From assembly GCF_000427095.1 (NCBI RefSeq), contig NC_021487.1, forward strand, positions 2,713,241-2,777,240: a stretch of 64,000 bases of DNA, written 5' to 3'. A program made the position numbers and the translations under genes. The notes beneath the pieces were generated by a model. The model was not told the origin of the DNA. It ran no database searches and was given only the letters and a program-made list of their open reading frames with translations. Of the stretch, positions 1 through 64,000 are shown in pieces; within the stretch, counting starts at the first letter, position 1; each line of letters opens with the position of its first letter. The DNA comes from Chthonomonas calidirosea T49 (GTDB lineage Bacteria > Armatimonadota > Chthonomonadetes > Chthonomonadales > Chthonomonadaceae).

Positions 1-126
1 GTAGCAATCCGGACAGGGACGGATTGAAGTGTTAGGCGTCTGCACAGCCCATGTGGGTGCCCCGAGGCAGCCGAGGGTTAGAACCAAAGCGGTTAGAAAC
101 GCCGCAAGCAGATGGCGCAGAAGCAT
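1..126 (-). CDS. Secreted protein of unknown function, N-terminal part only
   Basis: The reverse strand opens with ATG at 126 after a good ribosome site (AAGAAGG) and stays open to the window edge, giving 42 residues. They form a signal peptide (MLLRHLLAAFLTALVLTLG, then a small-residue stretch ending TWA) followed by a mature start containing CPDC. A lipobox reading is possible at LGC, but the residue three before the Cys is Thr, so ordinary signal peptidase I cleavage after TWA is as likely. The CPDC pair could be a redox or metal site. The rest lies outside the window, so no function can be assigned. It is divergent from the ECF sigma gene. Confidence 0.6.
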   Translation of the reverse strand, partial: MLLRHLLAAFLTALVLTLGCLGAPTWAVQTPNTSIRPCPDCY

Positions 127-436
127 TTTTATACCTTCTTGAAACTAACGCTATTCAGCACATTGCTTGTAGTTTACCCCCTATAGGGCGATAAACTATA
201 TTATAAACGTTTGACGGGGCTGTTTTTAGACAGACGGCCAAAAAAATTTTTGAATTTTAGCTCCCTGAAACTGAAAACTAAAAACGAAAAATGAACGCTC
301 AACGAGAGAGGCGTGGCGGAGACTTGGAGTAGGTCGAACGAACAAAGAGCCGCGTCCGCAGTGCCCAAAAGGGGATATAATGGAAGAGATGCAAAGGGTT
401 GACGACACTTTTGCTTCGCAGGGAGCGTCGTAACAG
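127..436. promoter_or_regulatory. Divergent intergenic region with palindrome and sigma-gene promoter
   Basis: This 310-base gap separates the leftward secreted-protein gene from the rightward ECF sigma gene. A perfect 10-bp palindrome CCCTATAGGG lies at 179-188, nearly flanked symmetrically by GTTTA (172-176) and TAAAC (192-196), so it could be an operator for the leftward gene. A perfect TATAAT at 376-381 is well placed as the -10 element of the sigma gene, with no recognisable -35 partner. The stretch 240-290 is AT-rich. No gene is seen. Confidence 0.4.
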
Positions 437-1024
437 ATGGAGGAACTTGGGGCACCGCGAGATGATGAAGATAGGGGGCCGGGGAGCCTTTTCGAACAGC
501 GTCTGGTGCTGCGCCTGCAGTCTGGCAGCCGAGAGGCCCTCGATACCCTTTTTGAGATGTACGTGCACCAGGTCTACGCGTATGCCTATCATCTGCTGCG
601 CAACCGCGAGGATGCAGAGGAGGTGACCTCGGAGGCGTTTCTACGGGCGTTTGAACGCGCGTTTTCGTTTCGAGGGGAGGCCCCGTTTCGGGCTTGGCTG
701 TTCGGCATCGTTCGTAATCTATGTAGAGATCGCCTGCGCCAACCGCGTCTGCTGTTGTTAGAGGCTCAGGACATGGAGGCTCAGGAGGATTGCCGTCAGC
801 CCTATCGGCAGGTGGAAGACGTTTTGCTGGTGCGTCAGGCGCTAGAGCAGCTGCCTGAAGACCAGCGAACGGTGCTGATGCTCTGCGACGTGGAGGAGTG
901 GGATGCGCGAGAGGCCGCCGTGATGTTGGGGCGTTCTGTGGAGGCGACGAAATCCCTGCTCTATCGGGCGCGACGCTCCCTCTGCCGGACGCTCACGGCG
1001 ATGTTGGAGGAAGATAAAGGCTAA
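437..1024 (+). CDS. ECF-family RNA polymerase sigma factor
   Basis: This 195-residue protein has the two-domain layout of extracytoplasmic-function sigma factors. Region 2 lies at about residues 30-100 (core binding, with YHLLRNREDAEEVTSEAFLR and the FRAWLFGIVRNLCRDRLR promoter-melting segment). Region 4 lies at about 130-190 (LEQLPEDQRTVLMLCDVEEW and a helix-turn-helix ending ATKSLLYRARRSL). The first ATG follows AGGGAG at suitable distance. Two bases separate it from a zinc-finger anti-sigma gene, so the pair probably forms a signal-responsive switch, perhaps with autoregulation. The target regulon cannot be read from the sequence. Confidence 0.92.
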   Translation: MEELGAPRDDEDRGPGSLFEQRLVLRLQSGSREALDTLFEMYVHQVYAYAYHLLRNREDAEEVTSEAFLRAFERAFSFRGEAPFRAWLFGIVRNLCRDRLRQPRLLLLEAQDMEAQEDCRQPYRQVEDVLLVRQALEQLPEDQRTVLMLCDVEEWDAREAAVMLGRSVEATKSLLYRARRSLCRTLTAMLEEDKG

Positions 1025-1026
1025 AA

Positions 1027-1344
1027 ATGCGATGTGACGATGTGGAAACGTTTATTGACCTGGCCGTAGACGGCGTTTTGCCGGATGAGGCCAAACAGCG
1101 TTTGGAGCGGCATCTGTTGCGCTGTGGCCGATGTGCGCATCGGTTGAAGGCGTTGGAGGTGGCACGGACGATGGTGTGGCAAGCGGTTCCTAAAGCCGAG
1201 CCTTCACCAGCCTATTTGGAGCGCGCACAAGCGCGGTTGCAGGCCCATTTTGAGTCGCTGTTTCCAAAAACAGAGCCGCCCTCGCCGACACAGCGTCTGC
1301 TCCCTTTTCTCCAAGACGATACAACCAACAAATCAAGCCATTAA
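1027..1344 (+). CDS. Zinc-finger (zf-HC2 type) anti-sigma factor
   Basis: A 105-residue protein starting two bases after the sigma gene stop. Residues 28-37 carry an H-x3-C-x2-C pattern (ERHLLRCGRCAHRL), the zinc-binding signature of ZAS/zf-HC2 anti-sigma factors, which bind and silence the cognate ECF sigma. No transmembrane segment is visible, so it would be a soluble rather than membrane-anchored regulator. The C-terminal half is polar and has no recognised domain. Function is inferred from the motif and gene order. Confidence 0.82.
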   Translation: MRCDDVETFIDLAVDGVLPDEAKQRLERHLLRCGRCAHRLKALEVARTMVWQAVPKAEPSPAYLERAQARLQAHFESLFPKTEPPSPTQRLLPFLQDDTTNKSSH

Positions 1345-1364
1345 CGACGAAAGGAGGTTTCTGC

Positions 1365-1424
1365 GAAAGCGCGTTTTCGAAAGATAAACCAAACGTTAGT
1401 TCAAAGCCAACGAAACGCGCTTTC
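1365..1424 (+). promoter_or_regulatory. Leader hairpin ahead of galU
   Basis: Arms 1365-1379 and 1411-1424 are complementary over 14 positions with one bulged base (GAAAGCGCGTTTTCG against CGAAACGCGCTTTC). The 3' arm ends three bases before the AAAAGG ribosome site of galU, so the hairpin could influence galU translation or end the upstream transcript. A very strong Shine-Dalgarno-like AAAGGAGG sits just upstream (1350-1357) with no ATG, GTG or TTG at usable distance. Confidence 0.4.
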
Positions 1425-1437
1425 CCAAAAGGTTTCT

Positions 1438-2415
1438 ATGAGCAAAGTTCGAAAGGCGGTCATTACCGCAGCCGGACGCGGCACCCGTATGTATCCGGCT
1501 ACCAACACCATTCAGAAAGAGATGCTGCCGCTTATGGATCGCGATGGCATCTGCAAACCGGCCATACAGATCATCATCGAGGAGGCACTGGAAAGTGGCA
1601 TCGAGGAGGTTTGCTTGGTCGTTAATCCGACAAACTACCCGCAGATAAAACAGCATTTCCGGCCTTTGACCAACGAGGAGATACGCCTTTTTAAAGGAAA
1701 GGATTGGGCTTTGCTGCAATCGGCGCGATTACAGCAGATCGCGGCTCGACTGACCTTTGTCGTGCAAGAAAGCCCAGAGGGCTTTGGGCATGCGGTCTAC
1801 CTCACGCATGAGTGGGTGGGGGATGAGCCGTTTTTGTTGATGCTGGGCGACCACATCTACACCACTGGGGAGCAAAAGCGATGCGCCCGCCAAATTATGG
1901 ATATCTATGACCGATATGGCTGTTCCGTCTCCGCCGTGCAGCAGACCCCATCGGAGTTGCTTCACCTGTTCGGCACCGTCTGCGGGGAGCGCATAGCGGA
2001 ACAGCCTCCTGTCTACGAGGTGCACGCTATCTATGAAAAGCCCACCATCGAGTATGCCGAAAAGCATCTACGGCAAGCGGGCCTCCTGCATGGGATGTAT
2101 CTCTGTTTCTTTGGTATGCATATTTTTACGCCAGCCATTTTCGAGAGCCTAAAATATGCCATTGATAACGACCTTCGAGAGAAAGGTGAGTTCCAGCTAA
2201 CAAGCGCGCAGGAGCGGGCACGGGCAGCCGGCGAGCGGGTCATCGCTTTTGAGGCGGTAGGCGATCGGCACGATATCGGCATACCGTTTGGGTATGCACA
2301 GACACAGGCGGCGCTTGCCCTCAACTCCGTTTACAAAGAGCAGATGTTGGCGGCTCTAGTGCGCGCTTTGGCGGTGCCCCAAAAGCAGGTTCCCGAACCG
2401 TTCCGGCAGGACTAG
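1438..2415 (+). CDS. galU: UTP--glucose-1-phosphate uridylyltransferase (GalU type)
   Basis: A 325-residue nucleotidyltransferase that makes UDP-glucose from UTP and glucose-1-phosphate for surface polysaccharide and sugar metabolism. The N-terminus has the nucleotide-binding signature AAGRGTRMYPATNTIQKEML (about residues 11-30), followed by PAIQIIIEEALESGIEEV and the metal/sugar region MLGDHIY (about 136-142). VGDRHDIGIPFGYAQT near residue 280 matches the end of the GalU domain. Closely related thymidylyl- or cytidylyltransferases share the fold, but the length and C-terminal motif favour GalU. ATG follows AAAAGG. Confidence 0.88.
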   Translation: MSKVRKAVITAAGRGTRMYPATNTIQKEMLPLMDRDGICKPAIQIIIEEALESGIEEVCLVVNPTNYPQIKQHFRPLTNEEIRLFKGKDWALLQSARLQQIAARLTFVVQESPEGFGHAVYLTHEWVGDEPFLLMLGDHIYTTGEQKRCARQIMDIYDRYGCSVSAVQQTPSELLHLFGTVCGERIAEQPPVYEVHAIYEKPTIEYAEKHLRQAGLLHGMYLCFFGMHIFTPAIFESLKYAIDNDLREKGEFQLTSAQERARAAGERVIAFEAVGDRHDIGIPFGYAQTQAALALNSVYKEQMLAALVRALAVPQKQVPEPFRQD

Positions 2416-2435
2416 AAAGGGGGACGGCACCACTT

Positions 2436-2490
2436 GCCTGCACGCCTCACCCTCCGCTTCCCTTCCCTCCCACGGTTTGGGCGTGCAGGC
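2436..2490. repeat. 11-bp inverted repeat downstream of galU
   Basis: GCCTGCACGCC (2436-2446) and GGCGTGCAGGC (2480-2490) are perfectly complementary across a 33-base loop. There is no T-run, so it may be a Rho-type or processing stem at the galU 3' end rather than a classical terminator. Confidence 0.4.
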
Positions 2491-2525
2491 AGGCAGATTC
2501 ATCCGCGGTTTCCTGCCAGCGCCCA

Positions 2526-2556
2526 AAAGAAAAACCCGCACGCTTTTGTGCGGGTT
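2526..2556 (-). terminator. Intrinsic terminator of the small leftward gene
   Basis: A 9-bp perfect stem, AACCCGCAC (2533-2541) against GTGCGGGTT (2548-2556), is followed on the reverse strand by a T-rich tract (TTTTTCTTTT). It lies 24 bases after the stop of the gene ending at 2580. Confidence 0.85.
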
Positions 2557-2579
2557 CTTCTCCCAAAGGTGAGCAGCGG

Positions 2580-2780
2580 TTATTCGATAAGGTGTTGGCG
2601 CACCATATAGCGATAGATGGCGGCGCGCTCCTCGCGCGAGAAGGGGCGCACCTCTTCACACACCTGAAGCTTATATTGGTTGCACCAGAAAACGAACTGC
2701 TCATCCGAGAAGCTATAGAGCCAGTCCGGCACTCGAATGTTGTCTTTTGACTCTTGAGTGTCGGTAATCGTCTGTGCCAT
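2580..2780 (-). CDS. Small hypothetical protein
   Basis: A 66-residue soluble protein. The ATG at 2780 is chosen because a strong AAGGTAAGGA ribosome site precedes it; an in-frame upstream ATG at 2840 has no such site. Visible features are VPDWLYSFSDEQFVFWCNQY and a basic helix REERAAIYRYMVRQHLIE. I recognise no family. An intrinsic terminator follows, so it is probably a genuine monocistronic gene. Confidence 0.6.
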   Translation of the reverse strand: MAQTITDTQESKDNIRVPDWLYSFSDEQFVFWCNQYKLQVCEEVRPFSREERAAIYRYMVRQHLIE

Positions 2781-2877
2781 CTTTGTATCCTTACCTTTTA
2801 CTGTTTTTGGAGAATGTTCTTGAAGTGGGGTAGCCCCCACTTCAAGAATCCGTTTTCATGGTGCGTTCGGTTCGGCG

Positions 2878-4428
2878 TTAGTACAGGGTGACGAAGAGCA
2901 CCAACGTCTCGCCTGGTCCGTTGGAAGAGAACCGTCGCACCGTTACCCGCACCGTGGCACCAGAGGGTTCCGCAGCGAGCGCATCAGAGAGAGCTTGCGC
3001 ATCTTTAACGGGCTTTCCATTGATGGCGATGATCACATCTCCCTGTTGAATGCCAGCGTCAGCGGCGGGGCTATTCGGGTAGACATTCACCACCAAGACA
3101 CCGCTTTTCACCTCGTCGTTCAGCTGGAACTTCTTGCGGAGATCGGGGTCTGTTACATCGCCGATCTCGATGCCCATGCGTCCACGCGCCTTTCTCATCT
3201 CTTGCTGCTGTTGCGGTTGCTCGGTTTGATCGGAAGGCGCCTCGCCCACGGTGACATTCAATGTGAGGTCATGTCCATTTCGGTAGACCTCTACGGGAAC
3301 GGTTGTACCTGGCGCCGTTCGGGCCACGAGGTCACGGAAGCTGGCCTCGTCGGTGACGGGCTGATTGTTAAATCGGATGACCACATCGCCAGCCTGTATT
3401 CCTGCCTTTGCAGCGGGGCTGCCGTCCTCCACCATCTGGATGAAGGCTCCCTGTTTAACCCCAAGCATTTGCGACTGATCGTAGTTGAGGGTTGAGGGCA
3501 CCACGCCGAGGTAGCCCCGTACGACGCGGCCTTTGGAGATCAACTGGTCCATCACATAGCGCACGGTGTTGGAGGGGATGGCGAAGCCTATACCAACGTT
3601 TCCGCCTGTCTGACTTTCAATGGCCGTGTTGATCCCGATGACGCGCCCATAGATATCCACGAGGGGGCCGCCGGAGTTGCCAGGGTTGATGCTGGCATCG
3701 GTCTGAATGAGGTCTGGATAGTAGTAGCCATTGGTTCCCTCACTGACCTCAAAGTGCCGATGCAGCGAGGAGACGATCCCCATCGTCATGGTGTCGCTGA
3801 GCTCAAAGGGGCTTCCAAAGGCTAGGGCGATCTCGCCCACCTTCACGTCGTCGGAGTTAGCGAACTGCACAGCGGGCAGATTATCCGCATTGATTTTGAT
3901 TAAGGCAAGGTCGCTGCGTGGATCGCGATAGACCTTCCCCACAAAGGTGCGTCCGTCCATCAACTGAACCGTCACCTTATCGGCGCCGGCCACCACGTGG
4001 TCGTTGGTGATGACATAGCCATCGCTACGCACGATGACCCCGGAGCCGGCGGCTGTGGCCCGCTGAGGAAACGAAGGAACGTTAGGGACAGGCTGAATTT
4101 GAATGTTTGGGAAAGGCCCTCCGTTGGGTGGAAATTGAAATTGAGGAATTTGGGGCACAACAAACGGGTTGCCATTAATGGAGATATTCCTCAAGGTATG
4201 GACGCTCTTAATCATCACCACAGAGGGTCTCAGCTTTTGGGCTACGCGTACTAGATCCTCTTGTAGGCTAAGCGTTGATGCGGAGGGCTGTACCGGAGCG
4301 GGGCCGGTTTGTGCGTCGTTATCTGCCGTTTGGGCGGGTTTTGCATGAAAACCCAAAGCCACGGCACCTGCAGCCAAAAGCACCACAGGAAACCACAGAA
4401 CGCTAGACGGTTTTCGGTATTGGAGCAT
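2878..4428 (-). CDS. HtrA/DegP-like periplasmic serine protease
   Basis: A 516-residue S1C protease for envelope protein quality control. The start at 4428 is preferred over in-frame 4512 because GAGGTGAG precedes it. An N-terminal membrane anchor or signal segment (about residues 10-28) is followed by a Pro-rich linker. The trypsin-like domain carries the full triad: His144 (TNDHVVAG), Asp173 (RSDLALIKI) and Ser252 (GNSGGPLVD). Two PDZ domains follow (about 300-400 and 420-510), as in DegP/DegQ. The domain set is complete, so it should be active. It is transcribed alone, divergent from tRNA-Pro. Confidence 0.93.
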   Translation of the reverse strand: MLQYRKPSSVLWFPVVLLAAGAVALGFHAKPAQTADNDAQTGPAPVQPSASTLSLQEDLVRVAQKLRPSVVMIKSVHTLRNISINGNPFVVPQIPQFQFPPNGGPFPNIQIQPVPNVPSFPQRATAAGSGVIVRSDGYVITNDHVVAGADKVTVQLMDGRTFVGKVYRDPRSDLALIKINADNLPAVQFANSDDVKVGEIALAFGSPFELSDTMTMGIVSSLHRHFEVSEGTNGYYYPDLIQTDASINPGNSGGPLVDIYGRVIGINTAIESQTGGNVGIGFAIPSNTVRYVMDQLISKGRVVRGYLGVVPSTLNYDQSQMLGVKQGAFIQMVEDGSPAAKAGIQAGDVVIRFNNQPVTDEASFRDLVARTAPGTTVPVEVYRNGHDLTLNVTVGEAPSDQTEQPQQQQEMRKARGRMGIEIGDVTDPDLRKKFQLNDEVKSGVLVVNVYPNSPAADAGIQQGDVIIAINGKPVKDAQALSDALAAEPSGATVRVTVRRFSSNGPGETLVLFVTLY

Positions 4429-4595
4429 ATGTATTCTCACCTCAACAAAAGGTTTTGGGTCGCCTCGCTCCTTAGTTTGTAGGACAAATGGAGCAAGGAA
4501 AAGTTTCACCAATTTTTGTGTAACTGTTGCGATAGCAAGGCGGCCGCATTGCTACAAGTCCATACGAGTATTGACGGCTTGCATGTTTCCGTCTC

Positions 4596-4625
4596 TTTAC
4601 AAGGGCTAGGCCGTTGGAGTAAAAT
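4596..4625 (+). promoter_or_regulatory. Promoter of tRNA-Pro
   Basis: TTTACA (4596-4601) and TAAAAT (4620-4625) are separated by 18 bases. Transcription would start about 25 bases before the mature tRNA. Confidence 0.6.
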
Positions 4626-4657
4626 AGATCGCGGCAGAGCGCCGTTCCGCTGAAAAT

Positions 4658-4730
4658 CGGGGTGTAGCTCAGTTGGTAGAGTACACGTCTGGGGGGCGTG
4701 TGGTCGCTGGTTCGAGTCCAGTCACCCCGA
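4658..4730 (+). tRNA. tRNA-Pro (anticodon GGG)
   Basis: A 73-nt cloverleaf with acceptor CGGGGTG/CACCCCG, D-arm GCTCAGTTGGTAGAGT, anticodon stem CACGT/GCGTG, loop CTGGGGG giving anticodon GGG, and T-arm around TTCGAGT. The discriminator is A and CCA is not encoded. A strong terminator follows six bases later, so this is a single-gene transcript. Confidence 0.93.
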
Positions 4731-4735
4731 TAAAA

Positions 4736-4776
4736 CTGGGCACTTCCACTAAGGAAGTGCCCAGCTTATGTTTTTT
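4736..4776 (+). terminator. Terminator after tRNA-Pro
   Basis: A perfect 12-bp stem CTGGGCACTTCC / GGAAGTGCCCAG with loop ACTAA, followed by a T-run at 4771-4776. Confidence 0.9.
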
Positions 4777-4831
4777 GGGCTAAATTTGGAGTAGAATTTT
4801 AGAGGAGACTCGAACTGTGGGAGGTTCCCGA

Positions 4832-5680
4832 ATGCGGATCGAACTGACAGATGAGCAGATCGCCTTCTATCGAGAGAACGGTTTTCTGGTGATCGAGAAT
4901 TTTTTGGATGCCGACGAGCTTCAACTATGGCGAGAGGTCACGGAAGAGGCTGTGGCGCAACGCTTGGAGGCGGCCGGTAGGGCCGGCTTTAGCGCGGATA
5001 GACCGGAGACGCTGGTCAACCAAGCCGACCCTGATGCCTACTATGCCCAGGTTTTTGTGCAGTGCGTGCGGTTAGCGGATACTCATGAGGGCATGGCCAA
5101 GTTAATGCTGGATGAGCGTCTCGGCAAAATAGCGGGCACTTTGGCCGGGGTGGATGGCATTCGCATTTGGCACGATCAGGCGCTCATTAAACCTCCCTAT
5201 GGCAACCCTACTGCCTGGCACCTGGACGTTCCCTACTGGTCGTTCTTCTCACGCGATGCCATTTCCCTATGGGTTGCGCTGGACGACGCCACTCTTGCCA
5301 ACGGTTGCTTGTGGTATCTGCCCGGGACACACAAGTTGGCCACTGAGAAGAACGTAGGGATCGGGCATAACATGGGGGATCTGTTCAAGATATACCCTGA
5401 ATGGAAACAGATCGAGGCCGTGCCGGCGGCCTGTCCAGCGGGGAGCGCTGTATTCCATAATGGGCTTACAGCCCACGCTGCTGGACCTAACATGACCCCG
5501 CGCCCGCGTCGCGCGATGACCTGTGCCTACATGCCGGATGGTTGTCGGTTCAACGGGCAGCGTAATGTGCTTCCACCGGATTATTTCGCTTCGCTGAAAG
5601 TGGGCGACCTGTTGAACAACGACCGCCAAAACCCTCTTATTTGGAGTGCGAAGCGGCAGACGACTGCCGGCGTATCCTAA
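4832..5680 (+). CDS. PhyH-family Fe(II)/2-oxoglutarate dioxygenase
   Basis: A 282-residue protein of the phytanoyl-CoA dioxygenase superfamily, which hydroxylates small molecules using Fe(II), 2-oxoglutarate and O2. The facial triad is visible: His130 and Asp132 in TAWHLDVPYW and distal His215 in LTAHAAGPN. Arginines at about 225-228 probably hold 2-oxoglutarate. ATG at 4832 has GGGAGG seven bases upstream; an in-frame GTG at 4817 lacks a comparable site. It heads a run of co-directional genes (small membrane protein, GHL10-like, DUF1080-type, thioredoxin-like), which hints at a carbohydrate or natural-product substrate. Substrate unknown. Confidence 0.85.
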   Translation: MRIELTDEQIAFYRENGFLVIENFLDADELQLWREVTEEAVAQRLEAAGRAGFSADRPETLVNQADPDAYYAQVFVQCVRLADTHEGMAKLMLDERLGKIAGTLAGVDGIRIWHDQALIKPPYGNPTAWHLDVPYWSFFSRDAISLWVALDDATLANGCLWYLPGTHKLATEKNVGIGHNMGDLFKIYPEWKQIEAVPAACPAGSAVFHNGLTAHAAGPNMTPRPRRAMTCAYMPDGCRFNGQRNVLPPDYFASLKVGDLLNNDRQNPLIWSAKRQTTAGVS

Positions 5681-5697
5681 GAAGCGCGGAGGGGATT

Positions 5698-6108
5698 TTG
5701 CAACAGGACATCTATCGTTTTTGGGGAACCATCGGGTTCGCTGTGGGTATCCTGATTGAGCTGGTGGTGGGACTGTTTTTATCGAGCGGCACGCATCAAG
5801 CTCTGCTCAATCCGACAGGCCCGCGTCCAGAGGTCTCGGTGGTTCCCTTTTGGCAGCTCTCTCTTCTTCCCCTCTTCTTATCGTTTATTGGGGCCTTTAT
5901 TACCGGCGTCGGCGCCATCACGCTGGTTCGTGCGAAGGGGTTTCCACCGATTTTAGGTGGGCTATGTTTTATGCCACCCACTCTGGGAATCGTCTGCTAC
6001 TATCTCTATCTCACCGGTATTGCGGTCGTCTGCATTCTGCCGCGCCGTAAGGTGATGTGGGGTGAGACCCCCAAAACTCCCTCTGAAACCACCAAGAAAG
6101 CGCCATGA
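5698..6108 (+). CDS. Small integral membrane protein
   Basis: About 136 residues with three hydrophobic segments (roughly 8-28, 55-80 and 92-115 from the proposed start) and a basic, polar C-terminus. The TTG at 5698 is chosen because GGAGGGG lies directly upstream and the dioxygenase stop lies just before it; starting further upstream would overlap that gene. Its stop overlaps the next ATG by four bases (ATGA), so translation with the GHL10-like gene is probably coupled. No family recognised. Confidence 0.6.
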   Translation: MQQDIYRFWGTIGFAVGILIELVVGLFLSSGTHQALLNPTGPRPEVSVVPFWQLSLLPLFLSFIGAFITGVGAITLVRAKGFPPILGGLCFMPPTLGIVCYYLYLTGIAVVCILPRRKVMWGETPKTPSETTKKAP

Positions 6109-7916
6109 GGTTCAGGATACAACGCTGCTATTGCGTGCTGATAGGCTCCTTTTTGCTCTGCGTTAAGCCAGCCTCTGCTCAGGAGATACCCGATATCGCA
6201 CGTCGCATTGTGGGCGCCATCGGCGCTCAAGAACGCATGTTGTGGGTAGATGGAACCGCTAATATCACGCGCACCCTGATGGTGAACGGCCACCCGGAGG
6301 TTGTGGACTACTCCACAACGCAGGCCGGCGTGGAAGCCATTGTGGCCCATTGTAAAGCGGCGCATATCAACACCCTTGTTGTAGATGTGAAACCGTTGGC
6401 TGGTCTCACGCTTTACGATAGCCGTGTGGCGCCTCGAATGCAGGTGTGGCAAGGACATCCGCTCCCCAATTTTGACATCCTTGCGGCATTTGTACAGGCC
6501 GGCCACAAAGCGGGGCTGCAGGTGGATGCCGATATTAATATTCTTAGTGAGGGGCATAAGTACTACCAGGTAGGGCCGGCGTATGCGCACCCCGATTGGC
6601 AGTCGGTGACCTACACGGTGGACCGGGGCCTTATCGCACCGGACGGAAGCCGTCTCCCGATCTATGTCGAGGGCGAGCCTTCCGCCTCCAATCGCGCCAA
6701 GGTGCTTCCTCAAGATACGATGGTGCTATCGCAGGAAGCAGAGGCCATGGTGGGATTAGAGACCACCGGCAGCGATCTGAACCGCTCATCGAATGCGTCC
6801 TCGAACACAGCGGTTGGCCAACAGCTCAATCTGGTGATTGATAAAGACGACCGCGTGACCGGTTTTGTAGATAGTGCTCTTTTAGGAGATAATCCGTTAA
6901 GTGCGCCCGACGAGGGCTATCTTATCTCGGCGACCAGGGCCTCCGATCAGCAGTGGATAGGGATGCACCTTACGCCGGGCGCCATCGTACGTTTCGACCT
7001 TCAAACGCCCCTGGTGCCGATCGCCCAGGCAGCCAATGAAAAGGTGGCCTGCTTTGTGAACCCGCTGAATCCGGACGTTCGTCGTTATGAGCTGGCGATG
7101 GTGCGCGATATCGCGAGCCGCTACGATATAGATGGGTTTGTGCTCGATAGATGCCGCTACGCCGATTTCTACAACGATTTCAGCGACATTACCCGCCGTG
7201 CTTTCGAACAGTACATCGGACATCCGGTAGCCCATTGGCCGGAAGATATCTATCGGTTCTCTCCCCATCCGGGTGACCCCATTATCCCCGGTCCCCTCTA
7301 TTCGCAATGGATTCGGTTTCGTGCGCAGACGATACGCGATTTCGCTGCCGATGTGGTGAGAACGGTGCATGCGGTTAAACCGGGGTTGCCGGTGGGAACC
7401 TATGTTGGCTCTTGGTACCCGGCCTACTACCCTGTGGGGGTCAACTGGGGCAGCCCTTGGACGCCTCTGCACTATAGCTGGTTCCCCGATGGCTACCCTG
7501 ATACGGGCTATGCCGAGCTGTTCACGTGGGTTTCTACAGGATGTTACTATCCGATTGCTACCGAGGAAGAGGCTATACGCCAAGGGAAGAGCAGAGACCT
7601 CACCGTGGAAGGGGCGGCACGCATCTCTCGCCTGGCATTGGCGAACGGCACTCTGCTCTATCCGGGAATCTATGTTCCAGACTATGAGGGGCATCCTGAA
7701 GAGATGATTCGCGCCCTTCAAGCGGCTGCGCGCCAAGGTGAGGGATGGATGATCTTCGATCTGTCCTATATTGACCAGTTCAACTGGTGGCCTTATCTGG
7801 AAGAGGCCTATCCTGCCGACGCCCTGCCTCCCGAACGATTACCTGATATACTGACAGCCATTCGCAGTGCCCGTGGTGCACTGCCACCACCCAATGGAGG
7901 AGAGGTTCGCCAATGA
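6105..7916 (+). CDS. Secreted GHL10/DUF187-type glycoside hydrolase-like protein
   Basis: A 603-residue secreted protein with a signal peptide ending near ASAQ (residue 26). The body is a TIM-barrel-like domain of the glycosyl-hydrolase-like 10 family: VEAIVAHCKAAHINTLVVD near residue 75, AGHKAGLQVDADINI near 125, DIDGFVLDRCRYADFYNDFS near 345, followed by FRAQTIRDFAADVVRTVHAV and GTYVGSWYPAYYPVG. Acidic residues in the DRCRYADF segment and in EEEAIRQGK are candidate catalytic groups, but the family's chemistry is only partly known. It overlaps neighbours at both ends by four bases, so it lies inside an operon. Confidence 0.75.
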   Translation: MRFRIQRCYCVLIGSFLLCVKPASAQEIPDIARRIVGAIGAQERMLWVDGTANITRTLMVNGHPEVVDYSTTQAGVEAIVAHCKAAHINTLVVDVKPLAGLTLYDSRVAPRMQVWQGHPLPNFDILAAFVQAGHKAGLQVDADINILSEGHKYYQVGPAYAHPDWQSVTYTVDRGLIAPDGSRLPIYVEGEPSASNRAKVLPQDTMVLSQEAEAMVGLETTGSDLNRSSNASSNTAVGQQLNLVIDKDDRVTGFVDSALLGDNPLSAPDEGYLISATRASDQQWIGMHLTPGAIVRFDLQTPLVPIAQAANEKVACFVNPLNPDVRRYELAMVRDIASRYDIDGFVLDRCRYADFYNDFSDITRRAFEQYIGHPVAHWPEDIYRFSPHPGDPIIPGPLYSQWIRFRAQTIRDFAADVVRTVHAVKPGLPVGTYVGSWYPAYYPVGVNWGSPWTPLHYSWFPDGYPDTGYAELFTWVSTGCYYPIATEEEAIRQGKSRDLTVEGAARISRLALANGTLLYPGIYVPDYEGHPEEMIRALQAAARQGEGWMIFDLSYIDQFNWWPYLEEAYPADALPPERLPDILTAIRSARGALPPPNGGEVRQ

Positions 7917-8662
7917 AACGTTTCGTTCTTTTGTTTGTCGCTCTGTTCGTGCTGAGCGGTCCTGCACTAAAGGCTCAGGAAACACCGACCAAGAAGTTTA
8001 TTCCCCCGCACGGCCCAACACGCCCTGTGCCGCCGCCTCGCAACGCCATTGTGTTGTTCGATGGAAAGAACACGGATGCTTGGACTCAGCTAGATGGCAG
8101 TCCAGTGAAATGGGATTTAAGCGATGGCGTACTCACCGTGAAGCCTGGAACGGGCAACATCATCACCAAGCAGAAGTTCGGCGACTATCGCCTGCATGTG
8201 GAGTTTCGGATTCCCTATATGCCGGACGCACATGGCCAGGCACGGGGCAATAGCGGTGTCTATAATCATGGCCTCTATGAGGTACAAATTCTCGATTCGG
8301 TGAACAATCCTACCTACTTTGCGGGAGGATGTGGTGCCATCTACGGCCAGCGCGACCCCGATGAGAATGCGGCGCTGCCACCGGGACAGTGGCAGTCGTA
8401 CGACATTATTTTTCGGGCTCCTCGTTTCGACGCCAATGGTAACCTCATCGAAAAGCCACGAATCACCGTAATATGGAATGGGGTTAAGGTGCACGATAAC
8501 GTGGAGATACAAGGCCCTACCACCGCAAGCCTGCCCGGGCCTATGGTAGCCACCGGGCCCATTATGCTGCAAGACCATGGCTGCCCAGTGAGTTTTCGGG
8601 ACATATGGATCGTGCCCCTAAAAAATGCCCTGCCGAACCCGCCTAAAAAGGCGGACAAATAA
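7913..8662 (+). CDS. Secreted DUF1080-type (3-keto-disaccharide hydrolase-like) protein
   Basis: A 249-residue secreted protein, signal peptide to about residue 21 (LSGPALKAQ). It matches the DUF1080 jelly-roll family: NAIVLFDGKNTDAWTQLDG near 45, a beta sandwich with FGDYRLHVEFRIPYMP, GNSGVYNHGLYEVQILDS, and a C-terminal strand ending CPVSFRDIWIVPL. Family members act on 3-keto-glycosides or bind related sugars. The four-base overlap (ATGA) with the GHL10-like gene suggests both act on the same extracellular carbohydrate. Confidence 0.85.
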   Translation: MKRFVLLFVALFVLSGPALKAQETPTKKFIPPHGPTRPVPPPRNAIVLFDGKNTDAWTQLDGSPVKWDLSDGVLTVKPGTGNIITKQKFGDYRLHVEFRIPYMPDAHGQARGNSGVYNHGLYEVQILDSVNNPTYFAGGCGAIYGQRDPDENAALPPGQWQSYDIIFRAPRFDANGNLIEKPRITVIWNGVKVHDNVEIQGPTTASLPGPMVATGPIMLQDHGCPVSFRDIWIVPLKNALPNPPKKADK

Positions 8663-8697
8663 GGGAGCGAAACGCTCGCCTAGGAGATATAAAAAAG

Positions 8698-9561
8698 ATG
8701 TTGCGTCGTCTGTATTTTGGAATCGCGCTTTTAGGTTTGTGTCTCAGTTATCAGAGAGCTTGGGGAGCCGGCATCGCCTGGTCGCACTCCCTTAAGAGCG
8801 CATTGATAAAAGCGCGCAGCGAACACAGGTTAGTGATGCTAGATATCTATACGGACTGGTGCTATTGGTGCAAACGCCTCGATAGCGATGTCTACCCCCA
8901 ATCGGTTGTGGTGCAGGCTGCTCGGCAGGTGATCCCGGTGAAGTTGAATGCTGAGACCACCAAAGAGGGACGTGCGGCTGCCGAGCGTTATGAGGTGACA
9001 GGTTATCCAACGGTGCTTTTTCTAGATGGTCAAGGCCAAGTTGTTGGGCGCATTGGAGGGTATGAACCGGCTCCGAACTTTGCTGCGGATGTGGATCATA
9101 TCGTTGCAGAGTATCGGCAGCTCCCTGGTTTGGAGAGCTATGTGCGCTCTCATCCCAACGATGGAGCAGCGGCCCTTCGGCTGTTACATATCTATGTAGA
9201 GGCCGGGCGGCTTAGCGCCGTGGAACCGCTGATCGCCAGGATTCGGCGCGTAGACCCTAGCGGATCGAAAAATCTGTTGGCGGAGGCACTGCTTCTGGGT
9301 GGATCGGCCTACATTCATGCGGGCAACGTCAGCCGCGCCGCTGCCGATTTTAAAGAGGCGGCTCAAAAAACTCGTATCCCCGATATGCAGGCTGAAGCTC
9401 ACATGTATCTTGCGATGCTTTATGCCGCTCAGAACCAACTCACCCCTGCCACTACTCAGCTTAAGGCGGTTTTGGCTATTCGAGGCTGCTCCGCGCAGAT
9501 GCATCAAGCGGCTCAGCAGATGCTATCTCAAATTCAGGCCGCTCAGTTACAAACCCATTAA
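8698..9561 (+). CDS. Secreted thioredoxin-like protein with TPR-like tail
   Basis: A 287-residue exported protein, signal peptide to about residue 23. The N-terminal thioredoxin fold has the redox pair Cys55/Cys58 in TDWCYWCKRLD and the cis-Pro loop GYPTVLFLDGQGQVVG. The C-terminal half is helical, with TPR-like repeats (AAADFKEAAQKT, AEAHMYLAMLYAAQNQL). It is probably a periplasmic reductase or disulfide-exchange protein. It follows the DUF1080 gene by 35 bases and ends before a terminator, so it is likely the last gene of the run starting at 4832. Confidence 0.8.
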   Translation: MLRRLYFGIALLGLCLSYQRAWGAGIAWSHSLKSALIKARSEHRLVMLDIYTDWCYWCKRLDSDVYPQSVVVQAARQVIPVKLNAETTKEGRAAAERYEVTGYPTVLFLDGQGQVVGRIGGYEPAPNFAADVDHIVAEYRQLPGLESYVRSHPNDGAAALRLLHIYVEAGRLSAVEPLIARIRRVDPSGSKNLLAEALLLGGSAYIHAGNVSRAAADFKEAAQKTRIPDMQAEAHMYLAMLYAAQNQLTPATTQLKAVLAIRGCSAQMHQAAQQMLSQIQAAQLQTH

Positions 9562-9665
9562 AAAGGCGTCCGCGCCTGCCATAGCGAATCGTAAGATTTC
9601 CTAAAAAGACTCCCTTCGGCCTTAATGGGCGTTGGTCATTAGTCGTGCATGCCCCCTTAGGTTTT

Positions 9666-9697
9666 GTCCTCCAGGGGCCCTTTGGAAGGACTTTTTT
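9666..9697 (+). terminator. Terminator after the thioredoxin-like gene
   Basis: An imperfect stem (GTCCT..CCA..GGG against CCC..TGG..AGGAC) is followed by six T residues at 9692-9697. It lies about 100 bases past the stop. Confidence 0.65.
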
Positions 9698-9803
9698 GCG
9701 TTCATGACTCCTACGCCAAATAGGAGACCCTCTTTCTAAGACAATCTATTCTCCCTCTAACACTACCTTGCCATGTTTTCACTTAAAACAAAGTTCATCA
9801 AAT

Positions 9804-9858
9804 TTTAATCTTCTCTTAACACTCGCTTAATCCCCTCTTAACATGGCTTTGGCATAAT
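9804..9858 (+). promoter_or_regulatory. Phased-repeat (Pho-box-like) promoter of the prepilin-like gene
   Basis: Four 8-base repeats start at exact 11-base intervals: TTTAATCT (9804), CTTAACAC (9815), CTTAATCC (9826) and CTTAACAT (9837). After the last repeat come eight bases and then a -10-like CATAAT (9853-9858); there is no -35, the usual layout when a PhoB/OmpR-family activator replaces it. The repeats resemble the cyanobacterial Pho box (8-bp repeats with 3-bp gaps). A second site with the same geometry precedes the ferritin-like gene at 46503. The rest of the gap 9562-9970 holds a terminator and nothing else recognised. Confidence 0.6.
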
Positions 9859-9970
9859 GGCGTTCGAGGAGTAAGGATGACAACGCACAGATTTGAAGGC
9901 TCCTCATAGCTAACGGATGCCCAGCCTGGCATACAGATCAAAAAATTTCGTCTCAAAGGAGATCGATTCT

Positions 9971-10906
9971 ATGAAGCGTCACACTCGAAGCGGTTTTACG
10001 CTCATTGAGTTGCTTGTTGTTATCGCGATAATAGCGATACTGGCAGCGATTCTTTTCCCCGTGTTTGCGCAGGCGCGTGAAAAAGCGCGCGCCATCTCCT
10101 GCTTGTCCAACCTCAAGCAGATCGGTTTAGCGACCGGCATGTACGTTCAAGACTATGATGAGTTTTTCTATCCGCACCGGTGGAACTCGGGGCCGGATAG
10201 CAACCCGTTCCTTCAGGACCCTGTGGGCAACGCCACCATTAGCGGTGCCGCCCGCAACAAAACCTTCTGGATCAGCCTGCTTTACCCCTATGCCAAAAAC
10301 TACGACCTTTGGAAGTGTCCCTCCGCGCCCAATGCCTTCGTGAAGTGGAACACGGATGGCGCACAATGCGGTGGCTCCGCTAACAACACGGCGGTCGGTT
10401 GTGGTGGCGTGGGATATGGAGGGCAGGACAGCTATGGGCACAACGACGCCTGGATGAGCCCTGCCGGCAACTATGCGACGCTTTATGGTGGGGCCGTTGC
10501 CGTGGTGGCGGATGCTGCTGTCCCGCGTGTGGCCTCTACGGTGCTTGTCGTGGATGCTTCTTACTACGGCGCTGTGCCCGATGTCTGTAACGAGTCTGGG
10601 CTTTGGCAGGCAAATAAGGCCAACGGAAACGAGTGCAACTATGTGACCGGACAGGGAGCCTTCTACGGGCACTACTGGAAGAACATCGGTAATGCGCGTT
10701 GGAGCTGGACAGGCGGCGAGGCCGGACCTTACGGCGGTGCCGCAGGCGTGCAGAAGGCCCTTAACGACGGCCCCTCGCGCCACAACGGCATAATGAACGT
10801 GCAGTTTGTGGACGGTCATGCCAAGGCTATCCCCTATAAGGAGCTTATCGGTGATGTCTGTCTGTGGACAACCGATGCCGATGGCCCGCACCCGGCCTGC
10901 CAGTAG
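9971..10906 (+). CDS. Type IV prepilin-like (DUF1559/H-X9-DG type) protein
   Basis: A 311-residue protein whose N-terminus is a class III prepilin signal: a basic leader, cleavage after Gly8 in RSGFTLIE, then a hydrophobic helix to about residue 32. The segment [18 protein letters not shown] and the C-terminal FVDGHAKAI near residue 290 are typical of the DUF1559/H-X9-DG family, expanded in Planctomycetes and Armatimonadota. The mature part is rich in Gly, Asn, Trp and Tyr and probably makes a pseudopilin or surface protein. ATG at 9971 has AAAGGAG nine bases upstream. A PilB-type ATPase is encoded at 31454. Confidence 0.9.
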
Positions 10907-10932
10907 TCCTTAGCTGGCTTTAAACGAAAATC

Positions 10933-10961
10933 GAGGGGGCACGTTGGAGACGTGCCCCCTC
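10933..10961. terminator. Terminator between convergent prepilin and ClC genes
   Basis: A 12-bp perfect stem GAGGGGGCACGT / ACGTGCCCCCTC with loop TGGAG, followed by a pyrimidine tract. It could serve both strands. Confidence 0.8.
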
Positions 10962-10987
10962 TTCCTCCATGGCAGGGAAGGAAGCTG

Positions 10988-12874
10988 TTAAGCGGAAGGA
11001 GGACGGGCGCCGCTTTTTAGTGGAGGGCCGCTGCGTGATCCACGATACGCTCTCCACCAGCCGGGCTGAATCTGCTGCTCTTCCTGAAACCTAAGGAAAC
11101 GCGCCTTTAACACCTCCGCGCGGCCAAGATAGCCCACAAGCTGCTGCGGGTCTTTCCGTTTGACCACCGGAAGGCGACCGATATCGTGGAGAAGCATCTT
11201 CTCCATGGCTTCGTAGACGGTCTCGTCCTCATAGGTCACAACGAGGTTTCTGCTGCAGACATCGAGGACGGTGAGGTTTTCATCGTCTGGGTGTTGCTCT
11301 AAAGCGCGCAGAATGTCGCCACGAGTCACTATCCCCGCCAACTTTCCCTCTGCGTCCACAACAAGAAGGGCACGATGCTTATGCAGCTGAGGATCGGTCA
11401 AGGTGCCTATCTCTTTGGCAAGTTCCGCAAGCTTTTTCTTAGCGGGTACTACGCCTGGAGTCCGATCCATCACCTCGTCAACCTTTACCTGTTGCAGCAC
11501 GTCGGCCTCGTACTCTTGGGGGATGGTTAGACCACGTCGCGCCAGCTTCTCGGTCATGATGGTGGTCTCACGTAGGAAGAGAAGAACGACTCCATCGGCG
11601 ATGGCGCTGACGATCATGAGGGGAAGGAGTGAGCCGTAGTTGCGGGTGATCTCGAAGCCAAACAGAATAAAGGCGAAGGTGGAGCGGGAGGCCGCGCCGA
11701 AGATGGCCGCCATGCTCGCCACCGCAAAGGCGCCAGGAGAAAGGGAGGCCGCAGGGCAGAGATGGTTCATTCCTATAGCGTAGAGCGCACCTAACGCCCC
11801 GCCCGACATCAGCATCGGGGCAAGAAGACCCCCAGAGGTCTCCGAGCCTAGAGAGATAAGCAGTGCCAGGCTCTTGAAGATAAGAATGGTAAGGAGGACA
11901 GCGACGGGAAGTTGGTTGTTAAGAATGGCGGTTATGTTCCCGTAGCCTACCCCCAAAACGCGAGGGGCGAATAGGCCGATGACTCCTAAGATAAGCCCAC
12001 CAATGGCCGGTTTCCAAACATCGTCTACACGCAGGTGGTCGAAGAGGTCTTCAAACCAGTAGAGAGCCCGCGTATAGCCGATGGCGGCAAGCCCGCAGAT
12101 AGGGCCGAGAAGAATGTAGAAGGGAAGATCGTGAAAAATGTTGAAGTGGATAGGCCCGACTTTGAAGAGCAGCCCAGTGCCTAGCAGTTGATAGCGCACA
12201 ATAGTGGCGATAGCGCTAGCAACCGTGACGGGAATGAAGGAACGCGGTTTAAACTCAAAAAGTAGCAGCTCAATAGCAAGGATGACCGCCGCAATGGGGG
12301 TACTGAAGATGGCCGCCATACCAGCAGCAGCCCCGCAGGCAAGCAAAACCTTGCGTTCAGCGGGGGTCGTGTCTATCAGCTGCCCTACCAACGAGCCTAC
12401 GGCCCCGCCGGTTTGAATGATCGGCCCTTCGGCGCCGAAGGGGCCTCCGGTTCCAATGGCGATGGCTGCTGAGAGGGGCTTCAAGATGGCCACTTGCGCC
12501 TCAACCTTACTGTGGCTGGTGACGACAGCCTCCATTGCTTCAGGGATACCGTGTCCTTTGATCTTGGGCGTGCCGTACTTGGCCATCAGCCCTACGATAA
12601 GCCCGCCGATAGCAGGAACGAGAACAAGCCACGGTCCCAAAGGGTTAGAGGTGATGTTGGGCAACGTGAAGGCCACTTTATGATAGAAAACGACATTGGT
12701 GAGCAGAGAGATCAGATCGTAGAGAAGGTAGGCAACAAAGGCTGCTAACACGCCGATAATGACGGCGAGTGCCGTGATCGTCCAGAGTCGAAAACCGCGT
12801 TTTTGAGGCGTATGCGTCCTGTCGGCATCAGGAGTTATCGGCGCCAAGCCATTACTAGCTGATCGATCCTGCAT
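10988..12874 (-). CDS. ClC-family chloride channel or antiporter with CBS pair
   Basis: About 628 residues. The membrane domain has the three ClC selectivity signatures: KGHGIPEAM, GPFGAEGPIIQ (the Glu is the usual gate) and GGLLAPMLMSG. Two cytosolic CBS domains follow (VMDRTPGVVPAKKKLAEL and VCSRNLVVTYEDETVYEA), which usually bind nucleotides. The start at 12874 is preferred because GAGGG precedes it and because the TATAAT -10 (12915-12920) lies on top of the alternative start at 12913. A 13-bp palindrome in the promoter and a divergent MarR gene suggest repression by that regulator. Channel versus H+/Cl- exchange cannot be settled here. Confidence 0.9.
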   Translation of the reverse strand: MQDRSASNGLAPITPDADRTHTPQKRGFRLWTITALAVIIGVLAAFVAYLLYDLISLLTNVVFYHKVAFTLPNITSNPLGPWLVLVPAIGGLIVGLMAKYGTPKIKGHGIPEAMEAVVTSHSKVEAQVAILKPLSAAIAIGTGGPFGAEGPIIQTGGAVGSLVGQLIDTTPAERKVLLACGAAAGMAAIFSTPIAAVILAIELLLFEFKPRSFIPVTVASAIATIVRYQLLGTGLLFKVGPIHFNIFHDLPFYILLGPICGLAAIGYTRALYWFEDLFDHLRVDDVWKPAIGGLILGVIGLFAPRVLGVGYGNITAILNNQLPVAVLLTILIFKSLALLISLGSETSGGLLAPMLMSGGALGALYAIGMNHLCPAASLSPGAFAVASMAAIFGAASRSTFAFILFGFEITRNYGSLLPLMIVSAIADGVVLLFLRETTIMTEKLARRGLTIPQEYEADVLQQVKVDEVMDRTPGVVPAKKKLAELAKEIGTLTDPQLHKHRALLVVDAEGKLAGIVTRGDILRALEQHPDDENLTVLDVCSRNLVVTYEDETVYEAMEKMLLHDIGRLPVVKRKDPQQLVGYLGRAEVLKARFLRFQEEQQIQPGWWRAYRGSRSGPPLKSGARPPSA

Positions 12875-12914
12875 CTTACCCTCTGTCGTTTTTGTGTGGT
12901 TTGTGCTTTTCAAT

Positions 12915-12952
12915 ATTATACCCTATTATGTCTTAATACGACATAATAGGGT
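12915..12952. promoter_or_regulatory. MarR-type palindromic operator over the ClC promoter
   Basis: Arms ACCCTATTATGTC (12920-12932) and GACATAATAGGGT (12940-12952) are perfect inverted repeats of 13 bp with a 7-base centre. On the reverse strand TATAAT (12915-12920) is the -10 of the ClC gene, so the palindrome fills the -10 to -35 interval. It lies between the ClC gene and the divergent MarR gene, the usual place for a MarR operator. Confidence 0.7.
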
Positions 12953-13052
12953 GTGGAAGCTGTGGAGTGGCCTGATCGGGTTTTTGGACTAGAATGGTCT
13001 GCTGATAACGCATTATAGGCGGACGTAATGAAAGAAGATAGTCGCATGGGGA

Positions 13053-13559
13053 ATGAGAAGGAAGATGAATCAGCATTCAGATCGCCTTTTTGAAGCCCTT
13101 GAGAAAGAGGACTACGAGACGCTCGCCTCTTTCCGGTATGCGCTGCGTCGTTTTTTGAAGTTCAGCGAGCAAGCTGCCGAGTCAAAGGGGTTGACGCCAC
13201 GTCAGCATCAGGCCTTACTCGCTATAAAGGGCTACCCAGGCCGTGACTATGTAACCAACGGCGAGCTGGCTGAAAGGTTGCAGATTCACCATCAGAGCGC
13301 TGTGGGGCTGGTCAATCGTTTACAGCGGATGGGGCTTGTAGAGAGGACTGCGGCCGAAGATGACCGACGAAAGAGCTATATACGGCTGACGCGCCAAGGT
13401 GCCGATATTCTCGAGCAACTTACCGCCGCCCACAAGCGCGAGCTCCTTGCGATTGCGTCTCATCTGGAGCAGCTCTTACGCCACCTTCAAAAAAGCCAAG
13501 AACCTCATTCCTCAGACGAGAATTTCCTAAAATGCGCGCGCGAAGACCGCCAACTTTAG
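13053..13559 (+). CDS. MarR-family transcriptional regulator
   Basis: A 168-residue winged-helix protein. The core LTPRQHQALLAIKGYPG, the recognition region TNGELAERLQIHHQSAVGLV and the wing VERTAAEDDRRKSYIRLTRQG (the DxR signature) are standard MarR. It is divergent from the ClC channel and probably binds the palindrome at 12920-12952, sensing a small ligand. Two closely spaced ATGs (13053, 13065) are possible starts and neither has a convincing ribosome site. The C-terminal tail after about residue 145 is not conserved family sequence. Confidence 0.87.
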   Translation: MRRKMNQHSDRLFEALEKEDYETLASFRYALRRFLKFSEQAAESKGLTPRQHQALLAIKGYPGRDYVTNGELAERLQIHHQSAVGLVNRLQRMGLVERTAAEDDRRKSYIRLTRQGADILEQLTAAHKRELLAIASHLEQLLRHLQKSQEPHSSDENFLKCAREDRQL

Positions 13560-13678
13560 TAGGGGCGTAGGTCTCTGCGCCCCATCGAAGGCAGATATGT
13601 CTGTCGCGCCAGAGCAAAGCCGCTGCCTATAGGTGTACGGTCGTTTCCCGAATCGCTGCGTTGAAACCTATGATTCGC

Positions 13679-14155
13679 TTAGGGATGAACCCATAAGGCG
13701 AGCGTAAGAAGGCCTAGCAGCATTTTTAGCAGATCAAGACCCGAGTAGACCTTATGGAGGCGGCCTATTTTGGCGAACCTCGGATCGGCTGGGTCGCGGT
13801 TAACGAGGTCTAGGCCGCGTGTTAGCGCCGACATGCGCGGTCTTACCCACACTAGTTGCACTGAGGCGGCCAGCCACATGGCGGCTACCGTTTCCATTGC
13901 ACTTTGCTCTAGAGGACGTACGCCCGCACGAAAATGGGGAAGCAGAAGGGCGTCGCTAAGCAACAAGATGGCTCCAGCGATCACCTCCAGTTTGTTAAGG
14001 GCGGCAAAGACACGTCTTCCAATCGCAACGACTTGGTTTCGGTTAACCTCCGGTACCCGAAAGCGAATGGGTGTTTCCACGAAGTCAATAACGACTAGGC
14101 CTCCAAGCCAAAGGGTTAAGGCCAGTTGACGCACGAACAGTAAGCTCCAAATCAT
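13679..14155 (-). CDS. DUF4149-like four-helix membrane protein
   Basis: About 158 residues with four hydrophobic segments. WLGGLVVIDFVETPIRF near the N-terminus and the helices around LNKLEVIAGAILLLSDALLL fit the DUF4149/TMEM205-like family. The ATG at 14155 follows GGAG and lies two bases after the stop of the DUF1858/DUF2249 gene, so both are probably one transcript. Function unknown. Confidence 0.7.
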   Translation of the reverse strand: MIWSLLFVRQLALTLWLGGLVVIDFVETPIRFRVPEVNRNQVVAIGRRVFAALNKLEVIAGAILLLSDALLLPHFRAGVRPLEQSAMETVAAMWLAASVQLVWVRPRMSALTRGLDLVNRDPADPRFAKIGRLHKVYSGLDLLKMLLGLLTLALWVHP

Positions 14156-14157
14156 CA

Positions 14158-14733
14158 CTATTTCTCCTTGCTTTGTGCTGGACGATAGAAGTAGGTAAAC
14201 CATTCATGCGGCGCTCTCTCTTCTGCCCAACTTGAGAAGCCAAACTTGAGGGCGAGGTCGCGCAAGGGGATCGGATCAAACGGATGGCGTATCAGCAGAA
14301 TCTGTTGCTTATCCTTCAATGCCACAAGCTGTTTTAGAATGGTGGGCAGGGGGTCTTCCTGGCGCTCATCGAAGGGCATGAGATCAAGAAATTGAATACG
14401 TGGGTCACTATCAGCTAGCTCAGCCAACTCTTGCGGCTTATGCGAAGGGTTCACTGGTTGAACCTCATGGGCCGCGTAGGGGAGGGTTTTGAGCTCCTCT
14501 ATAATCCACTGGGGATCTTCACCGGCAGCAACGTTAAGCGTATAGAGCATTCTCGCCAACGGCACGCCAGCTATGCGAGCGGCCTGCTCCACGGTGATGC
14601 GGTTCGTCATCGCTTTCCGAAGCACAGGATTCCGAAGTCGTTTAAACTCGGGGCTAAGCTCTACGACAACATCGAGCATGCCCTCGTAGAGTTCGAGCAC
14701 TTTCTTAATTTTCATATCGGGAGGCACTCGCAT
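14158..14733 (-). CDS. DUF1858/DUF2249 two-domain protein
   Basis: A 191-residue cytoplasmic protein. The N-terminal part (about 5-65: VLELYEGMLDVVVELSPEF, then MTNRITVEQAARIAGV) is DUF1858-like, a domain often linked to hybrid-cluster or redox/nitric-oxide proteins. The C-terminal part (about 110-185: FLDLMPFDERQEDPLPTIL, LIRHPFDPIPLRDLALKF) is DUF2249-like, related to the TusA/SirA fold. ATG at 14733 follows AAGGAGG; the ATG at 14754 lies upstream of that site. It is followed after two bases by the DUF4149 gene. A redox role is family-based inference only. Confidence 0.75.
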   Translation of the reverse strand: MRVPPDMKIKKVLELYEGMLDVVVELSPEFKRLRNPVLRKAMTNRITVEQAARIAGVPLARMLYTLNVAAGEDPQWIIEELKTLPYAAHEVQPVNPSHKPQELAELADSDPRIQFLDLMPFDERQEDPLPTILKQLVALKDKQQILLIRHPFDPIPLRDLALKFGFSSWAEERAPHEWFTYFYRPAQSKEK

Positions 14734-14990
14734 TTGCCTTTCCTCCTTTCTCAAAAAGATTATACCTCACATTTGGATATTTTTATCCATTATTGGTGAC
14801 GGCTCTTTGTGTTGCGATAGGAGCGAAAGTGGTAGACAGAGGGCGATATTGTAGGGGAGCGGATGTTCTGAGAAGCAGCAGGTAGAAACCGAACCTGGTT
14901 CGAAGCTTTAACCCTCAAAAGTCCTCAGATGGGGACTGGATCGGCTAAAATATGGAGAAGAATCTTTCAGTAAAAAGGAGCCGAACCTTC

Positions 14991-16322
14991 TTGGCCGTCG
15001 TTCAACCTTTTCGTGGGATACACTACGATCCGCAGCGGGTCAACCTTGCGGATGTCATCTCGCCGCCTTATGATGTGCTCTCTGCGGAGGATCAAGAAGA
15101 CCTCTATCGTAAACATCCCTATAACATCGTCCGACTCATTCTCAATAGGGAGGAGGTTGGGGACAACGAAGAGTTTAATCGCTATACACGAGCGGCCGCT
15201 TTTTTAGAAGATGCCCTACGGGCCGGGGTGCTTGTACAAGACGCACAGCCATGCCTCTACGCCTATCTTCAGCGATTTCCTCATCCTCTCCAATCTGGAC
15301 GAGTGTGTGAACGCTGGGCGTTGCTAGTTGCGCTCAAGCTTGAGCCTTACGAAAACGGCGTGGTGCTGCCTCATGAAGAGACTCACACGAAGGCCAAGGA
15401 GGATCGGCTTCGGTTAATGCGGGCTACGAAGGCCAATCCTGAGCCAATTTATGGGCTTTATGAGGATGCGGATGGTGCGATAAGTGCCCTTTTGCGGCAG
15501 GCTTTGCAGACGACTTCTCCCTTGTTAACAGCAGCTTTGCCCAGCCCTATTAACCCCGACATCCGTGAGGAGCATATTGTGTATGCCTGCGCCGCCCCCG
15601 ATCTCTTGGAGTCGTTTCAGGTGCAGTTCCATCAAAAGCGCGTCTGGATTGCAGATGGCCATCATCGCTATGAGACGGCTTTGAACTATCAACGAGAGCA
15701 GGGTGGGCCCTCTACGCCGCCAAGGCCGCACGATTTTATTCTTATGGGCCTAACCGCTTTTGAAGATTTGGGGTTGGTGGTGCTGCCCACACACCGATTG
15801 GTGAGAAACATCGCCTCGGAGCGGCTTGAATCGTTGGGGCTACTTTTGGAGCGACATTTTCATGTGTTTCCGATGGAGCTAGCAGCGGCGAGGGACTGGT
15901 TAAACGCGGGAGCGGAGACAGAGCGTAGATTCGTGGTGGTGTTGCCGAGCAAGGCGTATGGTTTACGGCCGCGTGAGGAGGTTTTGCCGGAAAGCATTCT
16001 CCCAGAAAGACATAGCGAGGCCTGGCGGCGTTTAGATGTAAGTCTGCTTCAGGTGCTGGTGCTTGATTGCACGTTAGGTATATCGTGGCACGACTTGGCG
16101 CACACGGAGGATGTTGCCTATACGCGCAATGAGGAGGAGGCGGTGCAGCTCGTGCAGTCGGGTGCTTTTCAGCTAGCGTGCTTGCTTCGCCCTCCACGGG
16201 TACAAGAGATACGCGATGTGGCAGCCGCCGGCGACAAAATGCCCCAAAAATCCACCTACTTTTATCCCAAGCTTTATAGCGGGTTGATCTTAAGATCGTT
16301 CCCCCTTGAGGAGAGAGAGTAA
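14991..16322 (+). CDS. DUF1015 family protein
   Basis: About 443 residues of the DUF1015 family, whose biochemical role is unknown. Typical segments are VQPFRGIHYDPQRVNLADVI (the family N-terminus), SPPYDVLSAEDQEDLY, HEETHTKAKEDRL, VWIADGHHRYETAL and the C-terminal GDKMPQKSTYFYPKL. The TTG at 14991 is chosen because AAAAAGGAG lies nine bases upstream and the protein then begins as other family members do; the in-frame ATG at 14952 directly abuts a probable -10 element (TAAAAT, 14946-14951). The stop overlaps the GH42 start by one base (TAATG). Confidence 0.87.
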   Translation: MAVVQPFRGIHYDPQRVNLADVISPPYDVLSAEDQEDLYRKHPYNIVRLILNREEVGDNEEFNRYTRAAAFLEDALRAGVLVQDAQPCLYAYLQRFPHPLQSGRVCERWALLVALKLEPYENGVVLPHEETHTKAKEDRLRLMRATKANPEPIYGLYEDADGAISALLRQALQTTSPLLTAALPSPINPDIREEHIVYACAAPDLLESFQVQFHQKRVWIADGHHRYETALNYQREQGGPSTPPRPHDFILMGLTAFEDLGLVVLPTHRLVRNIASERLESLGLLLERHFHVFPMELAAARDWLNAGAETERRFVVVLPSKAYGLRPREEVLPESILPERHSEAWRRLDVSLLQVLVLDCTLGISWHDLAHTEDVAYTRNEEEAVQLVQSGAFQLACLLRPPRVQEIRDVAAAGDKMPQKSTYFYPKLYSGLILRSFPLEERE

Positions 16323-18313
16323 TGTATTTTGGAAATGCCTGGTATCCAGAGCATTGGCCGGAAGAGCGCTGGCCAGAGGATGTTCGCTTGATGCGCGATC
16401 TGGGTATGAACGTTTGCCGCATTGCGGAGTTCGCCTGGTCTACCATGGAGCCCATTGAGGGGCACTATCGGCTAGATTGGCTGGAACGTGCGGTGGACTT
16501 GCTGCATCGCAACGGCATCGCCGTTGTGTTGGGTACCCCCACTGCGGCCCCACCCGCTTGGCTTACCCATCGGTATCCTGAGACGCTAACTATCTTGCCC
16601 AATGGGCGCCCCATGCAGCACGGCAACCGCTGCCATGGCTCTCCGAACAGTCCGGTGTTTGTTAAGTACAGTCGGCTGATTGTAGAGCAGATGGCCAGGC
16701 GTTTCGGTAAAGATGAACGAGTGATCGGATGGCAGATAGACAATGAGTACGGCCATGCCGACTATTCCGAGGAGGCGCGACGCCAGTTTCATGCCTTTCT
16801 CAAGGAGCGTTACGGCTCTTTAGAGGCGTTGAATGAGGCATGGGCTACCGCTTACTGGAGTCAGTCCTACGACAACTGGGAGGAGATTCCTCTTCCAATA
16901 GGCCCCCACAATCCAGGGTTGATGCTGGATTTTCGACGCTTTGTAACCCACACATGGCGACGCTTTCAGAAGGTGCAGGTGGATACGATCCGTGCTTATG
17001 CACGACCCGAACAGTGGATTACCTCCAATTACATGGGGTGGTATGAGGATTTTGACCACTACCTTTTGGCCGAGGACCTCGATATGGTCTCGTGGGACTG
17101 GTATATCGGCACTGGACATCACGATTATCTCACAACAGGAGCTTTGCACGACCTAACGCGAGGGCTAAAGCGTCGCAACTTTTGGGTGATGGAGACTCAG
17201 CCAGGCAGCGTGAACTGGGCTAGCGTTAATAACGTGCTGTATCGCGGAGAGGCGAGGGTAATGGCTTTCCATGCGGTGGCGCACGGTGCCGACGCGTTGC
17301 TTTATTGGCAGTGGCGCGCAGCTCCTGGGGGCCAAGAGCAGCTGCATGGCTGCCTGATCGGGGCCGATGGCAAGCCGCGCCCCTTCTATGAGGAGGCCAA
17401 GGAGATCGGTGCCGATTTTGCCAAAGTGTCCGACGTACTCCGAAATACAGAGGTACGCAACGAAGTAGCCATTCTTCACTCCTACGATGCGCGGTGGGCG
17501 GTGAATTTTCAACGTCATCATCGCGATTTCGACCCGGTGAACTATCTTTATCAGTGGTATCGTCCCCTAGCTTCTCGGCAGATCGGAGCGGATGTTCTTC
17601 GTCCTGAGGCGGAGCTAGCTGGCTATCGGGTTGTGATCGCACCGGCGCTCATGGTGCTATCGGAAGAGGTGGTTCAGAACTTGGTGACGTACGTGGCACG
17701 GGGAGGCTTGTTGGTGTTGACGCCGCGCTGTGGGCAGAGAGATATTCATAACCGCCTTTATCCTTATCTACAGCCGGGGCCGTTGCGGGAGATCGCCGGC
17801 GTTGAGGTGGAGGAGTACTATGCATTGGACGAGGAGGTGCCGGTGAAGGTTGCATTGGGCGACGTGCTGGAGGGGCAGGGACGTATTTGGGCGGAGCGCC
17901 TGCGCCCATTGAGCGACCGGACGGAGATTTTGGGTCACTATGGTGTCTCGAACGGTTGGTTAGACGGCCGCCCGGCGCTGACGTGGCATCCGCATGAAAG
18001 CGGGGGAGGCGTGCTGTATGTGGGGGCTTGGTTGGAGGAGACGTTACAAAAAGCCCTCACAGATTGGCTCGTCTCCAGGGCTCATCTGCAGACCAGTTAT
18101 CACGATGTGCCGGAAGGAGTAGAAGTAGCAAAGCGCGTGGCGCCAGATAACAGCCGAACCCTCTACTTTGTGATCAACCACACACGTCGTTCGCACACGT
18201 TGCCGATGCGCACTCCTCTGCGGCCTCCGCTCACCGACCTTATCTCCGGAGTGCGTTTCGATGAGAGCATTCACCTAGCGCCGTATGCCGTACACCTTTT
18301 TGAGGTACGATAG
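16322..18313 (+). CDS. GH42 beta-galactosidase
   Basis: A 663-residue GH42 enzyme hydrolysing terminal beta-galactosides. The N-terminus YFGNAWYPEHWPEERWPEDV and EFAWSTMEPIEG are hallmark. The acid/base Glu142 is in QIDNEYGH and the nucleophile Glu291 in VMETQPGSVNW. After the TIM barrel come the trimerisation domain (about 395-600: VAILHSYDARWAVNF, GYRVVIAPALMVLSE) and a C-terminal beta domain. The Cys cluster that binds zinc in some GH42 enzymes is not evident. No signal peptide, so it acts in the cytoplasm. Translation is coupled to the DUF1015 gene. Confidence 0.93.
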   Translation: MYFGNAWYPEHWPEERWPEDVRLMRDLGMNVCRIAEFAWSTMEPIEGHYRLDWLERAVDLLHRNGIAVVLGTPTAAPPAWLTHRYPETLTILPNGRPMQHGNRCHGSPNSPVFVKYSRLIVEQMARRFGKDERVIGWQIDNEYGHADYSEEARRQFHAFLKERYGSLEALNEAWATAYWSQSYDNWEEIPLPIGPHNPGLMLDFRRFVTHTWRRFQKVQVDTIRAYARPEQWITSNYMGWYEDFDHYLLAEDLDMVSWDWYIGTGHHDYLTTGALHDLTRGLKRRNFWVMETQPGSVNWASVNNVLYRGEARVMAFHAVAHGADALLYWQWRAAPGGQEQLHGCLIGADGKPRPFYEEAKEIGADFAKVSDVLRNTEVRNEVAILHSYDARWAVNFQRHHRDFDPVNYLYQWYRPLASRQIGADVLRPEAELAGYRVVIAPALMVLSEEVVQNLVTYVARGGLLVLTPRCGQRDIHNRLYPYLQPGPLREIAGVEVEEYYALDEEVPVKVALGDVLEGQGRIWAERLRPLSDRTEILGHYGVSNGWLDGRPALTWHPHESGGGVLYVGAWLEETLQKALTDWLVSRAHLQTSYHDVPEGVEVAKRVAPDNSRTLYFVINHTRRSHTLPMRTPLRPPLTDLISGVRFDESIHLAPYAVHLFEVR

Positions 18314-18315
18314 GT

Positions 18316-18345
18316 TTGAAACCTTCTGCTTTTGAGTGCTATACT
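18316..18345 (+). promoter_or_regulatory. Promoter of tRNA-Leu
   Basis: TTGAAA (18316-18321) and TATACT (18340-18345) with an 18-base spacer. A small hairpin, CTGCGTG/CACGCAG, occupies the transcript leader before the tRNA. Confidence 0.65.
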
Positions 18346-18391
18346 TAAACTGTCTGCGTGCGGCACGCAGATAGGGCGAATTCGCCTCTAG

Positions 18392-18472
18392 GCCCGGGTG
18401 GTGGAATGGTATACACGGGGGTCTTAAAAACCCCTGCCGCAAGGCTTGCGGGTTCGAATCCCGCCCCGGGCA
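18392..18472 (+). tRNA. tRNA-Leu (anticodon TAA)
   Basis: An 81-nt tRNA with acceptor GCCCGGG/CCCGGGC, anticodon stem GGGGT/ACCCC and loop CTTAAAA giving TAA. A long variable arm (around TGCCGCAAGGCTT) fits class II tRNA-Leu. The T-loop is GGTTCGAATCC. CCA is not encoded. A T-run follows immediately. Confidence 0.93.
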
Positions 18473-18625
18473 TTCTTTTTTGCTTTATGAATGTCACAAA
18501 CGGGTTAGACTTCTCGTTTTTCTACTATGTTCTTTTCTGTTTGAACATCCGATAATCGAGTTAACAACCTATCCCCAAAAGCCCTTCGGACGGGCATTTT
18601 CACTTTGATCCAGGAGATACAGACG

Positions 18626-20089
18626 ATGAAAGTTGGTCGTTACCTGCTTTTAGGTTTCGCTGCCGCTGGTTTTGGTGTGGCTTTAACAGGGTGTGGCGGT
18701 GGAGGAGGCTCTTTAGGGACGCGGAGCACCACCAGTCTTACCGGAACGGTGACCGTGCCATCCGGAACCCCAACGCGCGGCGTTAGTTTCCGAGCGACGT
18801 CCACGAATGTGCCGCTGCCCGGCGCCAATGTCAGCCTCTACGATATTACCCAAGGAGGCGCCAATGCGCTTAGCGGGCCTCCGGTTGCCACCACGACAAC
18901 CGATTCCAACGGAAACTACCAGTTCCAGAACCTGCCCGCGGGGCATAATTTCGTGGTGCAGGCCAGCAAAACCGTTACCAGCACGGGCACTCCCACGACC
19001 ATAACGGTGGCTACCTATGCTTCCACAAATGCCTCCTCATCGAATGGCCCTGCTGTGGCCGATGCCGACGAAAACACGACATTGGCAGTGGGCTACTTGC
19101 TGCAACAGCTCAAAGCGAATCTGGCCTCCAATACGGCCAATCTCGGCACGTTGGTAAGCCAGTTTGTGCAGCAGGTGCTTGCGCAAGAGCAGGCGGGGCA
19201 CGGACCCAATATTGACCTTACCAAACAACTTACCGACCAAGAAAATGTGGCCGAACAGGTCGAGCAAGAGGAGGCACAAGCGGTGATCGGCGGAGCTTAT
19301 GTGGGGCAACCTCCGTCGCAGGCGGCCTCCGATGAGGAGAACGAGGGGAAAGCGGTTCATGCTCTCGTAGACCTCGTGGTAGATACGACTCACTCTACCG
19401 TGCAGGGCGTCCTTGTGTTGGCCGATAGTGGAGGGCATGTCTCCGATGCGGATAGCTTTTCTGCGACGCTCCAGTCGGACGGATCCTTTACAGCCACGAC
19501 AACTGATGCCTCTTACACCGTGAACGGTGCTGTGGACGGGGAAGAGATGCACGGGCATTGGGCTTCCGCGAACGGGCAGTTGGATGGCCATTGGGAAGCG
19601 ACTCACGCCTCGGCGCAGAGCGATTCGGGTGGTGGCAGCACACCGCCTCCACCGCCAGCCGGTTCTGGAAGCTCGACCGGTAGCCAAAGTGGCTCTCAAG
19701 ACAACACGAACACTCTCACGGGGACTCCGGGCGCCGCCTACGTGGGCACATTTACCGCCCAGGCTACTGGCAGTTCATCGGGGCCTTCTGGCTCGTGGTT
19801 CCTTTTCCTCTTTCCTAACAAGGAGTTACTTTTGTATGCCCACGACAACACCGATACCACGTTGCCTCATAATCAAAAGGTGGTGCTTGCCTTCGGTAGT
19901 CTTGGCTCAAACAACACGCTGTCTCTGGCGCCCGTATTTCCGTTGGCGAGCGGTGCGAGTGCCTCGGCCACTATCTCCGCCAGTGCAGCGTTAGGGCAAC
20001 CCTCGCTACAAGGGAGTTGGAGCTGTAGCGGTTTGGTGTCGGGGAATGTATTCAACGGTTCCGGCACGTGGACAGCGACGCTCTTCTAA
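18626..20089 (+). CDS. Lipoprotein with carboxypeptidase-regulatory-like N-terminus
   Basis: A 487-residue predicted lipoprotein. ATG at 18626 follows CAGGAG; the signal peptide ends with lipobox LTGC and a Gly run. Next is a beta-sandwich segment resembling carboxypeptidase regulatory domains (GANVSLYDITQ, TTTDSNGNYQFQNLPAGHNF). A helical, Gln-rich middle follows (about 150-240), then a beta-rich segment with DADSFSATLQSDGSFTATTT, a Pro/Gly/Ser linker (near 345) and a C-terminal beta domain. It probably sits on the cell surface. No enzymatic motif is seen. Confidence 0.7.
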   Translation: MKVGRYLLLGFAAAGFGVALTGCGGGGGSLGTRSTTSLTGTVTVPSGTPTRGVSFRATSTNVPLPGANVSLYDITQGGANALSGPPVATTTTDSNGNYQFQNLPAGHNFVVQASKTVTSTGTPTTITVATYASTNASSSNGPAVADADENTTLAVGYLLQQLKANLASNTANLGTLVSQFVQQVLAQEQAGHGPNIDLTKQLTDQENVAEQVEQEEAQAVIGGAYVGQPPSQAASDEENEGKAVHALVDLVVDTTHSTVQGVLVLADSGGHVSDADSFSATLQSDGSFTATTTDASYTVNGAVDGEEMHGHWASANGQLDGHWEATHASAQSDSGGGSTPPPPPAGSGSSTGSQSGSQDNTNTLTGTPGAAYVGTFTAQATGSSSGPSGSWFLFLFPNKELLLYAHDNTDTTLPHNQKVVLAFGSLGSNNTLSLAPVFPLASGASASATISASAALGQPSLQGSWSCSGLVSGNVFNGSGTWTATLF

Positions 20090-20108
20090 GGATCTGAGTA
20101 GAGTAAAA

Positions 20109-20139
20109 GTTACGGGCAGCCAATGCGGCTGCCCGTAAC
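20109..20139. terminator. Strong hairpin between convergent lipoprotein and pepC genes
   Basis: A 13-bp perfect stem GTTACGGGCAGCC / GGCTGCCCGTAAC with loop AATGC lies between two convergent genes. There is no long T-run on the plus strand, but the upstream AAAA gives a short U-tract on the minus strand. Confidence 0.7.
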
Positions 20140-20155
20140 GCAGGAGTGGGCACTG

Positions 20156-21511
20156 TTAGGCGCAAGCCAGTGACCCCATCGGATGCCAGGGAGGCAGAGG
20201 AATGGGCTTCGTATCGAGAGCTTTAAGAATTTTCGGCTCGACATACGACTTTTCTACTACCACCTCGTAGGTGTATTCATCAAACCAAGGATCGGTCATC
20301 ACCATGAAGCCCTTATCGCCGCCTTTATCGCCCCAACTGTTCTCCACACGCCACTTACGCGGACGCTCCTCCTCGTCGAGGTCTACGCCAGTAAACACCA
20401 TGGCGTGTGTCATCTGGCTATGGCCGTAGTTCAGGCGGGTAGCCTTATCCATGCCAAAGGAGACCCCATAGAGGCTCTCCAGATCGTGCAGCTCTAAGTC
20501 CATAAGCCCCAAGTCGCGATCGAAGTGTTTCCCTACGTCGCATCCGAACCAAACCGGTTTGCCATCCTTTATCATGGAGATGGCGGCTTTTTTCATAACG
20601 GGAAGCTCTACGTTGAGATAGCGTACAATGTGGCCTTCTACCACATTGCCCAGATACTCAATTGTGTAAAGCTTGTTGTAATCTAGAATAGGGCAATGGA
20701 TCAGACAGACTCGCTCTTCGAGATCTACGGGCACATGACGCTGCATGAACTCGTGGGGGGTAATGACCCCGTCACGATGAAAGACTTTATCTTTGTCACG
20801 CCATTGCCAAAGAAATTCTTGAGGGGGTTCGCCGAGGTGGATGCAAAGCATACGGTAGACTTCGTTCATCATCTCGGCTTTGCGCTCACGCAGTTTGGCC
20901 TCTTTAGCGCCCTTGCTATGGGCTTTACGTAGCTCGGCAGCATCTTCGCGCAGCTTGGCGGTGATGTAATGGTTCATGCTAGGTGTATTACTGCTGCTCT
21001 CCGTTTCGGGCATGATGCTTTTGGGGACGAGCCCGTACTTGTGCACAAGGTTGACAAACATATCCCACTGTCCGCCATCTTGGATAGGCGATTGTAGAAG
21101 CCAGTTAATAAGGCGGCCATCGGTAGGTTCATCAAGCGTTTTGAGAATATTTTCTAAGAAATAGTTGGCCTTTTCCAGCTTATCCCAGAACATGAGGTGG
21201 TTTTGAGAAAACTCGAAGTCCTCAAGGTTCATCTGTTCCGCTGCGGTCATCCGCAGGGTGTTCAGCGCGGCAAAGAGCCAGCAGCGTCCGCTTCTTTCTT
21301 GGCTCGTGGCCGCGCCTGTTTTCACCATATGCGAAAAGGTGTGGTTGGTGCGGGTAACCACATGGCGATTTAAGGCCACCTGGTTGATTGGGGTTTTGCA
21401 GACCGCGTTCATTGCCATTCGAAAGATAGGGTTAGCTTGAAAGTCACGGCGCATCTGTTCCAGGTGTTCTGGGCAGAGAGGGCCTTTATTCGAAGTCGCT
21501 TTTTTTGCCAT
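20156..21511 (-). CDS. pepC: Aminopeptidase C (bleomycin-hydrolase family)
   Basis: A 451-residue papain-fold aminopeptidase of family C1B, active in cytosolic peptide breakdown. Catalytic Cys77 is in SQERSGRCWLFA, the His in YGHSQMTHAMVFTGV and the Asn in WRVENSWGDKGG. The N-terminal AMNAVCKTPINQVALNR is also family-typical. Length fits the usual 440-450 residues. No signal peptide. ATG follows GAGGAAACAG. It is transcribed alone. Confidence 0.93.
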   Translation of the reverse strand: MAKKATSNKGPLCPEHLEQMRRDFQANPIFRMAMNAVCKTPINQVALNRHVVTRTNHTFSHMVKTGAATSQERSGRCWLFAALNTLRMTAAEQMNLEDFEFSQNHLMFWDKLEKANYFLENILKTLDEPTDGRLINWLLQSPIQDGGQWDMFVNLVHKYGLVPKSIMPETESSSNTPSMNHYITAKLREDAAELRKAHSKGAKEAKLRERKAEMMNEVYRMLCIHLGEPPQEFLWQWRDKDKVFHRDGVITPHEFMQRHVPVDLEERVCLIHCPILDYNKLYTIEYLGNVVEGHIVRYLNVELPVMKKAAISMIKDGKPVWFGCDVGKHFDRDLGLMDLELHDLESLYGVSFGMDKATRLNYGHSQMTHAMVFTGVDLDEEERPRKWRVENSWGDKGGDKGFMVMTDPWFDEYTYEVVVEKSYVEPKILKALDTKPIPLPPWHPMGSLACA

Positions 21512-21660
21512 CTGTTTCCTCGCAGATTAGGTTTTACTTAACTACAAGACAAGACTCTTCTTTCGACATTTGGTTTCGGAGTTCCTCTATGAGTGGGTTA
21601 GGAACCTCCGGCCTGTCGCATTTTGAGGGCTGCATAGCGTTCGGGTTGTTGAAATGGCGG

Positions 21661-22545
21661 CTATTTGGTGGCCGGATAGTTCCCCATGGCGGCAAGGAGC
21701 GTGTTGCGCAGCAACATGGCGATGGTCATGGGGCCGACTCCGCCTGGAACCGGAGTAATATAGGAAGCAACTTGCGCAGCCGATTCGAAGTGCACGTCGC
21801 CCACATCCCCGCTACGGCCCTCTACGCGATTGTAACCGGCATCTATAACCACCGCGCCGGGGCGAATCATGTCGCCGGTTATCATCTCAGCACGTCCCAC
21901 CGCGGCAACGAGTATGTCGGCTTGGCGAGTCTGCTCGGCCAAATTCGGTGTGCGGGAATGACAGATGGTAACGGTTGCATTACGGTTTAGGAGAAGAAGG
22001 GCCATAGGTTTTCCTAGGATAATGCTGCGTCCTACGACCACTGCGTGTTTGCCCTCGATAGGGATACGGTAGCGATCCAGCAGCTCAATGATGCCGGCGG
22101 GTGTGCAGGCGGGGAAGGCCGGCTCGCCGTTGACGAGGGCGCCTAAACTCATGCGGCTGATGCCGTCAATGTCCTTCTCTACCGATACCTTATCGAGCAC
22201 GGCCGTCTCGTGCAGATGTTTCGGTAGTGGATGCTGCACGAGAATGCCATGGACGTGGGGGTCTGCATTGAGACGCTCTACAAGCGCTTCAGCCTCCTCC
22301 TGAGTGGTGTCGGAGGGAAGGCGATGCACCGACGATTCCATACCGACCCATCCACAGGCCTTCTGTTTCATGGCCACATAGGTTTCTGAGGCGGGGTTAT
22401 CGCCGATGAGCACCGCTGCCAGATGTGGCACAATGCCCCGTTCCTGTTTAAACGCGCGTACAGCCTCGGCGATCTCAGCGCGGATCGCTCGCGCTGTAGC
22501 GGTACCGTCGAGTAAAGTGGCTTTTCGTTCCGTCTGTTCGCTCAA
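21661..22545 (-). CDS. folD: Bifunctional methylenetetrahydrofolate dehydrogenase/cyclohydrolase
   Basis: A 294-residue FolD, interconverting 5,10-methylene- and 10-formyl-tetrahydrofolate with NADP. Family features are the catalytic YVAMK motif (Tyr56, Lys60), the substrate loop GILVQHPLPKHL, KDIDGISRMSLG, the cofactor site VVVGRSIILGKPMALLLL and the C-terminal ITPVPGGVGPMTIAML. The start is a TTG overlapping the nusB stop (TTGA), with AAGGA upstream, so the gene is translationally coupled to nusB. Confidence 0.95.
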   Translation of the reverse strand: MSEQTERKATLLDGTATARAIRAEIAEAVRAFKQERGIVPHLAAVLIGDNPASETYVAMKQKACGWVGMESSVHRLPSDTTQEEAEALVERLNADPHVHGILVQHPLPKHLHETAVLDKVSVEKDIDGISRMSLGALVNGEPAFPACTPAGIIELLDRYRIPIEGKHAVVVGRSIILGKPMALLLLNRNATVTICHSRTPNLAEQTRQADILVAAVGRAEMITGDMIRPGAVVIDAGYNRVEGRSGDVGDVHFESAAQVASYITPVPGGVGPMTIAMLLRNTLLAAMGNYPATK

Positions 22546-23591
22546 CTCTCGTCCTTTCCGTCAAGTTCCATTTCGATGAGGGTCTCTTCCTGTTCCATGA
22601 GCTGGGGTGATGGCGTTGGAGCGGCGGCGAGCTTATCGGCCATTGCGCTCAACACTCCGTTGACGAAGCGGCCCGAATCGGCGGTGCTATACTTTTTGGC
22701 CAGCTCCACGGCCTCGTTGATGATAACGGCAGCTGGAAGCTCGCGTCGGATCAGCAACTCGCAAGCGCCAATGCGGAGGATGTTGCGATCTACCGCAACG
22801 AGGCGTTCCAGCCGCCACCCTACGGCCGTCTCTCCGATGGCCTCATCGAGCTGATTGCGGTGTTGAGACACGTCGAGTACCAGTTGGGTAGCAAAGGGAG
22901 CGGTACGAAGCCATAGTTCAAGATAGTGCCTCACCGTATCTGCAATACGACGCCAACGCGCTATCTGCTGCCGATTAAACTCCTCGCGTTGGGCTAGCAA
23001 GAGGTTGCGGGTCTCTTCGAGGGACGCAGAGGGAGGCAGCGAATCCAAAATGCGTTTCGCCTCTTGGCGACCGATGCCACGCAGAAGGCTTTCGAGGTGA
23101 CGAGGCAGACCTTCGCGCATCTCGTGGAGAAACTGCTCTAGTTCCGTCTTCTCTTGAGGGCTTAGGGCTTCATAATCGGCTTCTAGCGGATGGCCTGAAG
23201 GTGGCAAGAAAGCTCGCTTGGGGAGAGCAGAGAGCAGATAGGGGGGTTGCAAAGCTCCTGCGGGCAGTTTGTTCCGCAAGGCCCTTTCCAGAAGCTGCTC
23301 CTGCCACCACGGAGCCTCTCCGAGCAGAGCGGCTGCTACAAACGCATAAAGGCGCGCCAACGCGAGATGAAAGTGAGGAAGTCGAGGCAGCAGAGGCTGT
23401 GTGAGAACGTCTAAACAGATCTCCTCGAAAGGGGAGCCGCTGCTGGTACGCGACCCGAGATGTACAAAATCCTGACGAAGGTGATCCATGGCCGTCATAA
23501 GCACCTCATGGAGGTCACCATCGCCCACATCGTATTGATAAAGCACTTTCAAAGCCCATTCACGCGCTAATCGGCGCACGCTAATTCGCAT
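22542..23591 (-). CDS. nusB: NusB-family protein with a very large internal insertion
   Basis: A 349-residue protein, while ordinary NusB (antitermination factor binding boxA RNA with NusE) has about 140-150. The NusB N-terminal helix is at residues 6-22 (RRLAREWALKVLYQYDV). The C-terminal core is at about 245-321 (ERLVAVDRNILRIGACELL, PAAVIINEAVELAKKYS, RFVNGVLSAMADKL). Between them are about 220 mostly helical residues instead of the usual 50-60; this part contains LQPPYLLSALPKRAFLPPSG and an acidic SPQEKTELEQFLHEM stretch and matches nothing I know. The frame is intact throughout. The gene is followed directly by folD. Confidence 0.85.
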   Translation of the reverse strand: MRISVRRLAREWALKVLYQYDVGDGDLHEVLMTAMDHLRQDFVHLGSRTSSGSPFEEICLDVLTQPLLPRLPHFHLALARLYAFVAAALLGEAPWWQEQLLERALRNKLPAGALQPPYLLSALPKRAFLPPSGHPLEADYEALSPQEKTELEQFLHEMREGLPRHLESLLRGIGRQEAKRILDSLPPSASLEETRNLLLAQREEFNRQQIARWRRIADTVRHYLELWLRTAPFATQLVLDVSQHRNQLDEAIGETAVGWRLERLVAVDRNILRIGACELLIRRELPAAVIINEAVELAKKYSTADSGRFVNGVLSAMADKLAAAPTPSPQLMEQEETLIEMELDGKDES

Positions 23592-23706
23592 TTTGAAATC
23601 TCAAGGTATACTTCTAAGCGGACTTTACGCCATAGGACTCTTCACGCACGATATTGTACACCAGAAACGCCGGCTTTGGGGTAGACCCCAGAGGATGGTT
23701 TAGAGA

Positions 23707-24489
23707 ATGACCGACCTTCAGACCCAGGCGGACGGCAAAACAGTTCCCGCCATCACCATCTTGGGGCTTCCTGTCCATCGCGTGGACATGCAGGGGGCTC
23801 TTGATATCGTAGAGCGATTTATTCAGGAGCGAACGCCTCGGCACATTATCACTGCGGACGCATCCATGTTGGTGATGGCGCAGGAGGACAGAGAGCTACG
23901 CTCGATTTTACTCTCTGCTGACCTTATAACGCCGGATAGCGCAGGGGTGCTTTGGGCGGCGAAGCGGCAGGGAACGCCCTTGGCGGAACGCGTATCGGGC
24001 GTTGAGCTTGTGGAACGGTTTTGCGTGCTTTCCGCTCAGAAGGGCTATCGCCTCTACTTTCTCGGTGCAGCTCCCGGCATTGCGGCGGCGGCAGCCGAGC
24101 GCATGCGCCTGCGATATCCGGGCGTTCAAATTGTGGGGGCGCATCATGGATTTTTCGGCCCGGAAGAGAACGAGGCTATCCTTGATGAGATACGTCGCTG
24201 CCAACCCGACATCCTTTGTGTGGCCTTGGGGATCCCGAAACAGGAGAAGTGGATAGCCGCCTATCAACGCACGCTTGGTGTGCCGGTGGCGATCGGCGTG
24301 GGAGGAACCTTCGATGTGCTCTCCGGAAAGGTGCGGCGTGCTCCTCTGTGGATGCGCCGGCTTCATTTGGAGTGGCTATGGCGGTTGTTAAACAACCCGC
24401 GCAAACTGAGCAAGGTGCTGCTGCTACCGCGTTTTGTAAGGCTGGTGTGGCGTTCTCAAAGGACGCAGCAGCCTCTTAAGACCGGTTAG
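23707..24489 (+). CDS. WecG/TagA/CpsF-family glycosyltransferase
   Basis: A 260-residue GT26 glycosyltransferase that adds a sugar (often N-acetylmannosaminuronate or N-acetylmannosamine) to a lipid-linked intermediate of surface polysaccharide. Motifs: ITADASMLVMAQED, LITPDSAGVLWAAKR with the conserved Asp, YFLGAAPGIAAAAAERM, VALGIPKQEKWIA and GVGGTFDVLSGKVRRAP. The basic C-terminus (about 220-255) probably mediates membrane association. The acceptor cannot be assigned. No other polysaccharide genes adjoin. Confidence 0.9.
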   Translation: MTDLQTQADGKTVPAITILGLPVHRVDMQGALDIVERFIQERTPRHIITADASMLVMAQEDRELRSILLSADLITPDSAGVLWAAKRQGTPLAERVSGVELVERFCVLSAQKGYRLYFLGAAPGIAAAAAERMRLRYPGVQIVGAHHGFFGPEENEAILDEIRRCQPDILCVALGIPKQEKWIAAYQRTLGVPVAIGVGGTFDVLSGKVRRAPLWMRRLHLEWLWRLLNNPRKLSKVLLLPRFVRLVWRSQRTQQPLKTG

Positions 24490-24588
24490 AATCGGCGTTT
24501 CCCGAAGCGGAACGAACGTTTTTAAGTAATCTGTGACGGGATTAGTAGAGGAAGCGGTTGTCAGTGTACGTATACGTCGTGAGATCAT

Positions 24589-24608
24589 CCTCTCTCCTGC
24601 GGGAGAGG
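24589..24608. repeat. Short GC-rich hairpin of dispersed-repeat type
   Basis: CCTCTCTCC and GGGAGAGG form a stem-loop with one bulge between two genes. Similar hairpins are common as dispersed intergenic repeats; here it may help end the WecG-type transcript. Confidence 0.35.
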
Positions 24609-24680
24609 GCCAAGGTGAGGACAAGTTTTATCGCTGTTTACAAACAGAAAAACAACAATAAGAAAGGACTGTAGGAGAAC

Positions 24681-25736
24681 GTGGCTAAAAAAGTTCGAGT
24701 GGGTGTGATCGGCACAGGGGGTATTGCCAATGGAGCGCATCTCCCTGGCTATGCTAGCATCCCTGATGAGTGTGAGATTGTGGCTCTTTGTGACATCAAT
24801 CCAGAAGCGCTTCAACGCACCGCCCAGCGTTATCCCCAAGTAAAGCATCTGTTCGACGATTACCGCAAGCTACTGGAGCTCGACGAGATTGATGCGGTCT
24901 CTGTTTGCACGCACAACGCGGCACACTACGGGCCTACCGTGGATGCGCTGAAGGCCGGCAAGCATGTGCTCTGCGAGAAGCCTATCGCCATCAACACTCA
25001 GGAGGCGAAAGAGATGGTGGAGACGGCGCGCAAACAGGGCAAAATTTTGCAGGTCGGCTTCAACTCGCGCTTTTCGCCTACCCATCAGGCACTGAAGCGA
25101 TTCGTAGATGCGGGTGATCTGGGCGATATCTACTATGCACGTGTGCAGGCCCTGCGCGTGCGCGGCATTCCCGGTTGGGGCGTTTTTACCGATAAAGAAA
25201 AGCAGGGTGGAGGGCCTCTCATAGATATTGGAGTGCACGTGATCGATCTTGCGCTCTGGTTTATGGGGCATCCGAAGCCCATTAGCGCTACCGGTGTGAC
25301 CTACCAGAAACTGGGAAATCGCGACCTGGTTGGGTTTATGGGCCAATGGGATTATAAGAACTTCACCGTGGAGGACTTGGCCGTTGGCTTTGTGCGATTC
25401 GAGAACGGTCTTACCATGACGATCGAGTCAAGTTTCGCCGCCAACTGGAAGCAAGACACCTTAAATATCACGCTCCTAGGCACGGACGGTGGCCTCGAAA
25501 CAAGCCCTCCCACCATTGTGCAGGAGAAGCATAAAGCGCTCTATCACTTCGAGCCGCGTGTGCCTGGCGGAGGCCAGCAGTTCAACACCTACAACGCCGA
25601 GATCAAGTCGTTTGTGGAGTGCGTTCGCGATGGCAAGGAGCCGCTGGTAACCGGCGAGCAAGCCCTGATCGTGGCGCAGATCACCGAGGCCATCTATCGC
25701 TCTGCAGAAACAGGCAAAGAAGTCGCTATCTCCTGA
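24681..25736 (+). CDS. Gfo/Idh/MocA-family oxidoreductase
   Basis: A 351-residue NAD(P)-dependent sugar or inositol dehydrogenase-like protein. The Rossmann motif GVIGTGGIANGAHLPGY is at residues 8-24. CEKPIAINTQEA has the family Lys, and GGGPLIDIGVHVIDLALWFM has the Asp-x3-His pair thought to be catalytic. The start is a GTG preceded by TAGGAG. Flanked by a terminator at 25748, it is probably monocistronic. Substrate unknown, though most relatives act on polyols or sugar derivatives. Confidence 0.9.
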   Translation: MAKKVRVGVIGTGGIANGAHLPGYASIPDECEIVALCDINPEALQRTAQRYPQVKHLFDDYRKLLELDEIDAVSVCTHNAAHYGPTVDALKAGKHVLCEKPIAINTQEAKEMVETARKQGKILQVGFNSRFSPTHQALKRFVDAGDLGDIYYARVQALRVRGIPGWGVFTDKEKQGGGPLIDIGVHVIDLALWFMGHPKPISATGVTYQKLGNRDLVGFMGQWDYKNFTVEDLAVGFVRFENGLTMTIESSFAANWKQDTLNITLLGTDGGLETSPPTIVQEKHKALYHFEPRVPGGGQQFNTYNAEIKSFVECVRDGKEPLVTGEQALIVAQITEAIYRSAETGKEVAIS

Positions 25737-25747
25737 TATCCTCTTCG

Positions 25748-25783
25748 ACCCACCTGCATGCCTAGGCATGCAGGTGGGTTCTT
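25748..25783 (+). terminator. Terminator after the Gfo/Idh/MocA gene
   Basis: An almost perfectly palindromic run of 32 bases (ACCCACCTGCATGCC and its complement around TA) ends in TTCTT. Confidence 0.85.
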
Positions 25784-25888
25784 CGCAAGATAACGAAACC
25801 AAGCCTATGGACTTCTTCGTCTTGAAAATCGTATCGGCTGTGCTAAAGGCATCTACCGATTATTCCGTTAGACAAAGGAGAGTTTCCT

Positions 25889-27229
25889 TTGGAAGCGCCC
25901 ACAGAAACCCCACCTGAACGCCCTGAAGAGAGAAGGGAGACCTCTCAGGAAGCGGTTGTGGCCACTACCTCAGCCCCGTCAGTAGGTGTGAAGGGGCTGC
26001 TGTTGGCTATCGTCTGCGTGGCCGTGTTCGGCGAGCTGGGCTACACCACCGTGAATGTGTCGGCCATGCCGGTCTATATTCATGACCTTGGACTTGGCGA
26101 TCATCTGGTGGGCATCGCCATGCTCTCTTTTCTGGTGACGGAGGGTCTGTTGAAGTCGCCGTTTGGCATTTTAGGCGATCGATTCGGGCGCAAAGTCATG
26201 ATGATCTCCGGCCCGCTTCTCTCTACGGCCACGGCCGTGCTGACGCCCTATGTGCATCACCCCTTTGCCTTGATCCTGCTGCGCATCTTCGACGGCATCG
26301 GAGCGGCGGCCCTATGGCCGTCGGCGTTTAGCCTTATCGGCGACCACGTTCCCGAAAGCAGACGCACCGCCGCGATGAGCTACTTCAACATCGCTTATCT
26401 TATTGGTGTTGCAGCAGGGCCGTTTCTCGGAGGGGCGATAGACGATCTTGCTCGGCACCGCCTCCATCTTCATGGGGCGTCGCCCGTACGCTTCTCTTTC
26501 TATTTGGCTTCTGTGCTGTTTCTCATAACCTCGCTGGTTGCCGTGATCGTGCTGCCCAACGACCACCCTGGAGCCTCCCATGCGAAGGCCACCAGCGAGT
26601 TCGATTTTAAGGCCTTTCGCGCCATGATGCGCCGTATGCCCATGATACTGCTTATGACCTTCATCACTTTTCTCGGTATTGGGCTGATCATGGCCTATGT
26701 AAAGCTCTTTCTGATGGAGGCGCTGGGGCTTACAGAAACGGACTTCGGGCGCATGTTGCTGATTCCAGCACTTCTTATTGCTGTTCTCTCGGCGCCGATG
26801 GGGGCCTTGGGCGACCGATTGGGGAAGCCGTTGGCGATCAAGATCGGCATTGGAACCTGCGCCGTCTCTTTCTGGCTCATGGTGCTGTTTTTGCACCGCA
26901 CCACTTTGCCGATCTACGGCACGCTGCTGGGGCTTGGCTTTGTGCTGGCCTTCCCCGCTTGGATGGCGCTGGTAAGCTCCTTAAGCGATGCCAGCCAACG
27001 CGGTGCAGCTATTGGGGCTGTAGGAACCGCGCAGGCTCTAGGCACTATCGTGGGCATAGGAGCCGGCAGTTTTCTCTATAGGCAACCGGGCTTTCGCATG
27101 GGGTTTCTGGTGATTCCCGACCATGGATGGCCGTTCTTTGGGTGTGCGGTTATGCTGCTAACGGCTTTTCTCATTGCGCTTTTCACTGTACAGGAGAGAC
27201 CGAGTACGGCCGCTATCGAGCAGGAGTAG
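25889..27229 (+). CDS. Major facilitator superfamily transporter
   Basis: A 446-residue MFS permease with about 12 hydrophobic segments after a 35-residue polar N-terminus. The loop 2-3 signature is FGILGDRFGRKVMM; a related motif, PMGALGDRLGKPLAI, appears in the second half. TLGIG-like and DGIGAAALWPSAF helices match drug/sugar-type exporters. The start is TTG with AAAGGAG upstream. Substrate is not predictable. Its 3' end overlaps the convergent DsbA-like gene by 17 bases. Confidence 0.9.
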   Translation: MEAPTETPPERPEERRETSQEAVVATTSAPSVGVKGLLLAIVCVAVFGELGYTTVNVSAMPVYIHDLGLGDHLVGIAMLSFLVTEGLLKSPFGILGDRFGRKVMMISGPLLSTATAVLTPYVHHPFALILLRIFDGIGAAALWPSAFSLIGDHVPESRRTAAMSYFNIAYLIGVAAGPFLGGAIDDLARHRLHLHGASPVRFSFYLASVLFLITSLVAVIVLPNDHPGASHAKATSEFDFKAFRAMMRRMPMILLMTFITFLGIGLIMAYVKLFLMEALGLTETDFGRMLLIPALLIAVLSAPMGALGDRLGKPLAIKIGIGTCAVSFWLMVLFLHRTTLPIYGTLLGLGFVLAFPAWMALVSSLSDASQRGAAIGAVGTAQALGTIVGIGAGSFLYRQPGFRMGFLVIPDHGWPFFGCAVMLLTAFLIALFTVQERPSTAAIEQE

Positions 27230-27827
27230 TTGCCTCGGCCACAAAACGTGCCGCCATTTCACGTAGCACGCGATAGGGCTGTTCTGCAACCCATTTTTCG
27301 GGGAACATCCACGTGGGCACATTCCAAACGCCTGCGCGATGGGCCGGTTCATCGAACTCGACGATTCGATCTCGGTATCGGCGCTCGTCAAGGCACCGAT
27401 CAAATGCGTGCACATCGAGATCGGCTCTCCTGGCGATCTCGCGCAGGACGTCCCTGTCTGCTATATCCTCGTCTTCTTCCCAATAGGCGTGGTAGAGGGC
27501 ATCTAAATAGGGCTCGATTCGTCCTTGTTCTTTAGCAAACTCGGCTCCTTCCAAGGCGAGGCGGGAGTTGGAGATCGGCTTTCGCTTTTGGGGTAGCGTA
27601 AGCCCTTCCGCTGCTAAGAGAAGTTCCAAACGCGTGGGCACGGGCGGTTTTTTGTCGGCATCCGGATCGGGTGGAGGGGGTGTGTAGGTTAACCCTTCTG
27701 GTAAAAGCTCGAACCCGAGCCAATTAAATTCGAGGGTTGGAAACTCTTGTTTCAAGCGTTTTGCCTGATGACGACCTACCCAGCACCAAGGGCAGACGAC
27801 ATCGTGCGCCACAGAAAGAACGGGCAT
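27213..27827 (-). CDS. DsbA-family (FrnE-like) thioredoxin-fold protein
   Basis: A 204-residue cytoplasmic protein of the DsbA-like group that includes FrnE and 2-hydroxychromene-2-carboxylate isomerase. The active site CPWC is in VAHDVVCPWCWVGRHQ. The helical insertion (RLALEGAEFAKEQGRIEPYL) and the cis-Pro segment VWNVPTWMFPEKWV follow family order. A Pro/Asp-rich loop near residue 55 is unusual. ATG follows GGAGG. Likely a disulfide isomerase or stress protein. Confidence 0.85.
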   Translation of the reverse strand: MPVLSVAHDVVCPWCWVGRHQAKRLKQEFPTLEFNWLGFELLPEGLTYTPPPPDPDADKKPPVPTRLELLLAAEGLTLPQKRKPISNSRLALEGAEFAKEQGRIEPYLDALYHAYWEEDEDIADRDVLREIARRADLDVHAFDRCLDERRYRDRIVEFDEPAHRAGVWNVPTWMFPEKWVAEQPYRVLREMAARFVAEATTPAR

Positions 27828-27879
27828 CCTTCCTCCTGCAAAAACATGGGGTTTTTCGCCTGCTGCTGCCCTTAAAGAG

Positions 27880-29115
27880 CTAGGCAGATGTTTCCGGAGG
27901 CGGCAGCAGGTCCTCCAACGTCTCCTCTTCCAAAAGCTGTAAGGTGGCGGCCATCACCTCTTGGGTTTGTGCTTGAACCGTGTAGAACATCGCCTCTCGG
28001 AAGAGGCGCTGGGCCGGGTTCGAGAGGAGATTGGCCGCTCCGCTGCTAGCCGCTACCGCGGCATGGGCGGCGCGAACGGCCAAGCGGATGGCATGAGCAC
28101 GTAGCCGAACCGCCTTTTCAAAGAAATCCGGCTCGTTGTTGCGAGCGTTCCACTCTGCGATGGCACGACGCGTGCGGGCAAGCTCTTGTGTGAAGTGTTC
28201 TGCGGATTGACGAATGGCAGGGATGGGGCGTTTTTCCGCTAGACTGCAGAGCAGACGCACAGCTCCGGCGGCGCAACCCATGGGAAGTGCCGTTCCTCCC
28301 AAAACGCCTTTACGGTCGTTGCAGCGCAGGGTCTCTCGATCGGAAAATTGCAAGCGATGGGCTTCCGGCACAAAAAGACCTTCCAGGGTGAGGGTAACCG
28401 TTGCTGAGGCGTTCATAGCACAGAGGCGCAAAGGAGGAGAAGCCTGGTAGCGCCCCCAGTCCCCATCGGGCGGGGTCAGCCCCTCGAACAGCTCTGGAAA
28501 CTCCTCGCGATGCGCCGGCACCCAGACATAAACGAAACGCTCGTCAGGGAGAGTCGCACCAAAGACCACCTGATTCATGAGGCCCCATCCAGTGACCCAT
28601 GGGGCGGTGCCGTAAAGACGATAGCCGCCGGGCACGGGCTCTGCGCGCAGCACGGGAGGCCCTGGGCGGCGCAAATGGGCAAAGGAAACGCCGCACAGCA
28701 TCCGTCCCGCTGCGAGCTCCGGCACAAGGCGCTCTTTGAGGGCGGGGTTCGGTCCATTGGCGATCATGCGGGAAGGGCCATGATGTTGTGCCTGCACGAA
28801 GGTGGTAACGCCGCAAGCAGAGGCCAGTATCTCGGTGATCGCACGTTGCGTCTCGCCCGAGACGTTCGAGCCGCCGTACTCTTTGGGCAATGCGATGCCG
28901 AGAAGGCCGGCTTCTGCAAGGGCACGAAAATTCTCGCGGTTGGGACCTTCGGCCTGGTCGCTTCTCTCCGCGTTAGGCAGTAGCACCTCCTCGGCAATTT
29001 GGCGTGCCTTGGCAATAAGCTGTTCTTCTTCGGGGTTGGCGTGGGCGCTTTCTGGAATCGGCAAGCCCACCGCATCCTCTGTATTATCTGTGGGGCCACA
29101 GCTGCCGGAAGCCAT
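27880..29115 (-). CDS. Acyl-CoA dehydrogenase-like flavoprotein
   Basis: A 411-residue protein with the acyl-CoA dehydrogenase layout: helical N-terminus (LAEAGLLGIALPKEYGGSNV), middle beta domain (GYRLYGTAPWVTGWGLMNQV) and C-terminal helical bundle rich in Ala. The usual C-terminal catalytic Glu and FAD loop are hard to place, and the family signature FALTE..GSD is replaced by GVSFAHLRRPGPPVL. It may therefore act on another substrate or as a dibenzothiophene-type monooxygenase relative. ATG follows GGAGATAGGAG. Stands alone, 52 bases from the DsbA-like gene. Confidence 0.75.
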   Translation of the reverse strand: MASGSCGPTDNTEDAVGLPIPESAHANPEEEQLIAKARQIAEEVLLPNAERSDQAEGPNRENFRALAEAGLLGIALPKEYGGSNVSGETQRAITEILASACGVTTFVQAQHHGPSRMIANGPNPALKERLVPELAAGRMLCGVSFAHLRRPGPPVLRAEPVPGGYRLYGTAPWVTGWGLMNQVVFGATLPDERFVYVWVPAHREEFPELFEGLTPPDGDWGRYQASPPLRLCAMNASATVTLTLEGLFVPEAHRLQFSDRETLRCNDRKGVLGGTALPMGCAAGAVRLLCSLAEKRPIPAIRQSAEHFTQELARTRRAIAEWNARNNEPDFFEKAVRLRAHAIRLAVRAAHAAVAASSGAANLLSNPAQRLFREAMFYTVQAQTQEVMAATLQLLEEETLEDLLPPPETSA

Positions 29116-29260
29116 TGCTCCTATCTCCTCTCATCGTGCCATGCTGCTATTTAAAGTTTACCTGCTCCAAGCGAAAAACCCCATGGATTGCAGGCTTCGC
29201 CCTCCATAACTGGAGAAGACACGACAGCAAGATGCGGAGCTGCTGAATGTGCAATCCGCT

Positions 29261-29763
29261 CTACCTCATGGCCTCTTTGTTGGAACCGTCTCCATACCGC
29301 GCCTCAAGGGTTTGGTTGACAAGATGGTACCATCTCTTCACATAGGCACTCTGCTTTAATGCCTTGTTATCTTGCAAGAAATCATAGTAGCCGGCAAGCA
29401 CGCCGAGCAATAGTCCCAATTTTTGTGGGTCTACCAGTTCTACCTTGGGTACAGGTCCGTTCCAGTTGTGTGCCTCCGACTGATGGTAGACGGCCATCGC
29501 TTTCGGCCCGGCCGTCTCTTCCAATAGCGTTTGTAGAACCTTCTTTGTGTTTAGGCGAGGAACGTCGGAAGAATAGGGAGCGTCGTAGAGGTAGGCAAGT
29601 CCAAGTAGAGGATTGTGAGAGTAGAACCTGCCTCCTCTATCAGCAGCTCGGCATATGTCTGCATCGGATAATAGCGTATACCCAAGCGGTTCAAGCGATC
29701 TGATACTCCTGATAGTCTGAGATGATCCTCGTTTGTTTGAAAAAAGAGAATGGATAACTTCAC
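29261..29763 (-). pseudogene. Frameshifted hypothetical gene
   Basis: Two reverse-strand frames fit together as one protein. The first (start 29763) runs MKLSILFFQTNEDHLRL to ...AGSTLTILYLD and then stops at 29551. The second is open from about 29650 to 29261 and reads GLAYLYDAPYSSDVPRLN, then KKVLQTLLEETAGPKAMAV and HNWNGPVPKVELVDPQKLGL. A single-base shift between about 29585 and 29625 would join them into about 165 residues. No family recognised. The shift could be real decay or a base error. Confidence 0.55.
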
Positions 29764-29895
29764 AAGTTGAAGCTACAAGCTCATTGTAACGTGATATTTA
29801 GATTTCGACAACACCATTTTTGCGCTTTTCTTGCTACTGTCTGCTCGGGCGCTTGCATGGGGTGCATGTAGCGAATAAGCCCTTTGGTTTAAGCG

Positions 29896-30570
29896 TTAGG
29901 AGTCGGGGCCGAGTAGGCGAAGCCGGTGGATACGATGGACCTTTATGCCGGGCACCTGCTGACCAAGCGCCTCGATCACCTCGTTAGGGCGCACATTGCC
30001 TGTCTCCCCCATGCCGAGACGCATGATCAGCAGAAATCGGCCGTTCTGAAGGCTTCCTGGTTTGAGTTGGAGGGAATAGAGTTGGGGCTTTATGTCTACG
30101 AGGCGCGTCTTGCCTTCGCGCTCGCGCGGGATCGTCACCTGGGATTGAGACAGCAGGTGGGCAATCGCCTGCTCTATCGCTTCGGCGCTCACCGGTTCTG
30201 AAGCGCTACAAAGCACCTCATAGTCGGCACGGTCTAGTTCGCTAAACAGGTTGCGTTCCTGTTGCTCTTCCGAAACGGGAAAGCACTGGACGATCCGAAT
30301 GCCGGGCGGAAGCACGGCATTAAGTTGTTTTTGTACCTCTTGGGGAGGAATAGGCTCTGTAAGCTCTAAGGCTACTCGCTCTTCCGCTCCCGTAATACCC
30401 ACGCCTAAGGCCGAGGCAAAAGAGAGACGCTCGCGTGGGTTGAAGCCACCGGAGAATGCAATAGGTAGACCGGAACGCCGAATAGCTCTTTCAAAAGTAC
30501 GTAAAATATCGAGGTGACCTAACCAGCGGACAGGCTCCTCTTTGGTAAAAAAAAGAATGTAACGCGGCAT
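29896..30570 (-). CDS. DUF2344 (TIGR03936) radical-SAM-linked protein
   Basis: A 224-residue protein of the DUF2344 family. Signatures are the N-terminus YILFFTKEEPVRWLGHLDIL, ERAIRRSGLPIAFSGGFNPR and RLSFASALGVGITGAEERVA. In many bacteria it is fused to or adjacent to a B12-binding radical SAM protein of the same process, which may involve RNA or ribosome-related modification; here no such partner lies within the window. The start ATG at 30570 lacks an obvious ribosome site. Confidence 0.88.
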   Translation of the reverse strand: MPRYILFFTKEEPVRWLGHLDILRTFERAIRRSGLPIAFSGGFNPRERLSFASALGVGITGAEERVALELTEPIPPQEVQKQLNAVLPPGIRIVQCFPVSEEQQERNLFSELDRADYEVLCSASEPVSAEAIEQAIAHLLSQSQVTIPREREGKTRLVDIKPQLYSLQLKPGSLQNGRFLLIMRLGMGETGNVRPNEVIEALGQQVPGIKVHRIHRLRLLGPDS

Positions 30571-30584
30571 AGAAGCTAACTTGC

Positions 30585-30621
30585 GAAAAAGAGCGGAGGC
30601 ACAGCGCTTCCGCTCTTTTTC
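30585..30621 (-). terminator. Terminator after the YHS-like gene
   Basis: A 13-bp stem GAAAAAGAGCGGA / TCCGCTCTTTTTC lies 20 bases past the leftward YHS-like gene stop; the T-run is part of the stem, so it may act on both strands. Confidence 0.75.
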
Positions 30622-30641
30622 CTAGATGTAGGCAATAGATG

Positions 30642-30968
30642 CTAGCTCTTATTGGTTTTTACTTCGTGATCTTTCTTGTAGGCAGCCTCCGCCTTAGCAA
30701 GCTGCTCCTTCGGGGTGAGCTTAGCAAACTGGCTGGGGCAGCCAGCGCAGCAGAAGTGAACCCGATAGTGGCCTACAACGACCGGCTTTCCTGCCTGCAT
30801 CTTCGGATCTACCTTATCGCCCGTAATGGGACACGTCCACACATCCACGATGGCCGGCTTTTTGGGAGCGGGCTTTTTCGCCGGAGCCTTCTTGGCTGGT
30901 GGAGCAGCCACCGCCACAGAGACGCTGAGGGCGGTGAGAAGAGTTGAGAACAAAGCTGTCTTCTTCAT
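30642..30968 (-). CDS. Secreted YHS/TRASH-like metal-binding protein
   Basis: About 108 residues. ATG at 30968 follows GGAGG; the signal peptide ends near VAVAAPP. A Lys/Pro/Ala-rich linker (about 25-40) leads to a small domain with CPITGDKVDPKM and a strand VVVGHYRVHFCCAGCPSQF, a cysteine arrangement like YHS/TRASH heavy-metal-binding domains. The C-terminus is helical and charged. It probably binds a transition metal in the periplasm, possibly copper; this is motif-based. Confidence 0.75.
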   Translation of the reverse strand: MKKTALFSTLLTALSVSVAVAAPPAKKAPAKKPAPKKPAIVDVWTCPITGDKVDPKMQAGKPVVVGHYRVHFCCAGCPSQFAKLTPKEQLAKAEAAYKKDHEVKTNKS

Positions 30969-31182
30969 AACGAACTCTTGACCTCCTACGATGGTTTCGT
31001 CCCATAGACGAAACCACATAATGGATTAGACTTTAAAACCTGCTTTCGCTTGTGGCAGAGACAAGCGAAAATGCGTACCACAACCATAGTTTACCGTAAA
31101 ACTATTCTATGGCACAACTACTCAAATTACGGTTTGATCGGTGCCTACGTTACCCATTGAGGAGGGCTTTAGGGGTCTTATC

Positions 31183-31212
31183 TTGACAAGCAGACGCCCA
31201 AAGCGTTATAAT
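31183..31212 (+). promoter_or_regulatory. Consensus promoter of tRNA-Phe
   Basis: TTGACA (31183-31188) and TATAAT (31207-31212) match the housekeeping consensus perfectly, with an 18-base spacer. The mature tRNA begins 17 bases after the -10. Confidence 0.9.
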
Positions 31213-31229
31213 AGGTTTGGTAGGGTCAG

Positions 31230-31302
<73 letters not shown>

Positions 31303-31453
31303 CTTTCCTCCTTACCATCTGGATTTTTCGCTTCTTATGGTTCAGGGTTCGACTCGAGGAGAGTCGAACCCGTATTTCTTGCATGGTAATTTCTTCTGCC
31401 TTTGCGGAATAACTCTTCTAGAACCCCGGATTGATTTTGTAGGAGAGACCGCT

Positions 31454-33178
31454 ATGGCAAACCTCGCCATCGAGGTGCGATGCGCCCGTTTGGGAGAGCT
31501 TTTGGTTGAAACCGGCCTCATCAATACCCAGCAGCTTCAAAAAGCCTTGCAGGTGCAGCAAGAGACCGGCAAGTTTCTTGGCGAAACCCTTGTCTCACTA
31601 GGTTTTATTTCGCCCAACGATCTCGGCCCCTGTTTGAAGGCCATCACAGGATTTCCTTTCATTTACCTTAGCGAGACCTATGTGGACAGCGGGGTTGCCC
31701 ATGCCCTTTCGGACGCCGTGGCGCGGCGCATTCGGGCGCTTCCCTTTCAGAAGAAGCAGGAAGGCATCTGTGTGGCGCTGGCCGACCCGCTCGACGTTAG
31801 CGCTATAGATGAGTTGCGACGACGCTTTAATCAACGGATACTCCCTTACCTAGCGCTTGAATCGGACCTCCTAGAGACCATCGAGCGCGTCTATCGACAG
31901 CGGCCTAGAGCGGCCTCGGTGTTACAAGAGATGGATAGCCAGGCCACCGAGGCGGAACTGAGCACAGACGAGCTGCTTGGAATGGCAGAGGACGCCCCCA
32001 TCGTGCGTCTGGTAAACGGCCTTATTCAAGACGCCATCGCGGGCGGGGTAAGCGATATCCACATCGAGCCGCAGGAGACCATGGTGCGGGTGCGCTTTCG
32101 TCAGGACGGACTGCTTTATGATCAGATGACCTTGCCGCGGGGGCACTATGCCGCCGTGATCTCGCGCATTAAGATCCTGGCTCATATGAACATCGCGGAG
32201 AGACGGCGCCCACAAGATGGCCGATTTGTAATACACGGGGAGAACGGCGAAGTGTATGACCTGCGCGTCAGCACCATCCCTGTTATCTACGGCGAGAAGG
32301 TGGTGATGCGCCTGCTAAAAAAGACCGGTATCCTCACCAGCCCTGACAAGTTAGGGCTTTTGCCGGAGCAGCAGGCTATTTTCGATAGGATGACGCGTCA
32401 GGCCTACGGCATTCTTCTGGTCACCGGTCCCACCGGATCGGGAAAGACCACGACACTCTACTCGATTCTCAATCGCATTAACCAGACGGAGCGCAACATC
32501 AGCACCATTGAAGACCCTGTAGAGTACCACCTTAACGGCGTTAACCAGATGCAAGTGATGCCTCAAATCGGTATCACCTTTGCCAGTGGGTTGCGCGCCT
32601 TGATGCGACAAGACCCTGATGTCATTATGGTGGGGGAGATACGCGATAAAGAGACGGCAGAGACGGCCATCCAGGCCGCGCTCACCGGCCATCTTGTGCT
32701 CTCAACCTTGCATACAAACGACGCCCCCGGAGCCATCGTTCGGCTTCAGAACATGGGCATTGAGCCGTTTCTTATTAGCTCGGCGCTTATCGGAGTCATT
32801 GGGCAGAGGCTCGTGCGCACGATTTGCCCTCATTGTCGAGAGGTGTTTCCCCCTCCGCCCGGACTGCTGGATTCTTTGGGAATTCGTTTACCGAACGGTT
32901 TTCGACCGGTGCTTGCGCGGGGTACAGGCTGTCCGCGCTGTGGAGGACGCGGCATGAGAGGACGCACGGCCCTTTTTGAGCTCATGCCCATGAGCGAGAC
33001 GTTGCGCCAAATGGCCCTTCAGCAGAGGCCTGGAAGTGACCTACAACGGCAGGCCAGGCTCGAAGGCATGATCACCATGCGAGAGGCCGGCTTACGGAGG
33101 GTAGTTGAAGGCCTTACCACACCGGACGAGCTAAGTCGCGTTCTAGCGGTGGAGCATGAAGAGGGAAGTGGGAAATAG
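31454..33178 (+). CDS. Type IV pilus/type II secretion assembly ATPase (PilB/GspE)
   Basis: A 574-residue hexameric ATPase powering pilus assembly or secretion. The N-terminal T2SSE_N/MshEN-like domain (about 10-150: LGELLVETGLI, LGETLVSLGFI) could bind cyclic di-GMP in some relatives. The ATPase core has Walker A GPTGSGKTTTLY, the Walker B and His boxes around DVIMVGEIRDKETAETA and LVLSTLHTND. A tetra-Cys zinc motif (CPHC...CPRC) follows near 490-540. ATG at 31454 follows GGAGAG. It likely serves prepilin-like proteins such as the one at 9971. Confidence 0.93.
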   Translation: MANLAIEVRCARLGELLVETGLINTQQLQKALQVQQETGKFLGETLVSLGFISPNDLGPCLKAITGFPFIYLSETYVDSGVAHALSDAVARRIRALPFQKKQEGICVALADPLDVSAIDELRRRFNQRILPYLALESDLLETIERVYRQRPRAASVLQEMDSQATEAELSTDELLGMAEDAPIVRLVNGLIQDAIAGGVSDIHIEPQETMVRVRFRQDGLLYDQMTLPRGHYAAVISRIKILAHMNIAERRRPQDGRFVIHGENGEVYDLRVSTIPVIYGEKVVMRLLKKTGILTSPDKLGLLPEQQAIFDRMTRQAYGILLVTGPTGSGKTTTLYSILNRINQTERNISTIEDPVEYHLNGVNQMQVMPQIGITFASGLRALMRQDPDVIMVGEIRDKETAETAIQAALTGHLVLSTLHTNDAPGAIVRLQNMGIEPFLISSALIGVIGQRLVRTICPHCREVFPPPPGLLDSLGIRLPNGFRPVLARGTGCPRCGGRGMRGRTALFELMPMSETLRQMALQQRPGSDLQRQARLEGMITMREAGLRRVVEGLTTPDELSRVLAVEHEEGSGK

Positions 33179-33181
33179 GAT

Positions 33182-34273
33182 TTAGGTGCTAGCGACGTGT
33201 CGTAACTGCTCCCATCGCCCTAAGGGCACAGAGAGCGCGACCTTTACGATGTTGGGGTCGAATTGGGAGCCACTGCATCGCTCTATCTCCTCAAGAGCGT
33301 TTGGAAGCGAGCAAGCACGGCGATAAGGCCGATTGCTTGTCATGGCATCCAGCGCATCGGCGATGGCAAAAATTCGGGAGCCGATAGGGATAGCCTCACC
33401 GCGCAGCCCATGGGGGTAACCACTGCCATCCCAGGCTTCGTGGTGGTGGAGAACGATGCGGGCGGCGCCCCGCAGGCTCTCGATACGTGCGCACATGTTG
33501 TATCCGATAATCGAGTGCGCCTGCATCTTCCGACGCTCCTCGGAGGTAAGCTTCGTTGGCTTCAGCAGAATCTGATCTGGAATGCCGATCTTGCCGATGT
33601 CATGCAACAAAGCACCGCGCTCGATATGGTACATCTCCGCTTGAGAGACGGCCATTCTTTCTGCGATCTCGATGGTATAGGCGGTCACGCGAAGCGAGTG
33701 CTCTTCTGTTTCGACATCTCGTAGTGCCAAGGCGGTGAGCATGGCGTCGAGCACCGCTTCACCAGAGGCCTGCAACATCGTCCGATAGCGCTTGGTACGG
33801 CGGCGGGTAAGCGCCTCTTGCGAGAGGTTCCGCTCGACAACCTCACCTAGCTCCTCCAGGGGTTGCGATAGAATGAAGAGATCGTCTGCCCCGTGGCGGA
33901 GCGCTTGTTGGGCCACGTGCAAATGAGCTCGTTCTACCAGCAGAATGAAGGGAAGATGAGGCCACCGTTTTTTCAGCTCAAGAATCAGCTCGTGCGAGCG
34001 CGGTGGTGTTTCCTCTTTCCCTATGAAAAGGTCGAAAGATTGGCCGGCTAGCAGCTCAAAGACCCGGTGCGCTGTCGCTGCGCAGATCACCTGGTAGCCT
34101 TCTGCGGCGAGCTGCACGGCCAAGGCCTCACGTAGCTGATCGTTAGGCTCTAGAAGCAGAACGTTCACTTCAAGACTGCTATAGGCCTCATCTACCCGTA
34201 AGGCAAGGTCTTGTGTGGAAGAAGTGTCGAAAGCTGGCGCTATAAGAAACTGCTGAGCGTTCGAGTGTCGCAT
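33182..34273 (-). CDS. HD-GYP phosphodiesterase-type protein with degenerate receiver
   Basis: About 363 residues. A receiver-like domain (about 36-150) keeps LLEPNDQLREALA and the C-terminal part, but the phospho-acceptor position reads DLFIGKEE, Lys86 replacing Asp, so it should not be phosphorylated. The HD-GYP domain (about 170-350) is intact: HSLRVTAYTIEIAERM, LLHDIGKIGIPD, HHHEAWDGSGYP and IFAIADALDAMTSNRPYR. It should hydrolyse cyclic di-GMP. The ATG at 34273 lies five bases after the stop of the degenerate GGDEF gene, so they form an operon. Confidence 0.88.
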   Translation of the reverse strand: MRHSNAQQFLIAPAFDTSSTQDLALRVDEAYSSLEVNVLLLEPNDQLREALAVQLAAEGYQVICAATAHRVFELLAGQSFDLFIGKEETPPRSHELILELKKRWPHLPFILLVERAHLHVAQQALRHGADDLFILSQPLEELGEVVERNLSQEALTRRRTKRYRTMLQASGEAVLDAMLTALALRDVETEEHSLRVTAYTIEIAERMAVSQAEMYHIERGALLHDIGKIGIPDQILLKPTKLTSEERRKMQAHSIIGYNMCARIESLRGAARIVLHHHEAWDGSGYPHGLRGEAIPIGSRIFAIADALDAMTSNRPYRRACSLPNALEEIERCSGSQFDPNIVKVALSVPLGRWEQLRHVAST

Positions 34274-34278
34274 GGTCT

Positions 34279-34956
34279 CTACTCGCGTGTGGTGTCCTCG
34301 TCGGAGTGGCTTTCGCTTTCGATGATGGTGCGTAGCGTATCGGAGTGGCGCCAGAGTCGTCCACCTCCCAAACGCCTCGCCCTCTGGAGAGCTGCGCACG
34401 CTCTGGCGGTAAGACTGTCGGCATCTGGGGCGTCGAGAGAGATAGAGGCTACCCCTACACTAAAAGAGAGCCAAGGATGATCTTCTGCGCTTGCTTGAGA
34501 TGTCATAATTTTTCGCAAACGTTCCCCAAGTGCGGTCGCCTCCGCTTCGTTCATTAGCGGGCAGACTAGCGCGAACACGGGCGTGTCGGTGATTGTTGGT
34601 AAGGTGAGGGTATAGACGAGGTCGTAATCGCGCGTCTCCTGACGGATGCATCGGACAATGGCCTGTCCAATGAGATTTTTACCGGTTTCACCGAGAAACT
34701 CCATGGTTGGTGATGCATCTGGGGCGATACAGACCAAGGAGAGCGGCTGGTTTTTGCGGCTCACCATCTCGATCATCGCATGAAGATAGACATAACCGGC
34801 TTGCGTCGTTACGGCCCCTGTGGTTTGGTCGGCAGGCAATAAAATATCGAGACGTTTAGGCGATGGGGGTGCTTCGTTTCCTAAACGTGCCTCCGGAACG
34901 GTCGTGTGTGGCTGCTCCCACTCAATTTCCATCTTGCTGCGTGCTCCAAGAAACAT
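34279..34956 (-). CDS. Degenerate GGDEF-domain protein
   Basis: A 225-residue protein. The segment from about residue 45 has the GGDEF fold (LHAMIEMVSRKNQPLSLVCI, LGERLRKIM, LSFSVGVASISLDAPDADSL, CAALQRARRLGGGRLW), but the active-site loop where RxGGDEF belongs reads DYDLVYTLTLP. It therefore should not make cyclic di-GMP and may be a sensor or partner of the HD-GYP protein encoded next. Start may be 34956 or the internal ATG at 34932, which has GGAG upstream. The Asp-rich C-terminal tail is not part of the domain. Confidence 0.7.
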   Translation of the reverse strand: MFLGARSKMEIEWEQPHTTVPEARLGNEAPPSPKRLDILLPADQTTGAVTTQAGYVYLHAMIEMVSRKNQPLSLVCIAPDASPTMEFLGETGKNLIGQAIVRCIRQETRDYDLVYTLTLPTITDTPVFALVCPLMNEAEATALGERLRKIMTSQASAEDHPWLSFSVGVASISLDAPDADSLTARACAALQRARRLGGGRLWRHSDTLRTIIESESHSDEDTTRE

Positions 34957-35166
34957 TTTTAGGCTCGCCTAGCTCCTTCTTCAAAGAACGGAGAGGGGAT
35001 ATTTAAGTAAGGAGCAATAGGTCGAACACTAGAGATTATCGGAGAACGAGGCTGAATTCTTTTGGGGAAGTGAGAAAAAACAGTAAGAGTGTGGGGGTGA
35101 GCGCTGCCAAACGATGTGACCGTGAGGGCTAGGCAGGAGGCAAGCCGTTATCCTGAGACGGTCAAT

Positions 35167-36489
35167 TTATGACTCGGCCTCCGTGGAGTCGGTCAGGGCA
35201 GGGGTTGGCAAGCGAGGTCGCCTCTCCGGCGGCAAGAGGCGTTCGAGGGTGTCGTCTACCGTGATAATGCCTAAAAGCCGCTCCTCTTCGTCCACCACCG
35301 GAACGGCAAGTAGGTTATAACGCCCTAGGATCTGGGCGACCTCATCGGCGTGGTCTTCCACATGCACGCGGATGACGTTCGGCTCCATGATCTCAGAGAC
35401 GGGCGTTTCCGGAGGGGCAATCACCAGATCGCGGAGCGAGAGAACGCCCACGAGGCGGTTTTCTGCGTCCACAACATAGATGTAGTAGATGGTTTCGGCT
35501 TTAGGGGCTAGTTCTCGCAGATATTGAATGGTCTGTTCGCAGGTGAGGTAGGAGTGTATCGCGACGAACTCGGTGGTCATCAGGCCACCGGCGGTATCGT
35601 CATCGTAGGCAAGGAGCTCTTTCACATCACGAGCTTCTTCCGGCTCCATCTGGTCTAGAAGCTCATCGCTGCGCGCTTCGGGCAGATCGCCAAGCACATC
35701 GGCGGCTTCGTCCGGCTCCATCTCTTCAAGGATGTCGGTCGCCTTTTCATCGTCGAGCTGTTGCATAATCTGCACCTGCACTTCTGGCTCTGCCTCAGCA
35801 ATGGCGTCGGCGGCCGTTTCGGTGTCGAGACTTTCGATCACCTCGGCGCCCTGTTGCGGCGTCAGTTGCTCCACAATGTCGGCGATGTCGGCTGGGTGAA
35901 GGCGCGCGATCTTATCATGAGAGACCTTCAGGCGAATGGTTCCTCCTTGTGCGCTTCTCTCCAGTGTCTGCACATCGTCCCAAGCGATAAGATTGGAGCG
36001 CAGCGGATGGCCGATCAGCCGGAAGAGCGCTTCGATAGGCACGCTAATAGCGCCGAGGCGCCTTAGCAGGGCGCGAAAACTGGCGTCCACGCCAACCACG
36101 CAGTACTCTGTCCCACAAACCGCCAATCGTACATCGCTAACGCGTACCACCCTGCGGTCGTGAATATCCACGATCTGCCGGTCAAGCACATCTCTACGCA
36201 GGTAGAGCACCTGCGACTCGTCGGGTTGATAGAGGGAGATGGTTTCTAGGGGGCGTCGAAGGTAGACATCTCCCAGAATACGACCGCTTCCTTGAGGTCC
36301 GGCAGGGTCTTCATTAAACAGGATCTCCGAGAAGGGAAGGGAGAGCTCATCGGACTTGCGTTTAATGAGAACTCCCCTCACAACCGGTAGTCGGCCTCCA
36401 AGTTCGGCGACGAGGTCGGTCACTCTACCGATGTAGGTTTTATCGGGAGTAAGCACACGCTTTCCTAAAAGCTGAGTAAGGTATTTCAT
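35167..36489 (-). CDS. Soluble MgtE-N/CBS protein with PRC-barrel N-terminus
   Basis: A 440-residue cytoplasmic protein. Two PRC-barrel-like segments (about 1-80 and 100-160: YIGRVTDLVAELGGRLPVV, IHDRRVVRVSDVRL) precede an MgtE intracellular domain (about 190-290: LHPADIADIVEQLTPQQ, EEMEPDEAADVLGDLPEA) and a CBS pair (about 300-415: GVLSLRDLVIAPPETPV, IMEPNVIRVHVEDHADE). The five-helix MgtE channel is absent, so it cannot transport magnesium itself. It could be a Mg2+-sensing regulator or partner of another transporter. Preceding gap 34957-35166 holds no gene. Confidence 0.85.
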   Translation of the reverse strand: MKYLTQLLGKRVLTPDKTYIGRVTDLVAELGGRLPVVRGVLIKRKSDELSLPFSEILFNEDPAGPQGSGRILGDVYLRRPLETISLYQPDESQVLYLRRDVLDRQIVDIHDRRVVRVSDVRLAVCGTEYCVVGVDASFRALLRRLGAISVPIEALFRLIGHPLRSNLIAWDDVQTLERSAQGGTIRLKVSHDKIARLHPADIADIVEQLTPQQGAEVIESLDTETAADAIAEAEPEVQVQIMQQLDDEKATDILEEMEPDEAADVLGDLPEARSDELLDQMEPEEARDVKELLAYDDDTAGGLMTTEFVAIHSYLTCEQTIQYLRELAPKAETIYYIYVVDAENRLVGVLSLRDLVIAPPETPVSEIMEPNVIRVHVEDHADEVAQILGRYNLLAVPVVDEEERLLGIITVDDTLERLLPPERRPRLPTPALTDSTEAES

Positions 36490-36506
36490 CGCTTTGTGAA
36501 TAGGGC

Positions 36507-37658
36507 CTAGGGTGTCTGATGGGTTTTTATTGGGGGCACTGCAACCGAAATAGAGGTAGGAGCGACGCCGGCCGCCGCCTGAATACGCGCGATCTGCTCA
36601 GGGGTAACCTCCTTCTCAAAGGCGCGAAAACCAGCCAGACAAAAACCGTGCTTCGCTGCCAATTGACTGATCTCATCTACCTGCTTTACGCTTACCTCCT
36701 TGCCGAGCGTGAAGCTTTCATAACGCCCCTCAAGCGCGAGCATCATCGTTTCGGACATGCAGGCGTAGGCGGTATTGGGCGGAAAACCAAAGTCGAACTC
36801 TTCGTCGGGCCTGTTGGGATAGGGCAGATGCATTTCACCAGGCACCCGAACAACGCCCCCTTCGATCACCAGTACATCCTGCCGTTCCTTTGCAACGCGC
36901 ACGGAAACGTCACGAGGGCGAGACACATCGCAGACGACTGCACCGCGTTTAAGGTATTCCGGCAAAATAATGGCGTCCACGGCACTAGTAACCGTAATGA
37001 TCACATCGGCATCACGGAGGCCTGTAGCCACATCGGTAAAAAGACGCAACTCCGCTTGCGATTGGGATTTAAGGCGTTCGGCCAGCTGTTTCAGACGGGA
37101 GAGATCGCGCCCAACAAGGGCGACAGCCGGGGCTTCCCGGGACAATATCTCGGCGCATGTGGAACCGATGGAGCCGGTAGCTCCCACCACGGCCACCACC
37201 GAGTTTTCGATATGATGCCCCATGAGGCGAGCGGCCTCTTTAACGCCTTCAATAGCCGTTGCCACCGTGTAAGAGTTCCCTGTGGTGATGGCTAGATCGG
37301 GCAGTCGTTTGGCAAGGCTTATGCCGCCGTCTCCTACAACCGAAGTGAAGGCTCCAAGCCCCATAATGCCGGCGCCCAGATCGAGGGCAATACGGCCACA
37401 CTGTTCCAGCTTCTCGAGAACCTGCTCGTAGGGAAGCGTAACCATTTGATGCGGTGTAAGGGGGCAGCCGATAAACCAGCCCTCCAGCTCTTTCCCCGTT
37501 AGCGACCGCACGCCTTTCACTTCGCAGACCACCAGAGGGTTTTGGCGGGTCAAAAACCATTCAATGAGGCGCACTGGAAGGAAGCGCGCGATGGGATATT
37601 TTCGTGCCACATCGCGGCGGGCCTCAATAGGGTGAACAACAAAGGCAAAGCGTTCCAT
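36507..37658 (-). CDS. Long-chain acyl-ACP reductase-like protein (cyanobacterial AAR family)
   Basis: A 383-residue protein resembling the cyanobacterial enzyme that reduces fatty acyl-ACP to aldehyde. Shared traits: MGLGAFTSVVGDGG near residue 99, TTGNSYTVATAIEGVKEAA, the NADPH motif VVGATGSIGS (157-166) and, most telling, AYACMSETMMLALEGRYESF, where Cys300 aligns with the acyl-thioester cysteine of the cyanobacterial enzyme. It could make fatty aldehydes or act on another thioester. No aldehyde-deformylating oxygenase is in the window. It starts two bases after the partner gene at 37661-38593. Automatic labels such as shikimate or saccharopine dehydrogenase would be misleading. Confidence 0.75.
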   Translation of the reverse strand: MERFAFVVHPIEARRDVARKYPIARFLPVRLIEWFLTRQNPLVVCEVKGVRSLTGKELEGWFIGCPLTPHQMVTLPYEQVLEKLEQCGRIALDLGAGIMGLGAFTSVVGDGGISLAKRLPDLAITTGNSYTVATAIEGVKEAARLMGHHIENSVVAVVGATGSIGSTCAEILSREAPAVALVGRDLSRLKQLAERLKSQSQAELRLFTDVATGLRDADVIITVTSAVDAIILPEYLKRGAVVCDVSRPRDVSVRVAKERQDVLVIEGGVVRVPGEMHLPYPNRPDEEFDFGFPPNTAYACMSETMMLALEGRYESFTLGKEVSVKQVDEISQLAAKHGFCLAGFRAFEKEVTPEQIARIQAAAGVAPTSISVAVPPIKTHQTP

Positions 37659-37660
37659 AA

Positions 37661-38593
37661 TTACACGGTTTGAGCGCAGATCGCTGGTTGTGGGTTAAGC
37701 ACCTGCACGTTCGGCTTCCAATCTAGCTCCTTCAGTTTCTGCAGATAGTCCTGCGGGGTCAGCTCTTCAGGACGTTTCTGTAGTAAAGTTACGAGCACGG
37801 CCTCCATAACGTTCGTGCCAAAGGAGCGTCCGTCGAACACAGGGGTAGTGGTGATGAGCCTATGCACGCCTCTGCGTTTTAGTTCTTCTACATCGGCAGG
37901 GGTAGTGGTATTGGTGATCACTGTTTTACCAGAGAGTTGTTGCGGCATATATTTGCTGATGTAGAGATAATCGCCAGCGATGACATCGGCCTCTTGAAAA
38001 AACTTGGGAAATTTGGGCACATTCTGGTGCTGTTTTTCGCCGGTTGGGTAGAACCACTGGAAGGGACAGCGCACCACAATGGGAAGAATAAGGCGGGCGA
38101 GGCGTTGAAGGGTTGTCCAAGAGCGAATGGGGATAGGCAGTCCAAGTCCAAAAAGAATGTCGCCAAACACTATGGAACGCGCGCGTTGTACCAGCGCCTC
38201 GGCCATCCCAAAGCGGTCCACTGCGCTCATCAACAGAACCGAGCTTTCACAGAAATTCACCACCTTGTTTTCATCGAGCCAGGCGATGGTCTCTCGTTCA
38301 AGGGTATGCTTGAGGCCGCTGCCGTCCACGAAAGGTGTTTTTTGGGCACCGGCCATCAGCGAGAGCGGCTCGCGAAACACGTAGCGGCGATCGCCGGCGT
38401 AGAGATAGATGTCACACCCCCCTACACCAAAGGCGTCCACCTTGCCATCTAGCTCCTGCACAAGGCGACGAAAACGCTGCTTGTCGCCGTCGGTGCCGAT
38501 GCGCTCGATAGAAAACTCTTCTCCAAAAAACCGGGCGATCACTTTTTTATCGCGTCGTGAGGAGCCTAGACTAATGCTAACCACGCGTTTCAC
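37661..38593 (-). CDS. Uncharacterised partner of the AAR-like reductase ('quinate 5-dehydrogenase'-labelled family)
   Basis: A 310-residue protein starting at GTG (38593), N-terminus VVSISLGSSRRDKKV. Similar proteins in Thermus, Deinococcus and clostridia-like bacteria are often labelled quinate 5-dehydrogenase, but I see no quinate/shikimate dehydrogenase motif or classical Rossmann glycine loop. Conserved-looking parts are DAFGVGGCDIYLYAGDRRYV, VFGDILFGLGLPIP, DVIAGDYLYISKYMP and VITNTTTPADVEELKRRGV. Its stop is two bases from the reductase start, so the two are one transcriptional and probably functional unit. Function unknown. Confidence 0.75.
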   Translation of the reverse strand: MKRVVSISLGSSRRDKKVIARFFGEEFSIERIGTDGDKQRFRRLVQELDGKVDAFGVGGCDIYLYAGDRRYVFREPLSLMAGAQKTPFVDGSGLKHTLERETIAWLDENKVVNFCESSVLLMSAVDRFGMAEALVQRARSIVFGDILFGLGLPIPIRSWTTLQRLARLILPIVVRCPFQWFYPTGEKQHQNVPKFPKFFQEADVIAGDYLYISKYMPQQLSGKTVITNTTTPADVEELKRRGVHRLITTTPVFDGRSFGTNVMEAVLVTLLQKRPEELTPQDYLQKLKELDWKPNVQVLNPQPAICAQTV

Positions 38594-38617
38594 GGCGTTT
38601 TTCTCTCCGCACCTAGG

Positions 38618-39139
38618 TTAGTAAGCACGAACACGGTTATGCGCTCCAACAATGCTGAGGGCTATTTGTAACCACAGCATCAGGTCTAGTAAAGCCCCGA
38701 GATGGCCTCCGGACAGGTAGAGCGCCATGCCGATCAGCCCTAAGGCTGCTGCCAACCAAGCCAGTTGCTCCACCTGAGTACCGCGTTTAAATCGGGTCAC
38801 TTGGCGCACCGTTTCTCCCACCAGCATCCCGTGAAAAAAGGCCAAGAAAATGGCAAAAAAGCCGAGATGCACGCTGCTGAGCACCCCTTCGGCGAGCAAA
38901 AGAAGCCATGCTGCCACGTAGCTAACCACGGTTCCGACGACGAGCGTCAAGAGGAGCTCTTGGGGTTGCAGTTGTAGACGGGCGGCGCGATCGGGCTTTG
39001 CACACTGTTTGCAGAGCATGCCGGCGGGGTAGACCACGGAGCAGTGAGGGCATATGGGCACACCGCAGCGCGCACACCGCAGGGAGGTTATCTCATGACG
39101 CCGGCAGTGACACCGTAGCGGCGTGGAGGCATCGGGCAC
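38618..39139 (-). CDS. Zinc-ribbon/B-box membrane protein
   Basis: A 173-residue protein. The N-terminal 50 residues carry a dense Cys/His set (RCHCRRHEITSLRCARC, VPICPHCSVVYPAGMLCKQC) like a B-box zinc finger. Four hydrophobic segments follow (about 62-82, 88-108, 125-145, 148-165). Proteins of this shape are common and uncharacterised. The start is GTG, which lies three bases after the stop of the SLH gene, so it belongs to the same transcript. Confidence 0.7.
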   Translation of the reverse strand: MPDASTPLRCHCRRHEITSLRCARCGVPICPHCSVVYPAGMLCKQCAKPDRAARLQLQPQELLLTLVVGTVVSYVAAWLLLLAEGVLSSVHLGFFAIFLAFFHGMLVGETVRQVTRFKRGTQVEQLAWLAAALGLIGMALYLSGGHLGALLDLMLWLQIALSIVGAHNRVRAY

Positions 39140-39142
39140 CTC

Positions 39143-39814
39143 TCAGTGCCCTCCTTTGGGTTTATGAAAGCTGGCGTCGGGCGTGTTGCCTTGGGCGTCG
39201 TGGCCGAGGGAGGTTAGCTGGTCGTTTAGCCCGGCAACCATCTGGGCGACGGCCACACTAAGCTGCGCTGCCGTCAGGGGGGTATGATCTGCTTTAAGAA
39301 GAGGGGAGTCGGGGCCGATCTCACGATGCTGTACCAGATACTGCAAAGAGGTGTAGGCTGGATTGGTAGGAGGCACAGCGATGGTCACATGCGTTGGAAG
39401 CACTTCCGACTTTGCTTTATCTGGCGCATTCGCCGGCGCACGCGTAATGCCATTGGCCACATAGTTTCCGACGCGGCAAAGCACCGAGGCCAGGATATAG
39501 CGTGTAACGGGGCGGTTCTGCCAGCGGCGCGCTTTCAGTGTCTGCGCAACGCTTTCTGGCACCGGTTTACTAGGGGCGGCGTGCCAGGTGTTCTCTTGAA
39601 GCGCCTTTGCCAATCGGGCAAGGGCGATGGCGGCGTCTATCCGCGTGATCTTCTGTTCGCCATGGAAGCGCCCATCCGATTCAAGCGAGAGCAGATGGTT
39701 TTGCAACGCTTGTTGCACATAGGCTGCCGCCCAATGGTTGGGGCGGACGTCGGGCGGCAAGCAAAGAGCGGGTACTGCACAGAGGAGAAGTACAAGAAGC
39801 CAGAGTCGTTTCAT
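39143..39814 (-). CDS. Secreted SLH-domain protein
   Basis: A 223-residue exported protein with a signal peptide to about residue 18. One clear S-layer-homology motif follows: DVRPNHWAAAYVQQALQNHL, then ITRIDAAIALARLAKAL. Degenerate SLH-like segments follow to about residue 200 (VTRYILASVLCRVGNYV; LTAAQLSVAVAQMVAGL). It probably binds the cell wall or its secondary polymers. It lies just downstream of mreB and murA, which suggests a role in envelope assembly. Confidence 0.75.
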   Translation of the reverse strand: MKRLWLLVLLLCAVPALCLPPDVRPNHWAAAYVQQALQNHLLSLESDGRFHGEQKITRIDAAIALARLAKALQENTWHAAPSKPVPESVAQTLKARRWQNRPVTRYILASVLCRVGNYVANGITRAPANAPDKAKSEVLPTHVTIAVPPTNPAYTSLQYLVQHREIGPDSPLLKADHTPLTAAQLSVAVAQMVAGLNDQLTSLGHDAQGNTPDASFHKPKGGH

Positions 39815-39833
39815 GGGTGGCCGTCTCCTTATA

Positions 39834-40841
39834 TCAGGCGCTGCGGCGAATGGCCGCCATATTTTCTAAGGCCCTTCCGGTTCCGATGACAACGCAGGTA
39901 AGGGGGTCTTCGGCAACGCGAACAGGCAGGCCCGTGACGGAGGAGATAAGTTGATCAAGGCCCCGAAGCAGGGCTCCTCCTCCGGTAAGCATGATACCGC
40001 GTTCGATGATATCGGCAGAAAGCTCCGGCGGTGTTTTTTCCAAAACACGTTTGACCTTTTCTACGATGGCGCTAACGGGCTCGGAAAGGGCCTCCCGAAT
40101 CTCTTCGGAGGTAACCTGAATCGTTTTCGGCAGTCCGGCCACCAGGTCACGGCCGCGTACTTCCATGGTAAGCTCTTGTTGAAGTGGGTAGGCCGAGCCG
40201 ATCCGCATTTTAATCTCTTCTGCGGTACGTTCGCCGATCATGAGGTTGTAGACGTTGCGGATGTAACGCATAATCACCTCATCCATACGATTTCCGGCGA
40301 TACGCAGGCTTTCGCTATGGACGATGCTGCCAAGGGAGATGACGGCCACATCGGTCGTTCCACCACCGATATCCACCACCATGTTGCCGCCAGGGGAGGA
40401 GATGGGTAGACCGGCACCGATGGCAGCTGCCATGGGCTCTTCAATGGGGTAGGCTTCACGGGCGCCAGCCTCTTCTGCGGCCTGGAGCACCGCGCGCTTC
40501 TCTACACTGGTTACTTGAGAGGGCACGCAGATAAGCACACGTGGGCGAAAGTTAAGCAGCCAACGTTTCCCGAGCACGCGATCAAAGATGTAGCGAAGCA
40601 TGGCCTGAGTGATGGTATAGTCGGCAATAACGCCGTCGCTCATAGGGCGGATCGGCACGATGTTGCCGGGCGTGCGTCCTAGCATTTCGCTAGCCTCGGA
40701 GCCCACCGCCAACACCTTGCGGTTTTGGGCGGAAACGGCCACCACCGAGGGCTCTCGCAACACGATGCCCTTTCCCTTCTGATAGACCAGCGTATTGGCG
40801 GTGCCCAAGTCAATTCCGAGCATAGGAAACAGGTTAAACAC
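39834..40841 (-). CDS. mreB: Cell-shape actin homologue MreB
   Basis: A 335-residue actin-like protein organising sidewall peptidoglycan synthesis. Motifs: phosphate-1 [13 protein letters not shown], connect-1 [13 protein letters not shown], phosphate-2 [17 protein letters not shown] and adenosine motif [17 protein letters not shown] place the start at the GTG at 40841: GGAG lies eight bases upstream and the resulting N-terminus ([13 protein letters not shown]) supplies the short amphipathic membrane segment usual in MreB. This start overlaps the end of murA by eight bases. In-frame ATG at 40823 is the alternative. Confidence 0.95.
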
Positions 40842-42117
40842 TCTCGTAACTCCGCGCTTGTTCTTCGGGGACTCGCGCGATGTCGGCGCCAAGCCCCCTT
40901 AGATTTTCTACAAGGTTCTCATAGCCCCTGTCAAGATGTTCGAGTTCGGAGACCACGGTAACGCCCTGCGCCACAAGCCCAGCGATCACCAAGGCGGCGC
41001 CGCCGCGCAGGTCGGTGCAGCTCACGGGCGCCCCATTTAGCTGAGGAACCCCCGTAACGATGGCAGTTGGGCCTTCCACACGGATGTCGGCCCCCATGCG
41101 CTGCAGCTCGGTGGTGTAGCGGAAGCGGCTTTCGTAGACCGTTTCGGTGATGACGGAGACCCCATCGGCGATGGTAAGAAGAGCTACGAAGGGTTGTTGC
41201 ATGTCGGTGGGAAAGCCTGGGTGGGGCATGGTTTTTATGTCGGTAGGGTGGATTTTGCCTACTCGTCGCACGCGCATTCCTCCATCAATGGGGGTTACTT
41301 CGGCGCCGGCCTCCATCAACTTGTTTAATACGGCGCGGCAGTGGTCTGGCACGGCATTACGTATATACACATCGCCGCCTGTAGCTGCCGCCGCGATCGC
41401 ATAGGTTCCAGCTTGGAGCCTGTCGGGAATAATGGAGAACTCGGTAGGATAGAGGCGATCGACGCCCTCAATGACGATGGTCGAGGTGCCCATTCCGCTG
41501 ATCTTGGCGCCGCAGGCGTTAAGAAACTCGGCGAGGTTCACCACCTCTGGCTCTTGAGCGCAGTTTTGGATAACGGTGCGGCCCTGCGCGCAGCAAGCGG
41601 CCATCATGAGATGCTGTGTGGCACCGGCAGAAGGAAATTCCAGGTAGAGATTTGTGCCCACAAGACGCCGACACGTTCCCACGTAAATGCCGTGTTCTAA
41701 GGTAAGGCGGGCGCCCAACTGCTCGAGCCCCTTAATATGGAAATTCACCGGCCTCGCCCCAATGTTGCAGCCACCAGGCATCGCCACCGCGGCCTCTTGA
41801 AACCGCGTAAGAAGCACGCCCAACAGGTTGAAGGAGGCACGCATTTGACGCACCAGCTCGTGAGGGGCTTGGGAGGTGGTGAGTTGCGTGGCGTCTATTT
41901 CCAGCGTGTTGTCGGGTAGAAAATCAGCCTTAGCCCCAAGATGCCGAAGAATTTCGAGCATCTTATCTACATCCGTGATGCGAGGGACGTTTCTCAGGCG
42001 GGTTTTGCCTGGCACCAGCAACGCCGCAGGGATGATGGCCAGCGCATCATTTTTACTGCCGCCGATGTATACCTCACCTGATAGGGGGGAACCGCCCCGG
42101 ATAACTAGCTTTTCCAC
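40834..42117 (-). CDS. murA: UDP-N-acetylglucosamine 1-carboxyvinyltransferase
   Basis: A 427-residue enolpyruvyl transferase catalysing the first committed step of peptidoglycan synthesis (PEP plus UDP-GlcNAc). Catalytic Cys117 is in [20 protein letters not shown], the fosfomycin-sensitive form. Other family segments: [31 protein letters not shown] and [20 protein letters not shown]. Start is GTG with AGAGAGG upstream. It overlaps mreB, tying wall precursor synthesis to shape control. Confidence 0.96.
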
Positions 42118-42322
42118 AGATAAGCAGCCTCTCTAATAAGTGCATTTGTTGAAGCCCAAAAATTTAGGGAGCGTGAGAAAGGCCGGTAGATATGTCAATG
42201 GCCTTTCGCTTCATAAGCAAATTACAGTATACCCCACAGCTTAACCATCGTTTCGCGGGTTCATTTGAAAATGGCCGATCGTTGAAGCAAAACAGGTCAT
42301 TCCGAATTCTTACAAAATCCGT

Positions 42323-42328
42323 TATAAT
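42323..42328 (+). promoter_or_regulatory. Probable -10 of the histidine kinase operon
   Basis: TATAAT at 42323-42328 with a weak TTCCGA 17 bases upstream. Transcription would begin near 42335, which excludes the in-frame ATG at 42192 as the kinase start. Confidence 0.5.
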
Positions 42329-42386
42329 TGTTAGGAACTCCCTTCCTACTCCTGCCGTCTCAAAAGAAGATTTAGGTAGCGGTCAA

Positions 42387-43559
42387 ATGGCACATCCAGA
42401 CGAAGTGGTTTATGAAGACATCGCGCTTCATCCGCTCTATCGTCATCGAGAACAGGCTCTACTGCACGCGCTTCTACAATCCATAGACTACGGGGTGCTC
42501 GTGAGCGGACTGGATCGGCAAGACATTGTGGCGAACCGGCGCCTCGGTGAGCTGTTCTCTATTCCACCCCGCTTGGTGGTGGAGAGCGACCCAGACAGCG
42601 TGCGCGCCTGGGCGCGATCGAGGGTGCGCCATCCGGCACAGTTCGAGGCGATGATTCAGCGGGCCTACGCCGACCCCTATTTTACCGGTGAAGATGAGGT
42701 TGAGTTGCGTGAAACCCCGCCCCGCATTCTTCGACGTTTTACCGCGCCCGTGCTCGATGCGCAGGGGAAACCTATTGCCCGCCTCTGGACATTTCTAGAT
42801 ATTTCCGAAATGAAGCGGTTGCAAGCGCAGGTGCGCCGTCGTCTGCACAAAACCACTCAGATCCTTCAGGAGACGCGACGTCGCCTGTTGGAGGCCGAGA
42901 AACTGCGCGTGGTTGGAACGCTCTCGGCAAGCGTAGCGCACGACATTCGCAATATTCTCTCCACCATGCGCATGGAGATCGAGCAGTTGCCTTCTGAGAG
43001 CGCGGCCGCGCTCATCGAGCAGTTCCATCGGTTTGAAGTGCTCGCCCAAAGGCTGCTGGCCATGACTCATGCCGATAGGTGCTATCGGGAGCCGGTCTTG
43101 CTTAACGATCGCATCCGACACGTCGCGCCGCTTCTCAGCGCTCAGGCCGATTCCTGCAATGTGAGCCTCTGCTATGAACTGGAGGAAGGCTTACCGGCCT
43201 TTTGGGGCGACCCGGTTCAGATAGATAGGCTGCTCATCAACCTGTGTTTGAACGCCTTTCAGGCCATGGCCTCAACGGGGGGCACCCTCACGCTGCGAAC
43301 CTATAGCAAAGGCGGAAAACTCTATTTGGAGGTGCGAGACACTGGGCCAGGGATCGCCTCAGAGATAAAGAAACAGATTTTTATGCCGTTCTTTACCACG
43401 CGCTCTGGAGGAACGGGGCTTGGGCTGTATAATTGTAAACGCATCGTGGGTGAGCACAAAGGGCGCATCACGGTGCGCAGCCGGCCGGGCAAGGGGGCCT
43501 GCTTCGTCGTGATGCTGCCGGCTATTGAGGGCGAAAATGACCAGAGTTTTGGTGGTTGA
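42387..43559 (+). CDS. PAS-containing sensor histidine kinase
   Basis: About 390 residues, cytoplasmic. A PAS-like sensor domain (about 25-140; LLQSIDYGVLVSGLDRQDIV, TFLDISEMKRL) and a coiled linker precede the kinase core: phospho-acceptor His185 in LSASVAHDIRNIL, N-box LINLCLNAFQAM (about 284-294), G1 box DTGPGIAS and G2 GGTGLGLYNC. Start ATG at 42387 is chosen because the promoter lies at 42323; its ribosome site is weak. It overlaps the response-regulator gene by 23 bases, so the pair is co-translated. Signal unknown. Confidence 0.88.
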   Translation: MAHPDEVVYEDIALHPLYRHREQALLHALLQSIDYGVLVSGLDRQDIVANRRLGELFSIPPRLVVESDPDSVRAWARSRVRHPAQFEAMIQRAYADPYFTGEDEVELRETPPRILRRFTAPVLDAQGKPIARLWTFLDISEMKRLQAQVRRRLHKTTQILQETRRRLLEAEKLRVVGTLSASVAHDIRNILSTMRMEIEQLPSESAAALIEQFHRFEVLAQRLLAMTHADRCYREPVLLNDRIRHVAPLLSAQADSCNVSLCYELEEGLPAFWGDPVQIDRLLINLCLNAFQAMASTGGTLTLRTYSKGGKLYLEVRDTGPGIASEIKKQIFMPFFTTRSGGTGLGLYNCKRIVGEHKGRITVRSRPGKGACFVVMLPAIEGENDQSFGG

Positions 43560-44229
43560 TGACGATTCGTTTTTGGTGCGCTCCCTCGAAAAGCTGATGC
43601 TCTCCGAGGGGTTCTTCTGCCAGAGCGCTTCGAGCGCTAGAGAAGCGCTGCGCCTTTTGGAGGGGGAGCCGTTCGACCTCGTTGTGCTCGACGTTGGGCT
43701 GCCGGATATGGACGGTTTTTCTTTATGTCGCCGCATTCGTCTGAAGCATCGCATGCCGGTGCTCTTCCTCTCGGCACGTGGCGAGAGCGCCGAGCGCGTG
43801 GTTGGGCTAGAAGTTGGGGCCGATGACTACATCGTGAAGCCCTTCACTCCACGGGAGTTCGTGGCGAGGGTGCGGGCGCAACTGCGTCGCGCAAACGAGT
43901 ATAGCCGCCCCGTAGAAGCGCGGAACGAGATTCGTATCGGCGATCTCGTGGTGGATTTCGATCGGCACGATGCCTTTATATCGGGGAAGCGGGCCCAACT
44001 GACCGAACGAGAGTTCGAGCTCTTAGCTCTCCTGGCGCGCCATGTGGACAAGGTGCTCTCTTCCGAATGGATTTTTGAGAACGTTTGGGGGTTCCAAAGC
44101 GAAACAGGCCCCAAAACCTTGGCCGTTTATGTTCGCCGGCTGCGGTGCAAGATCGAGGCCGATCCCGACCACCCCAAATATCTTCTCACCGTACGTGGGT
44201 TCGGTTATCAGCTGGTGTTTCCTTCCTAA
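43537..44229 (+). CDS. OmpR/PhoB-family response regulator
   Basis: A 230-residue DNA-binding response regulator, partner of the overlapping kinase. The receiver has the acidic DDD (8-10), phospho-acceptor Asp52 (VVLDVGLPDMDG), and Lys101 (ADDYIVKPFTP). The C-terminal winged helix reads LTEREFELLALLARHVDKVL and YVRRLRCKIEADP. ATG at 43537 follows GAGGG. Members bind direct repeats phased at about 11 bases, like those at 9804 and 46344, so this protein is one candidate regulator of those promoters (inference). Confidence 0.92.
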   Translation: MTRVLVVDDDSFLVRSLEKLMLSEGFFCQSASSAREALRLLEGEPFDLVVLDVGLPDMDGFSLCRRIRLKHRMPVLFLSARGESAERVVGLEVGADDYIVKPFTPREFVARVRAQLRRANEYSRPVEARNEIRIGDLVVDFDRHDAFISGKRAQLTEREFELLALLARHVDKVLSSEWIFENVWGFQSETGPKTLAVYVRRLRCKIEADPDHPKYLLTVRGFGYQLVFPS

Positions 44230-44453
44230 TTTCAGACGACCAACTTTTCGGTGCTCTAACCCAACGTGGGCCTCGCTGACCTCGTGTATTTTTGTAGAGC
44301 CGTCTGTTCCCCCTCCTAGCGCGAACCGGCAAAAGGCTGTGTTGCAGAGAGACGGCTTTCTAGCGCGCTTTTACAACCGGTAGCTGTTGGTGCCCCTAAA
44401 CTGCCAAAAAGGCGATTCATCTCTGATAGGACGATTTACCGTTCCCCTTGCTC

Positions 44454-44504
44454 TTGACAAGAGGAGAGCGGTGTGTTATAATATATCAAGAAAATCCGAT
44501 ACGA
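44454..44504 (+). promoter_or_regulatory. Consensus promoter with possible ArsR operator
   Basis: TTGACA (44454-44459) and TATAAT (44477-44482) with a 17-base spacer form a perfect housekeeping promoter. Directly after the -10 is an AT-rich stretch with TATC (44484-44487) and GATA (44498-44501) in inverted orientation, a fair position for autorepression by the ArsR protein encoded next. Confidence 0.75.
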
Positions 44505-44515
44505 TAAAAACCGAA

Positions 44516-44905
44516 ATGAACGATCTACTGCTCTTCGCCAAGGCGATTTCCGATCCCATCCGGCTACGCATTCTGTATGCGTTACGGGAGGGGGAGCTCT
44601 GCGTTTGCGAGTTAGCCGATGCCTTGGAATTGCGTCAATCCACGCTCTCCACGCACCTGCAGATCATACGGCAAGCGGGGCTTGTCCAAACGCGGCGGGA
44701 GGGGCGATGGGTCTATTACGCGCTCGAGCCAGCAACCAGGCCACTGCTGGATGAGCTCTTTGCCGCCTATCGCGCCTCTCTGGAAGCGGATAGGCGTTTA
44801 AAACGCGATGCCGAGCGCATTCAGCAGCGGTTGGCGATGCGCGAATGCGGCTGCTGTGTGTTGGGGTTTTATCAGCTTGACAGGGGAGGAGGTGAAGAGA
44901 GATGA
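44516..44905 (+). CDS. ArsR-family metalloregulator (arsenic-type Cys pair)
   Basis: A 129-residue winged-helix repressor: AKAISDPIRLRILYALREG, recognition helix RQSTLSTHLQIIRQAGLV, wing TRREGRWVYYAL. ELCVCELADAL carries Cys29 and Cys31, the position used by the E. coli-type ArsR to bind As(III)/Sb(III). A second cluster, Cys111, Cys113 and Cys114 (ECGCC), lies at the C-terminus. The start at 44516 fits the promoter at 44454. Its stop overlaps the ATG of a small Cys-rich gene (ATGA). No arsenate reductase or arsenite pump is nearby, so the inducing metal is open. Confidence 0.88.
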   Translation: MNDLLLFAKAISDPIRLRILYALREGELCVCELADALELRQSTLSTHLQIIRQAGLVQTRREGRWVYYALEPATRPLLDELFAAYRASLEADRRLKRDAERIQQRLAMRECGCCVLGFYQLDRGGGEER

Positions 44906-45111
44906 GCCGGATCGGAGCCGTAGTAACCTTTAGTGCTCTGCTGTCGGTGCTTGCGCCTTGCACAATCGCCAAACCACGCGCAACGCACCGGAACGGGGGG
45001 TACCATGCGAGAGCGCCACGGGTGCAGGTGGCGATCGCGGCACGGCAAAGCAACCCTCACTGCCCGCCCACTTGTCCGCCATGTTGCCCACCGTGCCCGT
45101 TGTGCCCCTAA
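44902..45111 (+). CDS. Secreted Cys/Pro-rich small protein coupled to ArsR
   Basis: A 69-residue protein whose ATG overlaps the arsR-type stop by four bases (ATGA), with GGAGG-like sequence upstream (GGGGAGGAGG). A signal peptide runs to about TIA (residue 23). The mature part is basic and ends in HCPPTCPPCCPPCPLCP, six cysteines in 17 residues. That spacing suggests thiolate metal binding outside the membrane, like a minimal metallothionein, but I know of no described family. Function is inference from composition and from coupling to a metalloregulator. A low-complexity artefact is possible, though frame and context support a gene. Confidence 0.6.
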   Translation: MSRIGAVVTFSALLSVLAPCTIAKPRATHRNGGYHARAPRVQVAIAARQSNPHCPPTCPPCCPPCPLCP

Positions 45112-45123
45112 CTAGCAAGGGAT

Positions 45124-45190
45124 GGGCGAGTAAGCAAGCTCCCTCCTCCAGAGCCCTTCGGCAGAGCGCGCTTGGCTTGCTCGCCCTTTC
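45124..45190. terminator. Long stem between convergent genes
   Basis: GGGCGAGTAAGC (45124-45135) pairs with GCTTGCTCGCCC (45175-45186; one G-T pair), followed by TTTC. It lies between the Cys-rich gene and the convergent PhyH gene. Confidence 0.55.
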
Positions 45191-45192
45191 TC

Positions 45193-46059
45193 CTATTCTG
45201 CCTCTGCCTGATAGGCAAAACCGTGAGGTTGATGGAGGTAGTCTATGGGCTCCTCTACGAAGACAGCTTCCGTTATAAGCTCCGGATGCGCGAAAAAGGC
45301 CTCCGTGTCCTTTGGAAAACGTAGATTGCTACCGATATGACGATACCAAGAGGCGGCGTGGATCATGGCGATCATAGGGCGGGGAGTAGGCGTCCGGTTC
45401 GGCATTCCCGCATGCCATAAGCGGATGTCTCGGATCAACACGGAGCCCGCTTCAACGGTAGGTTGCAGCGGTGGAGCGATCTTTCTTTGGCGTGCCAGCA
45501 TCGGTTCTGGCACCTCCAAGTTGGGCCAGTCGTTATCTACCTCGGCGCAAGCATGCGTCCCTGGCCAGATCTCCGTGCTGCCGTTTTCGGGATTCATGGT
45601 AACGACCGGCACGTTGATAACCAAAGCGTAGGGTGCCGATACGCTGCCGTCCTCTTTATACAGTTGGGGCATATCGAGGTGGACGGGTTGACGGTAGGGG
45701 CTTGGCAGGGCCGTATTGCCGCTATAGAACACGTTACGCGGTTTAGGGCCGAGCACCGCCTTTGTCACGGCGATAACAAGATCGTTTAGCAAGATATCTT
45801 GGAACAGATAGGGAGGGAACGGCGGAGGATCTTGTTGGATATTCCCTCTGTTCCAGTTGTAAGGCGCGTCCTTTCTAGCTTGAAGGTCGTGTAGATCCTC
45901 CAGCATCTTTTCTTGGAGGATCTTCAAATGGCCTTTATCTACAACATTCTTTAGCACCACAAAGCCTTCTGTAAGAATCGCCTCCCGCGCGGCCTGCAGG
46001 TGTTCTGGGGAGAGCTGGCCCGTTTGCATCTCGTCGGGCGTTGGGGTAAGGGTAAGCAT
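45193..46059 (-). CDS. PhyH-family Fe(II)/2-oxoglutarate dioxygenase
   Basis: A 288-residue member of the phytanoyl-CoA dioxygenase superfamily, distinct from the one at 4832. Fe ligands: His127 and Asp129 in QPVHLDMPQ and His216 in RLWHAGMPN; the following Arg/Pro run (RTPTPRP) likely provides the 2-oxoglutarate anchor. ATG at 46059 follows AAAGGAG. It is transcribed alone. Substrate unknown. Confidence 0.87.
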   Translation of the reverse strand: MLTLTPTPDEMQTGQLSPEHLQAAREAILTEGFVVLKNVVDKGHLKILQEKMLEDLHDLQARKDAPYNWNRGNIQQDPPPFPPYLFQDILLNDLVIAVTKAVLGPKPRNVFYSGNTALPSPYRQPVHLDMPQLYKEDGSVSAPYALVINVPVVTMNPENGSTEIWPGTHACAEVDNDWPNLEVPEPMLARQRKIAPPLQPTVEAGSVLIRDIRLWHAGMPNRTPTPRPMIAMIHAASWYRHIGSNLRFPKDTEAFFAHPELITEAVFVEEPIDYLHQPHGFAYQAEAE

Positions 46060-46343
46060 CGTGCTCGTCTCCTTTTATATGATACCTAGCATGTAGATTT
46101 ACCTTATTTGGCTGCGAAATTCCATGGTCTTTTTGGCGGAGGGGAAAAGCCGTTCTTAGAGGAAGTACTGTGTCTTGCTGCCACAGGCTGCCTTAAACGA
46201 CAGAGCCTCAAAAGTTAGGCGCAAGCCTGCTGTCTTTGGGAGGGGGTATTTGGGTTTAGAAGCGAAGTTCGACGGCCTTTTTCAGCAGGGAGGCGTAGGC
46301 TGAACCCGTTTGTCTCTTCTTTTTATTTGGGCTAGGTCAAAAT

Positions 46344-46398
46344 TGTAAACTTTGTGAAACCTTCTAGAAACCTTCCTTTAATCCTCATAGGTTAAGAT
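46344..46398 (+). promoter_or_regulatory. Phased-repeat promoter of the ferritin-like gene
   Basis: Four 8-base repeats begin at exact 11-base steps: TGTAAACT (46344), TGAAACCT (46355), AGAAACCT (46366), TTTAATCC (46377). Eight bases after the last one is TAAGAT (46393-46398), a fair -10. The geometry (four repeats, 11-base phase, 8-base gap to the -10) is identical to the site at 9804. A member of the OmpR/PhoB family is the likely activator. Apart from this, the gap 46060-46502 shows nothing recognisable. Confidence 0.55.
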
Positions 46399-46502
46399 GT
46401 TATTAGCAGGAACAGACTAGTGGGTTCAACCCTTTCCTGCGCATGCTCAGAAAGATGGCGCGAACCATATTCTGAACAGATTAAGGGAGGAAATACTGTT
46501 TT

Positions 46503-47327
46503 ATGAACGAGCTTCAACAAGCCGTTTCCCGACGCCGCTTTATGGCGGGGGTAGGAACTCTTGGTTTAAGTGCCACGGCGGGCCTTTTGCTTTCGGGATG
46601 TGGAGGAAGCAGCTCCTCTTCAACCAATCAGGACGCAACCATCATCAACGCTGCCGCCACGGCCGAAGCGTTAGCTACCGTGATGTACGACAACATTATC
46701 AAATCGGCCGTCTACACCAGCGGTCTCAATGGAAATGCAAACGATCAAGCCTACCTTGTGGCCGGTCGCGAGCAGGAGGCTCTACACTATCAGGTGCTTG
46801 TAGGCGCCGGCGCACAGCCGCTTGCACTTACCTTCTATTTCCCTATCGGCATGTTCACAACTGCAAATGGCCAGCAGAACGCGCAGACGGTTGTTAACAC
46901 CTTGATCACCCTTGAAGATGCCTTTATTGCGGCCTACCTTATCGGTATTCGCGACCTCTCCACCAGCGCCCTCAAAGTTTTGGCGGGCCAGATTCTTGGC
47001 GTGGAGAGCGAGCACCGTACCCTCGGTCGTGTCATTGCGGCCGATTTAGGTCTTACATCCGTGACGGGCCTTAGCGGAACCCCGGAATCGGTGGTTGGGG
47101 CCAGTGGGCACGCGGCGAACAACATCGCTTTCGAACGCACCTTTTCTACCACCGGCCCCAAATTTCAAACCATTAACGATGTGGTGAAGGCGCTCGGACC
47201 GTTTGTAACGCCTCCGACAAGCGGAAGCGGCTTCGACCCGACGCCCTATCAGTTCAATACCACCGCCAACTTCTACCTCACCGAAACTCCGACGGTGACT
47301 CTGGACAGCACGACTCCTAACTCCTAA
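46503..47327 (+). CDS. Tat-exported ferritin-like lipoprotein
   Basis: A 274-residue protein. The signal has a twin-arginine motif (SRRRFMAGVG) and ends at lipobox LLSGCGG, so it is probably a folded lipoprotein exported by Tat. The body is a ferritin-like four-helix bundle with di-iron ligands in order: Glu in TAEALATVMY, ExxH in EALHYQVL, Glu in TLEDAFIAAYL, ExxH in ESEHRTLGR. The C-terminal 60 residues are Thr/Pro-rich. It likely stores iron or handles oxidants outside the membrane. The 5' region has the phased-repeat promoter at 46344. Confidence 0.8.
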   Translation: MNELQQAVSRRRFMAGVGTLGLSATAGLLLSGCGGSSSSSTNQDATIINAAATAEALATVMYDNIIKSAVYTSGLNGNANDQAYLVAGREQEALHYQVLVGAGAQPLALTFYFPIGMFTTANGQQNAQTVVNTLITLEDAFIAAYLIGIRDLSTSALKVLAGQILGVESEHRTLGRVIAADLGLTSVTGLSGTPESVVGASGHAANNIAFERTFSTTGPKFQTINDVVKALGPFVTPPTSGSGFDPTPYQFNTTANFYLTETPTVTLDSTTPNS

Positions 47328-47396
47328 CCGCTTGACAGATGGGGACGGTCGCTCCCCTTTTGCGAGAGGAAGGGAATTTTACTTAAGGCTCGCGTG

Positions 47397-47521
47397 GCGT
47401 GGCTCTTGCAAACGCTTGCTCGAAAATGAGGGATGAACGCTCTTAAGGTCTATGACCGGAGACCGAAAGAGGCCTGCTTCCACCTTGTCCCTCAAACCTC
47501 GTGCAAGAGCCACGCATTTTT
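47397..47521 (+). ncRNA. Probable structured RNA or terminator-linked leader
   Basis: A perfect 14-bp stem closes the element: GCGTGGCTCTTGCA (47397-47410) with TGCAAGAGCCACGC (47502-47515), followed by ATTTTTT. Inside are a 7-bp stem TGAGGGA (47427-47433)/TCCCTCA (47488-47494) and a hairpin CTCTT-AA-GGTCT with AGACC-GA-AAGAG (47440-47471). Three nested helices plus a U-run indicate a real RNA of about 120 nt. It could be an sRNA or an attenuating leader of the NAD synthetase genes starting at 47640. It matches no RNA class that I recognise. The rest of the 312-base gap is featureless. Confidence 0.6.
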
Positions 47522-47639
47522 TGTTTATATCACCCCCCGATTCTCAAAGCCAGCCATTACGCATGCCTCTTGTGGTTGCGCCTGAGCGGGAACCGGCAAC
47601 GCCCCCACAAGGTAAAATGAGTGAGGGGCTAAGCAGACG

Positions 47640-48548
47640 ATGACGAAGCTACATCTGGCTATAGCGCAGATCAAACCCATCAAAGGGCACTACGAGGCGA
47701 ATTTGCAGCGGGTGGCCGAACTCTTTTCACAATTGGAAGAGGAGCTGCCGCAGACCGATGTGCTGGTTTTGCCGGAAACGGTGCTTTCCGGCTATTTTTT
47801 AGAGGGGGGTGTGCGGGAGGTAGCGCGTTCTGCCGAGAGCGTTTACGCGGATCTGCTCCGGCTCTATCGGGAAAGAGTGCGCCGTCCCGATGCCTGCCTG
47901 GACGTGGTATTGGGGTTTTATGAACTTTGGGATGGCCGTTACTACAACAGCGCTCTTTACGCCACGCTGGCATCGCCTGCCGCAAAGGTTGAGGCGGGAT
48001 TGAAGCACGTGCACCGCAAGTTCTTTCTGCCCACCTATGGTGTCTTCGACGAGAAGCGTTTTGTCTCTCGCGGCCGCACCTTTCGCGCTTTCGACACCCG
48101 TTTTGGGCGCGCGGCCATACTCATTTGCGAAGATATCTGGCACTCGGTCGCTCCCACCATTGTGGCCCTCAAGGGGGCGCAGATCCTTTACGTTCCCAGC
48201 GCGTCGCCTGGGCGTGAGTTCACCGGTAAAAATGTGGGAAATATCGCTCACTACAATATCCTGCTGCCCGCTATTGCCTCCGAACATGGCATTTGGGTGG
48301 TCTATGCGGGGCTGGTTGGGTTTGAGGGAGGAAAGGGATTTACCGGCTCATCCCAGGTGGTAGACCCTTGGGGGCAGTGTTTGGTTATGGGGTCCGACCG
48401 AGATGAGTGCATCGTAACGGCCACCATAGACAGAGAAGATGTCGCCATTGCACGTGCCACCTCGCCTCTTTTAGCCGACCTCGAAGCCAATCTGGGCGAT
48501 GTGGTAGCGGAGTTGGAGGTGGCCGCACAACGGGTGCACAGGGAGTAG
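47640..48548 (+). CDS. Nitrilase-family glutaminase subunit for NAD synthetase
   Basis: A 302-residue carbon-nitrogen hydrolase with the Glu-Lys-Cys triad: Glu46 (LPETVLSGY), Lys127 (HRKFFLPTYGVFDE) and Cys163 (ILICEDIWH). The CEDIWH form is typical of amidase domains that supply ammonia to NAD synthetase. The next gene, six bases downstream, encodes NadE without such a domain. Together they would work as a split glutamine-dependent NAD+ synthetase. ATG at 47640 lacks a strong ribosome site. Confidence 0.85.
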   Translation: MTKLHLAIAQIKPIKGHYEANLQRVAELFSQLEEELPQTDVLVLPETVLSGYFLEGGVREVARSAESVYADLLRLYRERVRRPDACLDVVLGFYELWDGRYYNSALYATLASPAAKVEAGLKHVHRKFFLPTYGVFDEKRFVSRGRTFRAFDTRFGRAAILICEDIWHSVAPTIVALKGAQILYVPSASPGREFTGKNVGNIAHYNILLPAIASEHGIWVVYAGLVGFEGGKGFTGSSQVVDPWGQCLVMGSDRDECIVTATIDREDVAIARATSPLLADLEANLGDVVAELEVAAQRVHRE

Positions 48549-48554
48549 ACGCCT

Positions 48555-49430
48555 ATGCAACAGGAACGGCAACGATTACCTATTATCTCTGCCAAGCCTC
48601 TAACCGCGGAGTCGGAGGATATTCTGCAGATCAACGCGCCCCTGTTGGCCGACTGGCTGGTGGCCTTTTTGCAAGATGAGATCGTGCGACGGCGCGGCTT
48701 TCACCAAGCGGTTGTGGGAATTTCGGGCGGAGTCGACTCGTCGTTAGTGGCCTTCTTATTGGCAAAGGCGCTCGGGCCCAAAAACGTGCTCGGCATTCGC
48801 ATGCCCTACAAAACCTCCTCTCAAGAGAGCCTCGAGCATGCGGCCCTCGTAGCGGAAGTAACCGGCATCTGCATGGAGACCATCCCGATTACCGATGCAG
48901 TGGATGGCTATTTAAAATATGCTCCCGATGCCGACCCACGTCGGCGTGGGAATGTGATGGCGCGCATGCGCATGATCGTGCTCTTCGACCAAAGCCAGAA
49001 GTTGGGCACGCTGCCGGTGGGAACCGGCAATAAGAGTGAGCGCTTGCTAGGTTACTTTACCTGGCACGCCGACGATTCCCCGCCCATCAACCCGCTGGGC
49101 GACCTCTACAAAACCCAAGTTTGGCAACTCGCGCGTTATGTGGGGGTGCCAGAGGTCATTGTGAACAAGCCGGCGTCGGCCGACCTTATTGTGGGGCAGA
49201 CCGATGAGGGCGATTTTGGCATCTCTTATCAGAAGGCCGACCGCATTCTCTATTTCTTGCTGCGCGGCTATCCGCCCGCTCGCCTGTTGGAGATGGGGTT
49301 CACCGAGGAAGAGGTAAAGCTGGTGAAAGGGCGGTTAGACTCCACGCATTGGAAGCGGCACCTGCCGACCACGGCCATGATCTCCTCCACCTCGATCAAC
49401 GACTACTATCTGCGGCCGGTAGACTACTGA
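48555..49430 (+). CDS. nadE: NAD+ synthetase (ammonia-channel domain, separate subunit)
   Basis: A 291-residue enzyme amidating deamido-NAD+ to NAD+ with ATP. P-loop SGGVDSSLVAF at residues 57-67; then MPYKTSSQESLEHA, the adenylate region GTGNKSERLLGYFTWHADD, INPLGDLYKTQVWQLARY and the C-terminal HWKRHLPTT with STSINDYYLRP. No glutaminase domain is present; the preceding nitrilase-like gene probably supplies it. Tail-to-tail overlap of seven bases with the GtrA gene. Confidence 0.93.
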   Translation: MQQERQRLPIISAKPLTAESEDILQINAPLLADWLVAFLQDEIVRRRGFHQAVVGISGGVDSSLVAFLLAKALGPKNVLGIRMPYKTSSQESLEHAALVAEVTGICMETIPITDAVDGYLKYAPDADPRRRGNVMARMRMIVLFDQSQKLGTLPVGTGNKSERLLGYFTWHADDSPPINPLGDLYKTQVWQLARYVGVPEVIVNKPASADLIVGQTDEGDFGISYQKADRILYFLLRGYPPARLLEMGFTEEEVKLVKGRLDSTHWKRHLPTTAMISSTSINDYYLRPVDY

Positions 49431-49879
49431 CGTACGCCCCGAAACGTCCAGTATTTATTGGCGCCGAAGTTCCAAAAGGCCACGATCACAATGGCGGCTC
49501 CCAGCGCGATATTGATTCGCAGCGGTGCGTGCTCGTGAGCGCGCGGCAGATGGCCGCTGAGAAGATAGTAGACCACGCTCATGATAAAGAGATTAAGAAA
49601 AAGCCCCACGACATTAATAACGGCGAACTTTACGAACTGCGCGTGGCGCGAGCCGCTGCCGAGGCCGCGAAAAGTCCACAGGCTGTTCCAGATAAAGCCG
49701 TTGACCACGGCCACGGAGAACGAGAGGGTGCGGGCAAAGTAGGGATGGAGGCCCAAAGCGAGATGCAGAAGATTGAACAGACCGGCATCTATTACGGTAC
49801 TTGAGGCGCCCACAATGCAAAATTTAATAAATTGATTCCAGCTCGAGCTATTTACCACGACGGGCGTGGTTGTTTCCAT
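49424..49879 (-). CDS. GtrA-family membrane protein
   Basis: A 151-residue protein with four hydrophobic segments, matching the GtrA/DPMS2 family that helps move polyprenyl-linked sugars across membranes. Family segments: FIKFCIVGASSTVIDAGLF, VNGFIWNSLWTF, FVKFAVINVVGLFLN and FWNFGANKYWTFRG. ATG at 49879 follows AAGGAG; the frame is open further upstream but without another plausible start. No cognate glycosyltransferase adjoins. Confidence 0.88.
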   Translation of the reverse strand: METTTPVVVNSSSWNQFIKFCIVGASSTVIDAGLFNLLHLALGLHPYFARTLSFSVAVVNGFIWNSLWTFRGLGSGSRHAQFVKFAVINVVGLFLNLFIMSVVYYLLSGHLPRAHEHAPLRINIALGAAIVIVAFWNFGANKYWTFRGVRQ

Positions 49880-50033
49880 ACAGATCTCCTTCTCGTAGGT
49901 AAAAGAGGGTTGTGAGTGAACCGCTTCATTTTGACACAAAACCCCATTTTCTCTCCAAAAGGGCACCTCTTTTCGAGAGAAAAGCGCACGCACCGCAGAA
50001 ACTATCTGTATTGGATAGTGAAGGGCTGAGGGT

Positions 50034-50276
50034 TTAGCAGGAAGTAACCTCCTCTTCTGCAATCGAGTCTTCCAAGAGAGGCTGCAGTTTCAAAATAAGG
50101 CGAGGATGGTGCGGTTGCGTAGGGGGAAGGAACTTTTCGCCGCACAGATCGCAGCGTACATAGCCACCGCCGATATCTTGACGTAACGCCTCTTTCCCAA
50201 TGTCGTTTTCCGCATAGCGGCAGTAGTGGATCAGAACACTCTGCCCTGCATAGGTTTCGATGATCCAGTGTTTCAC
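50034..50276 (-). CDS. Small hypothetical protein with CxxC
   Basis: An 80-residue protein starting at GTG, with GGAGG 12 bases upstream. It has IIETYAGQSVLIHYCRYAE and RCDLCGEKFLPPTQPHH, a single Cys-x2-Cys that could be half of a zinc site. The C-terminus is acidic. No family recognised. It has plausible codon use but weak independent support. Confidence 0.5.
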   Translation of the reverse strand: MKHWIIETYAGQSVLIHYCRYAENDIGKEALRQDIGGGYVRCDLCGEKFLPPTQPHHPRLILKLQPLLEDSIAEEEVTSC

Positions 50277-50640
50277 GGTTTGCGTCTACCTCCTACCTAC
50301 AACCTTCTAGTCGAGCGGATGCCACTCGAACGAGAACACGAGGAGGTCTCATCTTTTCGGACCGGCGCCTAGGAGATCGCCGATCGTCACAGAGATAGGC
50401 CCTCCGAACATTGCACATGAGCCAACGTGGAATAGTAGCTTCTGATGGAACTGAAAAGAGCCTGCCGGCAACGCGGCTCTTTGCGATGCGATATATCAAA
50501 TATACTGCTGAAGGCCGCAAAAAAATCCCGCAGAAATACCGTGACGTGAACCACGTCGAGGCACCATTTGGAAGAGGACAATTTGTGGAGAGGGGTAGGT
50601 ATGATCTAAGTACATTTTCGTAAAGGATGGATGGCGTAGT
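50277..50640. other. Intergenic region with one hairpin
   Basis: Divergent upstream regions of the genes at 50276 (leftward) and 50641 (rightward). AAAGAGCC (50455-50462) and GGCTCTTT (50475-50482) form an 8-bp stem. A 70-codon open frame from 50411 has no recognisable features and I do not call it. Confidence 0.4.
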
Positions 50641-51729
50641 ATGGAGTTTATGCAGGCGGCGGTTTTGGAAGACATTGACCGCCTTGAGGTTCGCGAGGTG
50701 CCCATACCGGAGGTCACCAACGATTCGGCGCTTATGCGAGTGGAGGCGGTGAGCATTTGTGGGTCGGACGTACGCATTCTCCACCATGGAAACCCACGTG
50801 TGAAGCCCCCGACCATCATCGGACATGAGACGGCAGGAGTGATTGTAAAGGTAGGGCGCCATGTGGAGCGGGTAAAGGAGGGCGACCGCGTGGCGCTTGG
50901 GGCGGATGTGCCTTGTGGGCAGTGTCGTTGGTGCAAGGCTGGGTTGGGCAACAACTGCCCCATTAACTACGCCGTGGGCTACCAGATTCCGGGCGCTTTT
51001 GCGCAGTACATGCTGCTGCCGAAGCTGCTTTTAGAGGAGGGGCCGGTAACGCCTTTTTCCGAGCGTCTCTCGTTTGAAGAGGCGGCGCTTGCCGAGCCTC
51101 TTGCCTGCGCCATCAACGGCTTAGAGCTGGTGAACATGGGGCCGGGGAAAAGTGTGGTGATCATCGGGTTGGGCCCTATCGGTTGCATGATGATCGATCT
51201 AGCGCGTTATTTCGGCGCCTCGAAGGTCATTGGGGTTCAGCGAAGTCGGGCTCGGCTCGAGATGGCCAAATTCTACCAAGCCGATGTTTACATCGCTGCG
51301 GAAGAGGAGGATGTTGTCGCGCGCTGTCGGGAGGAGACGGGGGGCGAGGGGCCTGACGTTGTTATTACCACCAGCGGGTCGGTAGAGGCGCACGAGCAGG
51401 CGGTAGAGATGGTGGCGCACAGGGGCTATGTCAATCTGTTTGGGGGCCTGCCCAAAAGCGCTCGTCCGATGCAGCTCTACTCGAATACGATCCACTATAA
51501 GGAGTGTTTTCTCACAGGCTCGCACGGCAGTGTGCCGCGCCAGCATCAGCAGGCCGTGCAGTTGCTAGAGGAGGGGGTGGTGCGCGTGAAACCGCTCATC
51601 ACCCATCGCTTCCCGCTAACGCAGATACACGAGGCCTTTAAGGTGATGGAGAGCCGCCAGGGCATGAAGGTGACGCTCTATCCGCACGGTCTACCCGAGA
51701 GGAATAGAGATGTCGTCCGCCACCAGTAG
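50641..51729 (+). CDS. Zinc-dependent medium-chain alcohol dehydrogenase
   Basis: A 362-residue MDR-family dehydrogenase, close in layout to sorbitol or threonine dehydrogenases. Catalytic zinc ligands Cys40 (VSICGSD) and His62-Glu63 (IGHETAG); structural zinc Cys92, 95, 98 and 106 (CGQCRWCKAGLGNNC). Rossmann motif VVIIGLGPIGCMM (about 175-187). ATG at 50641 or, four codons later, at 50650. It converges on and overlaps the cyclase gene by 39 bases. Confidence 0.9.
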   Translation: MEFMQAAVLEDIDRLEVREVPIPEVTNDSALMRVEAVSICGSDVRILHHGNPRVKPPTIIGHETAGVIVKVGRHVERVKEGDRVALGADVPCGQCRWCKAGLGNNCPINYAVGYQIPGAFAQYMLLPKLLLEEGPVTPFSERLSFEEAALAEPLACAINGLELVNMGPGKSVVIIGLGPIGCMMIDLARYFGASKVIGVQRSRARLEMAKFYQADVYIAAEEEDVVARCREETGGEGPDVVITTSGSVEAHEQAVEMVAHRGYVNLFGGLPKSARPMQLYSNTIHYKECFLTGSHGSVPRQHQQAVQLLEEGVVRVKPLITHRFPLTQIHEAFKVMESRQGMKVTLYPHGLPERNRDVVRHQ

Positions 51730-52371
51730 CACGGGGCGACACCAGGCGCCCGAAGCGCCTTTGAGGTGAATGGGCAGAGCCATAAAGAGCTGGGGGCTGG
51801 GCAGTCTGCACACCTCTGGCGGCAAACGCAGCTCCTCGGCGATCCAGATGCCAGCTCCCAAAAGGATAGCATGCACCGCCTTATCGTTTTCCGCGTCCCA
51901 ACCTCCAATGCCCCAATGGTCTATACCCACGCCGCGTACCTTGTGCGCCACCAGCCATTCCGCTGTGGAGGGTTCGATTTTGGGGGATTCGTAGAGCCAT
52001 CGCTGGCTGCGCTCGCGAATATCACCCCAACCGGTAGCCAGAAGGACAACGCTATCGGGCGGCAGAGGGTGCGGCAGAGCCTCGGCTAGTTTCGCCTCGG
52101 TAATCGGCTCTTTAGGCTGCAGCGGACGCAGATCGGCGATATAGGCCGGGCCGACAAATCGCTCGAGGGGGATGGAGTCGATGGAGGCGCCATCGGGGAG
52201 ACGATGAAGAGGCGCGTCTATGTGGCTGCCGGTGTGGGCGGCGAAAGCGAATAGTTCGAGCTGCCAGCCGTCTTGCGGGTGTTGAAGCCTCATTTCAACG
52301 CGAATAGGTGGGTGGGCTGGGCAGTTGGGGCCTCCATCGAAAATAGGCTGTGAAAGGTCTATAATCTTCAA
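51691..52371 (-). CDS. Cyclase/kynurenine-formamidase-like metal hydrolase
   Basis: A 226-residue member of the cyclase family (includes kynurenine formamidase). Metal ligands are in HTGSHIDAPLH: His46, His50, Asp52, His56. The N-terminus KIIDLSQPIFDGGPNCPAHP and VRGVGIDHWGIGG are family-typical. The TTG start overlaps the stop of the preceding membrane-anchored gene (TTGA), with GGAG seven bases upstream, so the two are coupled. Substrate unknown. Confidence 0.87.
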   Translation of the reverse strand: MKIIDLSQPIFDGGPNCPAHPPIRVEMRLQHPQDGWQLELFAFAAHTGSHIDAPLHRLPDGASIDSIPLERFVGPAYIADLRPLQPKEPITEAKLAEALPHPLPPDSVVLLATGWGDIRERSQRWLYESPKIEPSTAEWLVAHKVRGVGIDHWGIGGWDAENDKAVHAILLGAGIWIAEELRLPPEVCRLPSPQLFMALPIHLKGASGAWCRPVLLVADDISIPLG

Positions 52372-52805
52372 GGCTTTGCTCCTGGAGGGACGTTCTGGGA
52401 TGAGTTGAGAGGGGCCACTTCGTCCACATAGATCGTTGCGTTATGCCCCACGCGATAGACGATGCGCGCCGGGCGGTTAAGTTGCAGCCGGTCGAAACCA
52501 ATGACCTTGCCGGCCTGATAGAGATGGCCGCGAAAACGCACGACCACTAGCGGCGGTTGCGGGGTACCCAAAAGCGAGCTACCCGCGGGCACCAAGGTGA
52601 CCACAATCGCCGTGCCGATTTGTGGGCGAACGCCCTGCAGGTTTTTATGGGTGAAGGTGCGTAATAGGGGATCGGCAAAGAGGAAGGAGAACAGCGTGAT
52701 GCTGCCGACTATCAGGATGACAGCTCGCACAATGCGCTGCTGTTTCGACAGCGGCAGTCGGCTGTTCTGTACGGTAGCAGGTCTTTCGCTTTCCAGAGGC
52801 TGCAT
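52368..52805 (-). CDS. Hypothetical single-pass membrane protein
   Basis: A 145-residue protein with one transmembrane helix at about 27-47 (IVRAVILIVGSITLFSFLFA) and an external beta-rich domain (PQIGTAIVVTLVPAG, PLVVVRFRGHLYQAGKVIGF, NRPARIVYRVGHNATIYVDE). No family recognised. It is coupled to the cyclase gene. Confidence 0.65.
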   Translation of the reverse strand: MQPLESERPATVQNSRLPLSKQQRIVRAVILIVGSITLFSFLFADPLLRTFTHKNLQGVRPQIGTAIVVTLVPAGSSLLGTPQPPLVVVRFRGHLYQAGKVIGFDRLQLNRPARIVYRVGHNATIYVDEVAPLNSSQNVPPGAKP

Positions 52806-52902
52806 AACTACCTACCTTGAGAGAGAAGGGAGCGATCTCTCGGCTCGCTTCTCTTCCCTCCCTTTAGATATTCTACACGGTATCGGTTTCGCAAGCAACT
52901 GA

Positions 52903-55427
52903 ATGAAACGTAATTTTAGCTTTTCTAGCGCTTGGTTCGTTCTAGGATGTCTCTGGATGGCTCTGCTGGGGGCGAGCACGGCGGCAGCCCCGCCACCTTT
53001 TCTCCACATCGAGAACAACGCGCTCTATCTCGGAGACCTTCCCTTTCGCAACATCGGCGTTACCATCCCCGATCTTTTCGATCGCTTCCTAAGCGGCCAT
53101 GAGAGCTCGGCGGAAACGGCGTTAGCCGATGCGGAAACGGTGGGGGCGCGCTTTGTGCGTTGTGCTGCCGTTCCGTTAAACGCGACCCTGTTTTCCCAAT
53201 TTCGTTCCGACCCCAAAGGCTATTTTGCCAAATTCGACGCGATGCAGGCGGCCCTGCAAAAACACCATCTGCTCCTCGTGCCCTCGTTGCTGTGGGATGG
53301 GCAGACCCTGGTGCAGGTGGCTCAGCAGCCAGCTGAAGGCCTACACGCGCTCTTAACTGCTGGCACGCCGGCCTATCAGCTCGCCAAGGCCTACATTGCG
53401 GCGATGGTGTCGCGCTACTACAACGACCCTTTCATTCTTTTTTGGGAGATCGGCAGCGACCTCGATAGAGAGGCCGATCTGCTTTCTCCGAACGACCCTG
53501 CGGCGTACAGTTCCGACCAGCTGAGCGCCTTTTTAGCGCAGATCGCGCAGCAGATCCATGGGTTAGATAAGAATCACCTAGTCTGTTCCGGCAACGGCAT
53601 GCCGCGTCCGGATGCCTGGAACCTTTATGAGGCGCGCCGACGAGGCTTAACTCAGCCGGCAGGCCCTCCTCAGCCGTTGGATACATTGCCGCAGTTTCAG
53701 GAAATGGTGGCGCTGCGGAACCCCAACGGCATTGATATCCTCAGCGTGCATCTGGCGCCACCTGGCGAGGCCACACCGCTCTGGTTAACCCGCGACGACA
53801 CCCAAGCGCTGACTCTGCCATGGGTGCAACGCGTCGCTTTAGATCTTCATCGGCCGCTGTTTGTGGGCGCTTTTGGCCAAGCGGTTCAGAGCAAGGGGGT
53901 AGAGCAGAGCGCCCCTTGGATGCTCAACCTCATGCAGAGGTTACAGATTACGGATGCGCCGCTGGCCGCCGTGCAAGATTGGGAGTCGGACCCGCCCACG
54001 AACTTTACGCTTTCATGGCAAACCACACCCAAGCTTGCTGTAGCGATGAAGACCGCCAACGCCTTTATCGCCGACACGGTAGCACGTCATGTATTGGTCG
54101 CTTTGCCACCAGAGCTTTTCGCCACCGAGATCGCGGTGGCGAACGACCGTCTGCACACGCTTGCCACTCAGCTACAAACGCTTGCTCTGCCGTTGCTACA
54201 AGCGATGCGCCTACCTCCGAACGGGAAACGAGGCACACTGCTCAATCGTACCGGCACCGATCTGCTTCTGCCCTACGATCAAAGCCCTCGTTTTCGCGTG
54301 GCCGACCTCGCTCTGCTGGCGCAAACCGGCCTTCTCTCCTCAAAAGAGATAGAGGGATGGATTCGTCTGCTCGCGAGGCTACAAAACGGTGGCAGCCCGC
54401 TTCGCTTCGCTGGCGGCCTTAGCGTGCCCGCCTACAGCATGCCGGACTGGGTGGCCCCCGATGGAACGGCCTGTTGGTTCCCCGATGCCAAAGGGGTGGT
54501 GAGCAGGGCACAGGGGCTTTTGGGCATCTCCCACCGGCGGATGGCGCCTACTGGTTTCTTTTGTTGGTGCAGGCGGCGATAACCCAGCGTGGCGAGCCGA
54601 ACCTTTTGCGGGCGCGTTTTGCCACGTCACAAGGCTCCCTGCCCTTATGGCAGATAGCCGAAAACGCCTTCAACTCCATTGAGGCCGACAAGACCACCGG
54701 CTTGGTGGCCGTGGGCGGCACTCCAGAGGACGCTCGCGTGGACTGGGTCTTCGCCGACCACGTGCAGAAGGCCGGTTTTTGCCTTATGCCCTCGCTTTTG
54801 CGGCTGCAAGCGGCGCAGATTCTGGCGAACCTTTTCAGCGCGATAGACGATGCGGTGCGCGCACGAGACTACCAAAGCATTGCCGAGCGCATTCGGGCCT
54901 CGCTTGTGTCCACCTTCTACGTTCCGTTGGGGCAGGTAAACGGCCAAGATACCGGTCTCTTGCTATCGGCCACTCGGCGGGGGCGAAAGGAGGATGTTTG
55001 GGCCTCCGCTTACGCGTTGGTGTTGCAGGCGCTTCCCAGTGACATCGGCAACGCGGTTGCGCGGCATCTAGATCAGCTCTATAAGGCGGGCGGCCTCACT
55101 TTACAGGGCTATGTGCGGGCTTTGCCGCCATCTGGCAGTTACGGGGGCTATTGGGAGGCAACGACCGATGCGCCGGATGAGGGGGAAAACGGTGGATACT
55201 GGGGATTTCCGGTCGGATGGTTAGCCGTTGCCATTGCCCAAACCGACCGACCGGCTGCGATACAGATCTTACAACAGTACACCGATTCGCTGGAAAAAGA
55301 GCTGTCCAGCGGCGCGCCGTGGGAGTGGCGTAGTGGGAAGGCCGCTTTTGGTTCGCGCTGCCTACTCTCCGTCGCCTGTCCAGCCGAGAGCGTGCTCGAG
55401 GCACTAACAGGCTCTCTAGCCAATTAG
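52903..55427 (+). pseudogene. Secreted glycosidase-like gene with a frameshift
   Basis: Two overlapping frames make one protein of about 840 residues. Frame one (52903-54582) has a signal peptide, a GH5-like barrel (LGDLPFRNIGVTIPDLF, YYNDPFILFWEIGSDLDRE, DILSVHLAP) and a helical domain, then degenerates after VSRAQGLLGI. Frame two continues with PPADGAYWFLLLVQAAITQR through to the stop at 55427 (GYWGFPVGWLAVAIAQTDRP, EWRSGKAAFGSRC), an alpha-barrel-like C-terminus. The shift lies between about 54510 and 54545 amid short homopolymers. It may be a real mutation or a base error. It would act on extracellular glycans. Confidence 0.7.
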
Positions 55428-55566
55428 CCTGAGAAACCTTGTTCAGAACCTGGGAGCGCCGGCATCTTACCGGCTTAAGCCAGTACCACGCCGCTCTTAC
55501 ACTTCACCATAAGCTTTTTCCTAATAGGTCAGAGAGTTCGATGGGTAAAAATCAAAAAAATTTTTT

Positions 55567-56139
55567 ACTTAACGCGCACCTACGATGCCGACGACCGCCT
55601 TGCCCAAGAGAGCCATAACGGCAGCGTGGTGGTGACGTATACCTACGATGGCACAGGCGAGAAGGGACTGCTTACGTCAGTAACCAATGCGAGTGGGCGC
55701 ACCATCACCTATACCTACACCGCTCGTGATGAGGTGGCTAGCATCTCCGAAGCAGCGGGCACCACTAGCTACAGCTTACGATGCCGATGGCAACCTCGTT
55801 ATGGAGACTCGTCCCAACGGGGTAAGCATAAGCCGCACCTACGATGCCGATAACCATCTGCTGAGTGTGGTAAGCAAAACCTCCGCCAACACCACCCTAG
55901 CCTCTTTCAGCTATGTGTACGACGTGGATGGACGGCGCACCAGCGTGGCGGAGGCCGACGGTTCTTTGGTAAGCTATAGTTACGACGGCGCAGGGCGTTT
56001 GGTGGCGGAGAGCCGCACCGGCAGCAATAGCTACAGCATCTCCTACACCCTCGATGGAGAGGGCAACCGACTGAGCGGGACCGTCAACGGGTTCACCACC
56101 ACCTTTGTGTACGACGCGGCAGGTGCCGTTGCAACCTAA
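55567..56139 (+). pseudogene. RHS/YD-repeat fragment
   Basis: The plus strand encodes tandem YD repeats (RTYDADDRLAQESHNGS, YTYDGTGEKGLLTSV, TYTYTARDEVASISEA), then a one-base shift near 55780, then AYDADGNLVMETRPNG, RTYDADNHLLSVV, YVYDVDGRRTSVAEADG and SYDGAGRLVAES to a stop at 56139. There is no start codon or ribosome site: the frame simply begins after an A7T6 run at 55554-55566. It is an internal piece of an RHS-type protein. The stretch 55428-55566 before it has no gene. Confidence 0.8.
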
Positions 56140-56372
56140 ACCTGATGGAGAACAGGACTGAAACTGTTAGAAGAAAGATAGTACGCAGCGACCGCATGAT
56201 GGCGGCCTTTTCACCGGCGGGGTCTACACGTCGAGTGTTCATAGCCTTATCCGTAAGGATATGGGAAATGCCCTTGGTGAGATAGCCTGGGTAGTAAACA
56301 TCATCTAATGAAACACGCCGTCCGTTCGCTTGGATACCCGATTCTACTGTTGCCCCGTCATGCGTTCGAACC
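56140..56372 (-). pseudogene. Possible gene remnant on the reverse strand
   Basis: A reverse frame is open from about 56372 to the RHS junction near 56140 and reads like protein: THDGATVESGIQANGRRVSL, then DDVYYPGYLTKGISHILTD, then MNTRRVDPAGEKAAIMRSLR and a hydrophobic stretch. No start or family found. The rest of the gap to 56601 shows nothing clear. Confidence 0.3.
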
Positions 56373-56601
56373 TACGCTAAGCGATTGGATCATCTCACCC
56401 TTGGGGAGATTCCCTGAGTGTCGAGTGATATGAAAGCGTTTCTCATTGTACATTTGCTCCGAATGAGTGACCCTTTGAAAACGAATTTGGTAGTAGCGAT
56501 ATTTTAAGAAGATTGTCTCCATTTTGTGCTCAAAAAAGTGCTCCTTTTTACGAGTGTTCATGTTAAAATACTTTCATTCGATACCTCTGAGGAGGAATTC
56601 C

Positions 56602-57171
56602 ATGGGGTCCTCATTTTTCCTTTCCTGTCAAGAGACCGGTTATGATGAGGAAAAATTCCTTCTTCTGATCCGTCGCATAGCCGAGTGCCTCGCGCGACGC
56701 AGAAAGCTACCACCGCAGGAGGTTTATGACTGCGGCTCTGAAGCGGTCCTTTTGGTATTGGAGCAACTGCGGGAGGGGGAGACTCCCTGCCTCCAGCCAC
56801 AGAACTGGATAAAATTTGTGGTGAAAGTGGTGCGTAACTTTCAACGACGCTATCAGTCAAGAACGAAACATGAAGTCTTGCTAGACGAAGGCAAAGAAGA
56901 GCTTTTGCAGCTGCCCGATACGGCTCCAACCCCAGAAGCCGCCCTAGAGCGCAAGTGCACGGAGAGTTTGCTTTATAAAGCCATCGAGGAGAACTTAGAC
57001 GATTCTTTGCAAGCGATCTTTCTCGCGCATTTTGTGGAACACGTCCCGCTAAAAGAGCTTGCAGCGTTGGCGGGGACCACTCCGGACGCGTTGTGCCATC
57101 GGTTGCAGAGAGCGCGCCTTCGTGTGAGAGCATGGCTTGAACGACATGGTTGGGATGGGGAGATCCCTTAG
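56602..57171 (+). CDS. Sigma-70-family (ECF-like) RNA polymerase sigma factor
   Basis: A 189-residue protein; ATG at 56602 follows GAGGAGG. Region 2-like part at about 15-90 (EKFLLLIRRIAECLARRRKL, NWIKFVVKVVRNFQRRYQSR) and region 4 at about 125-185 (ESLLYKAIEENLDDSLQAIF, LKELAALAGTTPDALCHRLQ, RARLRVRAWL) fit a small sigma-70 protein. No anti-sigma gene adjoins. It sits inside the RHS-fragment region and may drive genes there. A TAAAAT at 56564-56569 may be its -10. Confidence 0.8.
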   Translation: MGSSFFLSCQETGYDEEKFLLLIRRIAECLARRRKLPPQEVYDCGSEAVLLVLEQLREGETPCLQPQNWIKFVVKVVRNFQRRYQSRTKHEVLLDEGKEELLQLPDTAPTPEAALERKCTESLLYKAIEENLDDSLQAIFLAHFVEHVPLKELAALAGTTPDALCHRLQRARLRVRAWLERHGWDGEIP

Positions 57172-57461
57172 TCTTGTTTGAAAAGCTCTTTGACATCTTT
57201 CTGCGCAGCCCTCTGTCTTCGCGCGCTCATCGGCATAGCAGAGCATGGCAAAAAGATAGGCTCTCTAATGCTTCGACCGCGTCATCTAAGGAACTTCTAA
57301 TTTCCCAAAAATTACCCGTCATAAAGGGCACTCCCTCCTGCCTTATTATTACAAAGGTGCAATTTTAGGGACTTCATCCCCTTCATCTCCTTTGTAGTGA
57401 TCTCCCTAAATGAAGCTGCGAGCGTGTCGGTCTTTTTTCCCATAAAGAAAGGAGTGGCGAG

Positions 57462-57702
57462 ATGCTTAGGAATGCAAGGAGAGCAGGAGGTTTTTATCTG
57501 GCGCTCTGCTGCATGCTTTTAGGAGCGTGGTTAGAAGCAGCGGGCACGCGCGGTGAGCGGTGCAGGAGCTGTCGAGGCCGGCAATGCTCTTGTGCAAGAC
57601 GCCTTGCTGAGCTTTGGGCAGGAAACTTTAGAGCAGGAGGTGATGTTGATAGAAGGTCCTGTTCCCTCTGATCAGATAGATTATACGATTCCTGGGGACT
57701 AG
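57462..57702 (+). pseudogene. Small secreted protein gene with a frameshift
   Basis: Start ATG at 57462 follows AAAGGAG. The first 30 residues are a signal peptide (GGFYLALCCMLLGAWLEAAG). The same frame then turns into Arg/Cys-rich nonsense to 57671, while the next frame reads sensibly: AVSGAGAVEAGNALVQDALL, SFGQETLEQEVMLIEG, then PVPSDQIDYTIPGD and stop at 57702. A one-base change near 57545-57556 (by a GGG) would restore a secreted peptide of about 80 residues. No family. Confidence 0.5.
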
Positions 57703-57816
57703 CCATCATTCTTAGGGAGGAAACGAGCAGGAGGACCTACAAAAGACAACTAGCTTGATAGCGATATCTGGTAATATACAAAATTATATGATAGGGGACA
57801 AAACGAGGCTCAAAAC

Positions 57817-58362
57817 ATGCAAGGATTATCACGGGGTGTAGAAAGAGGGACGAAGACCCCATCGTCCGAATGTAGTCCGCACAGTACCTGCTTGTTCAGT
57901 TTAAGCGTGACGCTCTTGTCTTTGTCGACTATAAGAGTGCACCTTACGCTGCCACACTGGTCGGTGTTGGAGTGGGTCGTGGTAGCTATTGCAACCGCTA
58001 TTGCTTTGTGTTATCTTACTGACGTTCCGATGGGCGTTATCCGCTATTTGAACGAGGAAGAGAGAAAAGAGGGCCGAGACATTGTTTTGATTGCTTTCAG
58101 AATGTTTTTTAAAGCTACATTATATGTAAGCAATTTTCTGCGCGGTGTTCTGGCTGGCATTGTATTTTATGGAGCGATAGTTGGTACTCTTCCGGTGTCT
58201 GTGTCGTCGTGGTGCATAGTTGCTCTCTTAGGTGATCTCTTCGATCTACCTCACGAGCAGCTAAAAGGTCTCGTAGCCGGTCTCTATGGTTGGTTAAGGA
58301 GGCATCTAGCTAGTTGGGTAGGGCCAGTGGGCAGCAGGGGTGTCTCAGGGAAGGAGCAATAA
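57817..58362 (+). CDS. Hypothetical membrane protein
   Basis: A 181-residue protein with a polar N-terminus and hydrophobic segments at about 26-42, 52-72 and 108-128. A charged stretch NEEERKEGRDI lies between the last two. No family found. Start uncertain: GAGG precedes the ATG at 57817 at a longish distance. It is inside the RHS-fragment region, directly upstream of the core piece at 58407. Confidence 0.5.
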   Translation: MQGLSRGVERGTKTPSSECSPHSTCLFSLSVTLLSLSTIRVHLTLPHWSVLEWVVVAIATAIALCYLTDVPMGVIRYLNEEERKEGRDIVLIAFRMFFKATLYVSNFLRGVLAGIVFYGAIVGTLPVSVSSWCIVALLGDLFDLPHEQLKGLVAGLYGWLRRHLASWVGPVGSRGVSGKEQ

Positions 58363-58406
58363 GGGGAAGCTTAGGGAGTAAAACGGATACGGTTTAGGAT
58401 GGGAGC

Positions 58407-59190
58407 ATGCCGGTAGAGGAGTTGGGTTATGCGCAAGGGACGAACGCGCCCTACCTTTCGGCGGTGTATCTGTTGGGGGCTCGTGGTCCGGAGTATCGTC
58501 GGGATGTGGTGCACCAGCGTGTGAACTGGTATGTTTACGATGGATTAGGGAGTGTGGTGGAGGAGGTAGATCCGAGTGGAAATGTGACGGCGAGCAGGAA
58601 GTACGATGTATACGGTTTGGTGCGGAGCGGTCAGGCAGGGAGCAGTTCTGAGAAGTATGTGGGGCGTTTAGGCCATGAGAGCGATGGGAGTACGGGGCTC
58701 ATCTACATGCAGGCACGATACATGGATCCGGTGTTAGGCCGGTTCATCAGTGAAGACCCAGCCAAGCATAGCAGCAATTGGTTTCTCTATTGCATCGAGA
58801 ACCCCATCAACTTCACCGACCCCAGTGGGCTTGCGGGTACGGCATTAGATATCGCCTACGCTACAGCTGAGGAGGCTATGTTAGATTCACGGGTGCTCCC
58901 ATTGCGCGCGCTGTACTAGGCTGTGCCCAAGAAATTGTCACGATTCTACAGGAAGAATATGAATGCCTCAGTGAGGCTATTGAATATGGTTTTGATCGAG
59001 GGCAAAATGCAGGTATAGTTTTTAGAAACAACCGAGGTGGACGTACATTGTTCCGTTTTGTACTGCAAAACGATGGGACATGGCTTGTAAAACTTACTAG
59101 CGACCCAACTCTTACATACTATTTTGGTTCTCATTATTTCCTTGCTAGTCAGGTCGAAAAACTTAATGAGATACTTAACGCATTGTTATA
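58407..59190 (+). pseudogene. RHS core with C-terminal tip (copy A), frameshifted
   Basis: The first part encodes a canonical RHS core: EYRRDVVHQRVNWYVYDGLG, ASRKYDVYGLVRSGQAG, GLIYMQARYMDPVLGRFISE, NPINFTDPSGL. After AEEAML the frame stops at 58919, but the neighbouring frame continues from about 58885: GAPIARAVLGCAQEIVTILQ, EEYECLSEAIEYGFDRGQNA, GIVFRNNRGGRTLFRFVLQN, DGTWLVKLTSDPTLTYYFGS, ending at 59190. One base change (near CACGGG at 58885) would make a tip of about 110 residues, probably a variable effector domain. Family of the tip unknown. Confidence 0.75.
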
Positions 59191-59221
59191 GAATCCATTA
59201 CATCAAGGAGAAACCTTAAAC

Positions 59222-59875
59222 GTGATCCAAGATGAGGAAGAAGGGCTATTGAAAAAGCTTCTAGCCTTGGAGCAGCGTGTTGCGCGTTTAGAGCTATCTC
59301 TCTCCAAGCTTGAGAGCAGACGAAATGAAGCAATCAATGCGCAAAAGGCACGAGATCCTGGGCCACCTATAACCTACATCGCACCACGCCTCGCCTTGAT
59401 TTCAGGAGAACGGCGAACAGAGCTGCGGGTATTAAGCCCTGAAGGAAGTACCTGTGTTTGTTTGGTGGCTGGGTGGTTGGAAACACTCTGGGGGATAGGG
59501 GGAGGGGTGAGCGTTTTCAATTCAAAGAAAGGTTTAGGGGTCCATGTGCATAGCTGCGATGAGGGGGGATTTGTAGAATTTTTTAGCCATAACGGACCGC
59601 AATCTAAATCTACAATCCGCCTGTTTGCTCAGACAGAAGTCGAGTTCGGTAGCGGAGTGTTCGGCTCCGATGGCGGGGGTGTAGAGTTCGAGCCGCTGCT
59701 AGCGGGGAGGTTTGGTTTTGGGATGAACAGCACGGCTATCGGAGGGGGTTTTTCAATCTTCAAGGCTGTAGCACGGGGAAGGTTCAAAGGGATAGACCTC
59801 TACAACACCCAAAACGGAATGGAAGTGTACTTCATGTATGGCGTTCTAGAACATGAACTCAAACTGCGGTGGTGA
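59222..59875 (+). CDS. Coiled-coil/beta protein, paralogue 1
   Basis: A 217-residue protein, GTG start with AAGGAG upstream. An N-terminal leucine-zipper-like helix (LKKLLALEQRVARLELSLSK) precedes a Gly/Val-rich beta domain (RRTELRVLSPEGSTCVCLV, GGVSVFNSKKGLGVHVHSC, GGGVEFEPLLAGRFGFGM). It shares the segment RTE-RVL-PEG--VCLV with the next gene. No family recognised. It follows RHS tip A by 31 bases, where an immunity or cargo gene would be expected. Confidence 0.7.
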   Translation: MIQDEEEGLLKKLLALEQRVARLELSLSKLESRRNEAINAQKARDPGPPITYIAPRLALISGERRTELRVLSPEGSTCVCLVAGWLETLWGIGGGVSVFNSKKGLGVHVHSCDEGGFVEFFSHNGPQSKSTIRLFAQTEVEFGSGVFGSDGGGVEFEPLLAGRFGFGMNSTAIGGGFSIFKAVARGRFKGIDLYNTQNGMEVYFMYGVLEHELKLRW

Positions 59876-59886
59876 AGGAGGTAAAG

Positions 59887-60438
59887 ATGGACAATACTCG
59901 CGAGCGACTGGCAGCCTTGGAACGACGGCTTGCTGAGTTGGAAGGGCAAGTGGATAGAGAGCTGAACAGAGAGGCAGGAGACAGCTCACAGGAAAGGGCT
60001 ACGGAAACCCTGCCTTTAAGCCCTAGGCTACAGGTAGTGTACGACTCGCAGCGAACGGAGTTTCGGGTGTTGAAACCAGAAGGTCAGGCTGGTGTATGTC
60101 TGGTGGGTAGTGAGGAGGGAGGTGCAATTCAGGTGCTCGATGCATGCGGAAGGGTAGCTGTGGTAGTGGACGCAACGCTTGTGGGTGGAAGAATGCGGAT
60201 ATACGATACACGATGTCATGAGGTGCTACGGATTGAGGTGGATGAAGAGGGCGGGCTTATAGAGTGTCGGATGCCTCAAGGAGGTCTAGGAGTAAGGTTA
60301 AGGAGCCGAGAAGATGGCGGGGAATTCATGGTGATGGACGGTGAGCGCGGCACTGGAGTGCAGGTGTGCAGTGTAGGTGGATCCATTGAAGTAGCCCTGT
60401 TAAAGGAAGGACGATTGGTTATGAAAGGTGTTCTATAA
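59887..60438 (+). CDS. Coiled-coil/beta protein, paralogue 2
   Basis: A 183-residue protein. ATG at 59887 follows GGAGG and lies 11 bases after the stop of paralogue 1. N-terminal helix RERLAALERRLAELEGQVDR, then a repeated beta pattern: QRTEFRVLKPEGQAGVCLVG, GGAIQVLDACGRVAVVVDA, GGRMRIYDTRCHEVLRIEVD, GGLIECRMPQGGLGVRLRS, GGEFMVMDGERGTGVQVCS. The spacing suggests a beta-helix or beta-roll with turns starting GG. Oligomerisation by the helix is likely. The 293 bases after it hold no gene. Confidence 0.7.
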   Translation: MDNTRERLAALERRLAELEGQVDRELNREAGDSSQERATETLPLSPRLQVVYDSQRTEFRVLKPEGQAGVCLVGSEEGGAIQVLDACGRVAVVVDATLVGGRMRIYDTRCHEVLRIEVDEEGGLIECRMPQGGLGVRLRSREDGGEFMVMDGERGTGVQVCSVGGSIEVALLKEGRLVMKGVL

Positions 60439-60731
60439 TACCGGATATACCATACATTGATAGCCCACATATGTACTTAAATGGATCGCTCTAGCCATTA
60501 ATAGGAACGTGGGGATGTTGCTTGCCACTTATTTTCTTGGAAGGCAGAGGGTTTCCAACTAAAATCGTCTCTTATGGCTCTAAAGGAACCAGAGCATTTT
60601 TGCAGAGCAGGACACGTCGATCTTCTCATAGAGGGTCTCGCCTGAGAGAGGCTTTTGGGATAGTATCTAAATGAGAGGTTCTAATTAAAGGATAAGGAGA
60701 GGCATGCTTCATTGTGGGAATGATCATAAGA

Positions 60732-61082
60732 CGGAGAGATGTGGTGTACCAGCGTGTAAGTTGGTGTGTTTGCGATGGGTTAGGGAGTGCGGGCACGATA
60801 CATGGATCCGGTGTTAGGCCGGTTCATCAGTGAAGATCCTTTTGGAGATACAGAGAAAAAGAGGCTAGGAAACTCGTGAAGGCGTTGGAACAGCTAGCTG
60901 AGCGAAAAGGAAAAGAAAAATTTGGGCCCTGGGCTGAGACTGTAGGTAAAGCAGCCCTAGGCTTGTGCAGTGTTGATGCCTACTTCCACCAAAATCCCCT
61001 TGATTTTATCGCCATTATGTTCGATATAGCAGGTGATGATGAAACCGCTGCTGAAATTGACCACATCAACCAGTCTATCTGA
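60732..61082 (+). pseudogene. RHS core scar with tip (copy B), deleted and frameshifted
   Basis: 60732-60788 repeats the copy A core (RRDVVYQRVSWCVCDGLGS), then jumps directly to the RYMDPVLGRFISEDP part (60789-60840); about 155 bases present in copy A are missing. After SEDPF the in-frame reading stops, but one extra T in the TTTT at about 60840 would lead into WRYREKEARKLVKALEQLAE, RKGKEKFGPWAETVGKAALG, LCSVDAYFHQNPLDFIAIMF, DIAGDDETAAEIDHINQSI, stop 61082. The last 68 codons could also be read from a GTG at 60876 as a free tip. Confidence 0.65.
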
Positions 61083-61102
61083 ACAGAAAGAGAGGATTCA
61101 TT

Positions 61103-62065
61103 ATGACACCGTTCTGTCCGGACGAAATAGACTTTTCCACAATGGTACATGTCCCTGCAGGGGAGTTCTCCTTTGGGGTTTCTGATGCTGACTTCCTAGC
61201 TTTGTGTGAGGGGAAAGACCAAGATACTATCGAGGAGATAGAACTTGACCTTGAGCATGCTCTCTCGTTGCGCAGGGTCTATGTCGAGGAGTTTTGGATA
61301 GACCGAACCCCGGTGACTTACCAACAGTATCACCAGTTCATACAAGCAACAGGCTATCTGCCGAGTTGTCTGAGCGTGATGCCCAACCACCCCGAGCGAA
61401 GCGACTATCGGGATAGGGCGGAGGCGATCTATCTCTGGCATGCGGATGGGAGCTATGCAGCGGGTTTGGAAGACAAGCCTGCGGTGTTTGTAAGTTGGTA
61501 CGATGCATTAGCCTATTGCGAATGGTCAGGGAAGACGCTTCCTACCGAGATAGAGTGGGAGAAGGCGGCACGTGGTTCGGCTGGTTTCCGGTATCCTTGG
61601 GGGAATGCGGAGCCGACGGAGGCGCATTGCAACTGCAACTTCACCGAGGATTTGGAGTTGCGTTATGAGGATGCGAACATCCCTCCGTTGCGTTCGGTGT
61701 ATGCGGGGGAGTTAGGGAAAAGCCCTTATGGTTGTTTGGACATGGTGGGGAATGCATATGAGTGGTGTTGGAACTCGTTGTGGATACCTGATGTTAAAGC
61801 AAACCGATATGGCGAACTGGTTTCGGAGCGGTATTTGGTGCGTTTTCGGTGGAGTAAGGGGGTTATCATGCGAAGTGCTGATCGTGCGATGCGTGGGGGA
61901 GATCGTCTTAGTGAGCCACCGGTTCATGTATGCGCAGCTCGTGAGGAGGCAGAACCGTGGTTGATTAGTCCCTATGTAGGTTTTCGCTGTGTCTGGTATC
62001 CGAGCCGCATACGAGAGGATGAACCTAAAAGACATTGGAAGCGTGTTAGTTCATCAACGTCATAG
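61103..62065 (+). CDS. Formylglycine-generating-enzyme-like (SUMF1/FGE-sulfatase domain) protein
   Basis: A 320-residue protein spanning one FGE-sulfatase fold: MVHVPAGEFSFGVSDADF at the start, EEFWIDRTPVTYQQYHQF, KPAVFVSWYDALAYCEWSGK, LPTEIEWEKAARGSAGFRYP, WGNAEP, DMVGNAYEWCWNSLW, RAMRGGDRLSEPPVHVCAAR and YVGFRCVWYPSR. Members oxidise a Cys to formylglycine or bind ligands; there are several Cys but I cannot confirm the catalytic pair. ATG at 61103 has GAGAGGA upstream, 20 bases after RHS tip B. No sulfatase gene is nearby. Confidence 0.85.
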   Translation: MTPFCPDEIDFSTMVHVPAGEFSFGVSDADFLALCEGKDQDTIEEIELDLEHALSLRRVYVEEFWIDRTPVTYQQYHQFIQATGYLPSCLSVMPNHPERSDYRDRAEAIYLWHADGSYAAGLEDKPAVFVSWYDALAYCEWSGKTLPTEIEWEKAARGSAGFRYPWGNAEPTEAHCNCNFTEDLELRYEDANIPPLRSVYAGELGKSPYGCLDMVGNAYEWCWNSLWIPDVKANRYGELVSERYLVRFRWSKGVIMRSADRAMRGGDRLSEPPVHVCAAREEAEPWLISPYVGFRCVWYPSRIREDEPKRHWKRVSSSTS

Positions 62066-62081
62066 GTCATCGTGGTTTGGC

Positions 62082-62127
62082 GTATCGCCGGGATGTGGTG
62101 CACCAGCGTGTGAGCTGGTATGTTTAG
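62082..62127 (+). repeat. RHS core scar (copy C)
   Basis: A third, shortest copy of the core segment (YRRDVVHQRVSWYV) that ends at an in-frame TAG. It is nearly identical in bases to 58493-58538. It marks another junction between RHS-derived sequence and a new module. Confidence 0.7.
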
Positions 62128-62196
62128 TGGCAGAGGGTATGATGATTGGTGGTACACTTTGCTCAACAGGAATAGATACTTAACTCTCTGTTTGGA

Positions 62197-62325
62197 ATGC
62201 TATCAATGAAAACAGATCGAGATGACGAGGAACTCTATATTTATGTGCCCGGTCTTTACTCGCTAGTGGATGTCGCAGTAATTGCTGGGTGGATAGTGTT
62301 TGCCATCCTGTTGCCCAAAAGATAG
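62197..62325 (+). CDS. Small membrane protein
   Basis: A 42-residue frame (ATG 62197 or 62206): polar N-terminus TDRDDEELYIYVPGL and one membrane helix VDVAVIAGWIVFAILLPKR. It is in the same frame as the next gene and separated from it only by a TAG at 62323, so the two may once have been a single two-helix protein. Confidence 0.4.
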   Translation: MLSMKTDRDDEELYIYVPGLYSLVDVAVIAGWIVFAILLPKR

Positions 62326-62331
62326 TATCAG

Positions 62332-62784
62332 TTGCCTATTATAACAATGAGCCTGATTTGCTTCGCTCTGATTGCCCTGATTAATGGTATAAGATCGAGG
62401 TACACCTTCAGGAAAAAGTATATCCGAAAGATCACAGAAGCCTCCTCTCTCGTGGAGAAGATAAGAGCCTGGGCTCAATTCCTCAATCGAAGTTTGCTCT
62501 GTGTGTGTCCGTTTGATCTTTGTTTCTTAAAGCTCATCTATTTTTGGTATTCTCGGTGCTTATTCAGATTGGAAGCTGTTGATATCGCGATATGGAGCCG
62601 CCTGGGTCTCCTGGAGGTTGGAGCAGGCGATGGAACTAGGGAAAGGGCGATACAGGAGTTAAAGACGCTGTTAGTTCCATGGAACGGTTCACCCCCTTTG
62701 AGCCCTGAAGACATGGGGGCTTTATGCGGGATTTTGGTAAGTGATAGGCGCCATTTTAGAAGGCGAGATAGGGCAACTTTTTAG
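62332..62784 (+). CDS. Hypothetical membrane protein
   Basis: Up to 150 residues from TTG at 62332 (or ATG at 62347). A hydrophobic N-terminal helix SLICFALIALINGI and a second, Cys-containing hydrophobic stretch FDLCFLKLIYFWYSRCLF lead to a soluble C-terminus (RERAIQELKTLLVPWNGSP). The N-terminal amber stop relationship with 62197-62325 is noted there. No family. Confidence 0.45.
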   Translation: MPIITMSLICFALIALINGIRSRYTFRKKYIRKITEASSLVEKIRAWAQFLNRSLLCVCPFDLCFLKLIYFWYSRCLFRLEAVDIAIWSRLGLLEVGAGDGTRERAIQELKTLLVPWNGSPPLSPEDMGALCGILVSDRRHFRRRDRATF

Positions 62785-62951
62785 AGCTCTGTTTGGCGAT
62801 TGTCAGGGTCAGGGAGCGCGTGTGTCATTTGGAGGCGCGTCCCTACTTGAGGTTTTTATAGGAGCGTAATAGAACCAAAGTCTTAAAGGAGCGGATACGG
62901 GGTGTTTAGGCGTATTCGAGAAAAGCAGCTCAGGAGCGTGGTGAGCACTTA

Positions 62952-63041
62952 GTGCGGGCTGCTGATGTTTTAGATACCTTAGTTCGGGCTACTGATGTTG
63001 CGGACACGTTGGTACGGGCAGCTGATGCTCCTGTGGTGGGT
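62952..63041 (+). repeat. Three 30-base tandem repeats encoding decapeptides
   Basis: Units at 62952, 62982 and 63012 encode VRAADVLDTL, VRATDVADTL and VRAADAPVVG in one frame that is open from a stop near 62911 to 63134. The pattern suggests an amphipathic repeated helix in a gene remnant that lacks a start. The neighbouring bases 62785-62951 show nothing else. Confidence 0.5.
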
Positions 63042-63103
63042 GAACGCGAGGATGAGGAGACTTTAGGCCAAAGAGGATTTGAAGGTTTTGTACTCAGAGC
63101 GCG

Positions 63104-63301
63104 TACGGTTACGACAACGATGGGCAGCGACTGACCAACCAGATCACCGACAGCAGCGGGAACGTTTGCACGGAGCAGTATGGTTACGACAGCCTAAACC
63201 GTTTGATCAGCGTGAACTATGGGGATGGAGAGACGCAGAGCGATGCCTTGAATGCCATGGGCAACTCGTACTTTGGGGTATCGGCACCTTGTTCACGGTA
63301 G
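63104..63301 (+). pseudogene. YD-repeat fragment of an RHS gene
   Basis: The frame beginning at 63104 reads YGYDNDGQRLTNQITDSSGN, YGYDSLNRLISVNYGDGE, DALNAMGNSYFGVSAP, stop 63301, a typical RHS/YD repeat piece without start. It joins the decapeptide-repeat frame upstream, so both ends are junctions. Confidence 0.75.
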
Positions 63302-63765
63302 GCTTTGAAAAAGCTCACAGGACGTTGAAAGAGGGGCTTGTCGGACGGGGATACGCAATGGATCACGCATTCTCACTGCTCACGGATATGCTGGTTTCAT
63401 TTGGGCTTACAGCAATGATGTTAAAGTGGTGACAAGATCGCCCCTCGAAGTAACAGCAGCGCGGTAAGAGTGTGCGGTTCGTCGCTCGGGCGCAATGTAG
63501 ACGGCAAACCAAGAGATCCGCATGGGGTTGCGTTAGAGGACGTTGTGAGACGATAGGCTTTGTGGGGGCTCGGAGGCTGTGGCAGAGGACGGGGTGATCG
63601 GCAGCTCCATGGCATGGACAATGGACCAGGCATCACGGGCCCTAGAGGTTCTTGGAAATGATACGCAAGCGACCCGAATTTAGCAAAGGAATCCCCGAGG
63701 TACTTGCCTCGAAAGCATGGCAGGCCTTCGCGCGAGAGAGCTGGTAAGCCGAATTTTGGAGGTCT
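63302..63765. other. Region without a recognised gene
   Basis: The plus frame to 63432 ends in a plausible peptide (KAHRTLKEGLVGRGYAMDH, SLLTDMLVSFGLTAMMLKW) that may be a small gene remnant. From 63433 to 63765 I see no gene, repeat or regulatory motif. Confidence 0.3.
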
Positions 63766-64000
63766 CTAGGCGGCGGCACGACGAAGCCGATCCCAGATGG
63801 CGAGCCATTCTTGTGTTTGAGGAGGGGCGTCCACCACGATCCGGGTCACCGCTTCCGCTTCCAGCTCGCGTAGGGCGGCATAGAGCCTCTGGGCGTAGGC
63901 CTCTGCCGACGTCGGCATCTCTATAACCACAGCGTTCTCACCCCACCGCCCCGGCACCTGCAACGCAAGCCACCCAACGCGCTCCCCTTGTGCCAACAAC
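63766..64000 (-). CDS. Sua5/TsaC-type threonylcarbamoyl-AMP synthase, C-terminal part
   Basis: The reverse strand encodes 78 residues up to a stop at 63766 and remains open at the window edge. LYAALRELEAEAVTRIVVDA and AIWDRLRRAA match the end of the C-terminal Sua5 domain of L-threonylcarbamoyladenylate synthase, which makes the precursor of the tRNA t6A modification. The catalytic YrdC domain would lie outside the window, so assignment rests on the tail only. It resumes ordinary housekeeping sequence after the RHS region. Confidence 0.65.
   Translation of the reverse strand, partial: LLAQGERVGWLALQVPGRWGENAVVIEMPTSAEAYAQRLYAALRELEAEAVTRIVVDAPPQTQEWLAIWDRLRRAAA

Follow-up and report, generated by a model that had tools for sequence, protein, structure and literature searches.

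Two adjoining genes in the 64,000-nucleotide stretch of Chthonomonas calidirosea T49 DNA analysed here (the window) raise the question as to what a reductase resembling cyanobacterial acyl-ACP reductase (AAR) does in an organism whose relatives are the Chthonomonadales and Armatimonadota, and what is contributed by its neighbour, a member of the SLGSSRRD family. The original prediction, which had correctly placed the organism outside the cyanobacteria, proposed a two-protein pathway making or handling fatty aldehydes or another acyl thioester product. Both open reading frames were confirmed (Table 1) in a genome that consists of one 3.44-Mb contig.

As predicted, the stop codon of the partner gene and the start ATG of its neighbour are two bases apart (junction GTG TAA TT ATG GAA). 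The pair belongs to a one-strand run, murA-mreB-SLH protein-173-aa protein-partner-reductase-CBS protein, in which the gaps measure 2-24 bases and murA and mreB overlap by 59 bases. Given these small gaps, the common strand and a 210-base gap that follows the run, the genes from murA to the CBS protein are likely to form a single transcript. In related genomes, a gene similar in size to that of the 173-aa protein occupies the same place (cluster c35), as does an SLH gene (cluster c34). The protein downstream of the reductase is MgtE-like, with weak PRC-barrel, MgtE-N and CBS domains; since no membrane transporter domain was matched, it is perhaps a soluble magnesium sensor.

Table 1. Features of the reductase-partner locus, in window positions.
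Feature	Position	Strand	Remarks
MgtE-N/CBS/PRC-barrel protein, downstream	35167..36489	-	17-base gap after reductase
AAR-like acyl-thioester reductase, 383 aa	36507..37658	-	AAR fold Z 34.3; PigE profile 188 bits; TIGR04058 105 bits
Reductase Cys300 codon, predicted acyl-accepting	36759..36761	-	Invariant in 28 sequences; aligns with C294 of cyanobacterial AAR
Reductase dinucleotide loop GATGSIG, residues 159-165	37164..37184	-	Equivalent to GATGDIG 162-168 of AAR (PMC7089970)
SLGSSRRD partner, 310 aa, GTG start	37661..38593	-	No Pfam/NCBIfam family; predicted fold nearest AAR, Z 13.3
Partner Asn261 codon, topological equivalent of Cys300	37811..37813	-	Invariant in 144 sequences; first turn of helix 260-271
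Partner Asp126-Arg127, replacing the dinucleotide loop	38213..38218	-	Invariant in 144 sequences; after strand 118-121
Cysteine-rich/membrane protein, 173 aa, upstream, same gene run	38618..39139	-	24-base gap
S-layer-homology (SLH) domain protein	39143..39814	-	PF00395, 25 bits
mreB	39834..40892	-	Context gene
murA	40834..42117	-	Context gene

The reductase contains YACMSETMMLALEG, the cysteine of which is residue 300. Neither this cysteine nor the G159xxG162xxG165 positions of the GATGSIG loop vary among 28 diverse orthologues taken from Armatimonadota, Bacillota and Actinomycetota, which bears out the thioester cysteine context and NADPH motif that had been proposed. Across 111 reductase domains, the Cys300 position is conserved in 108 and the glycine-loop positions in 107-111. 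In cyanobacterial AAR, C294 is the acyl-carrying residue and the loop is the NADPH-binding site (PMC7089970); furthermore, the basic residues R184 and R188 of the reductase correspond to R189 and R193 of AAR, which lie at the NADPH phosphate. Pfam recognises only the Rossmann part (PF01488, about 53 bits, residues 144-257). Among NCBIfam models, the PigE equivalog is matched by its reductase part alone (188 bits versus a score of over 850), with no fused aminotransferase, and the AAR model TIGR04058 yields 105.6 bits against a cut-off of 449.7, so that equivalog level is not reached. The best PDB sequence matches are the PigE-type aminotransferase 4ppm and the AAR of S. elongatus.

An AlphaFold2 model of the reductase (pLDDT 90.5) displays the three-domain AAR fold, matching AAR (PDB 6JZQ) with a Z-score of 34.3 (2.9 Å over 326 residues) and the carmabin TAD thioester-reductase domain with 33.9, whereas every other fold scores 13.7 or less. 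The likeness to AAR in fold, catalytic cysteine and GATGxIG loop is set against a sequence identity of 26%, a genome lacking aldehyde-deformylating oxygenase (ADO) and the pairing with an SLGSSRRD gene. A tree built from 54 reductase domains places PigE and cyanobacterial AAR each on a long branch of its own, which indicates a sister group and not AAR proper; the cyanobacterial row comprises the 326 residues taken from the PDB alignment, and its branch is so long that its position is unsure. TamH and PigE share the domain family, the cysteine and the cofactor loop, and Bacillota relatives exhibit the aminotransferase-reductase order of TamH; the window reductase differs in standing alone beside its partner, with no tambjamine or prodiginine genes nearby. 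Its assignment as a non-cyanobacterial AAR-type acyl-thioester reductase, as judged from sequence and predicted structure, is thus well supported.

In some Bacillota, the reductase gene beside the partner lacks the cysteine, with Ser or Trp in its place, and is still open (L164:3304-4392, L166:5721-6836, L168:2540-3655). Two of these three genomes have further reductase-domain matches elsewhere, and a turn to a non-catalytic role is possible for the cysteine-less proteins.

The partner matches no Pfam or NCBIfam model, and sequence searches of the PDB returned only chance matches (chaperonins, diguanylate cyclase). Comparison of its predicted structure (pLDDT 91.8) with the PDB by VIA gives AAR as the best match, with a Z-score of 13.3 over 248 residues, followed by carmabin TAD at 12.7 and glutamate dehydrogenases at 10.4 or below; in Foldseek, the AAR chains (E 1.6e-5) equal sugar-binding proteins. 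Periplasmic sugar-binding proteins and dehydrogenases are also listed by both programs, with lower Z, and a general two-lobed form hence accounts for part of the match. The quinate dehydrogenase label that databases attach to this family was already doubted, rightly so in view of the missing profile match and of a predicted fold that is closest to AAR, a resemblance newly seen here.

The order of structural elements agrees between the partner and reductase models, which were compared by eye without a computed superposition. The pairs read in this way (partner/reductase) are hairpin 16-33/42-64, helix 38-48/77-93, strand 54-58/98-100, helix 92-108/128-145, strand 118-121/154-158, helix 128-137/163-173, strand 204-206/219-222, strand 224-227/241-244, strand 245-248/263-265 and helix 260-271/299-309. 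The last helix, read in the same way, starts with N261-x-x-E264 in the partner and with C300-x-x-E303 in the reductase, so that the partner has Asn261 instead of the catalytic cysteine, just as it has D126-R127 instead of the glycine-rich loop. All 144 partner sequences share D126, R127, D145, D208 and N261, and such conservation of charged residues argues for a functional site rather than a decayed one. Profile comparison by hhalign revealed no kinship between the two families (probability 0.1-0.3%, with 25/28 and with 144/111 sequences); the argument for a possible shared origin is therefore the fold itself.

A survey of gene-pair conservation, which had been suggested as a check, found the pair to be conserved in Armatimonadota, Bacillota and some Actinomycetota. 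Each gene occurs in 143 of 151 Armatimonadota genomes; among the 116 good ones the count for each is 114, far more than chance would give. Where both are present (136 genomes), they lie side by side, in this order and on one strand, in 75, within 5 kb in 12 more, far apart on one contig in two and on different contigs in 47. In the Bacillota phylum of Thermoanaerobacter (249 genomes), the partner was found in 186 and the reductase domain in 162: 157 genomes have both, at most 29 the partner alone, five the reductase alone and 58 neither (Fisher p 1e-28, not corrected for relatedness). The figure of 29 is an upper one, since at least two of these genomes (L222, L225) turned out to contain a reductase or part of a reductase. 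Among the carriers of the partner are Thermoanaerobacter, Moorella, Sporomusa, Carboxydothermus, Caloramator and Desulfovirgula, and the pair is present in Moorella sulfitireducens. The partner was also found in 24 of 198 Actinomycetota genomes; none was found on plasmids. Literature searches for the pair, or for a 'quinate 5-dehydrogenase' beside an acyl-ACP reductase, returned nothing relevant.

Some individual loci depart from this pattern. An Actinomycetes MAG carries two tandem partner genes upstream of the reductase (L143:6964-8912, G156:C21:17991-19840), and a record titled Methanoregulaceae archaeon (L087) holds an Armatimonadota-type partner gene (57% identity), probably on a misbinned contig. 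At 26 Bacillota loci, the partner lies directly behind a conserved helix-turn-helix protein, and it is kept there when the reductase is missing. That protein, of ~180 aa and found in Bacillota and some Actinomycetota (L149:7448-7996, L140:7465-7986, L230:3890-4426 and others), combines the helix-turn-helix with a second domain bearing an AVVGFPI motif, and is probably a regulator of the partner operon.

In six Armatimonadota genomes from three families (five scanned as fusions, the sixth recovered by a PlsY search), the reductase is fused to PlsY, the glycerol-3-phosphate acyltransferase, and this fusion is both the only PlsY and the only reductase of the genome, which places the reductase close to core membrane-lipid synthesis. 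The partner is kept in five of the six; the sixth genome is 69% complete. A seventh such fusion was found in a Bacillota genome (L161), and all seven form one clade (100/100) in which the cysteine is retained. The genome studied here encodes PlsY as a separate gene (G000:C1:742590-743117). Taken by itself, the PlsY fusion gives no pointer to amines in particular.

Such a pointer comes from class-III aminotransferases. Fusions of these enzymes with the reductase, 850-1450 aa in length, occur in Bacillota, once adjoining the partner (L139), and 13 of 16 AAR-like matches on plasmids lie within genes annotated as class-III aminotransferase. Three of the fusions (L156:4014-6641, L157:6187-8913, L163:2294-6640) have ~40-100 extra residues in the reductase Rossmann domain, and that of L163 is extended at the N-terminus by another 480 residues that have no Pfam match. 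In Ca. Oleimmundimicrobium, the partner and reductase genes are separated by an aminotransferase gene and a START-like gene; this aminotransferase groups with ten from Armatimonadota, that of the genome studied included (98/91), but it resembles putrescine aminotransferase, an enzyme that would be common anyway. Moorella, Thermoanaerobacter, Desulfovirgula and Carboxydothermus have stand-alone aminotransferases that cluster with the fused enzymes (100/98). No positional link to the pair was found for the Armatimonadota aminotransferases, and that of the genome studied, encoded at G000:C1:1675052-1676368, is likewise not clustered with it. Other insertions involve an SCP2-like lipid-carrier gene and an amino-acid permease gene, which separate partner and reductase in close relatives (L044:9232-10973, L064:2388-4129) and lie behind the partner, without an adjacent reductase, in Desulfovirgula (L144:8933-10634).

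These data bear directly on the proposed two-protein pathway. The AAR-type reductase and the conserved pair stand, as does the expectation that the cysteine would be present and the protein not of shikimate type. However, the genes are often unlinked (47 of 136), the partner occurs without the reductase (at most 29 of 186 Bacillota carriers), and aminotransferases and PlsY are found fused to the reductase or next to it, so that a closed pathway of two proteins is unlikely. The fusions and adjacencies imply at least a third component beyond partner and reductase.

By analogy with AAR and with TamH and PigE, we infer that the reductase would convert an acyl thioester to an aldehyde. An acyl carrier (acyl-ACP, or perhaps acyl-CoA or the acyl-phosphate substrate of PlsY) would deliver its acyl group onto Cys300, and a nicotinamide (NAD(P)H) held at the GATGSIG loop would reduce the Cys-acyl intermediate to a long-chain aldehyde. 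In TamH, an aminotransferase is fused to a reductase, and the enzyme converts acyl-ACP to fatty amines (PMC9594044); PMC8341465 likewise belongs to the AAR, TamH and PigE literature on which this scheme draws. In view of the fusions, the aldehyde is likely to feed membrane lipids, as a precursor of these rather than of alkanes. A class-III aminotransferase, encoded elsewhere in Armatimonadota, would most likely act next and turn the aldehyde into an alkylamine destined for lipids of the N-glyceroyl alkylamine type. The alkylamine is hypothetical as a product, and the aminotransferase-III fusions, the plasmid matches and the Oleimmundimicrobium insertion are what suggest it. N-glyceroyl alkylamine phosphoglycolipids, found in Deinococcota and Bacillota, would need exactly this conversion of acyl thioester to aldehyde to amine, and the lineages overlap: Deinococcota lipids contain a long alkylamine amide-linked to glyceric acid (PMC3398001), and PMC13274423, which cites Bale et al. 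2025, ascribes N-glyceroyl alkylamines to Moorella thermoacetica. Among 14 control genomes, the AAR profile matched only Synechococcus, Thermus composti and Deinobacterium chartae, of which the last two are Deinococcota. The ligand of the partner is most likely an acyl or aldehyde compound of the sort handled by the reductase. The partner would act beside that enzyme, where it may either pass on substrate or product or catalyse an adjoining step.

The PlsY-reductase fusions that serve as sole PlsY would also suit a reductase whose aldehyde or alcohol product goes into glycerol ether lipids, beside PlsY and independently of PlsA/Ger. PlsA/Ger-type DUF2229 is absent from the genome studied and from eight more of the twelve Armatimonadota tested, and a separate ether route would thus be needed if ethers exist; the aminotransferase fusions, however, point elsewhere, and we consider this explanation unlikely. 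We would also give little credence to a role in acyl-carrier overflow or homeostasis, in which the reductase would act as a drain for acyl-ACP or acyl-phosphate, and the partner would be no enzyme but a ligand-binding regulator of lipid synthesis. The helix-turn-helix protein directly ahead of the partner in Bacillota, also at loci without the reductase, would agree with regulation, yet Armatimonadota keep the partner near-universally without that regulator adjoining, and the invariant Asp126, Arg127, Asp145, Asp208 and Asn261 resemble an active site.

Alkane synthesis in the cyanobacterial style, for which the AAR-like fold and cysteine of the reductase might be cited, is very improbable and already contradicted by profile searches: ADO (PF11266), noted in the original prediction to be missing from the vicinity, is absent from the whole source genome and from eight others. 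That the proteins are quinate/shikimate or amino-acid dehydrogenases, as automatic labels have it, is hardly credible. The Rossmann match to PF01488 is what such labels have in their favour; the AroE profile scores 24.7 bits on the reductase against a cut-off of 200.2, shikimate dehydrogenases reach a fold Z-score of about 13 as compared to 34 for AAR, and the partner has no such profile match. A shikimate dehydrogenase identity was accordingly rejected for the reductase.

Hence, the reading that we prefer is that of an AAR-kind reductase which would supply aldehyde for membrane lipids, likeliest via an alkylamine, with the partner assisting, and we put its chances at about even. A bolder version, in which the pair and a class-III aminotransferase constitute the missing route to the long-chain amines of N-glyceroyl alkylamines throughout the phylum and the partner is a new enzyme of acyl-reductase fold with Asn for the catalytic Cys, is tentative and on balance doubtful. 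To our knowledge, N-glyceroyl alkylamine lipids have not been reported from Armatimonadota. If the product is indeed an alkylamine, these genes would be candidates for the synthesis of lipids that were described from Deinococcus in 1985-1991 and recently from Bacillota as well, and such lipids would be predicted in Armatimonadota. One member of the pair lacks a family in Pfam or NCBIfam, yet the pair is kept in 98% of the good Armatimonadota genomes and in about 63% of those sampled from the Bacillota phylum, and a pair so broadly retained should do something central.
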